NCBI GenBank assembly: GCA_013377075.1
Contig: JACABD010000002.1
Span: 1 to 64,000, forward strand
Length of the DNA stretch: 64,000 nt
Reading direction: 5' to 3'
DNA from: Geobacteraceae bacterium
GTDB taxonomy: Bacteria; Desulfobacterota; Desulfuromonadia; Geobacterales; DSM-12255
In this document: positions 1 to 64,000 of the stretch, one piece after another
How the letters are laid out: each line of letters begins with the position of its first letter
Position numbering within the stretch: the first letter of the stretch is position 1
The notes under the pieces: generated by a model
Told to the model about the DNA's origin: nothing
The model's input: only the letters and a program-made list of their open reading frames with translations
Database searches by the model: none
Made by a program: the position numbers and the translations under genes

Positions 1-12
1 GTGGATTCTACA

Positions 13-40
13 TTGACAAAATCCTGAAATATTGTATACA
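13..40 (+). promoter_or_regulatory. sigma70-like promoter upstream of acnB
   Basis: TTGACA (13-18), 16-nt spacer, TATACA (35-40), upstream of the acnB SD and start. Confidence 0.6.
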
Positions 41-102
41 GTATGCACCATTTTTATTCAAAGACACCTGCAAAATGCAGATATACAAGGAGGAGGAGAG
101 AG

Positions 103-2634
103 ATGATTGAAGCGTATCTGAAGCATGAAGAAGAGCGTAGCGCACAGGGTATTCCTGCGCTTCCACTGACCCCGGAGCAGACTACAGACCTCTGTAAATT
201 ACTTGAAAACCCACCGGCAGGCAAAGAGGAGTTTCTTGTTCACCTCCTTAAAGAGCGTGTTTCCCCAGGTGTTGACCCGGCTGCTGAAGTAAAGGCGGGT
301 TTTCTTGCTGAAATAGTAAAAGGGGCGAAAAAGTCTCCACTCGTCTCTAAAGTTGAGGCCGTAAGGCTTCTTGGCACAATGCTTGGCGGCTATAACGTTT
401 ATCCGCTTGTTGACGCACTCAAGGACGCAGAGCTTGCCGATGAAGCAGCAGCTGCTCTTTGTGGCATGACACTTGTCTATGACGGCTTTGATCGCGTTGT
501 TGAACTTTCTGCCAGCAATGCTGCTGCCAAAAAGGTTCTTACTTCATGGGCAAATGCCGAGTGGTTTACAAACCGTCCCGGCGTTCCTGAGACAATCAAA
601 GTAAAAGTATTCAAGGTTGAGGGTGAGATCAACACCGATGACTTCTCTCCTGCCGGAGATGCCTGGAGCCGTCCTGATATCCCCCTTCACGCCCTTGCAA
701 TGGGTAAAACCCGCTTTCCGAATCGCCTGAAAGACATTGCTGCATGGCGCGCTGCCGGTCATCAGGTTGCTTTTGTCGGTGATGTTGTCGGCACAGGATC
801 TTCACGTAAGTCTGCATGTAACTCGGTTCTCTGGCACATGGGTCAGGATATTCCCTGCGTGCCTAACAAAAAAACAGCCGGCGTAATCATCGGCGGCGTC
901 ATCGCTCCGATCTTCTTTAATACTGCCCAGGATTCCGGCGCACTACCTCTCAAGGCCGATGTTTCTAAAATGAATGACGGCGATGTCATCACCATCAATA
1001 CTGTAAAGGGCGAAATCACCAGCGAGAAGGGTGAAGTTCTCTCCACTTTCACAATCAGCCCTAACACTCTTTCTGATGAGTTCCGCGCCGGTGGCCGTAT
1101 CCCGCTGATTATTGGCCGTGCAGTCACTGTGAATGCTCGCAAGGTCCTTGGTCTTGGTGATACCGATGCCTTTACTCTACCTGTAAACCCGGTTGCAAAG
1201 GCTGGTCAGGGGTACTCGCTTGCACAAAAAATGGTCGGTAAGGCTTGTGGCGTTACCGGTGTTCTCCCGGGGACAGCCTGCGATCCGAAGATGACAACAG
1301 TAGGCAGCCAGGATACAACCGGCCCGATGACTGCTGACGAGCTCAAAGAGCTTGCCTGCCTGAAGTTTCTTTCACCGATGTTCATGCAGTCATTCTGCCA
1401 TACAGCAGCCTATCCAAAGCCTGCCGATGTGAAGATGCACAAGAACCTGCCAAAGTTCATCACTGACCGTGGCGGCGTCCCCTTGAAGCCGGGCGATGGC
1501 GTAATTCACTCATGGCTGAACCGTCTTCTTCTTCCTGATACAGTCGGAACCGGCGGAGATTCCCATACCCGTTTCCCGATCGGCATCAGCTTCCCGGCCG
1601 GATCAGGTCTCGTTGCCTTTGCAGGTGCCATGGGCTTCATGCCTCTTGACATGCCTGAGTCAGTGCTTGTCCGTTTCAAAGGCAAATTCAACCCGGGCAT
1701 CACCCTACGTGACGCTGTTAATGCAATCCCTTACTGGGCAATCAAGCAGGGACATCTTACCGTTCCTAAAAAGAACAAGATTAACATCTTCAATGGTCGT
1801 ATTCTTGAGATGGAAGGTCTGCCTGAGCTGACAGTCGAGCAGGCTTTCGAGCTTACCGATGCAGCAGCTGAGCGTTCTGCAGCAGCAGGCTGCATCCAGC
1901 TTTCCAAGGAGTCGGTTGCAACTTACCTTCGCTCCAACGTAGCCCTTATGAAGCAGATGATCAAGGAAGGTTACCAGGATGCTCAGACCCTGCAAAACAG
2001 GATTGATGCAGTAAATGCCTGGCTTGCCAAGCCTGAACTGCTCGAAGCTGACAAGAATGCCGAGTATGCGGCGGTTATTGAAATTGATCTCTCCGAAATC
2101 ACCGAGCCGATCCTTGCCTGCCCGAATGATCCCGACGATGTCAAGCTTCTCTCTGACGTTGCCGGTACACCGATTCAGGACGTTTTCCTCGGTTCATGCA
2201 TGACCAACATCGGTCACTTCCGCGCTGCAGCAGAAATCTGGCGTGGTCAGAAGTTCAACCCGGCTGTCCGCACCTGGATCTGTCCGCCGACCCGCATGGA
2301 TCAGGCAAAGCTGAAGGACGAGGCCTACTTCTCTGTCTACAGTGCCTTTGGCTGCCGTATCGAGATTGCTGGCTGCTCCCTCTGTATGGGCAATCAGGCA
2401 AGGGTTCCGGACGGAGTAAACATGTTCTCTACCTCGACCCGTAACTTTGATGATCGTATCGGTGATGGAGCAAAGGTATACCTCGGCTCTGCTGAACTGG
2501 GTGCAGTAGCGTCACGTCTTGGCAAACTGCCGACAGTTGCCGAGTTCATGGCAATCTACAACGAGAAGGTTGAGCCGAACAAAGAGAAGATTTACAAATA
2601 TCTCCAGTTTGACGAGATGCCAGAGTACAACTAG
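103..2634 (+). CDS. acnB: bifunctional aconitate hydratase 2 / 2-methylisocitrate dehydratase
   Basis: Full-length AcnB-like protein; start placed at ATG 103 ([22 protein letters not shown]) because of the AGGAGGAGGAG SD just upstream, not at ORF start 43. Confidence 0.95.
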
Positions 2635-2654
2635 TAGTCTGGTCGTTTAGACGC

Positions 2655-2690
2655 AAAAAGGGCTTGCCGGTTTCGGCAAGCCCTTTTTGT
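2655..2690 (+). terminator. intrinsic terminator after acnB (possibly bidirectional)
   Basis: AAAAAGGGCTTGCCG-GTTT-CGGCAAGCCCTTTTT perfect inverted repeat. Confidence 0.85.
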
Positions 2691-2727
2691 TGATCATTTA
2701 TGGCATAAAAAAAGTTTTGAAAGTAAT

Positions 2728-3789
2728 CTAGCCGGCAGTAGATTCGCCATTGTCTTGCGTCGGTGGGGTTGCAACCCCTCTTGACCAGAGATGCTTTCCG
2801 TATTTCCAGTACCCCTTGACATTACAGAGTCTAGGATCTTTGCCTGGATCAACGGCAACAATCTGACCGTTAATCAGAGGTTGCAGATGCTTGGCCAGAG
2901 CAGCTCCGCCACCGCCGGTCAGAACAATCGTGTCGATATCCCAGTCATCTGTCCAGAGTCTGTCCACTTCGCTGGCAATTGAAGCTGCAAGCTGGCTGAA
3001 TACGGCATCAGTCGGCCCTTTGAGGTCATATTCTTTACCTTTGATCTTGATGCTACCCTTGTCAACTGCATCGTAAAGTCTGTAAAGCTCGATGTTCACG
3101 CCGCTCTTTTCATGGAGTTTACTGGCAATCATGCCGAATGCCTTTGAGATGCCGGTGTCTGTGGTTTTGCTGCCACGCTCCGAATATCGCATTTTGTCGG
3201 CAACAGTGAAATCGGAGGTTTTGAAGCCAACATCGATAATCCCTATTTTTTCATGTACATATTTCTTTTCCCCAAGCTCACCAAGGTCGTTCATCATCAG
3301 ATTAAAAAGTGAGCCGAATGGTTGAGGGATAACCTTGACTTCGTTGATTCTTATGGTTTTCTCTTCACGCTTTCCGGAAAGAGATGTGAGCACTATCTTG
3401 TGATCTCCCTGAAGAGCTTTGATGACAGATTCCCTGTAGGCGCGGAAATAGCCGATAGGCAGTCCTGTAATGAGGCCGGTCGGAAGGAATGATCCGGAAA
3501 GTCTTGATGCTGCTGCAAGGGCAAGGGGTTTTAGGTGGGCTGCAAAGAACTGTGCCTGATCCAGGGTGAAAGAGCGGACATTACTCTGTCTTTCTGCCAT
3601 TTCTCCGATAAAATAGGACTGCCCGTCAATTTCTATGTGGATATTTTCGTCCGGAGAAGATTCCCCGAGAATTCCACCCTTAAACTGAATGTCGGTAGAT
3701 TCGCCGAGGATTGATTTGAATATGATTGATTTGCTGTTGTTGGTAGCTTTTGTAAAACCGAAGCCTGTATCAATGGCCAGAATCTCCAT
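2728..3789 (-). CDS. ParM/StbA-like actin-family ATPase
   Basis: N-terminal MEILAIDTGFGFTKA phosphate-binding motif, IGIIDVGFKTSDFTV, DTIVLTGGGGAAL; start chosen at ATG 3789 on SD spacing (ORF extends to 3807). Confidence 0.8.
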   Translation of the reverse strand: MEILAIDTGFGFTKATNNSKSIIFKSILGESTDIQFKGGILGESSPDENIHIEIDGQSYFIGEMAERQSNVRSFTLDQAQFFAAHLKPLALAAASRLSGSFLPTGLITGLPIGYFRAYRESVIKALQGDHKIVLTSLSGKREEKTIRINEVKVIPQPFGSLFNLMMNDLGELGEKKYVHEKIGIIDVGFKTSDFTVADKMRYSERGSKTTDTGISKAFGMIASKLHEKSGVNIELYRLYDAVDKGSIKIKGKEYDLKGPTDAVFSQLAASIASEVDRLWTDDWDIDTIVLTGGGGAALAKHLQPLINGQIVAVDPGKDPRLCNVKGYWKYGKHLWSRGVATPPTQDNGESTAG

Positions 3790-3909
3790 AAAAGTCATAC
3801 TCCCCATAGCTTTATTGGTTTAAAACTGGCGTGAAGATAGCATTTAGCCTTGAATAAAGTCAATTAATCTATGAATTGACATTTCATGAATCTTTGCTAG
3901 ATTACAACC

Positions 3910-4590
3910 ATGAAAAATATACTCATCGTCAGCTCTTCTCCTTCTTTTTTGGAGCGTAACGGAACTTTATTAAGGCGATCTGATTTCAGGATACTGACCG
4001 CAGATAATACTTCTGAGGCTCTTTCTATATTTCAGTCCGAGCTTATTGAGCTTCTTTTTATTGATACAAAAATTGATGAAGAAACCGGCGAAACTTTTTG
4101 TTCTAGAATAAGAAACTGTCAATCAAAAACAAAACCGGTAATAATTCTTGTCTGTAATGACTCAGAAGAGGAGTTTGCAAGGTTGAAGGGCTCCGGAGCT
4201 GATGCCATTATTGCACGGCCTATCAAGCCTTTGCAGTTGATCAAAACTGTAGGACAGTTCCTTTCCGTACAACTGGTAAGAAGCAGAAGGGTCTCATTGA
4301 GAGTTAAAGTAATAAGTAAAAAGGATGAAGTCGAGTTCTTCTGTATCTCCCATAATATAAGCCTCACGGGTATGCTTATTGAGACTGAATTCTCTCTGGA
4401 TGTCGGCAGCGTAATCATCTGTCAGTTTTCTATTCCGGGGTCACTTGATGTCGAGACTGAAGGCGAAATAGTCCGGTCTGCAAGGACGATGGATGGAGCC
4501 CACCTCTACGGAATTCATTTTACTACATTGAGCCGTAATTTCCGACATGAGATTGATCAGTATATTGCTTCTGTAATAAGAGGCGACTAG
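3910..4590 (+). CDS. response-regulator receiver domain fused to PilZ domain
   Basis: REC-like N-terminus (NILIVSSSPS..LLFIDTKID); PilZ motifs RVSLR (RxxxR) and NISLTG (NxSxxG). Confidence 0.8.
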   Translation: MKNILIVSSSPSFLERNGTLLRRSDFRILTADNTSEALSIFQSELIELLFIDTKIDEETGETFCSRIRNCQSKTKPVIILVCNDSEEEFARLKGSGADAIIARPIKPLQLIKTVGQFLSVQLVRSRRVSLRVKVISKKDEVEFFCISHNISLTGMLIETEFSLDVGSVIICQFSIPGSLDVETEGEIVRSARTMDGAHLYGIHFTTLSRNFRHEIDQYIASVIRGD

Positions 4591-4624
4591 TTTCCTTGTC
4601 AATATGGCAGGACCCTGACAAATT

Positions 4625-4644
4625 CCCGCTATGGCGGGTTTTTT
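4625..4644 (+). terminator. intrinsic terminator
   Basis: CCCGC-TATG-GCGGG followed by TTTTTT. Confidence 0.75.
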
Positions 4645-4719
4645 ATTGCTCACTCTATCAATCGTTGTTTCGACTGTTGCAATTATGCTACAGTCGCTGA
4701 AAATTATTTTGGAGGCTGT

Positions 4720-5922
4720 ATGGCTATAGCTGAGAAAATCCAGAGATGCATCGAAAGTTCTTCGTGGATCAGGAAGATGTTTGAAGAGGGCGCAAAGCTA
4801 CGTCAGATTCATGGCTCTGAAAATGTCTATGATTTTACCCTGGGCAATCCTAATATCGATCCGCCGCCGCTTTTTTATGAAGAGCTGATGAAGATTGCCG
4901 CTGCGCCTGAACATGGACAGCACCGCTATATGAGCAACGCTGGATACGATGAGACACGGGATGCTGTAGCCTCCTTCATTGCCTCTTCATCAGGTGTTGA
5001 TCTGCAGCGCCGCAATATCCTCATGACCTGCGGCGCCAGTGGCGCCCTGAATGTCTCTTTGAAGACAATGCTTAATCCTGGTGATGAGGTTATTATCCTC
5101 GCTCCTTATTTTGTCGAATACAAATTCTATATCGATAATCATGGCGGTGTCCCGGTAGATGTTTGGACTAACAGGGATTCCTTTCAGCTTGATATCCCTG
5201 CAATAGAGCGGGCAATTACTACAAAGACACGCGCCGTGATCATCAATACGCCTAACAACCCGACTGGAGTCATCTATCCTGCTGAATCACTGTCAGCCCT
5301 TGGACAGATTCTGGAGCGAAAAGAGCGAGAGCTTGAACGGCAGATTTACCTTATCTCCGATGAGCCGTATGCCCGCATCGCCTATGATTTGCTTGAAGTG
5401 CCAAATATCTTCAAATATTACGATAATTCCATTATTGTCACCTCCCACTCAAAAGATCTGGCTCTTCCTGGCGAGAGAATCGGCTACATAGCCACAAGCC
5501 CGACGATGACCCATGGCGACCTCTTTATGGAGGGGGCGATTTTCTGCAACAGAACTCTTGGCTTTGTAAATGCACCGGCACTCATGCAGCGCCTTGTGGC
5601 AAAGCTTCAGCATGAGTCTGTCGATGTTGACGACTACCGTGAAAAACGCGATCTGCTCTATGAAAATCTGACAGCCATGGGCTACTCCATGGTCAAGCCG
5701 GATGGTGCATTCTACCTCTTCCCGAAATCACCACTTGCCGATGATGTAGCTTTTGTAAGGGCTGCCCAGAAGCATAACCTACTTCTTGTCCCTGGCGCCG
5801 GCTTTGGCGCACCTGGGTACTTCAGGGTTGCATACTGCGTTGATATTGAGATGATAAAGCGAAGTCTTCCTGCCTGGAGAGCCCTGGCTATTGAGACAGG
5901 TCTGTCCGGGGAGTCTAAATGA
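4720..5922 (+). CDS. pyridoxal phosphate-dependent aminotransferase (class I/II)
   Basis: NTPNNPTGVIYP, SHSKDLALPGERIGY PLP-lysine region. Confidence 0.9.
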   Translation: MAIAEKIQRCIESSSWIRKMFEEGAKLRQIHGSENVYDFTLGNPNIDPPPLFYEELMKIAAAPEHGQHRYMSNAGYDETRDAVASFIASSSGVDLQRRNILMTCGASGALNVSLKTMLNPGDEVIILAPYFVEYKFYIDNHGGVPVDVWTNRDSFQLDIPAIERAITTKTRAVIINTPNNPTGVIYPAESLSALGQILERKERELERQIYLISDEPYARIAYDLLEVPNIFKYYDNSIIVTSHSKDLALPGERIGYIATSPTMTHGDLFMEGAIFCNRTLGFVNAPALMQRLVAKLQHESVDVDDYREKRDLLYENLTAMGYSMVKPDGAFYLFPKSPLADDVAFVRAAQKHNLLLVPGAGFGAPGYFRVAYCVDIEMIKRSLPAWRALAIETGLSGESK

Positions 5923-7283
5923 AGGATTCAATTTTAATCGTAGATGATGAAGAGGCAATCAGAAGCTCTTTGCAAGGTATTCTGGAAGATGAGTCATACC
6001 AGGTCTCTCTGGCTGTTGACGGTCTCAATGCCCTTGCAGTCCTGGAAAAGGAGCTTCCTGATCTGGTGCTGCTCGATATCTGGATGCCTGGCCTTGATGG
6101 CCTTGAAACCCTTGCAAAAATAAAAGAGATTTACCCTGATCTTGCTGTAGTTATGATCTCCGGCCACGGTACTATCGAAACGGCTGTTAAGTCTACCAAG
6201 CTCGGTGCCTTTGATTTTATTGAAAAACCGCTCTCCCTTGAAAAAGTGCTGGTGACTGTTCATAACGCAATCAGTATGAGTCGGCTCAAGCAGGAAAATG
6301 CCTCTTTAAGGGGGATTCTGGATGAGCGTTTTGAGATTGTCGGCAGCTCTGAATATGCTAAATTGCTCAGGGAACAGGTGAGGATAGTTGCCCAGACCAG
6401 CGCCCCGATTCTGATCTGCGGTGAAAAGGGTACTGGCAAGGAGTCTGTTGCCCATGCTGTTCATCGCTACAGCCTTAGAAAAGAAAAGCCCTTCATAACT
6501 GTAAACTGTGCAGCGATTCCCGAAGAGTTGATGGAATCTGAGATATTTGGCTATGAGAAAGCTGCATTTCCCGGTGCAGCATCTCTGCATAAAGGTAAAC
6601 TCGATATTGCTGCCGGTGGCACCATCTATTTTGAAGAAGTATCCGAGATGCCCCAAAGTCTCCAGCACAAGATAAGAAGGGTCATCGAAGAGCATAGGTT
6701 CGAACGTATGGGGGGTCTCAGGCCGATTGATATTGATGTCCGGGTTATGGCCTCAACCAGTATCTCCCTTGAAGTTGCTGTTGAGGCCGGGACGTTCAGC
6801 GAAGAACTTTTCTTTCTTCTCAACGTTGTACCATTTGATCTTTCCCCACTGCGTGCCAGAAAGTCGGATATCCCAGAACTGGTAGAGCATTTTCTCGAAA
6901 TTTTCTGTAAAAGGGAGATGCGTGAAAAAAAGGCCATAAACAGCGACGTTCTCGAAGTTATGAAGGGATATGACTGGCCCGGCAATATAAGGGAGCTGAA
7001 AAATATTATGGAGCGTCTGGTAATTGTCTCATCTGACACTATAGATATTATCCAGCTTCCCGAGGCTATTCTCGAAAGAGGCAGGCAGCGCCAGTCTTCA
7101 GCTGATGATTCCGGTGAAAGCCCATCCTTAAGGGGGGCACGCGAGGATTTTGAGCGCCAGTTCATCATGCAGAAGCTTGAGGAAAATGACTGGAATATCA
7201 CTAAAACCGCCGAGGCGATTGATCTGGAACGGAGTAACCTTCATCGCAAGATCCGCAGCTACGGAATTGAATTGAAAAAATGA
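5919..7283 (+). CDS. NtrX-like sigma-54-type response regulator (REC-AAA+-Fis), atypical GAFTGA
   Basis: REC (ILIVDDEEAIRSSL), Walker A GEKGTGKE, AAFPGA in place of GAFTGA, C-terminal Fis-type HTH; ATGA overlap with upstream gene. Confidence 0.88.
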   Translation: MKDSILIVDDEEAIRSSLQGILEDESYQVSLAVDGLNALAVLEKELPDLVLLDIWMPGLDGLETLAKIKEIYPDLAVVMISGHGTIETAVKSTKLGAFDFIEKPLSLEKVLVTVHNAISMSRLKQENASLRGILDERFEIVGSSEYAKLLREQVRIVAQTSAPILICGEKGTGKESVAHAVHRYSLRKEKPFITVNCAAIPEELMESEIFGYEKAAFPGAASLHKGKLDIAAGGTIYFEEVSEMPQSLQHKIRRVIEEHRFERMGGLRPIDIDVRVMASTSISLEVAVEAGTFSEELFFLLNVVPFDLSPLRARKSDIPELVEHFLEIFCKREMREKKAINSDVLEVMKGYDWPGNIRELKNIMERLVIVSSDTIDIIQLPEAILERGRQRQSSADDSGESPSLRGAREDFERQFIMQKLEENDWNITKTAEAIDLERSNLHRKIRSYGIELKK

Positions 7284-7305
7284 AAATGATTTTATTGGGA
7301 CAAAA

Positions 7306-9450
7306 ATGAAATTTATAAAGCGAACTTCCAGACAGGGTTTAAAGCCAGTATCCGGAACACTCTCTGTGCACAGGGATGGATACGGTTTTGTCACTCCTGA
7401 TGTGAGTGGTAATGATGTTTTTGTCCCGGCAAGGTATCTGCGTGAAAATCTCCATGGCGACAGGGTCGAAGTGGAGATTCAATCCGGCTCCAGAGGTGGG
7501 AAAAAGGAAGGTCGTATAGTTAAAACTCTGGAGCGCGCCATCAAGAGTGTAACCGGTATATTCTCGATGCGTCGTAGCGGAGGTTTTCTCAAGCCAACTG
7601 ATGAGCGGCTTCCCGGCTTTGCTGTTGCTGGCCCCTTCGGAAAGGCGAACGATGGCGAGGTGGTAGTTGCTGAAATTATCACCTATCCCAAGGATCGTCA
7701 GCCAGGTGTCGCAAAGATTGTAGAGATTCTCGGTGCCCCGGATAATCCCGAAGTAGAGGTTCTGTCAGTTGTCAGGAAGTTTGACCTGCCAGATACATTC
7801 TCGCCGCTGATATTGAAGGCTGCCAAGGCTGTGCCCCAATTACCCTCAGAGGCCGATATCACAGGGCGTCATGACCTTAGGGGCATAACAACCGTAACCA
7901 TAGACGGAGAGACTGCCAGAGATTTTGATGATGCCGTGTCAGTCAGCAGGGAGGGAGAAAAGTATCGACTTCGCGTATCTATTGCCGATGTTTCCCATTA
8001 TGTTCTTCCCGGTTCACCTATAGACAAGGAGGCATACCTTCGCGGTACATCGGTTTATTTTCCTGATCGCTGCATTCCGATGCTTCCTGAAGAGCTTTCA
8101 AACGGGATCTGTTCACTCAACCCCCATGTTGACCGCCTTACATTGACTGCAGAGATGCTGTTCAACAAGGATGGTGAGATGATAGCATCCTCGTTTTATC
8201 CAAGTGTTATAAAGAGTGCTGCCCGACTTACCTATACACTGGTTAGCCGTATCGTCGAACTTGATGAGGCTGATGCGAAAAAAGAGTATGACTTGTTATT
8301 GCCTGACCTTGCGGTTATGCAGGAACTTTCAACAGTACTCATAAAAATGCGTAAAGAGCGGGGGAGTATCGATTTTGACCTTCCGGAAGCTGAGATAATT
8401 CTCGATGAATTCGGTTCGACAGAGGCAATTGTAAGGGCAGAGCGAAACCAGGCCCACAAGCTCATTGAGTCGTTTATGCTTGCAGCAAACGAGGCAGTAG
8501 CCGGATTTCTTACAGAAAATGACATACCGCTTCTATACAGGATTCATGAACTGCCTGATCAGGATCGACTCGCTGCTCTTGCCGAATTTCTTCTCCCCCT
8601 TGGTTATGATCTCCCCCAGGGTGAAAGTTCAGCAAAACCTGCTGATATCCAGCGTCTCCTGGCAAAGGCCGAAGGTTCTCCAGAGGAACGCCTTGTCAAC
8701 CGGCTTTTGCTACGAAGCATGAAACAGGCACGCTATGCGGAACAGAATTTCGGCCACTTCGGTCTGGCAGCCCCGGTTTATACTCATTTCACATCGCCAA
8801 TCAGGCGCTATCCCGATCTTGTAGTTCACAGGATACTTAAATGGTATCTGATGAATAAATCTGCTGATAATCGCGGAAAATTCAAAGGTGGTCCCTTCCC
8901 GGGATTCCCTGCACTCTTAACAGACATGGGTGAGCATACAAGCAGACGGGAACGAGTTGCCATAGAAGCAGAGCGAGACATTATCGAGCTCAAGAAAGTT
9001 CAGTTCATGGTTTCAAAGGTCGGAGAGGAGTTTGAAGGATTCATTAGCGGAGTTTCTGCTTTCGGTTTTTTTGTAGAACTGGATGAACTCTTTGTTGAGG
9101 GACTTGTTCATATCTCCACTCTGCCGCAGGATCGTTACAATTTCAATGAAACCGCCCATATCCTTGCTGCTGAAGGGAGCAGTGCTACTTACAAGATCGG
9201 AGACCCGGTCAGAATCATAGTTGCAGCCGCAAGTCCAGAGAGGCGCCAGATCGAGTTTACCCTTGCAGGAGTGATCGCTAAAGCTGTTAAGGAAACTCAG
9301 GAGTATAGAAAGGTTCCTGTGAAAGGGAAAAAGCCGCAAGGGTGGATGGGTGGCAGGAAAAGCGATTCTTCCAGTAATGAGCGATCGCCAGGCTCAGGAA
9401 AACCTGCCAGGCGCGATGGCGGTGGCAGAAAAGGTAGAGGGAAACGGTAG
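7306..9450 (+). CDS. rnr: ribonuclease R
   Basis: CSD, RNB (TIDGETARDFDDAVSV) and S1 domains, basic C-terminal tail. Confidence 0.93.
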   Translation: MKFIKRTSRQGLKPVSGTLSVHRDGYGFVTPDVSGNDVFVPARYLRENLHGDRVEVEIQSGSRGGKKEGRIVKTLERAIKSVTGIFSMRRSGGFLKPTDERLPGFAVAGPFGKANDGEVVVAEIITYPKDRQPGVAKIVEILGAPDNPEVEVLSVVRKFDLPDTFSPLILKAAKAVPQLPSEADITGRHDLRGITTVTIDGETARDFDDAVSVSREGEKYRLRVSIADVSHYVLPGSPIDKEAYLRGTSVYFPDRCIPMLPEELSNGICSLNPHVDRLTLTAEMLFNKDGEMIASSFYPSVIKSAARLTYTLVSRIVELDEADAKKEYDLLLPDLAVMQELSTVLIKMRKERGSIDFDLPEAEIILDEFGSTEAIVRAERNQAHKLIESFMLAANEAVAGFLTENDIPLLYRIHELPDQDRLAALAEFLLPLGYDLPQGESSAKPADIQRLLAKAEGSPEERLVNRLLLRSMKQARYAEQNFGHFGLAAPVYTHFTSPIRRYPDLVVHRILKWYLMNKSADNRGKFKGGPFPGFPALLTDMGEHTSRRERVAIEAERDIIELKKVQFMVSKVGEEFEGFISGVSAFGFFVELDELFVEGLVHISTLPQDRYNFNETAHILAAEGSSATYKIGDPVRIIVAAASPERRQIEFTLAGVIAKAVKETQEYRKVPVKGKKPQGWMGGRKSDSSSNERSPGSGKPARRDGGGRKGRGKR

Positions 9451-9567
9451 TATTCCTTTGCTGAATCGTTAGTAATTGAGAGTCTGGAAGGGCTGTATTT
9501 GAAAAAAATCCTTGCTTTTTTAGTAACCTCCATGTAAAAGGAATCCTACAAGTTAATGTTCACTCCG

Positions 9568-9597
9568 AAAGTGAGCTCTTCCAGGCTCACTTTTTTT
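9568..9597 (+). terminator. intrinsic terminator between rnr and rimP
   Basis: AAAGTGAGC-TCTTCCAG-GCTCACTTT plus T-tract. Confidence 0.75.
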
Positions 9598-9610
9598 ATT
9601 GGCAAAAATC

Positions 9611-10090
9611 ATGGCAAAAAAAGATGTAGTAACTCAGGTAACGGAAATAGCTCAGCCCATTCTCGACTCGCTTGGGCTCGAACTCGTTGATATAGAGTAC
9701 CGTAAAGAGGGGCACGGAATGATCCTTCGTCTCTTTATTGACAAGCCGGGCGGCATAATGTTGGACGACTGTGCTTGCTTTAGCAGGGAGCTTTCCGAGA
9801 TTCTCGACGTTGAAGAGGTTATCCCTACTGACTACAATCTTGAGGTCTCTTCCCCAGGGCTAAACCGCCCCCTTACCAAGGCTGCAGATTTCGAGCGGTA
9901 TAAAGGTAAACTGGTCAAGGTTCGTACGTACGAAATGTTCGCGGATAACTCTGGCAATCGCAGAAAAACTTTTCTTGGCCGTCTGGACGGCTTTGAGAAT
10001 GGTTCTATTAGTTTAACTCTAAATGAGGGGCAGTCCGCTTCTATCCCGTTCGACAGGGTAGCAAAGGCTAATCTCGAATTTGAATTCTGA
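9611..10090 (+). CDS. rimP: ribosome maturation factor RimP
   Basis: LGLELVDIEYRKEGHG..LRLFIDKPGGI; position directly before nusA. Confidence 0.93.
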   Translation: MAKKDVVTQVTEIAQPILDSLGLELVDIEYRKEGHGMILRLFIDKPGGIMLDDCACFSRELSEILDVEEVIPTDYNLEVSSPGLNRPLTKAADFERYKGKLVKVRTYEMFADNSGNRRKTFLGRLDGFENGSISLTLNEGQSASIPFDRVAKANLEFEF

Positions 10091-10121
10091 TTTCTATTAT
10101 TGAAAAGACAGGAGATATCAA

Positions 10122-11273
10122 GTGGATACAACTCTTAACCTCAAGCATATCATTGACCAGATCGTCAAAGAGAAGAGTATTGACAAGGCGATTGTAATCG
10201 AGGCTCTTGAGCAGGCAGTCTTGACCGCTGCTAATAAAAAATTCCGTAATACCAGGGATTTGGAGGCTCATTTCAACACGGATATATGTGAAGTTGAGCT
10301 TTTCGAGTTTGTAGAGGTTGTTGAGGACGTTGAGGACTCCTACAAGCAGATTACACTTGAAGAGGCGCAGGAACAGGATCCTGAAGTCGAAATCGGCGAC
10401 GTTATCGGTATGAAGCTTCCATCCAGCGAGTTTTCAAGAATAGCCGCCCAGACAGCTAAACAGGTAATTATCCAGCGTGTTCGTGAAGCTGAAAGAGAGA
10501 CTATATTCAATGAGTTCAAGGACCGCGTCGGCGAGCTTATCAACGGACTTGTACGCCGTTTTGAAAAAGGTGATCTTGTAATAGATCTTGGCCGTGTTGA
10601 AGCAGTTCTGCATCACAAGGAACTTGCTCCGCGCGAGGTCTATCGCCAGGGTGACAGAATAAAGGCTCTTATTACTGACATTCGTATGACCACCAAAGGG
10701 CCGCAGATACTGCTTTCAAGGACTGCACCGGCAATGCTGGCAAAGCTTTTTGAGGCTGAAGTCCCTGAAGTTGCCGAAGGGATTGTCGAAATCATGAATG
10801 TTGTCCGCGAGCCTGGTAGCCGTGCAAAAATTGCCGTTTATTCAAATGATTCTGATGTCGATCCGGTCGGGGCATGTGTCGGTATGCGTGGTAGCCGTGT
10901 TCAGAATGTTGTGTCAGAACTCCGTGGTGAAAAAATCGATATTATTCCATGGACAGAAGATGTTGCCCGTTTTGCCTGTAATGCACTCTCTCCTGCAACT
11001 GTTTCCAAGGTTTTTGTCGAGGATGAAAATCGCGCAATGGAGATCATCGTTCCTGACGACCAGCTTTCACTGGCTATCGGCAAGCGGGGCCAGAATGTAA
11101 GGCTTGCTGCCAAGCTGACAGGCTGGAGAATAGATATCAAGAGTGAAACCCGCCAGGCTGAAGCCGAGCTTCTCCAGTACTCCTCTTTTGACGGGTCTGC
11201 TGATGAAGTGGAAGAGGTTGCTCCGGAAGAAGCCGCTCCTGTTGTCGAAGTTGCTGAGCCGGAGGAAATTTAA
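10122..11273 (+). CDS. nusA: transcription termination/antitermination protein NusA
   Basis: S1-KH-KH architecture (GACVGMRGSRVQNVVSELRGEKIDIIPW; LAIGKRGQNVRLAAKLTGWRIDI). Confidence 0.96.
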   Translation: MDTTLNLKHIIDQIVKEKSIDKAIVIEALEQAVLTAANKKFRNTRDLEAHFNTDICEVELFEFVEVVEDVEDSYKQITLEEAQEQDPEVEIGDVIGMKLPSSEFSRIAAQTAKQVIIQRVREAERETIFNEFKDRVGELINGLVRRFEKGDLVIDLGRVEAVLHHKELAPREVYRQGDRIKALITDIRMTTKGPQILLSRTAPAMLAKLFEAEVPEVAEGIVEIMNVVREPGSRAKIAVYSNDSDVDPVGACVGMRGSRVQNVVSELRGEKIDIIPWTEDVARFACNALSPATVSKVFVEDENRAMEIIVPDDQLSLAIGKRGQNVRLAAKLTGWRIDIKSETRQAEAELLQYSSFDGSADEVEEVAPEEAAPVVEVAEPEEI

Positions 11274-11276
11274 GGG

Positions 11277-11870
11277 GTGCCAAATACCGATCCTTTGAGA
11301 AGCTGCCTGGGGTGCCGGAAGGTAATGCCCAAGCAGGAGCTTCTTCGCTTTGTTCTTGATCCTGAGGGGGGGCTTTTCCCTGATGTGTCAAGAAAACTGC
11401 CGGGTCGTGGGGCATATACCTGTTTCAGCGCAACCTGCCTTGATGCAGCGCTGAAAAAAAAGCAGTTTGGAAGATCCTTCAAGCAGGAAGTCAGGATCCC
11501 ATCTTCCCCAGAGTTGACTGCACTGATTGTCAGGCTCCTGGAAGATAGGATCATTTCGACACTTGCTCTTGCAAACAAGGCAGGCAAGGCAGTTTCAGGC
11601 AGTGACACTGTCATGGAAACACTGAAGAAGGGTAGTGCAAAAATATTGATTTTGGCAGAAGATATATCTGTTGAGAGCGCGGCTAAATTTACTGCTGTTG
11701 CTCAAAAGACAGGGGTGGAAATGTACCGTTTTTCAATCAAGGAGCGACTTGGATCGCCCCTTGGTAAAGATATACGGACTGCAGTAGCAGTTCAAAAGAG
11801 CTCTTTTGCAGAGTCTCTGCAGACTGATTTGAAAAGATACTGGAACTTCTTCGAGGGAGGGGCGAACTAA
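11277..11870 (+). CDS. YlxR (DUF448) / L7Ae-like (YlxQ) fusion protein
   Basis: [18 protein letters not shown] and GRGAYTC (YlxR) followed by an L7Ae-like domain; between nusA and infB; GTG start. Confidence 0.85.
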
Positions 11871-11872
11871 TA

Positions 11873-14632
11873 ATGAGCAAGATTCGTGTACATGAGCTTG
11901 CGCAGAAGATGGGAATTGAGAACAAGGAACTTATTGTCAAACTTAAGGCGATGGGCGTTGAGATCAGTAACCATATGGCTGCCATAGATGAAGATGTAGC
12001 AAAAAAGCTCCAGGCACCTGCAACTGTCACCATGACAGTCAAGGATGTCTCCCAGGAAGAGACCAGGGTCACCTCTACAGTTATAAGACGCCGTGCAAAG
12101 GTTGTTGAAACCCAGGTTGAGGTAGCAGCTGAAGTGGTTGAAGTGGCTGAAAAACCTCAGCCAAAGGAACTTCTTACTGAGCCTGCTCCTGTTAAAGAGG
12201 AAACTCCTGAAGTTAAGCCTGTTGTAGCGACTGCTGTAAAACAGCCAGAAGCTGTACAGCCAGAAAAGGCTGAGGAAAAGCCTGTCCAGCCCAAAGCTGC
12301 GCCAGTGCCGGAAGAACCGCAAAAAGCTACTGCAAATCGTGCCGTAATACTTGGCCGCGTTGAGCTTCCTCCCGTACATAAGCCCCAGCCGCGCAATCAG
12401 GATAGAAATGCTGGCACATCTTCAGATAGGCCTGCTGAGAGACCTGCCCAGCGTCGTGAAGTAATCCCGCAGCAGGGGAGAACTGAAAGACCGGCTCCAA
12501 ATCGTGACAGAGCAGCTCCTGGTGGTGCTCCCGGGCAGACTCGTCCTCCATTCCAGAGACCGGGAAGTGCACCTGGATCCAGACCGGATCAACAGTTTGC
12601 CAAGCCTTCGGTCCAGCCAGCTGCTATTGCGCCTCCTGGCGCAGATGACCGCAAAGGTGTCCGTAAAGGACCACCAAAGAGCGGCCCATCCGGTGATTCT
12701 CGTCCTGTAAAAAAAGCTGTTGTACCTGATAAGCGTAAGGAACTTCTTCTCAGAGACGAAATTGCAGAAAAACGCGAACGGGTTTTTGAGCCTGGTAGAA
12801 GTAGTAAAGGTAAAAAGAAGCATCATAAGCAAGAGCGTGCTTCTGAAGGGAAAAAGACCGAGATTACTACTCCGAAGGCAATCAAGCGTATTATCAAGAT
12901 GAGTGAAACCATTACTGTCGGTGAGCTTGCCAAACGGATGGGTATCAAGGCAAACGAACTTATCAGGGCGCTGATGAAGATGGGGCTTATGGCTACCATT
13001 AACCATCCACTTGATCTTGATACAGCAACACTGCTTGCCAATGATTTTGCATTCGAAGTAGAGAATGTAGCAGTGGATCTTGATGAAATTCTTGAGTCTA
13101 TTCCGGATACACCGGAATCGCTCCAGGTCCGCCCACCTGTTGTAACCATAATGGGTCACGTTGACCATGGTAAAACATCACTTCTTGATGCTATCCGTGA
13201 AGCAAATGTCATTGCCGGTGAGGCTGGCGGCATAACCCAGCATATCGGTGCATACGATGTTGAGCTTAACGGCAGGAAAATTACCTTCCTCGATACTCCG
13301 GGTCACGAAGCGTTTACTGCAATGCGTGCCCGTGGTGCCAAGGTTACCGATATAGTTGTCCTTGTAGTAGCTGCTGATGACGGTGTCATGCCGCAGACCA
13401 AAGAGGCTATCAATCACTCCAAAGCTGCCGGTGTTCCTATTATTGTTGCTATTAACAAGATTGACAAGCCTGATGCCAAACCGGAACGGGTTAAGCAGGA
13501 ACTTACGGAGCAGGGGGTTGTTGCAGAAGAGTGGGGCGGCGATACTACAATGGTCGAAGTCTCTGCCAAGAAGAGACTGAACCTTGATGCTCTGCTTGAG
13601 ATGATTCTGCTCCAAGCTGATGTAATGGATCTTAAGGCAAACCCTGATAAGGCTGCCAAAGGGACTGTTGTAGAGGGTAAGCTGGACAAGGGGAGAGGGC
13701 CTGTTGCAACAGTGCTTGTACAGGATGGAACTCTGAAAACAGGCGATTATTGTGTTGTCGGTATCCATTCAGGCCGTGTCCGCGCAATGCAGAATGACCG
13801 TGGTGAGAAGGTTCTTGAGGCAAGTCCGTCCATGCCTGTTGAGCTGATCGGTCTCTCCGGTGTTCCTGATGCAGGTGATGTATTTGTGGCCATGAAGGAT
13901 GAGCGTCAGGCCAAGGAGATTGCAACACTTCGTCAGATCAAGCAGCGTGAGGTTGAATTTGCCAAACACTCCAAGCTCTCTCTTGAAGATCTCTACTCCA
14001 AGATTCAGGCCGGTGAAGTCAAGGATCTCAATGTTATTGTCAAGGGTGATGTTCAGGGCTCTGTCGAGGCAGTCGGCGAATCGCTGCGTAAACTCTCCAC
14101 CTCGGCTGTAAGACTTAACGTTCTTCACTCGGCTGTTGGTGCGGTTACTGAGACAGACGTAAACCTTGCTTCTGCTTCCAATGCAATTATTATCGGCTTC
14201 AATGTTCGTCCGGAAGTCAAGGCCCAGGCCCATGCCGAGAAGGAAGGGGTCGATATACGGCTCTACAGCATCATTTACAATGCTGTAGAAGATGTTAAAA
14301 AGGCGATGGAAGGGCTTCTTTCCCCTGTATTCAAGGAGAAATATCTCGGCAGGGCCGAAGTCAGGGAAGTATTCTCCGTCCCTAAAATCGGTAATGTTGC
14401 CGGATGTTACGTTCAGGACGGCAAGGTTGTGCGTAATGCCCAGGTTCGTCTCCTCAGGGACAATATTGTTATCTACGAAGGGAAGATGTCGAGCCTTCGC
14501 AGATTCAAGGATGATGTGAAGGAAGCCGCAAGCGGTTATGAATGCGGTATAGGCCTTGAGAACTACAACGACATCAAGCAGGGCGATATAATAGAAGCCT
14601 TTGAGATGGAAAAAACAGCAGCTACTTTGTAA
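11873..14632 (+). CDS. infB: translation initiation factor IF-2
   Basis: [17 protein letters not shown]1, [12 protein letters not shown] motifs; long low-complexity N-terminal linker. Confidence 0.97.
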
Positions 14633-14655
14633 TTGCAGATTAAGGTTTAAATCAT

Positions 14656-15024
14656 ATGTACAAACGTTCAGAAAAAGTTTCCGAGGCAATACACGAAGAG
14701 GTTTCCAAACTCCTTATCAAAGGGGTGAAGGATCCACGGGTCGGCTTTGTTACTATAACCGGTGTCAAGATGACAGATGATCTCCGTCTGGCAACAATAT
14801 ACTTCTCCTCTATCGGTACAGAAGAGGAGAAGAAAGATACTGAAACCGGTCTTAACAGTGCCAAGGGTTTTATTCGTCGTGAAGTTGGCAAAGTACTTAA
14901 GATGCGTTTTGTCCCTGACATAATCTTCAGGTATGACGCGGCTATTGAGTATGGCAACCATATAGAAAATATTTTGAAGCAGATCCATGACACGGATGAG
15001 AATAATGCTGAAGAAAATCAATGA
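14656..15024 (+). CDS. rbfA: ribosome-binding factor A
   Basis: RbfA-like length and sequence, downstream of infB. Confidence 0.93.
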   Translation: MYKRSEKVSEAIHEEVSKLLIKGVKDPRVGFVTITGVKMTDDLRLATIYFSSIGTEEEKKDTETGLNSAKGFIRREVGKVLKMRFVPDIIFRYDAAIEYGNHIENILKQIHDTDENNAEENQ

Positions 15025-15955
15025 ACTGATATCTGCAGGAAGTTCATTTCTCATAACCACCCATGAGAGTCCGGATGGCGATGCAGTAGGTTCTTCACTG
15101 GCACTTGCCAACTATCTACGCGAGATCGGCAAGGATGTTGTTGTCCATTTTTGTGACCCGGTTCCTGAACTTTACAGGTTTCTGCCAATGGCAGATCAGG
15201 TATGTGCAACCATCCCGGACCGTTATTTTGATCTCTGCTTTGTGCTTGATGTCGGTGAGTTCAGGCGCGCAGGCAAGCAGATTGCCGACTGCAAACGAAT
15301 CGGTTCATTCATTAATCTTGATCATCATAAGACCAGTGAGCTTTTTGGGCTTGTAAATCTTATAGATGTCAAAGCTGCTGCAACCGGAGTTCTAATTTAC
15401 CGGCTCATAAATGATGCCGGTGGTGAAATATCCCTTGCAACGGCAACCTGTATCTATGTTGCGCTGCTTACTGACACTGGTTCCTTCCGTTACTCCAACT
15501 CCAACCCGGAATCCTTTTCAGCCGCTGGTGAGATGATAGCAAAAGGGGTCAATGCCTGGGATATCTCTTCACGTCTTTATGAGAGTCAGCCCCGCGCCAG
15601 AATTGAACTGCTTTCCCTTGCTCTGGCGACACTTGCTTTCTCCGATTGCGGACGCTTTGCGTCGATATCGGTTACTCTTGATATGTATGAAAAGACCGGC
15701 ACAGATGCCGAGCTTACAGATGGTTTTGTGAATTATCCCCGTTCGGTCAGGGGGGTAGAGGTTGCAATCTTCTTCCGGCAGACTTCTGAAAACAGTGTAA
15801 AAGTAGGTTTCCGTTCCAAGGGTGCTGTTGATGTTTCTCGCCTTGCAGAAGGTTTTGGCGGTGGCGGCCACCACAATGCTGCCGGATGCAATGTAGACGG
15901 AACAATTGCTGAAGTCCGTGAAAAGGTTTTCTCCCATATAAAGGCTATTCTATAG
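15005..15955 (+). CDS. nrnA: DHH/DHHA1 phosphoesterase, NrnA-like oligoribonuclease/pAp phosphatase
   Basis: THESPDGDAVGSSLAL, NLDHHKTSE, GGGGHHNAAG motifs; start at ATG 15005. Confidence 0.88.
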   Translation: MLKKINELISAGSSFLITTHESPDGDAVGSSLALANYLREIGKDVVVHFCDPVPELYRFLPMADQVCATIPDRYFDLCFVLDVGEFRRAGKQIADCKRIGSFINLDHHKTSELFGLVNLIDVKAAATGVLIYRLINDAGGEISLATATCIYVALLTDTGSFRYSNSNPESFSAAGEMIAKGVNAWDISSRLYESQPRARIELLSLALATLAFSDCGRFASISVTLDMYEKTGTDAELTDGFVNYPRSVRGVEVAIFFRQTSENSVKVGFRSKGAVDVSRLAEGFGGGGHHNAAGCNVDGTIAEVREKVFSHIKAIL

Positions 15956-16896
15956 TGATTGACGGTTTTCTTGTTGTTGATAAACCCATCGGCATTACCT
16001 CCCATGATGTAGTCGCAATTCTCAGACGCACCCTCTCTCAAAAAAAGATCGGACATACCGGTACGCTTGATCCATTTGCAACAGGGGTTCTGCCCATTGC
16101 GCTGGGTGAGGGTACCAAAGCGATTCCTTATCTTGACGAGTCTATCAAAGAGTATAAGGCTCTTTTGCGGCTCGGCGTCAGTACGGATACTCTAGATCTG
16201 ACAGGGACTGTTATTGCGCAAAGAGATACCGGTCATCTTCGTCCTGAGGATATTCAAGGGATCATCCCCGCATTTATTGGGAGTATCTGTCAGATTCCAC
16301 CAATGTATTCGGCAGTGAAGCAGGGGGGGGTACCGCTCTACAAGCTAGCCAGAAAAGGTGAGACAGTTGAGCGCAAGGAGAGGTTAATAGAGATTCATTC
16401 TCTGGTAGTAGACCGGATAACTCTTCCCGATGTGGCCATAACTGTTCGCTGCTCAAAAGGGACTTATGTCCGGACACTGGCAGAAGATATCGGTGAAGCG
16501 CTTGGTGTAGGGGCTCACCTGACAGAGCTTCGCAGAACCGCCAGCGGGACATTTGTCCAGGCCGCTTCGCTGACACTTGATGAGTTGTCTTCTCTGTCAA
16601 TGGATGAATTAACTAATTCCAGGGTGGTAAGTATCAGAAGTGCTCTTGACCACCTAACCGAACTTGAGCTTAGCGAGAGCGGTTGCAAGCGGTTGAGAAA
16701 TGGTATTGCTCCGACGTTAGCCGATCTTTTGAGTGTTAATCCGGGTCAGTTGCATCAAGGTAGAGTCAAGTTGATTTTTGATGGTGTTCTACAGGCCGTA
16801 GCTGATCTATCAATTTCAGAAACTTCTTCCGAAGCCGTTAACATTAAGCTTGTACGGGTATTTAACCTGCTTTCTCCTTTACATCCGCAGGTTTAG
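15955..16896 (+). CDS. truB: tRNA pseudouridine(55) synthase TruB
   Basis: GHTGTLDPFATGVLP catalytic motif; GTG start. Confidence 0.95.
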   Translation: MIDGFLVVDKPIGITSHDVVAILRRTLSQKKIGHTGTLDPFATGVLPIALGEGTKAIPYLDESIKEYKALLRLGVSTDTLDLTGTVIAQRDTGHLRPEDIQGIIPAFIGSICQIPPMYSAVKQGGVPLYKLARKGETVERKERLIEIHSLVVDRITLPDVAITVRCSKGTYVRTLAEDIGEALGVGAHLTELRRTASGTFVQAASLTLDELSSLSMDELTNSRVVSIRSALDHLTELELSESGCKRLRNGIAPTLADLLSVNPGQLHQGRVKLIFDGVLQAVADLSISETSSEAVNIKLVRVFNLLSPLHPQV

Positions 16897-16926
16897 TGTG
16901 TTATAAAAAGAATCCACAAAAGTGGC

Positions 16927-16948
16927 TGTATTTTATATTTAAAATACA
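16927..16948 (+). promoter_or_regulatory. hairpin in rpsO 5' leader
   Basis: TGTATTTTA-TATT-TAAAATACA perfect 9-bp inverted repeat just upstream of the rpsO SD. Confidence 0.4.
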
Positions 16949-16973
16949 AATTTCATAAAAGGAGGTGTAACTG

Positions 16974-17240
16974 ATGTTGGCTACAGACAAGAAGCAGGAG
17001 ATCATTAACTGCAACAAGCTGCATGAAAGCGATACCGGTTCTCCGGAGGTTCAGATTGCGATTCTTACCGAGCGCATAATTTATTTGACTGAACACTTCA
17101 AGACCCACAAAAAAGATCATCACAGTCGTCGTGGTCTTTTGAAAATAGTTGGCCAAAGACGTCGTCTGCTCGACTACGTTAAAGGTAAAAGCGTAGACCG
17201 TTACAAGAGCATCATTGAAAAGCTCGGAATACGCAGGTAG
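16974..17240 (+). CDS. rpsO: 30S ribosomal protein S15
   Basis: Canonical S15 ([16 protein letters not shown]...[20 protein letters not shown]). Confidence 0.97.
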
Positions 17241-17245
17241 TAGTT

Positions 17246-17286
17246 GGCAATATGCCCCAGGTGGGGCATATTGCCTTGTTTTTTTA
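17246..17286 (+). terminator. intrinsic terminator after rpsO
   Basis: GGCAATATGCCCC-AGGT-GGGGCATATTGCC followed by T-rich tract. Confidence 0.85.
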
Positions 17287-17294
17287 ACACTTAC

Positions 17295-17369
17295 TGTTGG
17301 GGGCGTGGATAAATGAGCTAAACTCTGTTTAGCTTTTTTCTCGACGGCCCCAACACCTGGTATCAGGTG
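17295..17369 (+). promoter_or_regulatory. structured pnp 5' leader
   Basis: Outer stem TGTTGGGG/CCCCAACA enclosing AGCTAAAC-TCT-GTTTAGCT hairpin with T-tract, then CACCTG-GTAT-CAGGTG hairpin abutting the SD. Confidence 0.55.
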
Positions 17370-17383
17370 AGGAGATTCAAAAG

Positions 17384-19477
17384 ATGGCAAAACAAACCGT
17401 AGAAGTCGAATTCGGAGGACGTACCCTTTCGATTGAAACCGGACGCATGGCAAAGCAGGCAAATGGTTCAGTTGTAGTCAGAAGTGGTGACACAATTGTT
17501 CTGGTAACTGCTGTAGCATCAAAATCAATCAAGGAAGGGCAGGATTTTTTCCCGCTCACCGTAAACTATCAGGAAAAGGCCTATGCAGGCGGAAAGATTC
17601 CAGGTGGTTTTTTCAAGCGCGAAGCACGCCCATCTGATAATGAAACATTGACATGTCGTCTCATTGACAGACCGATTCGTCCACTTTTTCCGGAAACATT
17701 CCTCAATGACACCCAGATTATGGCTACTGTCATATCTGCTGACAAGGACAACGATCCAGGGATCCTCTCTATGATCGGCGCTTCAGCTGCTCTTGAGGTT
17801 TCTGATATTCCGTTTTTTGGACCTATTGCCGGCGTAAAGGTTGGACGTGTGGATGGTCAGTTTATAGCCAACCCAACAGCCGAGCAGCTTGAACTGAGTG
17901 ATATGGAAATTGTTGTCGCAGCCAGTCGTGATGCAATCTGCATGGTGGAAGGGGGCGCAAAAGTTCTTTCTGAAGACGTATTACTTGATGCTATCTTCTT
18001 CGGGCACAAGGCAATACAGCCTATTCTCGATGCCCAGGAAGAGCTTAAGGCAAAGGCCGGGGTTGCAAAGCGTGAAGTTATTGAGCCTGTTATTGATGTT
18101 GAACTCAAGTCAAAAGTTCAGGATCTTGCCTACTCTGGTATTTCAGATGCGGTTAGAATCAAGTCCAAGCAGGAGCGTCATAAAGCCATTGCTACTGTTA
18201 TTGATGAGACTATCGCAGCTCTTTCTGCTGAATATGAAGGTAAAGGCAAGCTAATCAAGGGTTTTATCGGTGATTTTGAATATGAGCTTGTCCGCAGAAA
18301 TATTACTAAAGACGGTGAGCGTATTGATGGCCGTGATACTAAGACAATCAGACCGATAACCAATGAAGTTTCCATACTTCCACGGGCCCATGGTTCAGCA
18401 CTCTTTACTCGTGGCGAAACCCAGGCTCTTGTCGCTGCGACACTTGGCACATCCTACGATGAGCAGAGAATTGATTCGCTTTACGGTGAGTCCAAGAAAC
18501 GTTTCCTTCTTCATTATAACTTCCCTCCATTTTCAGTTGGCGAGACCAGTTTCCGCCTTGGACCAGGTAGAAGGGAGATAGGTCACGGCGCACTTGCAGA
18601 GCGCGCACTCTCAGCAGTTCTTCCGGCCCACGACAGCTTTCCTTATACAATCCGAATAGTTTCGGATACTCTTGAAAGTAATGGTTCATCTTCAATGGCA
18701 GCTGTTTGCGGTGGCTCACTCTCCATGATGGATGCCGGTATTCCTATCAAAGCTCCTGTTGCAGGTATTGCCATGGGTCTTATCAAGGAAGGGGATGATA
18801 TCGCAATCCTCTCTGACATTCTTGGTGATGAAGATCACCTCGGCGATATGGACTTCAAGGTTGCCGGTACTGCTGAAGGTATTACGGCACTACAGATGGA
18901 CATCAAGATAACCGGTGTATCAAGAGATATCATGAAGAAAGCCCTTGAGCAGGCTCGTGAAGGGCGTCTGCATATTCTCGGCAAGATGGCTGAAACTCTT
19001 GCTGCTACCCGCGCAGACCTTTCAACATTTGCTCCGCGGATTACTACTATCTTTGTTAAGACTGACAAAATACGCGATGTTATCGGTACTGGCGGCAAAA
19101 ACATCCGCAACATTACCGAGACTACCGGTGTTGTTGTTGATATCGACGATACCGGCCGCATTAACATCGCCAGCAGCGACAAGGCCGCATGTGATCTTGC
19201 TATCAAGATGATTCGCGACCTTACTGCAGAGGCAGAAGAAGGGAAGCTCTACGAAGGGACAGTCAAGAAAATCATGGATTTTGGCGCATTTGTCGAGATC
19301 TTTCCAGGGACTGACGGCCTTGTTCATATTTCAGAGCTGGATACTGAACGAGTCAAGAATGTTTCTGATGTTCTCAAAGAGGGTGACAAGGTGCTTGTCA
19401 AGTGTATCGGTATTGACAAACAGGGGAAGATCAAGCTCTCCCGTAAGGAAGCGATGGGCGCTGCCCAGGCTGAATAA
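17384..19477 (+). CDS. pnp: polyribonucleotide nucleotidyltransferase
   Basis: Two RNase PH domains, KH ([12 protein letters not shown]), S1 domain. Confidence 0.97.
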
Positions 19478-19496
19478 AATCTATATTTATTGCTTT

Positions 19497-19526
19497 GAAA
19501 GGCGGCTTAATAGCCGCCTTTTTTAT
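19497..19526 (+). terminator. intrinsic terminator after pnp
   Basis: AAAGGCGGCT-TAAT-AGCCGCCTTTTTT. Confidence 0.85.
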
Positions 19527-19584
19527 TGAGCAGAAAAAACGACTTGCAGCTTGCGCTATCATATTCTAAAGATATAGTTAACCA

Positions 19585-20841
19585 ATGATAAATAGAACTC
19601 TACTTCCAAATGGCATCAGGGTTATTTCCCAGCGGATTCCCCACGCAGCTTCAGTTACTACCGGTATCTGGGTTGTTGGTGGCTCAAGGCAGGAAACATC
19701 CAACCTGACAGGCATTTCCCATTTCATTGAGCATCTGCTTTTCAAGGGGACCGAAAAGAGGAGCTCTTTTGAAATTGCCTGTGAAATGGATTCCATGGGT
19801 GGATTCCTGAATGCCTTCACAGGCCGCGAATTTGTCTGCTATTACGCAAAGGTGTTGTCCGATTTTTTCCCAAAGACACTTGATCTGCTTGCGGATATCT
19901 TTCTTAACTCCCAATTTCCTGAAACTGAAATAGAAAATGAGCGCAAGGTTATCCTCCAGGAGATAAAAATGCTGGAGGATAATCCTGATGATCAGCTCCA
20001 TGAGCTTTTCCACAGGCTTTTCTGGAAGAGTCATCCCCTTGGGAAGCCTATTATCGGTAGTGCTGAGAGCGTAAAGGGGATGTCAAGGGAGACTCTGCTC
20101 GATTACAAGCGCGATACCTATCTAGGTGGAGATATTATTATCTCAGCTGCCGGTGATCTCGATCATCATCAGCTTGTGGAGATGATTTCCGGATATTTCC
20201 TTTCGATCCCTTCAGGTAGCAGTCGTATAATTACTTCGCCCCCTCTGTATACAAAAAGCTTTTCAAAAGAGCATAGAGATCTTGAGCAGCTTCTTTTTTC
20301 ACTCGGTACCCGTGGACTTCCGCAGAATCACCCAGGTCGTTATGATCTGCTTGTTTTGAATACGATTCTTGGTGGCAGCATGAGTTCAAGACTTTTTCAG
20401 GAAGTCAGGGAGAAGGAGGGGCTTGCCTATTCTATCTATTCATACCCTGAATCCCACTCTGATACCGGAGCATTTGTAATATCTGCGGGAACTACAGCAG
20501 ATCGCTTTTCAATGGTTATGGATATTGTCCTTCGAGAGCTGCGCAGACTTAAGAGTGAGCCTCTCTCCGATGAACTCCTTGCATCAGCAAGGGCGCAGCT
20601 TAAGGGTAATATTCTTCTGTCGCTGGAGAGCAGCGATAATATTATGTCCAAACTTGCTAAAAATGAGATATATTTAGGCGGCTACCAGTCAATCGAGCAG
20701 GTAATTGCTGGTTTCTCAGCTGTTACCGGTGAGACTGTGCTCGATCTATGTAATGAAATATTTGACGAAAACTCATTTACGCTCCAGCTTCTGGGTAATA
20801 TGTCTGATATTTCTTTTGAATCGGTAGACATCACTATTTGA
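19585..20841 (+). CDS. M16-family zinc peptidase
   Basis: HFIEHLLFKG (HxxEH) inverted zinc motif, M16 C-terminal domain. Confidence 0.92.
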   Translation: MINRTLLPNGIRVISQRIPHAASVTTGIWVVGGSRQETSNLTGISHFIEHLLFKGTEKRSSFEIACEMDSMGGFLNAFTGREFVCYYAKVLSDFFPKTLDLLADIFLNSQFPETEIENERKVILQEIKMLEDNPDDQLHELFHRLFWKSHPLGKPIIGSAESVKGMSRETLLDYKRDTYLGGDIIISAAGDLDHHQLVEMISGYFLSIPSGSSRIITSPPLYTKSFSKEHRDLEQLLFSLGTRGLPQNHPGRYDLLVLNTILGGSMSSRLFQEVREKEGLAYSIYSYPESHSDTGAFVISAGTTADRFSMVMDIVLRELRRLKSEPLSDELLASARAQLKGNILLSLESSDNIMSKLAKNEIYLGGYQSIEQVIAGFSAVTGETVLDLCNEIFDENSFTLQLLGNMSDISFESVDITI

Positions 20842-20850
20842 GAAGATGAA

Positions 20851-21306
20851 ATGCAGAATAATTCTATTAAGGTTGCCATAAAACGCATCCGTCCCCAATC
20901 ACAAATCCCATTCCCCTGTTATATGACTTCACATTCGGCCGGTATGGATCTTTATGCAGATCTTGAGGCTGATCTCGTCCTAGATCCAGGCTCGCGGTCT
21001 CTGGTCAGGACAGGAATAGCCATAGCCCTTCCAGACGGTTATGAGGCGCAGATCCGCCCCAGAAGTGGCCTGGCGCTTAAGCATGGCATCTCTCTTGTGA
21101 ACTCTCCTGGCACCATAGACTCTGATTATCGTGGTGAAATTGGCGTTATTGTCATAAATCATGGTGACGAACTATTCCTCATCAAGTCTGGTGAAAGGAT
21201 TGCGCAGATGGTCATTGCCAGGTTTTCCAGGGTCGAATGGCAGGAGGAAGATGAACTTGAATGTTCGGTTCGTGGAGCTGGTGGTTTTGGACATACGGGT
21301 AGGTGA
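20851..21306 (+). CDS. dut: dUTP diphosphatase
   Basis: [42 protein letters not shown] motifs. Confidence 0.95.
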
Positions 21307-21315
21307 GGCAGGTAA

Positions 21316-21339
21316 AAGGCTGAAGGCTGAAGGTTGAAG
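21316..21339 (+). repeat. short heptanucleotide tandem repeat (AAGGCTG)n
   Basis: AAGGCTG AAGGCTG AAGGTTG AAGG in the dut-peptidase intergenic region. Confidence 0.6.
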
Positions 21340-21370
21340 GAAATTCTTTTTTCGATTTACAGGAGAGCTT

Positions 21371-22477
21371 ATGAAAGATTTGCGTGTGACTCAGTGGGCT
21401 GAAGTTCTGGTCAACTATTCGACTAAAGTAGAAAAGGGTGACGTCGTCTTTATCTCAGCAGGCGGAATCGAAGCGATCCCCCTTGTAAAGGAGCTCTACA
21501 GACTCTGTATTGAGAAAGGGGCAAAGTATGTTGAGTACGAGCTCTCTGTACCGGAGATAAACAGGCATTTCTACAACTCTGCAACGAGTGAACAACTATC
21601 TTTTTTCCCGCAGCACAAGCTTGACTTCATGAAGCAGGTTAATGTCTATATTGCCATTGGCTCTGCCGATAATTCCATGGTTATGGCCCAGGCCAACCAG
21701 TCAAACATGATTTCCTATGCAAAACTTACCAGGCCTATTGTCGACCAGAGGGTAAAGCATACAAGGTGGGTGGTGACACGTTATCCGACCCATGGCGGTG
21801 CCCAGGAGGCGCGTATGAGCCTTGAGGAGTACGAGGATTATATCCTTTCGTCATGCTGTATCGACTGGAGCATTGAATCTATAAAGCAGGATAGTCTGAA
21901 AAAACTTATGGACGAGGCTGATCAGATTAGAATCAAGGCTTCTGATACGGACCTTACTTTCAGCATAAAGGGTCTGGATGGCATTAAATGTGATGGTCGC
22001 TACAATATTCCTGATGGTGAAGTATTTACTGCACCTGTCAAAGAATCCGTTGAAGGTTATATCACCTATAACTGTCCATCAATCTACCAGGGGAAGGAGT
22101 TTAACGCTGTCAGGCTTGAATTCTCAAAAGGGAAAGTTGTTAATGCCGATGCCGGAAACATGACATCTGACCTTAACAGGATTCTCGATACAGATGAAGG
22201 TGCCCGTTATATCGGTGAATTTGCGATAGGAGTCAACCCCGGCATCCGTCGCCCCATGAGAAACATCCTTTTTGATGAAAAGATTTTCGGCTCGATCCAC
22301 TTTACCCCTGGGCAGTGCTACGATGAGTGTGATAACGGTAACCGCTCGGCTGTACACTGGGATCTTGTGAAAATCCTGCAAGGTGACGGTGAGATCTGGT
22401 TTGATGGTTTACTGATACAAAAGGATGGCATTTTTGTCCATAAAGATCTTTTGCAACTAAATCCAGGTGATCTCTAA
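21371..22477 (+). CDS. M29-family (thermophilic-type) aminopeptidase
   Basis: M29-like sequence incl. KVVNADAGN, GEFAIGVNPGIRRPMRNILFDEKIFGSIHFTPG. Confidence 0.85.
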   Translation: MKDLRVTQWAEVLVNYSTKVEKGDVVFISAGGIEAIPLVKELYRLCIEKGAKYVEYELSVPEINRHFYNSATSEQLSFFPQHKLDFMKQVNVYIAIGSADNSMVMAQANQSNMISYAKLTRPIVDQRVKHTRWVVTRYPTHGGAQEARMSLEEYEDYILSSCCIDWSIESIKQDSLKKLMDEADQIRIKASDTDLTFSIKGLDGIKCDGRYNIPDGEVFTAPVKESVEGYITYNCPSIYQGKEFNAVRLEFSKGKVVNADAGNMTSDLNRILDTDEGARYIGEFAIGVNPGIRRPMRNILFDEKIFGSIHFTPGQCYDECDNGNRSAVHWDLVKILQGDGEIWFDGLLIQKDGIFVHKDLLQLNPGDL

Positions 22478-23091
22478 TGATGATTTCGATAAACCCCGAT
22501 AACCCCCAGCAGCGTCTCATAGAGCAGGTCGCTGAGATTCTGCGCAGTGGCGGTGTTATTGCCTATCCGACCGATACTACCTATGGCATAGGGTGTAGCA
22601 TCTTCAATAAAAAAGGTATTGAGAGAATTTATCAGATAAAACAGCGGGAAAAGAAAAAACCTTTTTCTTTCATCTGTTCTTCACAGGCTGAAGTGGCAAA
22701 GTATGCAAAGGTCAGCAATTACTCTTTCAAGCTGATGAAACGCTATCTTCCCGGGGCATATACTTTTGTCATGGATGCCACCAACATAGTCCCGGATCTA
22801 TTGCAGACTAAACAGAAAACTGTCGGTATCAGAATGCCTGACAATCTGATCTGCTCGGCAATTGTCTCTGCGCTTGGTGCGCCGCTGGTCACAACTAGTG
22901 CCAATATTTCCGGTGAGGAGCCTGTTGGCGACCCTCGTGACATATTCAATATGCTGAGAAAACAGCTTGATCTGGTGGTTGACGGCGGGATTCTTCCCCC
23001 TGATGTAAGTTCAGTTATCTCGCTGCTTGGCGACACTCCGGTTGTTCTGCGAAAGGGAATCGGTGATGTCGGCTGGTGTGCGGAGGGGTAA
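22477..23091 (+). CDS. Sua5/YciO/YrdC-family threonylcarbamoyl-AMP synthase-like protein
   Basis: GGVIAYPTDTTYGIGCS, KKPFSFIC, VVLRKGIGDV. Confidence 0.88.
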   Translation: MMISINPDNPQQRLIEQVAEILRSGGVIAYPTDTTYGIGCSIFNKKGIERIYQIKQREKKKPFSFICSSQAEVAKYAKVSNYSFKLMKRYLPGAYTFVMDATNIVPDLLQTKQKTVGIRMPDNLICSAIVSALGAPLVTTSANISGEEPVGDPRDIFNMLRKQLDLVVDGGILPPDVSSVISLLGDTPVVLRKGIGDVGWCAEG

Positions 23092-23447
23092 TGAGGAGGA
23101 AAACCGTAAGGACCGGATTAAGGTTTATGATCTCTGCAGTATTACTACTGCTTCTGGGGACTTTTTACAGCCAGCAGGTCAATACCATGTTTTCACTCCC
23201 AGCTGACGGTGCTTTCGAGTTTGTAAAACTTGCCTTTTTATGGAGTCTCATTTTCGGGGTTTCAGGTGTTATTATCTTTGTTATTGGCCTAATACGGAGA
23301 GCCGCCATTGCTGACAGGATTAACTTGTTACCATCCTTTATTTTGCTTATCCTGCTTATAGCTGTTTTTTTTACCCTTTTTTACAGGACGCCAGCTTTGC
23401 CCCAGATAGATAGACCACTTAAGCCCGGTGAGACATTGATAATATGA
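23091..23447 (+). CDS. small hypothetical membrane protein
   Basis: 118-aa ORF with about three hydrophobic segments; ATG 23091 directly after the preceding stop. Confidence 0.6.
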   Translation: MRRKTVRTGLRFMISAVLLLLLGTFYSQQVNTMFSLPADGAFEFVKLAFLWSLIFGVSGVIIFVIGLIRRAAIADRINLLPSFILLILLIAVFFTLFYRTPALPQIDRPLKPGETLII

Positions 23448-25045
23448 AATACACTTTTCCAACATACAGACTCCTGCTTGTCAGCGCAGCGAAGTTCCTT
23501 GTGATATTCACAGTTTCCATGGGTATTGCAACTATCGTCAATCACGAGACATATAAGGATTACTACGGCAAAAGACTCTTCAAGCTTCATACTTCCGACC
23601 TGACTACCCTTGCAGACCAGATGACAATCAAGCTTAATTATTTCTTGTCTCAAGGTGACAGACAAGGCATTCAGGATGTGCTGGATGGTAATTTTGGCCT
23701 GTTCGGCTTTGTTGTGACTGATTGCCTGACTGAAAACAGGCTCTGCCCTGAGCAAAAGGTCCTCTTTACATCTGATCGATCTCTTCCTTGGTCGCACCCA
23801 CCTAAAACTGAGGATCTTGCTTCAGGATCATTTGCCTTTCTTCGCCGTCTGCCTGGTATTACTCCGGCTAAATCACTCAGTCTGTCTAAGCCTGGCATAC
23901 CTGGCGAGATACTGGGACGATTGTATGTTGTTAATAATATGCCCCACAGCTTTAGCGAAGAGTTTCTGGAATGTATAAAATCGCCTTTTGCAAATGTGGG
24001 TGCCAGACGCTTTTATCTGCGAACTACACTAGCTTTTATGTCTGGCGCCACTATTATCTGGTTGATTTCCGAACTTTATTTTATGCTACGCAGGAAGCAG
24101 TTTGTATTAATGCGTAACCGTTATCAGGAGTTGGAGCAGTCTGTAAATAGACAGATGAAGTTGCTTTCAGAAAAGGATGCTCAGATTACCAGACTTAATG
24201 AACATTCCGGACGTCAGTATGAGGCTTATGTTGAAAAGATCCGCTCTTTGAATCAAAAAATACAAAATGAAGAGGAATATCGTCAACTTACAGAACAGAT
24301 AATTGAAGAGCTTGAAAAAGATAAAGTCATTGAGTCTGAAATGTATTTGGAAGAACTTGCCGTTGTTCGCTCGGATATGGAGAGGCTTCAGCAGAAAATT
24401 GAGCAGTTCGATCAGTCATCCAGTGAGAGGAAAGAATCTTCGTACAAGGAGCTGGAGGAGGCTGCAAGATCACCAAATTTCTCCAACGTTTTTGAACAGC
24501 GTGTTTTTGAAACAATTTCCGCATCTGAACAGTTCAAGAAGGGCGACTGGAGGCTGCTGATTAACTTTGATGTGGCACCAGGCCGCAATTACAGGCAGTT
24601 CACAGACTTTATTCTCTTTAATAAGGATGCGCTGATTATACTTGAAGCAAAATATTATGTAGGCCTGATTGATTCCCCCGGCGATTTTCTTAATGACATC
24701 TGGTTCAGTACCGGCAGCCAGAGAAAGAAGATCGATTCCCTTTGGGGTGAAAATCCGTATCATCAGCTTAACGAGTATTCAATGAGCCTTATGAAGATAC
24801 TCAAGCAGCGCAGTCCGTGGAACTTTCAGATATTCGGGGCAATCATATTCCCTGATGAGGCCGATATTTCAAAAGTCGGCGATCATCTTGGCAAGTTTTA
24901 CCGTGTAACGACAATTTCTAAAATCGTTACTCTTTTTGAAAGTATTTTTGCAGAATCAGCCCGTTTTCAGGCGCAGAAGAATCCAAATCGTCCCAAAGTT
25001 GAACAGGTCGAGAACATGCTTCGCGGCCGTAAAGTTTCAGCGTAA
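23444..25045 (+). CDS. membrane-anchored coiled-coil protein with C-terminal NERD-like (nuclease-related) domain
   Basis: Two TM segments flanking an extracytoplasmic region, long coiled coil, C-terminal RQFTDFILFNKDALIILEAKYYVG NERD-like core. Confidence 0.7.
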   Translation: MKYTFPTYRLLLVSAAKFLVIFTVSMGIATIVNHETYKDYYGKRLFKLHTSDLTTLADQMTIKLNYFLSQGDRQGIQDVLDGNFGLFGFVVTDCLTENRLCPEQKVLFTSDRSLPWSHPPKTEDLASGSFAFLRRLPGITPAKSLSLSKPGIPGEILGRLYVVNNMPHSFSEEFLECIKSPFANVGARRFYLRTTLAFMSGATIIWLISELYFMLRRKQFVLMRNRYQELEQSVNRQMKLLSEKDAQITRLNEHSGRQYEAYVEKIRSLNQKIQNEEEYRQLTEQIIEELEKDKVIESEMYLEELAVVRSDMERLQQKIEQFDQSSSERKESSYKELEEAARSPNFSNVFEQRVFETISASEQFKKGDWRLLINFDVAPGRNYRQFTDFILFNKDALIILEAKYYVGLIDSPGDFLNDIWFSTGSQRKKIDSLWGENPYHQLNEYSMSLMKILKQRSPWNFQIFGAIIFPDEADISKVGDHLGKFYRVTTISKIVTLFESIFAESARFQAQKNPNRPKVEQVENMLRGRKVSA

Positions 25046-25057
25046 AAGAGGTTTATC

Positions 25058-25234
25058 ATGACTACTGTTTTGAAGTGCCCCACCTGTAAAACAGCTGCAG
25101 AATATACAGGTAATCCGTTCAGGCCGTTCTGCTCCGAGCGTTGCAAGCTCATAGACCTGGGAGCCTGGGCCACCGGTGATTATCGTATTCCATGCATGGA
25201 TCAATCTGTAGAGCAAGAGCTTGAAGAAATGTAA
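25058..25234 (+). CDS. yacG: DNA gyrase inhibitor YacG-like zinc-binding protein
   Basis: 58-aa ORF absent from the supplied track: [58 protein letters not shown]; CxxC..CxxxC and LGxW motifs. Confidence 0.88.
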
Positions 25235-25256
25235 TAATCAATCTTTAGGAGTCAGC

Positions 25257-26669
25257 ATGTCCAAAATACGTCTTCGTTTTGCCCCTAGTCCCACAGGGTA
25301 TCTTCATATTGGTGGTGCCCGTACAGCTCTCTTTAACTGGCTTCTTGCCAAAAAACTCGGCGGAACATTCATACTCCGCATAGAGGATACCGATGTGGCA
25401 CGCTCTACCCAGGTGTCTGTTGATGCGATTCTTCAGGGTATGGAGTGGCTCGGCCTTGACTGGGATGAAGGTCCTTTTTATCAGTCAGATAATTTCCCAC
25501 TCTACAAGGAGAAGGTTCAGCAACTTCTAGCAGAGGGGAAGGCCTATAAATGCTACTGCACAGCTGAGGCGCTTGAAGCAAAGCGGGAGGCGGCCCTAAA
25601 ATCCGGAGGAAAACCAAAATATGATGGAACGTGCCGTAACCTGAATGACACTCCTGAGGACAAACCGTTCGTAATCCGCTTTAAAGCTCCTCTGGATGGT
25701 GTCACTGTTTTCAACGATCTGATCAAAGGTTCCATCTCGTTCAATAATGAAGAACTTGATGACCTTATAATCCAGAGAACGGACGGTACTCCCACTTACA
25801 ATTTTGTCGTTGTAGTTGATGATGCCAGCATGGGGATTACCACCGTAATCCGCGGAGATGATCATGTTAACAATACTCCGCGCCAGGTCTTGCTCTATCA
25901 GGCGCTCGGTGCTCCTGTGCCGCAGTTTGCCCATGTGCCGATGATTCTGGGGAGCGACAAGGCGCGTCTTTCCAAACGTCATGGTGCAACCAGCGTAATT
26001 GCCTATCGTGATATGGGGCTTTTGCCCGAAGCAATGATAAACTACCTTGTACGGCTCGGCTGGAGCTCTGGCGATGAAGAGATTTTCAGCAAAGAGGAGC
26101 TTGTTGAGAAATTCACCATTGAGGCTGTAGGAAAGTCTGCGGGGGTATTCAACCCTGAAAAACTTCTCTGGCTGAACGCCCATTATATCAAGGCAGGGGA
26201 TCCGGAAAGGCTGGCTGAGCTTCTGCTGCCGTTTCTTGCTGACCGTGGCATAACAGCAAGGCCGGCTCAACCTGATCTTGTAAACGTCGTCAAGACACTT
26301 CAGGAGAGATCGAAGACAATGCTTGAAATGGCAGACGGAGCTCTCTTCTACTACAAAACAGAGCTTGAGTATGACCAGGAGGCGGTTCAAAAGAACGTGA
26401 AACCTGAGTCTTCAGGTTACTTAAAGAGTTTGTCAGCAGCGCTGTCAACTGCCGATAAATTCGATCATGAATCAATAGAATCGGTTTTCAAAGGTGTCTG
26501 CGCTGATCTTGGGATCAAGATGGGGCAGATAGGTCCTGCTGTCAGGATTGCACTCTCCGGCGGCACTGTCTCCCCGAGCATTTACGAAGTTATGGAAGTC
26601 CTTGGAAAAGAAGAGACCTGTCGCAGACTTGATCTTGCAACAGCCCGTTTTACGGCAGCCCAGGGGTAG
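25257..26669 (+). CDS. gltX: glutamate--tRNA ligase
   Basis: [22 protein letters not shown] (HIGH) and KLSKRHG-like (ARLSKRHG) motifs; start at ATG 25257. Confidence 0.96.
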
Positions 26670-26717
26670 AAATCCATTGACAAGCAATGCCTGTTTAGGG
26701 TAAAAACTAACTCCGTC

Positions 26718-26792
<75 letters not shown>

Positions 26793-26801
26793 ATAGAACC
26801 C

Positions 26802-26835
26802 AAAGGGGTCAGGTCTCAGGCCTGGCCCCTTTTCG
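26802..26835 (+). terminator. intrinsic terminator after tRNA-Gly
   Basis: AAAGGGGTCAGG...CCTGGCCCCTTTT. Confidence 0.8.
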
Positions 26836-26855
26836 TATTCTGAGGTGGTGATCAT

Positions 26856-27536
26856 ATGCTCAAAGCGGTTATCTTCGATTTTGACGGCATCATTGTTGAT
26901 AGCGAACCGTTGCACTACAAGGCTTTTCAACGGGTTCTTGAACCCCTCGGCGCCAGTTTTTCATGGGATGATTATATCGAGACCTACATGGGGTTCGATG
27001 ATCGCGACGCCTTTCGGGAAGCTTTTGCTCGGGCCGGTAAGACGCTGGATGATGCAAGGCTCCATGAACTGATTGCTCAAAAGGCTGAGCTCTTTCAGCA
27101 TGTCGCTGCTGATGGTGTCACTGCATACCCTGGTGTCTGCGAGCTCATCCGTGCCATTTCCGGCAATCTGCCACTTGCCATCTGTAGCGGCGCACTGCGC
27201 TCCGACATTGTACCGATACTTGCAACCCTTGGCCTGACAGGCTGTTTTGACTGTATGGTAACTGCCGATGATGTGCCACAGAGCAAACCCGACCCTGCAA
27301 GTTACCTGGAGGCTGTAAAGCGCCTTCAGTTCTGCTTTCCTGAAAAGATGATCCTGGCAGAAAACGCAGTTGCCATTGAGGACACACCGGCCGGTATCTC
27401 ATCGGCAAAAGGGGCGGGCCTGAAAGTTGTGGCGGTAACCAACAGCTATGCCGCCACTGAACTCACCACTGCTGATGCAGTTGTTATAACCCTTGCGGAG
27501 CTGGGAATCGAGGGTCTCTGTAGCCTGATTCAATGA
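26856..27536 (+). CDS. HAD-superfamily hydrolase (beta-phosphoglucomutase-like)
   Basis: VIFDFDGIIVDSEPLHYKAF, KPDPASYLEA, VAIEDTPAGISSAKGAG. Confidence 0.9.
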   Translation: MLKAVIFDFDGIIVDSEPLHYKAFQRVLEPLGASFSWDDYIETYMGFDDRDAFREAFARAGKTLDDARLHELIAQKAELFQHVAADGVTAYPGVCELIRAISGNLPLAICSGALRSDIVPILATLGLTGCFDCMVTADDVPQSKPDPASYLEAVKRLQFCFPEKMILAENAVAIEDTPAGISSAKGAGLKVVAVTNSYAATELTTADAVVITLAELGIEGLCSLIQ

Positions 27537-30034
27537 ACCGGCTCCCGGTAGATGACGTAATGCCTGAGCTTCTGCTGGCGCTTGAAAAAAACGCTGTTGT
27601 CACACTGCAAGCCCCCCCCGGTTCTGGCAAGAGTACCCGTGTTCCCCCCTGTCTGCTCAATTCTCCTCTTTTTGCAGCTAAACGTCTTGTCATGCTGGAG
27701 CCGAGACGTCTTGCCGCTATCAACGTTGCTCACCGTATTGCCAGTGAAGAGGGTGAAGCGGTCGGCGGACGCATCGGCTACTCGATCCGCTTTCAAAAAA
27801 AGGTCTCAAGCCGCACCAGACTTGAGATTGTCACTGAAGGCCTCCTCCTTGCCCGTATGCAAGGTAACCCTTTTCTTGAAGATATATCACTTGTAATTTT
27901 CGATGAATTCCACGAACGCTCTTTGCATAGTGATACCCTGCTTGCCCTCTCTCTTTACATCCAGCGAAACTTCCGCTCTGATCTGAAAATTCTTATCATG
28001 TCAGCTACCCTTGATCTTGCTCCGATCCTGAAGCTTGCCCCGGATGCAGTCTGTATCTCCTGTGAAGGGAGGCTGCACCCGGTCTCACAGAGGTATCTTC
28101 CAGCAACTGACCGTGATCTGGCAATAGCAACAGCAAAGGCGGTGCAAAGCGCATACGGGCAGGAGGAGGGGGATATTCTCGCCTTTCTCCCGGGCTCTGC
28201 CGAAATCCGCCGTTGCCAGCGTTATCTTGCCGGTGTAATGAAACCTGAAGAAGCCCTGTTGCTGCCGCTCTATGGTGATCTATCCTTCAAGGAGCAGGAG
28301 GCAGCGCTTGCTCCTGCCATGAAGCGGAAGATCGTTCTGGCGACAAATATCGCCGAGACGAGTCTGACCATTGACGGAGTACGGGTCGTCATCGACTCCG
28401 GTGTTGTCAGACGTCTCAGGTTCGACCAGTCAACCGGGCTTGACCGGCTGGTTACTGAGAAAATATCAAAGGCATCTTCGATCCAGAGGGCCGGTCGCGC
28501 CGGTCGGACAGCGCCGGGAGTGGTCTACAGGCTCTGGAGCGAATTTGAACAGACGACACTTCTTGATAGTGATCCGCCTGAGATAATGATTGCCGATCTT
28601 GCGCCGCTCTCCCTTCTCATCGCCAGTTACGGCATCAATGACATGGCTGATCTGCCATTTCCGCAAGCCCCCCCTGAAGCCGCTATTGCAGAGGCGTCAC
28701 GGCTGTTAACGCTGCTCGGAGCTTTTGACGGTGAAGGGCGGATTACCGCCGTTGGTAAAAAGATTGCCAGCTTCCCCCTTCATCCCCGACTTGGCGCTCT
28801 CCTTGTCAAGGGTGAAGAGCTGGGAGCGCTTCATCTTGCTATTGATATGGCGGCGCTGCTCTCTGCCAGGGATATTATGCCAAGGCGGGGAGGTGGAGGT
28901 GATCTGTTCGATCAGCTTCGGATGCTCCATGAAGTCAGGCAGCACGGGGGGAGAGCTAATGCCGCCATTGACGGGGCCGCAGTGGCGGAGGTTGAAAAGA
29001 TTGTCCTTGGCATAAGGCGAAGCATTAATGCCCATGAAAGCTCTGCTCCTCTGAATCTTGAAGTCGTGGCAAAACTGCTTGCCACCTCATACCCGGACAG
29101 AATCGCCATGAAGCGGGAAGGAACCGGCGGCAGGTATCTGCTGGCAAATGGCAAGGGTGGAGAGCTTGCCGCCGATGCGGCTGTTCATGCCGGTCAGTTC
29201 ATAATCGCCCTCAGGGTCGATGCCGGGCAGGTTGGTGATGCGCGGATTTATGCCGCAGTGCCTTTGACCGAGGAGATAATCAGGGAACTGTTTGCAGAAA
29301 GGCTCGAGAAGCGGCGCAAGGTCAGCTGGGATGGGGTTTTAAGGCGTGTGACTGTGCGGGAGGAGCTCTCTTTTGCCAGGCTGACCCTTGAATCAAAGGT
29401 TGCGTCGCCCACAAGGGCTGATCTGAAAAACGGACTTATTGAGGCAATTTCTGCTGGTCGTGATGGCCTGATTTTCGCCGATGACGATGCTGCTGCCCAG
29501 CTTCGGGGCAGGGTAGGGCTGCTGCGGCGGATATTTCCCGATGATGGCTGGCCCGATCTCTCTACTGCCGACTTGACTTTGGCTGTAGCGGATTGGCTTC
29601 CCGAGCTGGTAGATTCCCTCGATTCTGTTCAGGCGATTTCAGCGGTGAATCTGGATAAGGTTTACAAGATCGTTCTTGGTAGAAAACGGCTCAGCCAGCT
29701 TCAGGAATTCTTGCCGGAGAGTTACACTCTGCCGTGCGGAAGAAAGGCGAAGATCAGCTATGCGGAAGAGGGAGAACCATTTCTCTCCGCACGTCTCCAG
29801 GATCTCTTCGGAGTTGCTAAAACCCCGTCAATAGCCGGAGGACGGGTACAGCTCCTTGTTCATCTGCTCTCCCCGGCGGGCAGACCGCTTCAGGTGACAA
29901 AGGATCTTGCCGGTTTCTGGAGCGGCAGTTACCAGAGTGTGAAGAAGGAGATGAAAGGGCGTTATCCAAAGCATAACTGGCCAGAAGATCCGTTGAGCGC
30001 TCCGCCGGTGAGGTTCAGCGGGAAGAAGAGTTAG
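27533..30034 (+). CDS. hrpB: ATP-dependent helicase HrpB
   Basis: APPGSGKST, DEFHERS, SATLD, QRAGRAGR helicase motifs; HrpB-type C-terminus. Confidence 0.93.
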   Translation: MNRLPVDDVMPELLLALEKNAVVTLQAPPGSGKSTRVPPCLLNSPLFAAKRLVMLEPRRLAAINVAHRIASEEGEAVGGRIGYSIRFQKKVSSRTRLEIVTEGLLLARMQGNPFLEDISLVIFDEFHERSLHSDTLLALSLYIQRNFRSDLKILIMSATLDLAPILKLAPDAVCISCEGRLHPVSQRYLPATDRDLAIATAKAVQSAYGQEEGDILAFLPGSAEIRRCQRYLAGVMKPEEALLLPLYGDLSFKEQEAALAPAMKRKIVLATNIAETSLTIDGVRVVIDSGVVRRLRFDQSTGLDRLVTEKISKASSIQRAGRAGRTAPGVVYRLWSEFEQTTLLDSDPPEIMIADLAPLSLLIASYGINDMADLPFPQAPPEAAIAEASRLLTLLGAFDGEGRITAVGKKIASFPLHPRLGALLVKGEELGALHLAIDMAALLSARDIMPRRGGGGDLFDQLRMLHEVRQHGGRANAAIDGAAVAEVEKIVLGIRRSINAHESSAPLNLEVVAKLLATSYPDRIAMKREGTGGRYLLANGKGGELAADAAVHAGQFIIALRVDAGQVGDARIYAAVPLTEEIIRELFAERLEKRRKVSWDGVLRRVTVREELSFARLTLESKVASPTRADLKNGLIEAISAGRDGLIFADDDAAAQLRGRVGLLRRIFPDDGWPDLSTADLTLAVADWLPELVDSLDSVQAISAVNLDKVYKIVLGRKRLSQLQEFLPESYTLPCGRKAKISYAEEGEPFLSARLQDLFGVAKTPSIAGGRVQLLVHLLSPAGRPLQVTKDLAGFWSGSYQSVKKEMKGRYPKHNWPEDPLSAPPVRFSGKKS

Positions 30035-30222
30035 GTAGGTTTTCGCATCAAAATGAAACCAAGATTTGAAATATTTCTGCTACGTATTATTTTAAATATA
30101 TAAAAAGCCTAATAATGCAGGTCCGTTATTAGGTTTATGCAATGAATTATCATTTGACGTATCCGCCGTTATAGTTGTATCCTTCCTTCTAATTAAAAAG
30201 TCGACAATCAGTATAACTACAC

Positions 30223-30306
30223 ATTTTCCGATAATAGCAACTCCGGAGCAATCCGGGGACGCAGAGCCAGGGGTCCCAAGTGGACAGCCCAGCCGCCGAA
30301 GAAAAT
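30223..30306 (+). ncRNA. GEMM-I-type cyclic-dinucleotide riboswitch aptamer, possibly cGAMP-selective (GEMM-Ib)
   Basis: P1 ATTTTC/GAAAAT; AATAGCAA; P2 CTCCGG/CCGGGG; GGACGCAGAGCC; GGGGTCC-CAAGT-GGACAGCCC; GCCGCCGAAG; followed by terminator and secreted-protein gene. Confidence 0.8.
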
Positions 30307-30358
30307 CGTTATTTCAATTCGTTGTTTCAAGGCCACTTCTGCCAGCGAAATGATAAAC

Positions 30359-30395
30359 GCCCGCCTTCGGTCTGACCGGAAGCGGGCTTTTTTTT
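30359..30395 (+). terminator. riboswitch expression-platform intrinsic terminator
   Basis: GCCCGCCTTCGGT-CTG-ACCGGAAGCGGGC (one mismatch, one G-U) then TTTTTTTTT, between aptamer and ATG 30442. Confidence 0.8.
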
Positions 30396-30441
30396 TATCT
30401 CATCAAATTGATCCTTAAATTCAGATAGCGGAGGCTCTACT

Positions 30442-33400
30442 ATGACTAGTTTCCAATCAACAAAATTCCTGTCATTTTATCGATCTGTAAACTTTTCCCG
30501 TATAGCCGCATTACTCCTGTTTGGCACTCTTTTCTTCTTGCAGGAGTGGTCATGGCCGGGAAAAGCAGAAGCTGCCGACTGCACGTCTGCAACTTCCTGG
30601 CATACAACAGGCAATGGAGGTAACTGGTCAAGCAATGCGATATGGCAATGTAATACTGGTTCATGGGTTGCTCCAAATGCCGGTCAATATCCGGGCTTTG
30701 GCGGCAGGACTACAGATAATGTGCAGATCCTGGAAGGGACTGCTACCACTACAGTAACTCTGGATACCAGTGTAACCATTGCCAGTCTGGCATTCCCTAC
30801 TTCGGGAGTCGGAATGGCCACCAACCTTAACCATAGTGGAACAAATACCTTGAATGTTACCGGTACTGTTGCCATGAATCAGCCATCTCTAACTGCTTTT
30901 CTTTATACCTGGAACATTGGCGGTGGCAGTGCAACCGTCGACGGTTTGATCAGCTTCAACGGTACTTTAGCTGGTGCCAACAAGCGGATCACGGTAGGTG
31001 CGGGAACCCTGAATGCCAATGCAGGCATCAGTTTCCCGACAGGCGGCGCAGCAGCTGCCAATGTACTTTACATGACCGGCGCTGCCGGAAGGATAAATCT
31101 GAAAGGTGTGGTGACCAACCCGACACTCGGCACCCTTACCGGTGGCACTACTGGCAGCATTTTTAACTTTGCTGACACGACAAATGCGCAAACTATTCCC
31201 ATGACCTCTACCTGGACATACAACAATCTTTACATCAACAACACCAGTGCAAATGGAGCGTCTTTGAATGCAGTCGTATCGGCAGCCAGGGTTACCGGTG
31301 ACCTGCGGGTGCAAAGCGGCACCCTGAACAACGGCGGTTTTGCCATAGTTGGAGCTGCTACCAAGGCCTTTGAGGTGGTAAATGGCTCTACTTTTCTCCT
31401 TAGCGGCACCACAAGTGCCATGCCAACTGGCTTTTTATCAACATCTCTTGGCACAACCAGTACAGTGAATTTTGGCGGAACCGGTATCCAAACCATTAAT
31501 GCTGTTAGCTACGGAAATCTTATCAGCAGCAGTACCGGCGCACGTACTCTTGCAAGCAGCGGCACCATTGGTGTCGCCGGTTCATTTACACCGGGCACGA
31601 ATACATACACAGTGACCGGCAGCACAGTCAATTTTAACGGCGCTGCCCAGAACGTGCCGGCCTTAACCTATAACAACCTGACATTCAGTGGAAGCGGCAC
31701 CAAGTCAACTGTAAGCGGCACAACTGTCAACGGCACTCTGAATATCCCCGCAGGAGGTGCCACAGCCAGCCTTGCAGCTCCAATAACAGCAAACATTCTG
31801 ACATTGGGCAGTATGGGCACTGCAAATACAACCTGGGGCGGCACTGGTTCGGGTGCTACCTATATTAATTCAACATTCTTTAATCCGGCAACAAGCGGAA
31901 ACTATGTAACTGTCTCAACCAATACCCGGGCTGCGCAGGCAGCATTGACAGTGACAGCTCCAACCGGTATCACCTATGGCTCAACCGGTCAGATAGTCAC
32001 GTCAGGCGGCTCAGGTACAGGAGCAATGTCATACAGTCATGGTGCATCCAGCGGCTGTACGGTTAACCCAACGACCGGTGTTATAGCCGTAACCAATGCC
32101 ACTGGCAGCTGTTCAGTAACCGCCACGAAAGCTGCTGACGGCAATTACTCAGTTGCGACTTCAGCCGTTTATCCGGTCACGCTCACAAAGGCAACCCCCA
32201 GCGTAACAACCTGGCCGACCGCAAGCGCCATTAACCTCGGCGATGCGCTTTCAGCTTCAACCCTTACCGGTGGCAGTGCCTCTGTTGGTGGCGTTTTTGC
32301 TTTCACCAACCCTTTGACGGTTCCGTCATCGTCAGGAACCTACAACGCTTCGGTAACCTTTACCCCGGCAGATACTACTGACTACAACACCGCTACCGGT
32401 TCAGTGAATGTTACAGTTAACGTGGGCAAAACCGACCAAACCATCACCTTCGGTGCCTTGTCTCCTGTGACCTACGGCGCAGCTAATTTCGGTTCCGGCG
32501 CCACCGCCTCTTCCAGCCTGACCGTGACCTATAGCAGCTCTGACACCAATGTCGCCACCATAGTTGGGGGATTGATTCATGTTGTTGGAGCAGGTACAAC
32601 AACCATCTATGCCGATCAGCCAGGAGATGCCAGTTATAATCCGGCTCCGCAGGCCTCCCAGACCCTTACGGTCAACAAGGCTACTCTGACTGTTGCCGCA
32701 CAGAATGAAAGCCGTTCCTATGGTTCGGCGAATCCGATCTTTACCCCGACCTACAGCGGCTTTGTCTATGGAGAGAGTGCAGCAGTGCTGACCGGTGTTC
32801 CCAGTCTTATCACCACCGCTGACAGTAACAGCCCGGTGGGGAGTTACGACATAACTGCCAGCGTCGGCACTCTGGTAGCAGCTAACTATGATTTCTCTTT
32901 CGGTACAGGCACTCTGGCCGTCAGCCTGGCCAGCCAGACCATCACCTTCAATCCGCTGGCTGCCAGGACCTATGGCGATGCTGTCTTTGATCTGACTGCC
33001 ACTGGCGGGGCTTCCGGAAACCAGGTCACCTATGCTAGCTCCGACCTGACAGTAGCTACTGTGAGCGGCGCCACTGTCACCATAGTCGGCCAGGGAATTA
33101 CCACCATCACTGCTAATCAGGCTGGCAACAGCAACTATGCCTCCGCAACAGCCCAACAGAATCTGGTTATCAACAAGAAGACCCTCAACGTAGCCGCACA
33201 GAATGAGAGTCGGCCCTATAATACCGACAACCCGACCTTGACGCCGAGTTACACTGGTTTTGCATATGGAGATACCACAGCAGTGCTGACCGGAACTCCG
33301 GTCATAACTACTGCGGCAACCAAAACCAGCCCGGTGGGGAGCTATGACATTGACGTTGCCGTTGGCAGTCTGACCGCGGCCAATTACTCATTTAGCTTTA

Positions 33401-34926
33401 CCAAAGGCATACTTGCAGTCGGCCTCGCCAGCCAAACCATTGCATTCACAGCTCTGCCAGCCAAGACGTACGGCGAATCCACTTTCGAACTCTTAGCCAC
33501 TGGCGGCGATTCCGGAAATTCGATTACCTTCGCCAGTTCCAATACTGCCGTCGCCGCTGTAAGCGGAACAACCGTCACTATTGTCGGGGCAGGGACCACC
33601 ACCATTACCGCCAGCCAGGCTGGCAACAGCAATTATGCCTCAGCAACAGCGACACAGGACCAGCTGATCAACAAGGCAGCGCTGACAGTAACGGCTCTTG
33701 TTTCCAGCCGCGATTATGGTACGAGCAACCCGACCTTCGCTCCTGACTACAGCGGCTTTGCATATTCTGACACTGCCGCAGTTCTGCAAGGGGCACCCAG
33801 CCTTACTACTGATGCAGTTATCGGCAGTCCGGTCGGGGCTTACCAGATCAATGCGGCTCAAGGCAATCTGTTCTCAAATAATTATTCATTCAGCTTTGTT
33901 GCCGGGACCTTGACCATCAACAAGGCATCTTCAAACATAACCACCTGGCCGACAGCCAGTGCCATCACCTACGGCCAGACACTGGCCTCCTCGATCCTTG
34001 GCGGCGGCGCAGCCACACCTGCTGGCAGCTTTGCCTTCACCACCCCGTCCACATCCCCTGCTGTTGGCACAGCCACCCAGAGTGTCACCTACACACCGGC
34101 CGATTCCGCCAACTACACTGTTGCTGTAAGTACGGTGAGTGTAATAGTCAACATGGCCAGCCAGACCATCGGCACCATCAGCTTCAGCCCTCCGACCCTT
34201 ACCACCGGCGGCACCACAGCGGCCAGCGCCATTGCCAGCTCCGGACTTCCGGTCAGCTTCAGCAGCAACACGCCGACCGTCTGCACAGTAAGCGGCAGCA
34301 CGGTATCTGCAGTAACCGCCGGAACCTGCACCATCAAGGCAAGCCAGGGTGGCAACGGCAACTACACTGCTGCCATTGATGTCACCCAGGATCTTACGGT
34401 TACATCAGCCAGCGCCACACTGACCGTAACAGTTCTCGGCACAGGCGGCGGTTCAGTCCACAGCTCTCCACAGGCAATTGCCTGCGCAAGCGGCTCTGCA
34501 ACCGACTGCAGTAAATCATTCTCAAACGGTACACCTGTAACACTAACTGCCACGCCTGATTGGAAGTCTGTCTTTAGCGGATGGGGAGTTCCATGTAGTG
34601 GCACAGGCAGCTGCATGATCACTCTTGATGGTGATGCCGGTGTTTCAGCCAGCTTTAATGTTAATGGTCAGGCAACTATCATAGGGCACACACTAACCGA
34701 ATACGGCAGTTTGCAGGATGTATACAATGCCGCCAGTAACGGCAGCATAGTTGCCGCCCATGTCTACACCTTTGCGGAAAACCTAATCCTGAACAGGCCG
34801 ATCTCAGTTACCCTTGATCTTGGCAAAGGGAGTCTCTATCTTAGTCCGGCAGGTTACACAACCCTGCAGGGAACGCTGACTATTGAACAAGGGACAGCAA
34901 CTGTTAGCAACTTGATCATAGATTAG
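30442..34926 (+). CDS. large secreted repeat protein with MBG/YDG- and Ig-like repeats
   Basis: Signal peptide region, Ser/Thr/Gly-rich N-terminal beta-repeat region, repeated 'NKATLTVAAQNESRSYGSANPxFTPxYSGF' and 'ASQTITFxxLxAxTYG' units, C-terminal GTGGGSVxSSP repeat-like domain. Confidence 0.85.
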   Translation: MTSFQSTKFLSFYRSVNFSRIAALLLFGTLFFLQEWSWPGKAEAADCTSATSWHTTGNGGNWSSNAIWQCNTGSWVAPNAGQYPGFGGRTTDNVQILEGTATTTVTLDTSVTIASLAFPTSGVGMATNLNHSGTNTLNVTGTVAMNQPSLTAFLYTWNIGGGSATVDGLISFNGTLAGANKRITVGAGTLNANAGISFPTGGAAAANVLYMTGAAGRINLKGVVTNPTLGTLTGGTTGSIFNFADTTNAQTIPMTSTWTYNNLYINNTSANGASLNAVVSAARVTGDLRVQSGTLNNGGFAIVGAATKAFEVVNGSTFLLSGTTSAMPTGFLSTSLGTTSTVNFGGTGIQTINAVSYGNLISSSTGARTLASSGTIGVAGSFTPGTNTYTVTGSTVNFNGAAQNVPALTYNNLTFSGSGTKSTVSGTTVNGTLNIPAGGATASLAAPITANILTLGSMGTANTTWGGTGSGATYINSTFFNPATSGNYVTVSTNTRAAQAALTVTAPTGITYGSTGQIVTSGGSGTGAMSYSHGASSGCTVNPTTGVIAVTNATGSCSVTATKAADGNYSVATSAVYPVTLTKATPSVTTWPTASAINLGDALSASTLTGGSASVGGVFAFTNPLTVPSSSGTYNASVTFTPADTTDYNTATGSVNVTVNVGKTDQTITFGALSPVTYGAANFGSGATASSSLTVTYSSSDTNVATIVGGLIHVVGAGTTTIYADQPGDASYNPAPQASQTLTVNKATLTVAAQNESRSYGSANPIFTPTYSGFVYGESAAVLTGVPSLITTADSNSPVGSYDITASVGTLVAANYDFSFGTGTLAVSLASQTITFNPLAARTYGDAVFDLTATGGASGNQVTYASSDLTVATVSGATVTIVGQGITTITANQAGNSNYASATAQQNLVINKKTLNVAAQNESRPYNTDNPTLTPSYTGFAYGDTTAVLTGTPVITTAATKTSPVGSYDIDVAVGSLTAANYSFSFTKGILAVGLASQTIAFTALPAKTYGESTFELLATGGDSGNSITFASSNTAVAAVSGTTVTIVGAGTTTITASQAGNSNYASATATQDQLINKAALTVTALVSSRDYGTSNPTFAPDYSGFAYSDTAAVLQGAPSLTTDAVIGSPVGAYQINAAQGNLFSNNYSFSFVAGTLTINKASSNITTWPTASAITYGQTLASSILGGGAATPAGSFAFTTPSTSPAVGTATQSVTYTPADSANYTVAVSTVSVIVNMASQTIGTISFSPPTLTTGGTTAASAIASSGLPVSFSSNTPTVCTVSGSTVSAVTAGTCTIKASQGGNGNYTAAIDVTQDLTVTSASATLTVTVLGTGGGSVHSSPQAIACASGSATDCSKSFSNGTPVTLTATPDWKSVFSGWGVPCSGTGSCMITLDGDAGVSASFNVNGQATIIGHTLTEYGSLQDVYNAASNGSIVAAHVYTFAENLILNRPISVTLDLGKGSLYLSPAGYTTLQGTLTIEQGTATVSNLIID
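32671..33925 (+). repeat. tandem 498-bp (166-aa) intragenic repeat
   Basis: Equivalent Asn codons of the NK(A/K)(T/A)L motif at 32674, 33172, 33670 (498 nt apart); GCTGGCAACAGCAA(C/T)TATGCCTC at 33121 and 33619. Confidence 0.85.
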
Positions 34927-34950
34927 AGTAATCATTTATAAATTGTTAAG

Positions 34951-34981
34951 AAGAGCCCACTGATTTCAGTGGGCTCTTTAC
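34951..34981 (+). terminator. intrinsic terminator after repeat protein gene
   Basis: AAGAGCCCACTGA-TT-TCAGTGGGCTCTTT. Confidence 0.8.
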
Positions 34982-35148
34982 GTTTCAAGGTGGATGGCAT
35001 CTGATTTATAGCAGGAATTACCTTCTTGTTTGAACGGATTTGAATTGCCTGTTTTTCGAACAGTCGGTTTTTACGGCCACCTGCTGCATAAACGGCAGAA
35101 ACTGTTTGACACCGTCATGGAACTTATGTTAGATACATATTTCGTTTT

Positions 35149-35224
<76 letters not shown>

Positions 35225-35233
35225 TAAAATATC

Positions 35234-35266
35234 AAAGGGTTAGGCAATTGCCTGACCCTTTTTTAT
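35234..35266 (+). terminator. intrinsic terminator after tRNA-Ala
   Basis: AAAGGGTTAGGCAATTGCCTGACCCTTTTTT. Confidence 0.75.
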
Positions 35267-35292
35267 TAACGCAACGCTGTCAGGAGAATTCC

Positions 35293-36087
35293 ATGCAGTT
35301 GCCAACCATTGATCCTGTGTTTCTCCGATTAGGTCCCCTTGAGTTCAGATGGTACGGGCTCATGTATATTCTCGGCTTTCTTGCTGCATATCTCATAATC
35401 AGGCAACAGGCAAAAAAACGAAATATTGATCTATCATCAGAAACAATTTCCGATATTGTTTTTTTCATAGCTATGGGAATTGTTCTGGGTGGCCGTAGCG
35501 GCTATATCCTTTTCTATAATTTTGCCTGGTATATTGCTCACCCACTGAAAGTATTTGCAGTCTGGGAGGGTGGGATGTCATTTCATGGCGGGATTATAGG
35601 TGGTGTGATTGCCGGTCTCTATATTGTCAGGAAACATTCTCTGGGGACATGGGAGATGGGAGATATCATTGCGCTTACCATCCCTGTAGGGCTTGGGCTT
35701 GGCAGGTTAGGTAACTTTATTAACGGGGAGCTTTTCGGTAGGGTTACAAATGTTTCCTGGGGCGTCATTTTCCCTTCAGGTGGCAACCTTCCCAGGCATC
35801 CATCACAACTGTATGAAGCTTTTCTGGAAGGGCTTCTTCTCTTTATAATTACCTATTCGGTTAGCAGGATGAATCCTCCCAAAAGTGTCGCTTTCTGGAC
35901 TGTTATCGGCGGTTATGGTCTTTTCAGGTTTATTGTGGAGTTTTTCAGGGAACCTGATCAGCAGCTCGGATTCCTATGTGGTGGTGCTACAATGGGGCAA
36001 ATCTTGAGTTTACCTATGTTCGCTCTTGGAATGGTTATGATAGTTGTTGCCTATTACAGGCGGAGAAAGGTCAATCAAGCTGTTTGA
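35293..36087 (+). CDS. lgt: prolipoprotein diacylglyceryl transferase
   Basis: RWYGLMYILGFLAAY, GRLGNFINGELFGR, HPSQLYEA; start at ATG 35293 because ORF start 35164 lies inside the tRNA gene. Confidence 0.93.
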   Translation: MQLPTIDPVFLRLGPLEFRWYGLMYILGFLAAYLIIRQQAKKRNIDLSSETISDIVFFIAMGIVLGGRSGYILFYNFAWYIAHPLKVFAVWEGGMSFHGGIIGGVIAGLYIVRKHSLGTWEMGDIIALTIPVGLGLGRLGNFINGELFGRVTNVSWGVIFPSGGNLPRHPSQLYEAFLEGLLLFIITYSVSRMNPPKSVAFWTVIGGYGLFRFIVEFFREPDQQLGFLCGGATMGQILSLPMFALGMVMIVVAYYRRRKVNQAV

Positions 36088-36499
36088 TCATTTCCAGCAC
36101 ATTGCCGTTATCGCCGTTTCTGATATATGTTACTGAGTCCATGATCTCCCGGATCAAAAAAATTCCTCTTCCCCTGTCTTCAAGTTGATTAAAGTCAGGT
36201 GACTGCACTTCGTTGATATCAAATCCCTGCCCAAAATCAAAAATCCGGATAAGAAGCTCATTTTCCGCAATGTTGATAAGGATATGTACGCAGTTGTCAC
36301 TACAGTCACTGTTGCCATATTTTATGGCATTTGTCATTGCCTCTGTGAGTACCAGGTTTATCTGATAGGCAAGTGTCTCCCTGTCGCCGGAGAAGCGGTC
36401 TATCTCTCTTGCAATATCTTCGCCAATCCTGCCGATAAGGCTTAAGTACCTTGTCTGGTTTGGTACCTTTATATCGAGTTCAATGTCACGGTTTCGCAT
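36071..36499 (-). CDS. RsbW-like anti-sigma/serine kinase (HATPase_c)
   Basis: NLVLTEAMTNAIKYGN N-box, DFGQGFDI, DRGRGIFLIREIMD G-box. Confidence 0.87.
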   Translation of the reverse strand: MRNRDIELDIKVPNQTRYLSLIGRIGEDIAREIDRFSGDRETLAYQINLVLTEAMTNAIKYGNSDCSDNCVHILINIAENELLIRIFDFGQGFDINEVQSPDFNQLEDRGRGIFLIREIMDSVTYIRNGDNGNVLEMIKQLD

Positions 36500-36507
36500 A
36501 AAGCTAT

Positions 36508-36840
36508 CTAGCCTTCCAGGGCATCGGCTACAGTGGGGAAAATCTCAAAAACCCGATGGAGTCTTGTCAGCTCAAACATTGATTTTACCTGGGGTTGTAG
36601 AGAGGAGAGCTTCAACGTGCCATGATTTGTTGTTGCATTCTTGAAACCGGAAACGAGTGCACCGAGACCCGAACTGTCTATGAATCTGACGGTTTTCAAG
36701 TCAATAAGAAGACTTAGTTTGCCTTTCTCGAAAAGACTCTGAACCTCAGCTTTGAGCTCACCGGAGTTGTGAGCATCAAGGCGTTCCTCATTTATCTGGA
36801 TTACTATGGTGTTCTTAATTTCCTCAGTAGTTATATTCAT
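36508..36840 (-). CDS. STAS-domain anti-sigma factor antagonist
   Basis: LLIDLKTVRFIDSSGLGALVSG phosphorylatable Ser motif. Confidence 0.92.
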   Translation of the reverse strand: MNITTEEIKNTIVIQINEERLDAHNSGELKAEVQSLFEKGKLSLLIDLKTVRFIDSSGLGALVSGFKNATTNHGTLKLSSLQPQVKSMFELTRLHRVFEIFPTVADALEG

Positions 36841-36901
36841 AAATTTACCTTCCTTCCCAAAAAAAGAATTTCTTTAATTATAACATATAAAATCAGTTTT
36901 G

Positions 36902-39900
36902 CTAATCCTGTTGGTCATAGGGTGACTGCTCAATCCTGAATGCCACCATTGATACGTCGTCAGTCAGTGGATTACCTCCTGAAAAGCAGATAACCTCCCG
37001 GTATATGTGGTCAACTATCTGTTGAATAGGCTCATCATGGCATTTAATAAGAATATTCTCAAGCCGCTCAATACCGAACAATTCACCGTCATCGTCTGTT
37101 GCCTCTGTTACTCCGTCTGTGTAAAGTAACAGTAGATCGCCCGGGTTTAACATAATAGATCTGTCCTCAAAAACTATATCTCCCTTCACACCTATGATCA
37201 TCCCTTCCGCATCCAGCATCTGACATTCCTGTTCTGTTGCCTGGTATAGCAGGGGGGTGTTATGACCAGCATTAGAGTAAGTGAGCCACTGGGTTGCACA
37301 GTCATATTTTATATAAAACATCGAGATGAATAGTTCCGCCCTTGTCAAATCCGGCAATAGAAGGTTATTAAGAGATGCCAGTATTCCCGAAGGAGTAGTG
37401 TTGATATTTACCTGTGCTCTCAGGACTGATCGGGTTTCAACCATGATAAGTGCGGCTCCGACATTGTGTCCTGAGACATCCGCTATCACAGCATCAAAAA
37501 ATCTGTCATCGCTGACAAAGAAATCATAATAGTCTCCTCCGACATGGTCGGCGGAGACTGAGAGTGACGCAATCTGCAATCCTGAAATGTTCGGCGGAGC
37601 ATCTGGAAGCAGTGAGAGCTGTATCTGCTTGGCCATCTCCATTTCGTGCTGAACAGCGGCATTTTTAAGAAGTGCGGCATCTTTCTCGTTCTTTTCATGT
37701 TCACGGGCCTCTCGCTCATCTACTAGCTTTACGGCAAGAGCAAGCTGACCAGCCAGGCTTGATAGCAGGTTCAGCAGTTCTTCAGTAAAAAGGCCTACTA
37801 TTGATATTGAATATACCGAGAGTACCCCCAGAGGCTCTTCGTCCCCTACCAGTGGAATGTGGGCAAATGCGGCAAATGTGTCAACAGGCGTGACCGCCGA
37901 AGCTGTTCTTCTGGTAATGTTTCTGGTGTCGTTGGCAAATTGTGATTTTTTGGTTGTAAGAAGTTCTGAAATAAAGAAGTCCTCTGTCGGGCTGATTTTT
38001 GCAGATATGCGAAAGTCGCCATTAAGAATGCTTTTTTCAGACAGAAGCGGCATGTTTCTATCGTTGTCTATCAGTCGGACAGTTACCAGGTCAAAGTGGA
38101 ACTCCTTGACTAAAAGTTCAAGTAACTCTTTGGTGATTGATTGCAAGCTGCCAGACCTGTTCATTATTTCAGATGATTTAAGCCTGACATAAAGAGCTTC
38201 GCGGCTTTCTTCAAGTGATGATCGGACTGACCTGAAAGCGTCATAAAATGATTCCATGCCTGAACCGACATCAGAGAGGTAGTTTTCTATAATTGCGCTT
38301 GCCGCAGCAGAACCAACCGAACCTGCGATGGTTTTCTCGACAAATCTCTTCAGGCTGGGAAGCTCGAATTCAGATACCATCCCCTTTTCATCAATTTCAT
38401 GAAGGGATAGATATTCGCTAATAGCCTCATGAGCCTGTTTTTCGCCGATAAAGTTTTCCATTAGGCCGACAAATTCGATAATTGTGACAGGTTTTGAGAG
38501 CCTCTTTGTCTCCCAAAGATCAGTACGTGTTCCCTCTGAATAGGGTTCAGCAAATTTGATGCATTGCTCTTTCTCGGCTTCGCTCTGATTTAGAAGGATG
38601 GAGAAAAGAAGGTAGCCGCCAATGTTGAAGAGCATGCTCCAGAAAAGCGAGTTGCTCCACATATCCAGACCGGTCAGACCGAAAAGCTCTGTTGGTTTGA
38701 GTATTGAAAGGCCGAACAAACCATGTTCAAGGATGTCTGTATCTATCCATCCGGACTTGATGACAGAGGGGAGAAGAAGGGTGTAAAACCAGATAGAAAA
38801 CCCACCCATAATGCCAGCAATGGCGCCTGCGGCATTACCTCTGGGCCAGTATATTGCGCCTATTAGTGAAGGTGCTAGCTGAATTGCGGCTGAAAATGAA
38901 ATCAGGCCTATATTCACCAGCATGAAAGTGTCACCTATTATCTGGAAATAGGCATATCCAAGAAAAATGACAAGGAATATACTCATTCGCTTCAATGCCA
39001 GTATGAGTGTTGAAAAAGAGTCGGTAATTCTCAGCCTGAGCACTAAAGGCATCAGAAGATGGTTAAGTATCATTGTTGATGTTGCAACTGATTCAGCAAT
39101 GACCATCCCTGCTGCAGCTGAGAACCCTCCAAGAAATGCCAGTAGTGCAAGCCAGTGATGACCAGTGTTCATTGGTATTGTCAGTACAAAATAATCTGCT
39201 CCGCTGTTACTTCCGTTTAATAGAATCCCTCCGAAAGCGATAGGGATAACAAACAGGTTTATTGCAAACAGATAGGCAGGAAAACGCCACATTGCCTCCT
39301 TGATATGATTTTCATCAGAGTTTTCAATAACCATGATCTGGAATTGTCTCGGAAGTAGCATTACGCTTCCCATGGCAAGGAAGAGGTTGGTGGACCAGTT
39401 GGCATAACTTGTCTCGTTTAAATCGCCAAGAGTTGTCAAATGATCAAATAAATAGGGATATTTGGATGACATTTGCCCCATGATGTCAGTGAATCCATTG
39501 AAAAGGAAGTAAGTCACATATATGCCGACGCAGATGAAAGCCAGAAGCTTTACCACGGATTCAAAGGCTATTGCAGCTACAAGCCCTTCATGACGGCGCT
39601 GTGTGGCAAGGCTTCTTGCTCCGAACATGATTCCGAAGATACTGATGAAAATGGCGAAAAAAAGTCCAGAGTTATTAATTGCAAAAGAGTTTTTGAGGTG
39701 TTCCGGGAGCTGAAAGGAGGGGTGATTGCAGATAAGTATGAATGTTGATGAGACAGCCTTTAGTTGCAGGGCTATATACGGGATTATTCCCATGACCGCA
39801 ATGATGGTTATAGCTGCACCGAGAAACTGGGATTTGCCATATCTTGAACTGATAAAGTCTGATATGGATGTTATGTTGTTCTCCTTGGTAATTCTCACAA

Positions 39901-40168
39901 TTTTTCTTAGAATAAACCACCATGTAAATGCAGTGAGTGATGGGCCAAGGTATATGACTATGAAGTCTATGCCAGATGTGGCAGCCCGGCCTACACTTCC
40001 ATAGTATGTCCATGATGTGCAGTAGACGGTTATTGACAGGGAGTATACAAATGAGTTGGAAACAATGCTTCTCCCTTTCTGATAGCGTTTGTACGCATAA
40101 ATTGCCACCAGAAAGTGAAGGCATATGTATAAGGAGATGGCAATTAATAGAGACTGAAAACTTATCAT
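36902..40168 (-). CDS. sodium:solute symporter-GAF-SpoIIE (PP2C) phosphatase fusion
   Basis: Multi-TM SSSF-like N-terminus (about 550 aa), GAF-like segment, C-terminal MAKQIQLSLLPDAPP..HVGGDYYDFF..IADVSGHNVGAAL..LLLYTDGVTEA PP2C/SpoIIE motifs. Confidence 0.9.
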   Translation of the reverse strand: MISFQSLLIAISLYICLHFLVAIYAYKRYQKGRSIVSNSFVYSLSITVYCTSWTYYGSVGRAATSGIDFIVIYLGPSLTAFTWWFILRKIVRITKENNITSISDFISSRYGKSQFLGAAITIIAVMGIIPYIALQLKAVSSTFILICNHPSFQLPEHLKNSFAINNSGLFFAIFISIFGIMFGARSLATQRRHEGLVAAIAFESVVKLLAFICVGIYVTYFLFNGFTDIMGQMSSKYPYLFDHLTTLGDLNETSYANWSTNLFLAMGSVMLLPRQFQIMVIENSDENHIKEAMWRFPAYLFAINLFVIPIAFGGILLNGSNSGADYFVLTIPMNTGHHWLALLAFLGGFSAAAGMVIAESVATSTMILNHLLMPLVLRLRITDSFSTLILALKRMSIFLVIFLGYAYFQIIGDTFMLVNIGLISFSAAIQLAPSLIGAIYWPRGNAAGAIAGIMGGFSIWFYTLLLPSVIKSGWIDTDILEHGLFGLSILKPTELFGLTGLDMWSNSLFWSMLFNIGGYLLFSILLNQSEAEKEQCIKFAEPYSEGTRTDLWETKRLSKPVTIIEFVGLMENFIGEKQAHEAISEYLSLHEIDEKGMVSEFELPSLKRFVEKTIAGSVGSAAASAIIENYLSDVGSGMESFYDAFRSVRSSLEESREALYVRLKSSEIMNRSGSLQSITKELLELLVKEFHFDLVTVRLIDNDRNMPLLSEKSILNGDFRISAKISPTEDFFISELLTTKKSQFANDTRNITRRTASAVTPVDTFAAFAHIPLVGDEEPLGVLSVYSISIVGLFTEELLNLLSSLAGQLALAVKLVDEREAREHEKNEKDAALLKNAAVQHEMEMAKQIQLSLLPDAPPNISGLQIASLSVSADHVGGDYYDFFVSDDRFFDAVIADVSGHNVGAALIMVETRSVLRAQVNINTTPSGILASLNNLLLPDLTRAELFISMFYIKYDCATQWLTYSNAGHNTPLLYQATEQECQMLDAEGMIIGVKGDIVFEDRSIMLNPGDLLLLYTDGVTEATDDDGELFGIERLENILIKCHDEPIQQIVDHIYREVICFSGGNPLTDDVSMVAFRIEQSPYDQQD

Positions 40169-40174
40169 ATTCTT

Positions 40175-40426
40175 TTATTGGCCGTCATTGCGAGGGCTCT
40201 TGTCAATGATTGATATCGTGAAAAGATATATGACAATGATTGAAATGGCCCAGCCACCTATTATGTAAATCAGCAACAGTGGAAAACCTAAAAACAGGTC
40301 AGGCTTGTTAAATATATTGAGAAAGGGGTAGTTAAGCATGATAAGGCCGAGTATGAAAAATATCACCCAGGACTCTTTCATGCTCAGCCTTTGCAGAAAG
40401 TTTTGCTTTAGTTTTCCAGTTTTCAT
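40175..40426 (-). CDS. small two-TM protein, possible symporter accessory subunit
   Basis: 83-aa hydrophobic ORF immediately upstream of the SSSF-like gene. Confidence 0.65.
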   Translation of the reverse strand: MKTGKLKQNFLQRLSMKESWVIFFILGLIMLNYPFLNIFNKPDLFLGFPLLLIYIIGGWAISIIVIYLFTISIIDKSPRNDGQ

Positions 40427-40483
40427 GTATTAATAATAACATGTTTCAATTCTAATACAACCGGCTTATCTGTCCGGATTTAG

Positions 40484-41605
<1,122 letters not shown>

Positions 41606-41663
41606 AAAAATACAATCTTGAACATACCAGAGCTGAAAGATTACTTTTGTCTCTTTATTCCAT

Positions 41664-42680
41664 ATGATAGAGTTTCCTCTCGACATAATCCTGCCTGTCT
41701 GGAATCGCCCTGTTGATGTGCGTGCCGCCCTTGCATCCTTTGTCTCTGACTCTCCAATGGCACGTATTATAATGGTTAACAATGGCAGTGAACGAGAAAC
41801 CGAATCGATCCTTGATGAATTTGCCGAAGCACTAGATGATCGTGCTCTGCTCGTGGCAACTGCTAGAAATATAGGCACAATAGCTGCGCTTAATCTCGGC
41901 TTTTCAAAGTCCACTGCACCATTAATGCTTGTCGCGTCTCCTTTTACAAGGCTTTCTGCGGGATGGTTTGAATCTGTCGCCGCGCATTTAGCAAACCGCC
42001 CTGATACTGGCTCGCTAAAAATCGCAAAGGCTATTACGTCAACTTCGTCTCCCTCCATCGAGTCTGATCACGGCTCTTTTGATTCTATGATAATCAGGAA
42101 TACCCTTTATAGTGCAATCGGCGGTTTTGACGAAAATATGGACGGATCTTTATGGGCACTTCGTGATTTTGCAAGACGCTCACTGACGAAAGGTTTTCTT
42201 ACTGAATCACTCTTTTCTAGAAATCTTACACTTCTTGACTATAGGGAGCTTGGCTCAGACTCAAAGCGTAAAGAGCGTATCTTTTCAGCCAGAGAGTGCT
42301 ACATGCTGAGGTGGGGGGGGCAGCGGACTTTCCTTCTCAATTGCGGTGACTTTCTTTTTGGAACTGATGCTTCTTCACTTAAAAATGCGCTGCTACAAAC
42401 CGCAAGGCACGGTGACAGGGTTGTTCTAACTGCTGAAAACAGTATCGCAAGAGAGCTCAAGTCGTACGGGTTTGCAGGTATGCATGAAAATGTATCTTTT
42501 CAGCCACTCCCCAGATTTTTCTCTCAAAGAGCACTTGCCAGGATCATTGAGAGCACTCTTGCCTTAGACGCTGCGGCTTTTTTAATATCAGATTCTCCTG
42601 AATTTGAAGCAGGTCTGCAAAAACTCTCTTTTGAGGATTTTCTTGCAATGACAGACAAACGTAATGAACTGTACTGTTAA
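41664..42680 (+). CDS. glycosyltransferase family 2-like protein
   Basis: LPVWNRPVDVRAALASF..IIMVNNGS; next to heptose/LPS genes. Confidence 0.65.
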   Translation: MIEFPLDIILPVWNRPVDVRAALASFVSDSPMARIIMVNNGSERETESILDEFAEALDDRALLVATARNIGTIAALNLGFSKSTAPLMLVASPFTRLSAGWFESVAAHLANRPDTGSLKIAKAITSTSSPSIESDHGSFDSMIIRNTLYSAIGGFDENMDGSLWALRDFARRSLTKGFLTESLFSRNLTLLDYRELGSDSKRKERIFSARECYMLRWGGQRTFLLNCGDFLFGTDASSLKNALLQTARHGDRVVLTAENSIARELKSYGFAGMHENVSFQPLPRFFSQRALARIIESTLALDAAAFLISDSPEFEAGLQKLSFEDFLAMTDKRNELYC

Positions 42681-42691
42681 AGGAATAAAAC

Positions 42692-43264
42692 ATGATTGAA
42701 TCTATAAAGGCTCAATTTGCCGATCATGCTGCAACAATTGAAACTATTAATAAGTGTCTCACCGATACAATTTCAGACGCTATTGTCATGATTGAAGATT
42801 CTCTTTCTTCCGGTCAAAAACTACTGATAATGGGTAACGGTGGTTCCGCAGCGGATGCGCAGCATTTTGCTGCAGAAATTATCGGACGCTTCAAGATGGA
42901 ACGTCGTGCGCTTCCCGCCATAGCCCTTACTACCGACAGCTCTGCACTTACGGCAATCGGCAATGATTACGGTTTTGAATCGGTGTTTTCACGTCAGGTG
43001 GAGGGTCTGGCTGCCCCCGGTGATGTTGTTTTTGGTATATCAACCAGTGGCAACTCGCCAAATGTGTTTGCCGCTCTTGCAAAGGGGCGTGAGTCCGGCT
43101 GCCGCACGATCTCGCTTCTTGGAAAAGATGGTGGCTCCATAAAAGATGTCTCCGATATATCGATAATTGTGCCGAGTCACGATACTCCACGTATCCAGGA
43201 GGGGCATATCACAATTATACATATCATCTGCGACCTCCTTGAAAAACGCCTTTTCAAGGTTTAG
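42692..43264 (+). CDS. gmhA: phosphoheptose isomerase
   Basis: [38 protein letters not shown]. Confidence 0.94.
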
Positions 43265-43274
43265 TTAATCTCTT

Positions 43275-43829
43275 ATGGCCATGCACAGGGCAGTTTTTCT
43301 TGACAGGGATGGAACCATAAACGAGGAGAGCGGTTATCTCCACAAAATAGAGGATTGCCGTTTCATACCTGATGCAATAGCTGCTATTGCCCGGCTCAAA
43401 GCTGCCGGTTTTCTAGTTGTAATAGTTACAAATCAGTCCGGAATAGCCCGCGGATACTATACAGAAGATGATCTTCTAAGGCTTCATCAGTATATGGAGA
43501 TCGAGATTGTAAACGGTGGTGGTAGGGTTGATGGCTGGTACTTCTGTCCACATCACCCCGACTTTTCTGATGACTGTGACTGCAGAAAGCCTTTTCCGGG
43601 GATGCTTCGCACCGCTGCCGATGAACTTGAAATTGATCTGGCTTCATCATGGATGATTGGTGACAAGATAGCTGATATTGAAGCAGGAATAGCTGCAGGT
43701 TGCAAGGCTGCTCTTGTAAGAACCGGATATGGCCGCAGGGAGGAAGCTCTACTGCCTGCTCAGTTACCTGTTTTTGACGATATATGCTCAGCTGTAGAAT
43801 ATATTACAAATCCAGATTCTAAGAGGTAA
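43275..43829 (+). CDS. gmhB: D-glycero-beta-D-manno-heptose 1,7-bisphosphate 7-phosphatase
   Basis: [41 protein letters not shown]. Confidence 0.93.
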
Positions 43830-43833
43830 GTCT

Positions 43834-44736
43834 ATGGCAATCAAAAAAGGAATTTTACTTGCTGGTGGTGCGGGCAGTCGTCTCTATCCGCTGACTCTAG
43901 TTGCAAGCAAACAGCTGCAACCTGTCTATGACAAACCGATGATCTACTATCCTCTCTCAACGCTGATGATGGCTGGAATAAACGATATCCTCATTATCTC
44001 GACACCTCATGATACTCCGCGCTTTGAAGCTTTGCTTGGTGACGGTTCACGGTGGGGGATAAAGCTGTCATACAAGGTCCAGCAGGAGCCAAACGGTATT
44101 GCGCAGGCTTTTATCCTTGGCGAAGAGTTTATCGGTAAAGATTCAGTTGCCCTGATTCTCGGCGATAATATCTTTTACGGCAAGATGGGACTTGATACCC
44201 TGACGAAAGAGTTCAATGGCGGTGCCAGAATCTTCGGCTATTACGTAAATGACCCTGAGCGTTACGGTGTTGTCGAGTTTGATGAAAACGGAAAAGCCAT
44301 AGGTATTGAAGAAAAACCCTCAGTGCCGAAATCAAATTATGCCGTCCCAGGTCTCTATCTTTACGATAATCGAGTCGTTGAAGTATCAAAAAACATGAAA
44401 CCTTCTGCCCGCGGTGAGCTTGAGATTACCGATGTAAATAAGGAGTATCTCCAAAAAGGTGAGCTGATGGTTGAAAAACTAGGCAGAGGAATTGCCTGGC
44501 TCGATACCGGTACCCACCAGAGTCTTCTTGAGGCAAGCCATTTCATAGGCACTCTTGAGGCCAGACAGGGTCTGAAGATTGCTTGTCTTGAAGAGGTAGC
44601 ACTGAGGATGGGTTATATTGATTGTAAGAAGATGTCAGAAGTAATAGATGAAACCCCCAAGTCCAGTTATCGGGAATATCTTGTCAGGGTTTACAATGAA
44701 ACCGGACTCTGTGGCGCGAAAGGGGGCGTGAAATGA
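43834..44736 (+). CDS. rmlA: glucose-1-phosphate thymidylyltransferase
   Basis: [34 protein letters not shown]. Confidence 0.95.
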
Positions 44737-45221
44737 GCAGTAATGTCGTATATCAGAAAGGCAGAATCCACGATGTTGTAGCAAATCCTCTAGGTAAGTT
44801 TCTTGACGAGCGGGGATGGCTGTCCGAGTTGTTTAGAACTGATGACCTGCCAGAAGGGTTCCGTCCCGAAATGGCCTATATATCCATGACCGTTCCTGGT
44901 GTTGCCCGTGGTCCCCACGAACATGTTGAACAGAGTGATTATTTCTGTTTCATAGGCCCTGCAAATTTTAAGGTATATCTTTGGGATGCCCGTAAAGATT
45001 CTCCTACTTTTGGCTTAAAACAGACTATTTTCTGCGGTTTGGATTCACCAATCTCTTTGATCGTCCCTCCGGGAGTTGTTCACGCCTATAAAAATGTCAG
45101 CCTCGAAAACGGCATAGTTTTCAATGCGCCTGACCGGCTATATGCTGGCAAAGGGAAGAGTCAGAAGGTTGATGAAATCCGTCATGAGGATGTAGTTGAT
45201 TCTCCCTTTACACTGGACTGA
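44733..45221 (+). CDS. dTDP-4-dehydrorhamnose 3,5-epimerase family protein
   Basis: RmlC-like cupin ([23 protein letters not shown]). Confidence 0.82.
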
Positions 45222-45229
45222 TTAATATC

Positions 45230-46039
45230 ATGTGGGATCTCTTTAGAAAAAAGAGGACTCTTTTTGCCGCAGGTGCTATTGCCGCAGCATTTCTTGTCTA
45301 TTCCTACAGTCTTAAAAGCCGTGAGCACGCTAATGTCTTCGAGAGAAGTGTGATGACCGTATCAGCCCCTATGATGGGGGTTTTTACAGGTTTTAACGGC
45401 TACGTTCTCTCTTTTTGGGACAACTATCTTGCCCTTATCTCTACTCACAGGGAGAATCAGAAGCTTAGAGAGTCAGTTCGTCAGTTGAACGTTCGTATCA
45501 TAGAATCTCAGGACACCATTCTCGAAAATGAGCGTCTCAAAAAACTGCTTGCCCTTAAAGGAGCCGTTCAGACCCCTTCTGTAGCAGCTACCGTTATTGG
45601 AGAAGACAGTGCGCCATGGTACAGAAGTATCGTAATTGACAGAGGGACTGTTGACGGGCTTTCGGAAGGGATGCCTGTCATGGCTACAAGCGGAGTGGTA
45701 GGGCGTGTTGTCAAGGTTGCTGCAAACAGTGCACGGGTTCTTCTTCTTACAGACCACGCCAGTTCCATTACTGCCATGATCCAGCGTTCCCGGGCAAGGG
45801 GAGTGCTTAAAGGTAAGGGTGGCGGTTCCTGTTCGCTGGAATTTACCGTACGCGAGGATGATGTCAAGGTCGGTGATATTGTCACAACCTCAGGAGTAGG
45901 TGGAGTTTTTCAGAAAGGGAGAATCCTTGGTGAAGTGACCATGGTTAAAAAGGGTGAGTATGGCATGTTTCAGACAATTGACGTAAAGCCCGCGGTAAAT
46001 ACATTTCACCTAGAAGAGGTATTAGTCCTTTTACAATAA
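45230..46039 (+). CDS. mreC: rod shape-determining protein MreC
   Basis: N-terminal TM plus coiled coil, IDRGTVDGLSEGMPVMATSGVVGRV, VGDIVTTSGVGGVFQKGRILGEV. Confidence 0.92.
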   Translation: MWDLFRKKRTLFAAGAIAAAFLVYSYSLKSREHANVFERSVMTVSAPMMGVFTGFNGYVLSFWDNYLALISTHRENQKLRESVRQLNVRIIESQDTILENERLKKLLALKGAVQTPSVAATVIGEDSAPWYRSIVIDRGTVDGLSEGMPVMATSGVVGRVVKVAANSARVLLLTDHASSITAMIQRSRARGVLKGKGGGSCSLEFTVREDDVKVGDIVTTSGVGGVFQKGRILGEVTMVKKGEYGMFQTIDVKPAVNTFHLEEVLVLLQ

Positions 46040-46051
46040 ATTGCGGCTGTT

Positions 46052-46084
46052 AAAAAGGCGACCATCATAAGGTCGCCTTTTATT
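46052..46084. terminator. bidirectional intrinsic terminator between convergent mreC and amtB
   Basis: AAAGGCGACC-ATCATAA-GGTCGCCTTT flanked by A and T tracts. Confidence 0.8.
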
Positions 46085-46112
46085 AATATTTGATTGATCG
46101 TGTGTACGATAT

Positions 46113-47333
46113 CTACCTTACAGATTCCTCAGGATAAGCGCCGGTGTGATGGTAGGCTAGATCCGGTCCGGCATATTCGTCATCTTCATTCATCCTGATT
46201 CCAACGGTCTTGTGCAGTACGCCGTAAACAAGAAATCCGCTGGCTAGTGCAAAGGCGATTGCCAGGAGAGTTCCACCAACCTGGGAGATAAAGGAAACGC
46301 CGCCTATTCCGCCGAGCCATTTCTGACCGAAAATCCCTGCTGCAATCCCCCCCCATGAACCGATGATGCCGTGCAGTGGCCATACTCCGAGTACATCGTC
46401 GATCTTGAGTTTCTCCTGCTCGATGTGGAAACCGTAAACAAAAATAACAGCTGCAATCCCTCCGGTTGCAAAGGCACCCAGCGGGTGCATCAGGTCGCTC
46501 CCGGCGCAGACAGCTATAAGGCCAGCCAGAGCGCCGTTGTGAATAAAGCCGGGGTCATTTTTCCCGGCTATCAGGGCAGCAATTACCCCGCCAACCATTG
46601 CCAGAAGGGAGTTTACAGCCACAAGCCCGGAAATCTTGTCAAGATGTCCTGAACTCATGACATTGAAGCCAAACCAACCGATTGCGAGGATCCATGAGCC
46701 CAGGGCAAGAAAGGGGATATTACTTACAGGGATGGGGTTAGAGCGGGTTTTCAGATAACGTCCCATTCTTGGGCCAAGGATCAGAACGGCCGGAAGTGCC
46801 AGCCAGCCACCTATGGAGTGAACAACAACCGAACCGGCATAGTCGTGGAATTCAGCACCGCCGATTTTTTTGAAAATATCCTGAAGGAGCGAGGCGTTCT
46901 TTCCCCAGATAAACGATTCAAAGAGAGGGTAGGCCAGGCCTGCAAAGATCGCCCCTGCTACAACCTGGGGCCAGAATTTGGCACGCTCGGCAATTCCTCC
47001 TGAGATAATGGCCGGTATACATGCGGCAAAACAGAGGAGGAAGAAGTAGTGAACCAGATCGTACCCCTGACTCTCTGAGATCAGCTGGTCAGCCGGTTTG
47101 AGAAATGAGATGCCATAGGCGAGTGGAAAGCCGATAAGAAAATATACGACTGTAGATACTGCCCAGTCAGTAAGTATCTTTACAAAGGCGTTTACCTGGC
47201 TTTTCCTGCGGACTGTTCCGACTTCAAGAAAGGCAAAACCAGCGTGCATGGCAAATACCATGACTGCGCCAAGCATTAGAAAGAGGACATCGGTGCTCGC
47301 CTTGAGACCGGCAATAGTTGATACTGGTTCCAT
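46113..47333 (-). CDS. amtB: ammonium transporter
   Basis: Amt family (MHAGFAFLEVGTVRRKSQVN, DYAGSVVVHSIGGWLALPA, WPLHGIIGSWGG). Confidence 0.94.
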   Translation of the reverse strand: MEPVSTIAGLKASTDVLFLMLGAVMVFAMHAGFAFLEVGTVRRKSQVNAFVKILTDWAVSTVVYFLIGFPLAYGISFLKPADQLISESQGYDLVHYFFLLCFAACIPAIISGGIAERAKFWPQVVAGAIFAGLAYPLFESFIWGKNASLLQDIFKKIGGAEFHDYAGSVVVHSIGGWLALPAVLILGPRMGRYLKTRSNPIPVSNIPFLALGSWILAIGWFGFNVMSSGHLDKISGLVAVNSLLAMVGGVIAALIAGKNDPGFIHNGALAGLIAVCAGSDLMHPLGAFATGGIAAVIFVYGFHIEQEKLKIDDVLGVWPLHGIIGSWGGIAAGIFGQKWLGGIGGVSFISQVGGTLLAIAFALASGFLVYGVLHKTVGIRMNEDDEYAGPDLAYHHTGAYPEESVR

Positions 47334-47353
47334 GATTACCCCCGTTGGTAATA

Positions 47354-47383
47354 GTTCTGTTCACCGTTCTTTGTGAACAGAAC
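47354..47383 (-). promoter_or_regulatory. perfect 11-bp inverted repeat at 5' end of predicted amtB transcript
   Basis: GTTCTGTTCAC-8 nt-GTGAACAGAAC upstream of amtB SD. Confidence 0.6.
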
Positions 47384-47390
47384 TTCCTAC

Positions 47391-47407
47391 AGCAACTATT
47401 CTGCCAA
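47391..47407 (-). promoter_or_regulatory. sigma-54-like (-24/-12) promoter of amtB
   Basis: Minus strand TTGGCAGAATAGTTGCT: GG-N10-GC spacing, close to TGGCAC-N5-TTGCW. Confidence 0.65.
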
Positions 47408-47606
47408 AATGCAACTGTCTGTAATTACGAGATATCTATTTTTTTGTGCAGCTGCTTACAACCCAAAGTGATGAGAAAATGTGCAGTGATGATTAGAAGT
47501 AAGGCGTTTGGTCACAGATGATATTTTACACAGGAGCACTGTAGTTATTGAATCATAGTCGTTGCTCTGATAACTTTGACCAGATTGTCTGATAACGGAG
47601 GAGACG

Positions 47607-49253
47607 TTGGAAAAAATAACCTATGTAGTCGGGCACAGAAATCCTGATACCGATTCGATCGCATCGGCAATTGCCTATGCAGAGCTTAAGCAGGCGATCG
47701 GCATGAAGTCGGTTGTGGCGGCAATGGCCGGAGAGCCCAATCCGCAGACACGCTACATCCTTGAGCGCCTGGGGATACACCATCCGCGCTATCTGGCTGA
47801 TGTCCATCCAAAGGTGCTCGATATCGTCAAGCCGAATCCGGTAACGGTCAGTGAGGATGAGCCTGCCTATGAGGCGCTGGAGAAGTTTCATGCAAGCGGA
47901 GTCAGAACTCTGCCGGTTATTGATGCGGAAGGTAAACCTCAAGGGGCGCTGTCACTTCTCAGGCTTTCGGAAAAATATCTCTTGCGGGACAGCGACCGCC
48001 AGCGGGAGTTTGTGACGACACTTGCCTCTCTTGCAATGACTCTCAAGGCGACCTTTGCCGCCGGATCTCCGGATAATGAGCCGATCTCCCTGAAGCTCTT
48101 TATTGGCGCCATGCTGGAAGAGTCGTTTTCCGAGCGGATAGATGGTGTTGATCCGGCAACGCTGCTTATTATGACCGGCAATCGCCGTACTATTCAGCTC
48201 TCTGCCATTGAGCGCGGAGTCAGGCTCCTGGTGGTTACCGGCGGACATCCGGTTGATGCCGATGTACTTGCCCAGGCAAGGGAAAAGTCTGTGACGCTCC
48301 TGTTGACCCCCCACGACACGGCAACAGCTGCCTGGCTGGCGCGTCTCTCCACCCCTGTCGGGCTGATCGCAGGCAAACGCTTTTCTGTTGTCAGTGAGGG
48401 GGAGACGGTAAAAAACCTGAAGAAAAAGATGCTGGCATCAGGTGAATCTGCGCTTTTCGTAATTGACGGCGACGGTGTTTTGGCAGCTGTTGCCACCAAA
48501 TCATCCCTGATGACGCCGATCCCCCATTCACTTATCCTTGTCGATCATAATGAGCTTGCTCAGGCGGTTCCGGGTGCCGAGGATCTGGAGATACTTGAAG
48601 TAATTGATCATCACAAGCTCGGTAATAGTCACACCGCTTCGCCGATCACCTTCATTACTTCGCCAGTTGGTAGCACCTGCACTCTTGTTGCCCTGCGCTA
48701 CCGTGAATGCCGCATCGAGCCAGACGAAAAGATAGCAGCACTCCTTTTGGCTGGAATTCTTTCCGATACGGTAATCCTCAAATCGCCTACAACTACGGCT
48801 ATTGACAGGGAGATAGCCCAATGGCTTGGGGAGATCAGCAAGATGGAGCTTGAGCAGTTCGGCAGAGAGATTTTTGCCGCAAGCAGCTCACTCAGTCTCT
48901 ACGGCTCCCCCATGAAGGCTGTAGAGGCCGATTTCAAGCTCTTCAGCCAGGACGGCAAACGCTTCGGTGTCGGACAGGTTGAGGTGGTCGGCTTCGATGA
49001 GTTCGAAGAGATGAAAGGGGGGCTGCTTGAGGCGCTGGCAGAGGTGAAAAAGCGGGAGAACCTCTTCATTGCCGCACTCATGGTGACCGACATCACAGCC
49101 GAGAGCACCCTTTTACTGGTTGAGGGGCATACTCGCATTGCACACGTAATGGAATACCCCCAGCTGGAACCGCACCTCTACGAACTGAAAAATGTCATGT
49201 CGAGGAAGAAACAGATGGTTCCTCATCTGATCAAGGTGCTGGGGAAGGCGTGA
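47607..49253 (+). CDS. DHH-family manganese-dependent inorganic pyrophosphatase with CBS and DRTGG domains
   Basis: VGHRNPDTDSIASAIAYAELK, DHHKLGN, CBS pair and DRTGG-like insert; TTG start after GGAGGAG. Confidence 0.88.
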   Translation: MEKITYVVGHRNPDTDSIASAIAYAELKQAIGMKSVVAAMAGEPNPQTRYILERLGIHHPRYLADVHPKVLDIVKPNPVTVSEDEPAYEALEKFHASGVRTLPVIDAEGKPQGALSLLRLSEKYLLRDSDRQREFVTTLASLAMTLKATFAAGSPDNEPISLKLFIGAMLEESFSERIDGVDPATLLIMTGNRRTIQLSAIERGVRLLVVTGGHPVDADVLAQAREKSVTLLLTPHDTATAAWLARLSTPVGLIAGKRFSVVSEGETVKNLKKKMLASGESALFVIDGDGVLAAVATKSSLMTPIPHSLILVDHNELAQAVPGAEDLEILEVIDHHKLGNSHTASPITFITSPVGSTCTLVALRYRECRIEPDEKIAALLLAGILSDTVILKSPTTTAIDREIAQWLGEISKMELEQFGREIFAASSSLSLYGSPMKAVEADFKLFSQDGKRFGVGQVEVVGFDEFEEMKGGLLEALAEVKKRENLFIAALMVTDITAESTLLLVEGHTRIAHVMEYPQLEPHLYELKNVMSRKKQMVPHLIKVLGKA

Positions 49254-49284
49254 AAGCAAGTATTGTATTGAAGGAGGCAGTTTC

Positions 49285-51084
49285 ATGTCAGCAAAAGTAA
49301 GAATTCTCCCTGAACAGCTTGCCAACAAGATCGCTGCCGGCGAGGTTGTTGAAAGGCCGGCCTCGGTCGTCAAGGAACTTGTGGAGAACTCTCTTGATGC
49401 TGGAGCGTCAGAGATTGTCGTCGAGATCGAGGATGGGGGCAAGAGACTTATCCGCGTTACAGACAATGGCAGCGGCATGTCCAGGGAAGATGCTCTCATG
49501 TCTCTGGAACGCCATGCAACAAGCAAAATATCTTTGGACAGTGACCTGTTCAGCCTTAATACACTTGGCTTCAGGGGAGAAGCGCTCCCTTCCATTGCTT
49601 CTGTTTCCAGATTTTCCATCTCTACCAGAGTAGCTACGGCACTGGAAGGTGTGGAAATATACGCTGAAGGTGGAAAAATCAAGGATCTAAAGGCGTGCGG
49701 CATACCTGTCGGCACTTCTATAGCGGTCAGAAACATATTTTTCAATACTCCGGCACGACTTAAGTTCATGCGTAGCAAAGAAACCGAATCGGGCCATGTA
49801 AATGAAATCATCAACCGGCTTGCCCTCTCAAGGCCAGATGTACGCTTCTTTTACAAGGTTGATGAAAAACAGGTAATGACCCTTTTGAACGGCGATATTG
49901 CCAGCCGGGCAAAGGAGGTTCTGGGCAAGAGCCTTATAAATGACCTTTATCGCATTGATGCCGAAGATAACGAGGTTGCCCTTGAGGGACTTGTCGGCTC
50001 TCCGGCGGCAAGCAGATCAACTTCAGCTGGTATTTACACATTTATTAATGGCCGCTATGTCCGTGACAGGGTGGTACAGCATGCCATAATGCAGGCCTAC
50101 AGAAATATTCTTGAGCGTGGTCGTTATCCGGTGCTTGTTCTCTTCATTACTCTTTCGCCGGAAGATGTTGATGTGAATGTCCACCCGACAAAACATGAAG
50201 TCCGTTTTCGCGAGCAGTCAAAGGTTCATCAGATCATCTCCGGTCTGCTTGAAGCATTTCTGAGGAAATCGCCTTGGCTAGTGCAATCTACACCAGGCAG
50301 CCTGTCATTGCCACCTCGCCAATCTTCACCGAGTCTGTCGCGGATTGAGGAGGTGAGGGAGGCGCTACTCAAATACTCTTCCGATCCGGCACAGACGCCG
50401 CTCCATTTCCCTGCTGCCCAGGCTAAGCCAGCAAGATCAGTTCATTCAGATGATAGTTCCTTCCGTCTTCCTAATGACAGTGCTACATCCTTAGATGGCG
50501 GCTATTTTTCGTCACTGCGGATCATTGGCCAGTTAAAGGCTGCTTATATCCTTTGTGAAGATGACAACGGTCTTGTGCTCATCGATCAGCATGCTGCCCA
50601 CGAACGAGTCGTTTTCGAGGAGCTGAAGCAGGGGTTCAACTCTGAGTCAATGGAGGGGCAGCAGCTTCTCTTCCCCGAAACTGTTGAGTTTATGCCCGAT
50701 GAAGCTGCTCTACTCAAAGAGCAAGGCGATGTAATATCAAGGCTTGGCTTTGAACTCGAACATTTTGGCGGCAGTACATGGATCTTGAACTGCGTCCCCC
50801 AGGTCCTTGCCGGTCATGATTATAAACAGGCATTGAGAGATGTTATTGAAGAGATGACAGGAATTGGTTCAAGTCGTCTCATAGATGAAAAGCTGGATGA
50901 CATGCTTGCAACAATCGCCTGTCATTCCGTGGTAAGGGGTGAGTGGCACCTTGGTGTCAGCGAGATCGGTCAGCTCTTTGCGAGGATGAACAGAACCGAT
51001 TTTTCCGGGCATTGTCCCCACGGTCGTCCCGCAGTTGCACGGATTGCATTAAGGGATGTGGAAAAGCTGTTTAATCGCACATGA
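49285..51084 (+). CDS. mutL: DNA mismatch repair protein MutL
   Basis: IAAGEVVERPASVVKELVENSLDAGA, GFRGEALPSIASVS, CHSVVRG, CPHGRP. Confidence 0.96.
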   Translation: MSAKVRILPEQLANKIAAGEVVERPASVVKELVENSLDAGASEIVVEIEDGGKRLIRVTDNGSGMSREDALMSLERHATSKISLDSDLFSLNTLGFRGEALPSIASVSRFSISTRVATALEGVEIYAEGGKIKDLKACGIPVGTSIAVRNIFFNTPARLKFMRSKETESGHVNEIINRLALSRPDVRFFYKVDEKQVMTLLNGDIASRAKEVLGKSLINDLYRIDAEDNEVALEGLVGSPAASRSTSAGIYTFINGRYVRDRVVQHAIMQAYRNILERGRYPVLVLFITLSPEDVDVNVHPTKHEVRFREQSKVHQIISGLLEAFLRKSPWLVQSTPGSLSLPPRQSSPSLSRIEEVREALLKYSSDPAQTPLHFPAAQAKPARSVHSDDSSFRLPNDSATSLDGGYFSSLRIIGQLKAAYILCEDDNGLVLIDQHAAHERVVFEELKQGFNSESMEGQQLLFPETVEFMPDEAALLKEQGDVISRLGFELEHFGGSTWILNCVPQVLAGHDYKQALRDVIEEMTGIGSSRLIDEKLDDMLATIACHSVVRGEWHLGVSEIGQLFARMNRTDFSGHCPHGRPAVARIALRDVEKLFNRT

Positions 51085-51120
51085 AAACCTGCTAAAGGCC
51101 TCTGATTCTCCCCTTGCAGC

Positions 51121-51149
51121 TTGACACTACCCTTTTAATGATGTAGATT
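51121..51149 (+). promoter_or_regulatory. sigma70-like promoter of the FAS-II-like cluster
   Basis: TTGACA-17 nt-TAGATT, about 90 nt upstream of ATG 51241. Confidence 0.6.
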
Positions 51150-51240
51150 TCGAGCCATTCTTGTATAAATATTAGCAGTATGCACCGTTAGAAATGCCTG
51201 TTCAGTTGGTGGCCGGTTCAACCTGGCATGGGGTGCTGAG

Positions 51241-52809
51241 ATGATTGAAAATGATGCCCTGATTCCTGATGAGTGTGATGTTGCAATAATCGGAGCTGGT
51301 GCTGGCGGACTTACTGCAGCTGGTTTATTAGCAAAAGCAGGCTTGAAGATCCAGGTCTTTGAATCAAATTCCTCTGCAGGTGGCTATCTGGCCGGATTTA
51401 AGCGGAATGGTTTTCAATTCAGCTCTTCCATAGAGTGGCTGAATCACTGTAACCCGGGCGGTTTTGTACACAAAATCTTTAGTCATTTGGGAACTGACTT
51501 TCCTGAATGCCCGCCAATAAGAAATATCCGCCGCTTCAAGAGTGATTCTTTCGATTACTTACTGACATCTAATCCTGAAGATTTGCGCGATGCAATGATT
51601 CGCGATTTTCCTGGTGACGAGCAGGGTATCAGATCTTTTTTCCGGGATGCAGAGCGTATCGGTGAATCCTTGCGGTTGATCGACCGTAAGACGGTGGGCA
51701 AGGAAACACTGAATTTTGTGGAAAAAGTCAGGCTCGGGCTGGAGATGCTCATCTGGTCTTTTCCTTTCATCCGTTTTGTACGAGCCCCTATTGACAAGGG
51801 GCTCGCCAGGTATTTCAGCTGCGGTGCCGAGCAGGTTTTTAACAGCCATGAATCGATGATGGGGCTTATGGTTTCCATTGCCTGGGCATCTTCCGGAAAC
51901 ATGCAGTCAGTACCTGTCGGAGGAAGCAATGCTCTTGTTGAGTGGCTGGAAAACAGCATAGATACTGCCCGCTCAAGGGTCTTCCTCAATAAGAGGGTTG
52001 AACGGGTATTGCTTGATCGTAAAGGTAGTGCCTGCGGTGTTATGCTTTCAGATGGCACAAAGGTTAATGCCAAATATGTCATCGCTGCCTGTGATCTTCA
52101 GACCTTGTACGAAAAAATGCTCCCTCAGGGCGTCATATCTGACCGCCTTCTTGGGAGCCTGCGTAATGCAGATCTCTACAACTCCAGCTTCACTATCTTT
52201 CTTGGCCTTGGATGTAATCCTGAGGCTCTCGGGTTCGGTGAGGAGACTCTTCACCTTACAAGAAGTGATGTTACCCGGGCAGAAATGAGCGGCGGTGATC
52301 CAGCGCTGACACTAATAACCGTTAATGCACCTTCGTTGCGCGACCCCACTCTTGCACCTTCTGGAAAGGGGACTTTAACGATTCATTGTGCTGCCCATAT
52401 TGATTACGCTGATAGATGGAAGACTGCTGACGGCATGGCTCGTGGTGAGGCTTACCGGCGCTTCAAAAAAACATTTGCCGATCTTCTCATAAGCCGTGTA
52501 GAGGCCGTTGTGCCTGGTCTGCGTAGTAATATTGAAGTCATGGAAATTGCTACACCAATTACATACTGGCGCTACACCGGTAACACCAAAGGGTCAATTT
52601 CGGGAACGAAACCGACCGGTAAAAATATCCGTGCCGGGGTTGCCCATTATAAAACTCCGGTGAAGAATCTGCTTGTCGGCGGCCATTATGGTGAATATGG
52701 CGGCGGAGTGCCGATGGCTGTAAAGGCTGCCACAAATGCATCTCTTATCGTCATGAAGAGCCTGGCACCATCGGCTTATGCCGAGCTCAGGGATGTTCTA
52801 AGAAACTGA
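51241..52809 (+). CDS. phytoene desaturase-like FAD-dependent oxidoreductase (copy 1)
   Basis: DVAIIGAGAGGLTAAGLLAKAGLKIQVFES dinucleotide fold; C-terminal VGGHYGEYGGGVPMAVKAA. Confidence 0.85.
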   Translation: MIENDALIPDECDVAIIGAGAGGLTAAGLLAKAGLKIQVFESNSSAGGYLAGFKRNGFQFSSSIEWLNHCNPGGFVHKIFSHLGTDFPECPPIRNIRRFKSDSFDYLLTSNPEDLRDAMIRDFPGDEQGIRSFFRDAERIGESLRLIDRKTVGKETLNFVEKVRLGLEMLIWSFPFIRFVRAPIDKGLARYFSCGAEQVFNSHESMMGLMVSIAWASSGNMQSVPVGGSNALVEWLENSIDTARSRVFLNKRVERVLLDRKGSACGVMLSDGTKVNAKYVIAACDLQTLYEKMLPQGVISDRLLGSLRNADLYNSSFTIFLGLGCNPEALGFGEETLHLTRSDVTRAEMSGGDPALTLITVNAPSLRDPTLAPSGKGTLTIHCAAHIDYADRWKTADGMARGEAYRRFKKTFADLLISRVEAVVPGLRSNIEVMEIATPITYWRYTGNTKGSISGTKPTGKNIRAGVAHYKTPVKNLLVGGHYGEYGGGVPMAVKAATNASLIVMKSLAPSAYAELRDVLRN

Positions 52810-52833
52810 TATCTGATCAATAGGGGTAGCTTT

Positions 52834-53586
52834 GTGAATACCGTTTCTGAAACAGATGAATCTCCTAAAAAAATTGCACTGGTAATCGGCGGCAGCAGAG
52901 GGATAGGCCGTTCAATTGCTCTGAAACTCTCTGCATCCGGGTTCCATGTCTGGCTGACCTACAAGGGGAATCACGACGCAGCAAACGAAGTTAAGGGCGA
53001 GATAGAGCGCCTTGGCGGCAGCTGCGAGGCTTTTGCTTTTGATGTTTCCAGCTTTGAAGAGGTTGAGGCAGCACTGGCTCCCCGACTTGAAATAGCAGCT
53101 CCGGATGTCATGGTCTTTAACTCTGGTGTTGCCAGGGATAACCTGCTTATGTGGATGTCAAAGGAAGAGTGGGATACTGTCATGGATACCAACCTTGACG
53201 GTTTCTTCAATGTCACAAGGCAGATCGTCTTTTCCATGTTAAAGGCAAAGCGCGGCAGAATTGTCGTTATTTCATCCACCTCAGGCCAGATCGGTCAGGC
53301 CGGACAGGTTAACTACTCTGCCTCAAAGGCCGGACTTATTGGCGCTGCCAAGGCTCTTGCCAGGGAGATCGGTAAAAAGGGGATACTGGTAAATGTTGTT
53401 GCCCCAGGTTTTATTGATACCGAGATGACTGCGGAGATCCCCAAAGAGCATGTATTGCCGTTGATCCCCCTTAACCGCGTTGGCAGAGTTGAAGATGTGG
53501 CTTCAATTGTTGATTTTCTCTGCTGCGAAAAGAACATGTATATCCATGGTCAGGTTATTGGCGTAAACGGCGGACTTTCAATGTGA
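52834..53586 (+). CDS. 3-oxoacyl-ACP reductase-like SDR
   Basis: VIGGSRGIGRSIAL, VNYSASKAGLIGAAKALAREI, GQVIGVNGGLSM (FabG-like). Confidence 0.88.
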   Translation: MNTVSETDESPKKIALVIGGSRGIGRSIALKLSASGFHVWLTYKGNHDAANEVKGEIERLGGSCEAFAFDVSSFEEVEAALAPRLEIAAPDVMVFNSGVARDNLLMWMSKEEWDTVMDTNLDGFFNVTRQIVFSMLKAKRGRIVVISSTSGQIGQAGQVNYSASKAGLIGAAKALAREIGKKGILVNVVAPGFIDTEMTAEIPKEHVLPLIPLNRVGRVEDVASIVDFLCCEKNMYIHGQVIGVNGGLSM

Positions 53587-53607
53587 AAATGAGAAACTGA
53601 TTCCTAT

Positions 53608-55104
53608 ATGACCATATATGATGACATAGTAGTGGGAAGCGGAGCCAGTGGCCTGACAATGGCTCTCCTTCTTGCCATGGGGGGCCGAAGGGTACTCATT
53701 CTTGAAAAAGCCCCTCTGATCGGTGGCTCGCTTTCCATGTTTTCCCGTGGTCGAGTCCGTTTTGATACCGGATTCCACTTTACCGGTGGACTGAATGAGG
53801 GTGGTATCCTTTCGGAGATGCTGACTCTTCTGGGGATGAAAGAGCTTGTTGAGCCGGTCTTTTTGACAAAATCAGTACAGAACCGCTTTGTCTTCGAGGA
53901 GTCCGGCAAGGTTTTTGAGCAGCCTCCCGGAATTGAGCCGGCAAAAATGAAATTCAAGGCTGATTTCCCCTCTGAAGGTCAGGCAATAGATGCCTATTTC
54001 GAGATGATAGCTTCCGTGTGCAACAGAACCCCCTCAATGAATATTCAGGAAAATCTGATTGCTCCGCCAAATCTTGAAGAGGATTACGTATCACTTGATT
54101 CAGTACTGAAGAAACTGACCGGCAATCCCCTGTTACGCGGGCTTTTGTCCGGCTACGCAATGTGTTATGGCGTAAGACCGGACGAGATCTCTTTTGCCAA
54201 CCATGCCCGCATGGTTAACAATTTTTACGAGTCCATTGCCTTTGTAAAAGATGGTGGTGACGGGTTGATAATGGCGTTCAAAAAGCGACTCGATTTTTAT
54301 GGTGTAGATATCCGCTGCGGAGTTTCGCTGCTGCCGTTTTCAGATATCAAGGATGGCATGGTAAACAGCTTTACCCTTACAAACGGTGAGTCTGTGTCTG
54401 CAGAGCGGGCTGTTTTCACCATACATCCACAGGAGATACTCTCCTTAATTCCTGAAAAGTCGCGCAGCAGGGCATTTGCATCCAGGATCAGCTCTTTTGA
54501 GTCTTCGGCAGGTTTCTTTTCCGTGTTTGCAAAGATACGAAACGGCGCAGTTGATCCTGAACCGGACTCTGCCATCATTTCGCTCTTTCCGGATAATGAT
54601 GTAAACGCTCTTCTTTCGCCTGAGTACTGCGGTAAACCTGCAGTTGTTATCATAAAGCCGCCCCATGCTGCCCACGATGCCTGTGAAAGAGGTGTCTGTA
54701 TACTTGAGCCTGCTTTCCCTGAAAAAATCGCTCAGTGGGGCGATTCAACTGTCGGTAAACGATCATCCGCCTACAGTGATTATAAAGAGGAGAGGGTTGA
54801 GGCAATCAGGGCCCACATAGCTGCCCAGTTGCCTGCATATTCTGATGTCCTTGAGTTTGTGGATGCCGCGTCAACTCTTACCTACAGGGACTATCTCTGC
54901 AGTCATGACGGCAGTGCCTACGGAGTGAAACAGAAGATCGGCCAGTTCAATCTTATCGGCAGACTGCCGCTGCACAATCTCTACGCCGCTGGTCAGAGCG
55001 CCCTTCTTCCTGGTGTTGTCGGTGCGATGATGTCATCTCTCATTGTTGGCAGATCAATCATAGGAAAAGATCGTTACGGACGACTTCTTGGAGGTGTATC
55101 TTGA
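53608..55104 (+). CDS. phytoene desaturase-like FAD-dependent oxidoreductase (copy 2)
   Basis: DDIVVGSGASGLTMALLLAMGGRRVLILEKAPLIGGSLSMF; C-terminal NLYAAGQSALLPGVVGAMMSSLIVG. Confidence 0.85.
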   Translation: MTIYDDIVVGSGASGLTMALLLAMGGRRVLILEKAPLIGGSLSMFSRGRVRFDTGFHFTGGLNEGGILSEMLTLLGMKELVEPVFLTKSVQNRFVFEESGKVFEQPPGIEPAKMKFKADFPSEGQAIDAYFEMIASVCNRTPSMNIQENLIAPPNLEEDYVSLDSVLKKLTGNPLLRGLLSGYAMCYGVRPDEISFANHARMVNNFYESIAFVKDGGDGLIMAFKKRLDFYGVDIRCGVSLLPFSDIKDGMVNSFTLTNGESVSAERAVFTIHPQEILSLIPEKSRSRAFASRISSFESSAGFFSVFAKIRNGAVDPEPDSAIISLFPDNDVNALLSPEYCGKPAVVIIKPPHAAHDACERGVCILEPAFPEKIAQWGDSTVGKRSSAYSDYKEERVEAIRAHIAAQLPAYSDVLEFVDAASTLTYRDYLCSHDGSAYGVKQKIGQFNLIGRLPLHNLYAAGQSALLPGVVGAMMSSLIVGRSIIGKDRYGRLLGGVS

Positions 55105-56327
55105 GTCTGCGACGTGTTGTCATAACCGGCAGCGGGGTGGTTTCTCCTTTTGGTGAAGGGGTAAAGGCTTTAATGGACGGCATACATAATAATTCCAGTG
55201 CCGTGAAATACATGGATGGCTGGGATCAGTATGTAGGACTGCAGAGCCTGGTTGCTGCCCCTGTAGATACTATTGACGAAAAGAGAATCCCGAGGCAAAA
55301 GCGCCGCTCCATGGGGAGAATGAGCATCTTTGCCGCCCTTGCTGCAGATGAGGCAATCGCTGATTCCGGCATATCCCTTCAGGCCGAGGATCTCTGGCGT
55401 ATGGGGTGTGTTATTGGCTCTACAATGGGGAGCGCCAAGAGTATCAATGATACTTTTGAAACAATGCTCCCTGACAAGGACTTGAGCCGACTCAATTCGA
55501 CAATGTTCTTTCAGTGCATGTCCCATACTGCGGCGGTCAATACGGCGCAGTATCTGGGGCTTGTCGGCACGGTCATGGCGCCTGCGGCTGCCTGTGCATC
55601 GGCTCTGCATTCGATTGGCACCGCATATGATCTGATACGTCTCGGCAGGCAGGATGTTGTACTTTGCGGTGGTGCTGAAGAGCTTCATCCGACCGTTACC
55701 GGCTCATTTGATATTCTTTTTGCCACATCGACCGGCCATAACGATTCTCCTCAAACGACACCGAGACCATTTGACCGCGACAGGGACGGCCTGGTCTGTG
55801 GTGAAGGGTGCGGCATCCTGGTTCTTGAGGAGTATGAAAGGGCCGTAAAGAGAGGTGCCACCATCTATGCTGAGGTTACAGGGTTCTGTACCACTGCCAA
55901 TGGTATTCATGTCAGTCAGTCCAATCGTGACTCAATGACTGTCTGCATGAAAAGAGCCCTTGCGGAGGCCGGAATCTCCCCTGAGCGGATAGATTACATA
56001 AGTGCCCATGCAACGGCAACTGTTCAGGGTGATGCCGAAGAAGCTGAAGCAGTGCGCGAACTGTTTGCTGACAACGTGCCCATAAGCAGTCTTAAGGGGC
56101 ATATCGGTCATACACTTGGTGCTTCCGGTGCAATTGAACTTATAGCTTCACTTATGATGATGAAAAACAGCATAATTTATCCGACCCGTAATCTTGAAAA
56201 TATTGCTGACGATTGCAGCGGCATCTGCCATGTGACTGAACCACGGAGCGCCGAGATATCTGCTATCCTGAAGAACGGCTTTGCATTTGGCGGAATTAAC
56301 GCAGCTCTTGTTTGCCAGAAAGTATGA
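55101..56327 (+). CDS. beta-ketoacyl-ACP synthase II-like
   Basis: AAACASALHSIG active Cys, SAHATATVQGD and GHTLGASGAIE His motifs; TTG start overlapping upstream stop. Confidence 0.9.
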   Translation: MSLRRVVITGSGVVSPFGEGVKALMDGIHNNSSAVKYMDGWDQYVGLQSLVAAPVDTIDEKRIPRQKRRSMGRMSIFAALAADEAIADSGISLQAEDLWRMGCVIGSTMGSAKSINDTFETMLPDKDLSRLNSTMFFQCMSHTAAVNTAQYLGLVGTVMAPAAACASALHSIGTAYDLIRLGRQDVVLCGGAEELHPTVTGSFDILFATSTGHNDSPQTTPRPFDRDRDGLVCGEGCGILVLEEYERAVKRGATIYAEVTGFCTTANGIHVSQSNRDSMTVCMKRALAEAGISPERIDYISAHATATVQGDAEEAEAVRELFADNVPISSLKGHIGHTLGASGAIELIASLMMMKNSIIYPTRNLENIADDCSGICHVTEPRSAEISAILKNGFAFGGINAALVCQKV

Positions 56328-56337
56328 TGGAGGTTTT

Positions 56338-56595
56338 ATGACAGAAGAGGAAATTATTGAGAAGACCAACAGGGTTTTTGAGGAATCGTTCGAAATAGAA
56401 CCAGGCCGTCTCAAGGCCGATGCCCATATCTTTACTGACCTTGGTCTGGACAGTCTCGATATAGTCGATCTTGTTGTTGCCCTGCAAAGCAGTTTCGGCG
56501 TTAAGATAAGGACAGACGAAAAAGTTCGCGAGATCAGGACTCTTGGTGATGTCTACAGTTTTATTGCCAGAGTCAAAAACGGTGAGCAGGATTGA
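56338..56595 (+). CDS. acyl carrier protein
   Basis: 85 aa, DLGLDSLDIVDL phosphopantetheine Ser motif; start at ATG 56338. Confidence 0.92.
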   Translation: MTEEEIIEKTNRVFEESFEIEPGRLKADAHIFTDLGLDSLDIVDLVVALQSSFGVKIRTDEKVREIRTLGDVYSFIARVKNGEQD

Positions 56596-56601
56596 TGAAG
56601 G

Positions 56602-57354
56602 ATGTTTGTCAGTTTGTTAAACTTTTTCTTTAACTTCTACTTCTATCTGCTTTTTATTCTAGCGGTTCTTGTCCTGATCCCGCTTTTTACGTTATATGTG
56701 GCTCTGACAAGAACTTTCTCAAACCACCGTTCAACCATGAGAAGATTTCGTCGCGCAATGGTCTGGTGGGGGAAGACGGTAGCTTTTATTCCGTACCCTT
56801 TTATCAGATTCAGATACGAACTTAACGGTGAAAATGATACAAAAAAGTCATATATTTTCATCTGTAACCACCGCTCGGCAGTAGATGCTTTTTTGATGAA
56901 AGTTCTGCCCCATGAATTTGTCGAGATTGTAAATGACTGGCCGTTCAAAATTCCGGTTCTTGGCATTTTTGCAAGATTTGCAGCCTTTCTTGACATAAGA
57001 TCCATGAGCCATGAAGCCTTTATGGCAAAAGCTACAGAACTCTTAGGGCAGGGTGTTTCTATAGTTTTCTTCCCGGAAGGGACAAGGTCCGTAGATGGCA
57101 GAATGGGGAGTTTTCACAGTGCCGCATTTCGCCTTGCAGTTGAGACTGGCACCCCTTTAGTACCTTTATGCATCACAGGAAATGAGATAGTAATGCCTAA
57201 AGGGTCCCTTTTTATCAAGCCCGGGATCATAAAAATCCGTCAACTGCCACCGCTTGCAGCAGATGACTTTACCGGTTTAACTCCGTTCACCCTGAAGTCG
57301 AGGGTGTGGAAAATCATGGAACAGGAACTTTCCGCCATGGAAAGTACGTTATGA
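56602..57354 (+). CDS. 1-acylglycerol-3-phosphate O-acyltransferase family protein
   Basis: NHRSAVDAFL (HX4D-type) and FFPEGTRSVDGRMGSFHSAAFRLA motifs. Confidence 0.88.
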   Translation: MFVSLLNFFFNFYFYLLFILAVLVLIPLFTLYVALTRTFSNHRSTMRRFRRAMVWWGKTVAFIPYPFIRFRYELNGENDTKKSYIFICNHRSAVDAFLMKVLPHEFVEIVNDWPFKIPVLGIFARFAAFLDIRSMSHEAFMAKATELLGQGVSIVFFPEGTRSVDGRMGSFHSAAFRLAVETGTPLVPLCITGNEIVMPKGSLFIKPGIIKIRQLPPLAADDFTGLTPFTLKSRVWKIMEQELSAMESTL

Positions 57355-58655
57355 TAAATTTTACAGCATCTACAAATCCCGAGTTTTTGCCAAAAGAGGA
57401 AATTCGCACTCTTCAAGACAGGCTCCTTCGCGAGCATCTGCTCTATGCCTGTAGTGCTTCACCATTCTACCGATCCCTGTTTGCCCTCAATTCCATAGAT
57501 CCATCGGTTGTCACACTGGAGAATCTGAAGGACATCCCCCTTACGGACAGGACTGTTCTGGGTGAAAGGAACGAGGATTTCCTTGCAGTACCTATGTCGA
57601 TGATTGTCGATATTGTCCTTTCTTCAGGGACTACCGGCATTCCCACAAGCGTCATGTACAGTGAAAATGATCTTCAGCGGCTTGCCTATAATGAAGAGAT
57701 CTCCTTTCGATCCTGTGGTATAGTTCCTGAAGATATCGCACTTCTTACCTGTACTGTTGACAGATGCTTCATTGCCGGACTTGCCTATTTCTCTGGTATT
57801 AGACGACTTGGTGCGGCAGCAATCCGTAACGGTCTTGCCTCTCCTGAAAGCCACCTTGAGATCATCAAACGATTGCAACCCACGGTTCTCATCGGTGTTC
57901 CTACCTTTCTCCTCAAGCTTGCCAAGTATCTGGTTTCACAAGGGATTGATCCTGCTGTAACGGCTGTGAGAAAGCTCGTCTGCATCGGCGAGCCGATTCG
58001 CAATGCCGGGCTTGATTTCTTAAGGGCAGGTGAAGAGCTTGAGAAAATATGGGGAGCTGACGTATACTCAACCTATGCGTCATCAGAAACAATCACCAGC
58101 TTCTGTGAATGCACTGCCAAGGCAGGAGGACATCTCCACCCCGAGCTTGCTATTGTCGAAGTTGTTAATGAAGCAGGCGAGCCATTGCCGATCGGTGAAA
58201 CCGGTGAAGTGGTAGTTACCCCACTTGCCATTGAAGGTATGCCTCTGGTACGGTTCAGGACCGGTGATATCAGTTTCCTCATCGATGAGCCTTGCTCCTG
58301 CGGTCGTAACTCCATGAGGCTTGGTCCGATTCTCGGACGAAAAAAGCAGATGATGAAAGTCAAGGGGACGACTGTCTATCCGGAGTCTATCTACTCGGTG
58401 CTTGATGCAATACCTTGCGTTTCAGAATATTTTCTCACTGCTTCATCGGATTATGATCTTTCTGATATTCTAAAGATTCATGTTGCGGTGAATGATTCAA
58501 GCTGCACCCAATCAATGATTGTAGACAGGCTACAGGCTATACTTCGAGTTACTCCTGAAGTTATCATTACCTCAGAAGAAACGGTAAACCGATGGAGAAA
58601 TGCCGGCAATTCACGCAAACCAGTCAGATTTATTGACGATAGAAAGGAAATATGA
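57351..58655 (+). CDS. AMP-dependent synthetase/ligase (phenylacetate-CoA ligase-like)
   Basis: LSSGTTGIPTSVMYS, YASSETITSFCEC, RFRTGDISFL; start at ATG 57351. Confidence 0.85.
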   Translation: MINFTASTNPEFLPKEEIRTLQDRLLREHLLYACSASPFYRSLFALNSIDPSVVTLENLKDIPLTDRTVLGERNEDFLAVPMSMIVDIVLSSGTTGIPTSVMYSENDLQRLAYNEEISFRSCGIVPEDIALLTCTVDRCFIAGLAYFSGIRRLGAAAIRNGLASPESHLEIIKRLQPTVLIGVPTFLLKLAKYLVSQGIDPAVTAVRKLVCIGEPIRNAGLDFLRAGEELEKIWGADVYSTYASSETITSFCECTAKAGGHLHPELAIVEVVNEAGEPLPIGETGEVVVTPLAIEGMPLVRFRTGDISFLIDEPCSCGRNSMRLGPILGRKKQMMKVKGTTVYPESIYSVLDAIPCVSEYFLTASSDYDLSDILKIHVAVNDSSCTQSMIVDRLQAILRVTPEVIITSEETVNRWRNAGNSRKPVRFIDDRKEI

Positions 58656-60133
58656 CTACCTGCCAGACACGCATATACGGATCTGAGTTTAACCAGATAG
58701 ATATTGAAGAGGCTGTTAAAAACGGACGTCTTTTGTCCATGGAGATCGAGTTCAACCAGACCTGCAACTTTCGCTGCATCTACTGCTATGCGCTTGATAA
58801 CCATAAAAACAGAAACGAACTGACTATTGACGAGTTCAAGGATGTCATCAATCAAGCCGCTGCCATGGGGGCTCGCAAGATCATCATCCTCGGCGGAGAG
58901 CCTCTTCTCTATCAACATATCATTGAGATGATCGGTTTCATAAGGGGTCTTGATCTTGAGATAGAGCTTTTTAGCAACGGAACCAAGATAGACAGGGCGA
59001 TGGCTCAGACGCTTTACGATAATGACGTCAGGGTTGTATTGAAGATGAATTCCTTTGATGAGAGTCTTCAGGATACACTTACCGGTCGCAAAGGGTCATT
59101 CAAGATGATCCAGGATGCTCTGGCAAATCTGAAAGAGGCCGGATACCCGTCAGATACTCATCCGCTCGGTGTCAGCTCAATCATCTGTCAGCAGAACATT
59201 GAAGAGCTTCCTAAAATGTGGGAGTGGCTCAGAGATCAGAGTATTCTTCCTTATTTCGAAATGATGACCCCCCAAGGTGGCGCCCGCAGGCATAACATGT
59301 TGGAGATAGATACCAGACAGGTCGAGGATTTCTTCCACGAGATAGCCGAGATTGACAGCAGAAAATACGGTAATCACTGGGATCCAAAACCACCCCTTGT
59401 CGGTGGTGAGTGTCTGCGCCATCAGTTTTCATGTGCAGTGAACTCTGAAGGGTATGTGCAGTCCTGTGTCGGCATCACCATTCCGATTGGCAATGTCAGG
59501 AAGCAGCCGCTGAAGGAGATTCTCCGGGATAGTGAGGTGGTGCAGGATCTGAAAAGCTACAGGAATACGATCAAGGGGCCTTGCGGAGAGTGTGAGAAAC
59601 TTGATGAATGTTACGGCTGTAGAGGTACTGCGTACCAAATGACTGGCGATTATCTCGCCTCAGATCCAACCTGCTGGAAGAACCTGGACCGACGCGATGA
59701 AATCATGTTCCTGCCCGTAAATGCTGAACGTGTTGTCCCCCACAAGCCACCGATGCTGATGATAGATACGCTTTTAGAGGTGATGGAGAGAGCGTCAGTC
59801 TCTGAGATGACAGTGCGAAGTGATATGCCCTTTGTCTCTGAAGACGGTATTCTCGACGATGCAGCATATCCAGAGATCATTTCGCAGGCAATAGCCGCCC
59901 AGGAAGGGTTCAGAAGAATGGGTGGTAAAAATCCTGATTTTGAGGGTTTCCTTCTTGGGGTCAAGAAAATGGAGGTTTTTGCCAGAGCCAAGGTAGGCGA
60001 TACCTTGAGAATCTCTGTCTACAAGGCCTCTAAATACGGTGATTTCGGCATAATTGAAGGGGAGGTTTTCCGTGGTGATGAACTCCTTGCCAAGGGTGAG
60101 ATAAAAGTCTGGCAGAGCGGCGGAGAGTCTTAA
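58652..60133 (+). CDS. radical SAM/SPASM protein with C-terminal hotdog 3-hydroxyacyl-ACP dehydratase-like domain
   Basis: CNFRCIYC radical SAM motif; Cys-rich SPASM-like region (GPCGECEKLDECYGCRG); C-terminal VVPHKPPMLMIDTLLEV...GEIKVWQSG ApeP/FabZ-like. Confidence 0.85.
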   Translation: MTTCQTRIYGSEFNQIDIEEAVKNGRLLSMEIEFNQTCNFRCIYCYALDNHKNRNELTIDEFKDVINQAAAMGARKIIILGGEPLLYQHIIEMIGFIRGLDLEIELFSNGTKIDRAMAQTLYDNDVRVVLKMNSFDESLQDTLTGRKGSFKMIQDALANLKEAGYPSDTHPLGVSSIICQQNIEELPKMWEWLRDQSILPYFEMMTPQGGARRHNMLEIDTRQVEDFFHEIAEIDSRKYGNHWDPKPPLVGGECLRHQFSCAVNSEGYVQSCVGITIPIGNVRKQPLKEILRDSEVVQDLKSYRNTIKGPCGECEKLDECYGCRGTAYQMTGDYLASDPTCWKNLDRRDEIMFLPVNAERVVPHKPPMLMIDTLLEVMERASVSEMTVRSDMPFVSEDGILDDAAYPEIISQAIAAQEGFRRMGGKNPDFEGFLLGVKKMEVFARAKVGDTLRISVYKASKYGDFGIIEGEVFRGDELLAKGEIKVWQSGGES

Positions 60134-60136
60134 ATT

Positions 60137-60793
60137 ATGAAAATCATACTTATCCTGCCGACTTTTCTGCTAATGATTTCAGCAGCTTTTGCCGCCCCTG
60201 AGAAAACTGCCGAGCAGCCGTCTGATCTGCCAAAATTCATGTCTGAACTCGGCAAAAGGGCCTCTGATTTCAAGACACTTAAAACTGATTTCATTCAGGA
60301 AAAGCGTATGGCCATGTTCAAGGAGAAGATGGTCATGAAGGGGCGTATCTATCTGCAAAAGCCGAGCAAAATCGCCTGGCATGTGGATTCACCCCTTCGA
60401 TATTCCGTTCTGATTACCGATAAGCTGATAAGGCAGTGGGACGAAGACAGTGACAAGGTTCAGGAGATTTCCCTTACCAAAAACCCCATATTCCAGAATG
60501 TGCTCAATCAGATGAATGTCTGGTTCTCCGGAGAGTACGGTACAATGCTGGAGACAAATACGGTCAGGATTATAAAAAATGATCCTCTTATTATGGAGTT
60601 TATCCCGAAAGAGGGGAATATAGCCAAAAAGGTCATCAAGACCATTACCATAACCTTTCGCAGCGACCAGAAGTATCTCCAACAGATCAAAATCCTCGAA
60701 AACTCCGGCGATGTCACCACGATCCGCTTCACCAACACTCTGTTAAATCCTCCATTGAATAACAGCAATTTCGAGGTCAAAGGGCGTGTTTGA
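60137..60793 (+). CDS. LolA-like outer-membrane lipoprotein carrier family protein
   Basis: Signal peptide; FKTLKTDFIQEKRMAMFKEKMVMKGRIYLQKPSKIAWHVDSPL. Confidence 0.82.
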   Translation: MKIILILPTFLLMISAAFAAPEKTAEQPSDLPKFMSELGKRASDFKTLKTDFIQEKRMAMFKEKMVMKGRIYLQKPSKIAWHVDSPLRYSVLITDKLIRQWDEDSDKVQEISLTKNPIFQNVLNQMNVWFSGEYGTMLETNTVRIIKNDPLIMEFIPKEGNIAKKVIKTITITFRSDQKYLQQIKILENSGDVTTIRFTNTLLNPPLNNSNFEVKGRV

Positions 60794-63158
60794 CCGTTTA
60801 TTTCTGCTGGTATACGAAGCTGTCCATCGCCATAAGAAGAGAACACTGACAGCAGTTGTTCTGGTCACGCTTCTCTTTACTGCGATCCTTCCATTTATCC
60901 GCTATGAAGGGAGCATCGACCTTATGCTCCCGCCGGACAGGGAGATCACCAGAAGCATGAACTTTCTGAAAGATTCGAATCTTTCGGACAAGATGGTAGT
61001 CTCCCTCGCCCTGACTGATTCATCTATGGGGAAACGTGAGCTGTTTGAGGCAGTAGATTCCCTTGCAGCTTCCCTTAAAAAGCCATATTTCAAGAAGGTG
61101 ATGACCGGCTTTTCAGTCGGCAACCTGATGGAGGAATTTTCCGTACTTCAGTATGGCCCACAGATCCTTGGCGATGAAGAGATGTCGCAGATAGCTGCGA
61201 TGCTGACCCCTGAAAACGTCTCGAAAAAAATTAAGGGTATCTATCTCCAGTCAATGCGGCCCGATGGCATATTCACCGCATCAATGTCCCGTACCGACCC
61301 CCTTGGTATCAAGTTGATGATTCTGAATAAGCTAAAGGCCATACCGGCCTCAATGAATTTTGATGTCTCCATTGAAGACGGGCATTTTATCAGCCGTGAT
61401 GGACGCCATGCCATGCTGGTCATCCAGACCGATGTGCCAATGATGGATGCCGTTAGATCAAAGGGTCTTGTCAGTGAGCTTGAAGCAAAGCTTAAACTTC
61501 TCCCCCCCTATATTGCTGCTGACATAGTCAGTGGACATCTGCACACTGTCAGTAACGAAAAGGTGATCAAGAGAGACATAGCAGTTGCATCATATATCGC
61601 ATCAGCAGCTTTTTTGATTCTTTTCCTTGGAATCTTTCGTGATCCCAAGGTCATATTTGTCTTTATCATTCCGTTTATGGCCGTTGTCTGGTCAATCGCC
61701 CTTGCCACACTTGTTGAAGGAAAACTCTCCTTTCTTGTCATCGGCTTTGGCACTTCAATTGCCGGTATATCCATAGATTACGGTCTTCTGGTTTACATTG
61801 CCATAAAACGGGGCATTGACAAAGTCCGCATGCTCAAGATGGCAAAACTGGTGACCGTTGATGCCATGACCACGGTATTCAGCTTTGTGGTTCTCTTTTT
61901 CTCCATGATCAAGGGGTATCACCAGCTGGCCCTGTTCTCAATCCTCTGTGTTCTCATCTGCCTGCTCTTCTCACTTTTTGTGCTCCCCCTGGTAATTTCA
62001 GTCAAAGGAGAGGCAACGGAACGGGACAGCTCAGTTGGCGACAGGCTCAGAAATTTCAAGTGGCCCGCCAAACCGTGCATAGCTGTCTGGCTGATACTGT
62101 CAGCAGTGGCCCTTTATCAGTCAATGTCGGTGAAATTTGACAGTGACCTGAAGAGATTTGACGGTACTGAACCGCGAATTCTACAGATGGAGAAGAATTT
62201 CAACACTATCTGGGGTGGCAAGGATAGTCAGGCCATTATGGTAGTTACCGGAAAGAGCCTGGAAGAGGCAATGCAGCTTAATGATTCTCTTTTCAAGGAA
62301 GCTTCTGCACGGCTTCCCAAGGGGGAATTTTCCAGTCTTGCCTACTTCTGGCCATCTGAAAAGACAAGAACAGAGAACCGCGCACGGTGGCTCAGTTTTT
62401 GGAAAGATGGTGGAGAAGAGAGACTGAAGAGCCTCATACGGAGCAGCTCTTTACAGTATGGATTTACTCCGGAGGCGTTCACCCCATTTTTTGACGGACT
62501 CTATGCACTCCCCAATGAAGGTCAGGCAGCTACGGGGGTTATGGCTCAACTAAAAGAGCGCTACGTCATTGAAAGGAACGGTTCTGTGAGGCTTCTCTCC
62601 TTTTTCCCTGACAAAAAGGAGTATCTTGACGCCCTTGCCCCAATTGTTAAAGAGAACACCTTCATTGTCTCCAAATTAGCCATTTCCGAGTCCATGACAC
62701 GCTTTACGCTGAAAGAGACAAAATTGCTTGCGCCCCTGGCAATCCTATTTAATATTCTTCTGGCCTGGATCTTTTTCAGAAGCTGGAAAGAGGCTCTGAT
62801 AGCGCTTGTACCGCTTTTTACCGGTGTTGTCTGGTTCATCGGCATAATGTCTTTTTTCAATGTGCCGCTCAATATTGTCAACATTATTGCAGCCATCATC
62901 TCCACCGGAGTCATTGTTGACTACGGTCTCGGCATGACCTATGAATACCGTTATAACCTCAAACTTGGGACAGTGGTTGCTGTCACCCTGTCAGCGGCGA
63001 CAAACATGATCGGCTCCGGAGCCCTACTCTTTGCCAACTACCCGGCCCTTTACTCGACCGGCATCGCTATGGTTGTCTGCATGGTTTCCGGATATCTCTC
63101 TTCGTTGATTATCATTCCTTCGCTGATAAGCCTGATGAAGCCGGTTGAGACCAAATGA
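60786..63158 (+). CDS. MMPL/RND-family exporter
   Basis: About 12 TM segments in two halves with large extracytoplasmic loops; GTSIAGISIDYGLLVYIA and ISTGVIVDYGLGMTYEYRY. Confidence 0.85.
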   Translation: MFDRLFLLVYEAVHRHKKRTLTAVVLVTLLFTAILPFIRYEGSIDLMLPPDREITRSMNFLKDSNLSDKMVVSLALTDSSMGKRELFEAVDSLAASLKKPYFKKVMTGFSVGNLMEEFSVLQYGPQILGDEEMSQIAAMLTPENVSKKIKGIYLQSMRPDGIFTASMSRTDPLGIKLMILNKLKAIPASMNFDVSIEDGHFISRDGRHAMLVIQTDVPMMDAVRSKGLVSELEAKLKLLPPYIAADIVSGHLHTVSNEKVIKRDIAVASYIASAAFLILFLGIFRDPKVIFVFIIPFMAVVWSIALATLVEGKLSFLVIGFGTSIAGISIDYGLLVYIAIKRGIDKVRMLKMAKLVTVDAMTTVFSFVVLFFSMIKGYHQLALFSILCVLICLLFSLFVLPLVISVKGEATERDSSVGDRLRNFKWPAKPCIAVWLILSAVALYQSMSVKFDSDLKRFDGTEPRILQMEKNFNTIWGGKDSQAIMVVTGKSLEEAMQLNDSLFKEASARLPKGEFSSLAYFWPSEKTRTENRARWLSFWKDGGEERLKSLIRSSSLQYGFTPEAFTPFFDGLYALPNEGQAATGVMAQLKERYVIERNGSVRLLSFFPDKKEYLDALAPIVKENTFIVSKLAISESMTRFTLKETKLLAPLAILFNILLAWIFFRSWKEALIALVPLFTGVVWFIGIMSFFNVPLNIVNIIAAIISTGVIVDYGLGMTYEYRYNLKLGTVVAVTLSAATNMIGSGALLFANYPALYSTGIAMVVCMVSGYLSSLIIIPSLISLMKPVETK

Positions 63159-63838
63159 AATCTGTTTTACTGATCATACTGCTGCTCTGTGCTGCGGCCT
63201 GCACACCGGCTGTTTTCCCAAAGGGACAGAGTGTATTAATAAATAATGTTAATCCTGCTGAACTTGTCGAACGCTACAAAAGCTCACTCCCCGAAACCCT
63301 TAACTCCTTGAATTCGGTTGTTTTTGACTATGCCGGCATTAAATTTCTTGGTCTCGGATTTATCGAAATTGATCGTAAAAACGAGAGCTTCAGGGTTGTA
63401 TGTCTCAATCCCATGGGGGTCAAGTTGTTTGATCTCAGTGGCGACAAAATAGGTACAGTGACAAATTTCGCCATAGAACCGATGGCAAAGCAGGGTGATA
63501 TTGCCGCACTGGTTGCTGCGGATATCCGTCGTATCTATTTTAATTCTGTTCTGGAGAAATATGTCGAACTGCGCCATGGCGAGCATGAACTCCTTTTCGG
63601 AGGCGGTACACCAAGCGGCTATCTGGAGCATATCTATTCAGGCATAAATGGCGACCTTGCAGAAAAGAGATTCTATAAAGATCAGTTTATCTCCTGGCAG
63701 GTCAGTTACCATGATTACAGGAGCATCGACGGCAAACGTTTTCCCCATGGAATAGTGCTTACAAATTACCGTGATGGTTATCAGCTTGTCATTCGAGAGA
63801 AGGAGCGTGACCTTGAAAAAGATAAAGAGTCAGATTGA
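63155..63838 (+). CDS. DUF3261-like lipoprotein
   Basis: Lipobox-like LLLCAAACTP; position after MMPL exporter as in aryl-polyene-type clusters. Confidence 0.7.
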   Translation: MKSVLLIILLLCAAACTPAVFPKGQSVLINNVNPAELVERYKSSLPETLNSLNSVVFDYAGIKFLGLGFIEIDRKNESFRVVCLNPMGVKLFDLSGDKIGTVTNFAIEPMAKQGDIAALVAADIRRIYFNSVLEKYVELRHGEHELLFGGGTPSGYLEHIYSGINGDLAEKRFYKDQFISWQVSYHDYRSIDGKRFPHGIVLTNYRDGYQLVIREKERDLEKDKESD

Positions 63839-64000
63839 AGAGCTGCTTAAACTAAGGCCTATTGCGGATGGCACTGTAGAAGGATTGTTTACCTTCCCTC
63901 CAGATTTTATCGGTTTTCAGGGACATTTTCCCGGTGGAGCCATTCTTCCCGGGGCCTGCCAGATTCAGGCGCTTCTTTCCTTACTGGAGAAATCTGTAGG
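63807..64000 (+). CDS. hotdog 3-hydroxyacyl-ACP dehydratase-like protein (partial, runs off window)
   Basis: GTG start; VTLKKIKSQIEELLKLRPIADGTVEGLFTFPPDFIGFQGHFPGGAILPGACQIQALLSLLEKSV; GHFPGxxxLPG motif. Confidence 0.75.
   Translation, partial: MTLKKIKSQIEELLKLRPIADGTVEGLFTFPPDFIGFQGHFPGGAILPGACQIQALLSLLEKSV

Follow-up and report, generated by a model that had tools for sequence, protein, structure and literature searches.

The window, a stretch of 64,000 nucleotides from a Geobacteraceae bacterium, contains a structured leader in front of a long protein-coding gene (Table 1). The encoded protein had been described as giant and secreted. At 1494 aa the size holds, and secretion is suggested by the apparent signal peptide. 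The NCBIfam search returned no family for this protein. A protein of 1088 aa that carries GAF and SpoIIE phosphatase domains is encoded nearby (36902-40168, minus strand).

The leader consists of a GEMM-I aptamer, a linker hairpin, and an intrinsic terminator. The terminator, which had been placed ahead of the ATG at 30442 in the original prediction, is present there as a hairpin (about -19.4 to -20.7 kcal/mol) followed by nine T, and terminator-type control of the leader is supported. A TATAAC hexamer had also been proposed as the -10 element. The hexamer is indeed found, 6 nt upstream of P1, but it was not chosen by the promoter scan and no matching -35 was found. Because the scan did not choose it, a promoter here is only plausible. 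Immediately upstream of the aptamer, 29 of 44 A20/G21 RNAs have a hexamer resembling a -10 element, a count made without a control.

Table 1. Features of the leader and its gene in the window (base numbers of the aptamer follow Vc2).
Feature	Position	Strand	Basis or remark
TATAAC, -10-like hexamer	30212..30217	+	sequence
GEMM-I aptamer including P1	30223..30306	+	Rfam match and MFE
P1, ATTTTC/GAAAAT	30223-30228 / 30301-30306	+	present in MFE
A20	30236	+	Rfam column 11; alignment column 11
G21-C46 pair, c-di-GMP-type orientation	30237 / 30262	+	alignment; canonical GEMM-Ib has C21-G46
G48-C90 pair in place of A48-U90, foot of P3, adjoining the ligand	30264 / 30294	+	covariation
Strand A, GCCGAAG, 5' half of the antiterminator; C92 (30296) and first nt of the P1 3' strand	30295..30301	+	folding
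Linker hairpin joining the A and T regions	30308..30358	+	MFE; consensus fold of 4 genera shows compensatory pairs
Strand T, CUUCGGU; partner is strand A or the terminator 3' arm	30365..30371	+	folding, conservation
Intrinsic terminator hairpin and U9 tract	30359..30396 (hairpin 30359-30387)	+	sequence GCCCGCCTTCGGTCTGACCGGAAGCGGGC
GGAGG ribosome binding site	30430..30434	+	sequence
Controlled gene, 1494-aa protein	30442..34926	+	ORF, apparent signal peptide, three MBG_2 repeats

The aptamer and its subtype

The leader matches RF01051 (GEMM-I / c-di-GMP-I) at 30226-30300 on the plus strand. The cmscan score is 48.5 bits against a gathering threshold of 35, with an E-value of 2e-6 for the window, and the full model (positions 1-87) is covered. 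P2 and P3 are present in the MFE structure together with P1, and the whole leader has a z of -2.1. The three helices meet in a three-way junction in which C92, which pairs with the ligand, and the intercalating A47 (30263) are in place. The covariance model thus upholds the GEMM-I assignment made earlier, with P1, P2, and P3 as described. Judged by its sequence, the element is a sound GEMM-I riboswitch with a predicted ligand and a predicted sign of control.

Base 20 contacts the second purine of the ligand and is G in c-di-GMP receptors. Position 11 of the Rfam model was equated with G20 of Vc2 through the long-range 21-46 pair, and the A that had been claimed at this c-di-GMP-specific position is found there. 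The claim that the RNA is therefore a cGAMP-type GEMM-Ib holds for A20 but not for the foot of P2, as the C21-G46/U22-G45 signature is missing and the GEMM-Ib profile gives 8.4 bits. The 22-45 pair is C22-G45 in the window RNA and U22-G45 in canonical GEMM-Ib. Measured against GEMM-Ia, the RNA has the G21-C46 scaffold and A in place of G at position 20. In the crystal structure of GEMM-Ib with cGAMP, the A is A14 and P2 begins at C15-G40 (PMC6274999). Position 48 pairs with position 90 at the opening of P3 and is among the bases that contact the ligand (A42-U73 in PMC6274999).

A profile survey of the order used loci from up to 141 genomes and gave 232 distinct GEMM-I aptamers. Written as base 20 followed by the 21-46 and 22-45 pairs, these include canonical GEMM-Ib (A.CU/GG, 90 of 232), the c-di-GMP type (G.GC/GC, 52), the window type (A.GC/GC, 43), G.GU/AC (16), and G.CC/GG (12), in an uneven sample where A20/G21 RNAs were enriched through a pattern search. 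With leave-one-out profiles, the window aptamer scores 51.9 bits as A20/G21, 28.0 as G20/G21, and 8.4 as A20/C21, and the order stays the same when column 20 is masked. By comparison, the A20/C21 profile gives 60-79 bits for the other seven GEMM-I RNAs of this genome.

G48 also sets the group apart. It occurs in 19 of 44 A20/G21 RNAs and in 1 of 72 G20/G21 RNAs. Among A20/G21 RNAs, 22 have A-U as the 48-90 pair and 17 have G-C, and two of the complete cases are exceptions. A later, independent scan searched GTDB for the G48 core with a pattern that did not specify C90, and C90 was found in all full-length new RNAs. The window RNA is thus, on these sequence characters, a different, non-canonical GEMM-I subtype (A20, G21-C46, G48-C90), and the label of cGAMP-type GEMM-Ib is not established for it. 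A20, G48, and GAAA-type loops also occur in other GEMM-like cores (L302, L305, L310, L319, L320, and L321), which come from MAGs labelled Gemmatimonadetes, Acidobacteria, Myxococcales, and Deltaproteobacteria. Their P3 looks different, the terminator of L302 overlaps the aptamer, and they are possibly another GEMM-I variant.

Expression platform and predicted switching

Terminators were classed as overlapping when the 5' arm lies inside the aptamer and as separate when it lies outside. A first classifier built on the best forced hairpin placed 20 of 43 A20/G21 RNAs in the overlapping class. These calls proved to be composites of antiterminator and terminator, and an outer-helix criterion was adopted for this reason. 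Among the surveyed aptamers with called terminators, C21 aptamers have 99 overlapping and 1 separate, G21 aptamers have 4 overlapping and 86 separate, and A20/G21 aptamers have none overlapping and 37 separate (from about a dozen genera), counts that are not independent because the aptamers share phylogeny. In the GTDB scan, A20/G21/G48 RNAs have 10 separate terminators and 1 overlapping, the remainder being uncalled. The layout therefore follows the identity of the 21-46 pair rather than that of base 20. G20 aptamers with a GEMM-Ib-like C21-G46 pair (e.g., L228 and L176) have mostly overlapping (ON) terminators, which likewise argues that it is the 21-46 pair that accompanies the platform.

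RNA-seq in Geobacter sulfurreducens (PMC6456294) and the case of pilM (PMC9262584) support the reading of overlapping terminators as ON switches. The reading of the separate layout as OFF is supported by Cd1, the c-di-GMP riboswitch of Clostridioides difficile (PMC9262584). The window terminator is separate, with an overlap helix of just 1 bp, and the ON platform of GEMM-Ib is lacking. The original prediction overlooked this layout, which predicts OFF and not ON.

The 3' strand of the aptamer and the 5' arm of the terminator can form an antiterminator that excludes both the aptamer and the terminator, as expected for an OFF-type platform. For transcripts that end at 30372-30376, the antiterminator (-47.2 kcal/mol) is favored by about 8 kcal/mol over the structure with P1 formed (-38.9 kcal/mol). 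For the full-length leader, P1 plus terminator (-56.7 kcal/mol) is favored over the antiterminator (-53.8 kcal/mol). Since the antiterminator is favored early and P1 plus terminator late, a ligand that locks the aptamer before strand T is made would cause termination. In the proposed mechanism, strand A would pair with strand T once T is made if ligand is absent. This would dissolve P1 and the binding site, block the terminator, and let the secreted-protein gene be transcribed. With a cyclic dinucleotide bound, strand A would stay in the aptamer and P1, T would pair with the 3' arm (H), and the terminator would form, so that transcription would end at about 30396.

All seven A:T pairs are intact in the four best full-leader relatives, which belong to four genera. 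Two relatives lack T:H pairing at two positions at the top of the stem of the terminator, yet A and T still pair there, an argument that pairing with A is what conserves T. Among A20/G21 RNAs whose terminator is separate, 12 of 37 show perfect A:T complementarity over 6 nt, against 4.2 expected from dinucleotide shuffles (P ~1e-4). Pairwise covariation was considered for A:T and dropped, since strand A fits the terminators of other group members equally well: in a composition-matched test, the longest complementarity with the own terminator (5.98) is not higher than that with the terminators of other members (5.83). Both strands are conserved, and the support for A:T is therefore motif conservation. 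A weaker alternative pairs the 3' strand of the aptamer with the 3' arm of the terminator (-14.6 kcal/mol, against -20.7 for the terminator, by single-sequence folding).

Cd1 and the window RNA share this arrangement, with a terminator of T and H and an antiterminator of A with T. Ligand favors the terminator in Cd1, and its strand logic is the reverse of that in the ON switch pilM (PMC9262584). The window RNA differs from Cd1 in its A20 in place of G, its host, its linker hairpin, and its G48-C90 pair. With the GEMM-Ib RNAs of Geobacter (GSU1761/pgcA and pilM; PMC6456294, PMC9262584) it shares the GEMM-I fold, A20, a Geobacter-type host with a Hypr cyclase, and transcriptional control of surface or extracellular proteins. 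It differs in G21-C46 in place of C21-G46, G48-C90 in place of A48, a separate terminator, and a predicted OFF response where GSU1761/pgcA and pilM are ON. The element is thus probably a transcriptional GEMM-I riboswitch of the A20/G21-C46/G48-C90 kind with an OFF-type platform, which would respond to cGAMP, c-di-GMP, or both.

Candidate ligands and related RNAs

There are eight RF01051 matches in the assembly, the window RNA included. The seven others read CGAYAMUACUNAACC ... CRGAA(A)GCC, which gives A20, C21-G46, and U22-G45. These are canonical cGAMP-type GEMM-Ib RNAs by sequence, of the same type as those of Geobacter. In six of the seven, the terminator takes its 5' arm from the 3' strand of the aptamer, as is known for ON switches. 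The seventh is the second copy of a tandem pair, and no terminator was called for it. The tandem pairs of canonical GEMM-Ib are at G000:C1:62461-62744 (L003 and L005) and G000:C13:21515-21756 (L004 and L008). In the L003/L005 pair, the second aptamer, without a called terminator, is directly upstream of a gene for an RCC1-like secreted protein.

Replacement of the diguanylate-cyclase Asp by Ser is the hallmark of Hypr GGDEF proteins. The GAF-GGDEF protein L035 has this Ser (FKGVNDTYGHLTGS ... GGDEF). Its best PDB sequence match is 6d9m, presumably, by its entry name, a GGDEF fusion for the study of GacA. L035 is a GacA-like Hypr cyclase as far as its sequence tells. Together with the canonical GEMM-Ib RNAs, it makes a cGAMP pathway in the source genome likely.

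The ligand of the window RNA may be 3',3'-cGAMP, c-di-GMP, or both. A20 would make cGAMP binding possible, in a cell that appears to have a Hypr-type cyclase. A crystal structure of Vc2 G20A with cGAMP (4YB1) exists, as cited in PMC6274999. Like the window RNA, Vc2 G20A has A20 on a c-di-GMP-type aptamer, and it indicates that cGAMP can bind. In Desulfobacca acetoxidans, a cluster 3 aptamer that naturally has A20 gains c-AMP-GMP binding and retains most c-di-GMP binding (PMC9481103). That its scaffold is also of c-di-GMP type is the present author's reading, and a G48-C90 pair is not mentioned in the text. The c-AMP-GMP and c-di-GMP switches of D. acetoxidans were predicted by their authors to be ON, whereas the window RNA is predicted to be OFF. 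No report of OFF-type A20 RNAs was found in the literature checked, a scope outside which the founding GEMM-Ib papers (PNAS 2015) lie.

It is quite possible that the window RNA tolerates A20 and serves as an OFF switch with c-di-GMP as its physiological ligand. The scaffold and the platform are both of c-di-GMP type, and position 20 is a selectivity factor rather than a hard filter (PMC9262584). Two genomes of high completeness (G106 and G108) carry A20/G21 RNAs of the A48 form, and no Hypr-GGDEF motif or canonical GEMM-Ib was detected in them, by a strict motif search that could miss a divergent cyclase. A20 alone is therefore no proof of cGAMP. The gain of c-AMP-GMP binding by the Desulfobacca aptamer speaks against c-di-GMP as the physiological ligand. 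The restriction of the G48 form, which is that of the window RNA, to genomes with a Hypr motif in the order-level survey does so as well, with little weight, as 130 of the 141 survey genomes carry the motif and co-occurrence cannot identify the ligand at this base rate.

Alternatively, A20, G21-C46, and G48-C90 may define a natural GEMM-I subclass, occurring in three or more families of the order, that senses cGAMP as an OFF switch; this reading is put forward tentatively. It is quite unlikely that the window RNA is a canonical, cGAMP-specific GEMM-Ib that turns its gene ON as in G. sulfurreducens, the version first proposed. A20, the Hypr cyclase, and the seven canonical RNAs of the same genome are consistent with it, but the low GEMM-Ib profile score, the missing P2 foot, and a terminator that is separate, as in every A20/G21 RNA with a called terminator in the order-level survey, all argue against it. 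It is highly improbable that the aptamer is decayed or unregulated and that the terminator behind it is an ordinary one. A promoter weak by consensus would fit this reading, but relatives from three other genera keep the binding-site bases along with P1, the linker hairpin, the antiterminator, and the terminator, and the G48-C90 pair covaries.

The OFF-type riboswitch favored here would be new in having A20 on a c-di-GMP-type aptamer with a predicted OFF platform, beside seven ordinary cGAMP-type RNAs. In G. sulfurreducens, deletion of gacA lowers every reported GEMM-Ib gene (PMC6456294). If the cGAMP-sensing OFF subclass is real, Hypr/cGAMP signalling would have a repressing arm opposite this activating regulon. 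If confirmed, GEMM-I RNAs that act in opposite directions would coexist in one genome, and the direction would go with how a single ligand-adjacent base pair is oriented, not with base 20. This would caution against annotating A20 as "cGAMP, ON." It would also give surface proteins a repressing branch, including a multihaem-cytochrome-like protein in two relatives.

Reading of the translations indicates that other A20/G21 RNAs precede further large, apparently secreted repeat proteins, and that CxxCH cytochrome-like proteins follow such RNAs in two genomes. The downstream surface proteins are unrelated, and it therefore appears that the RNA is a module attached to differing surface genes. L066 and L114, one of them from Geobacter sp. 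AOG1, are A20/G21/G48 RNAs ahead of secreted proteins with CxxCH haem motifs, and each is predicted from its sequence to be an OFF switch on a cytochrome-like gene.
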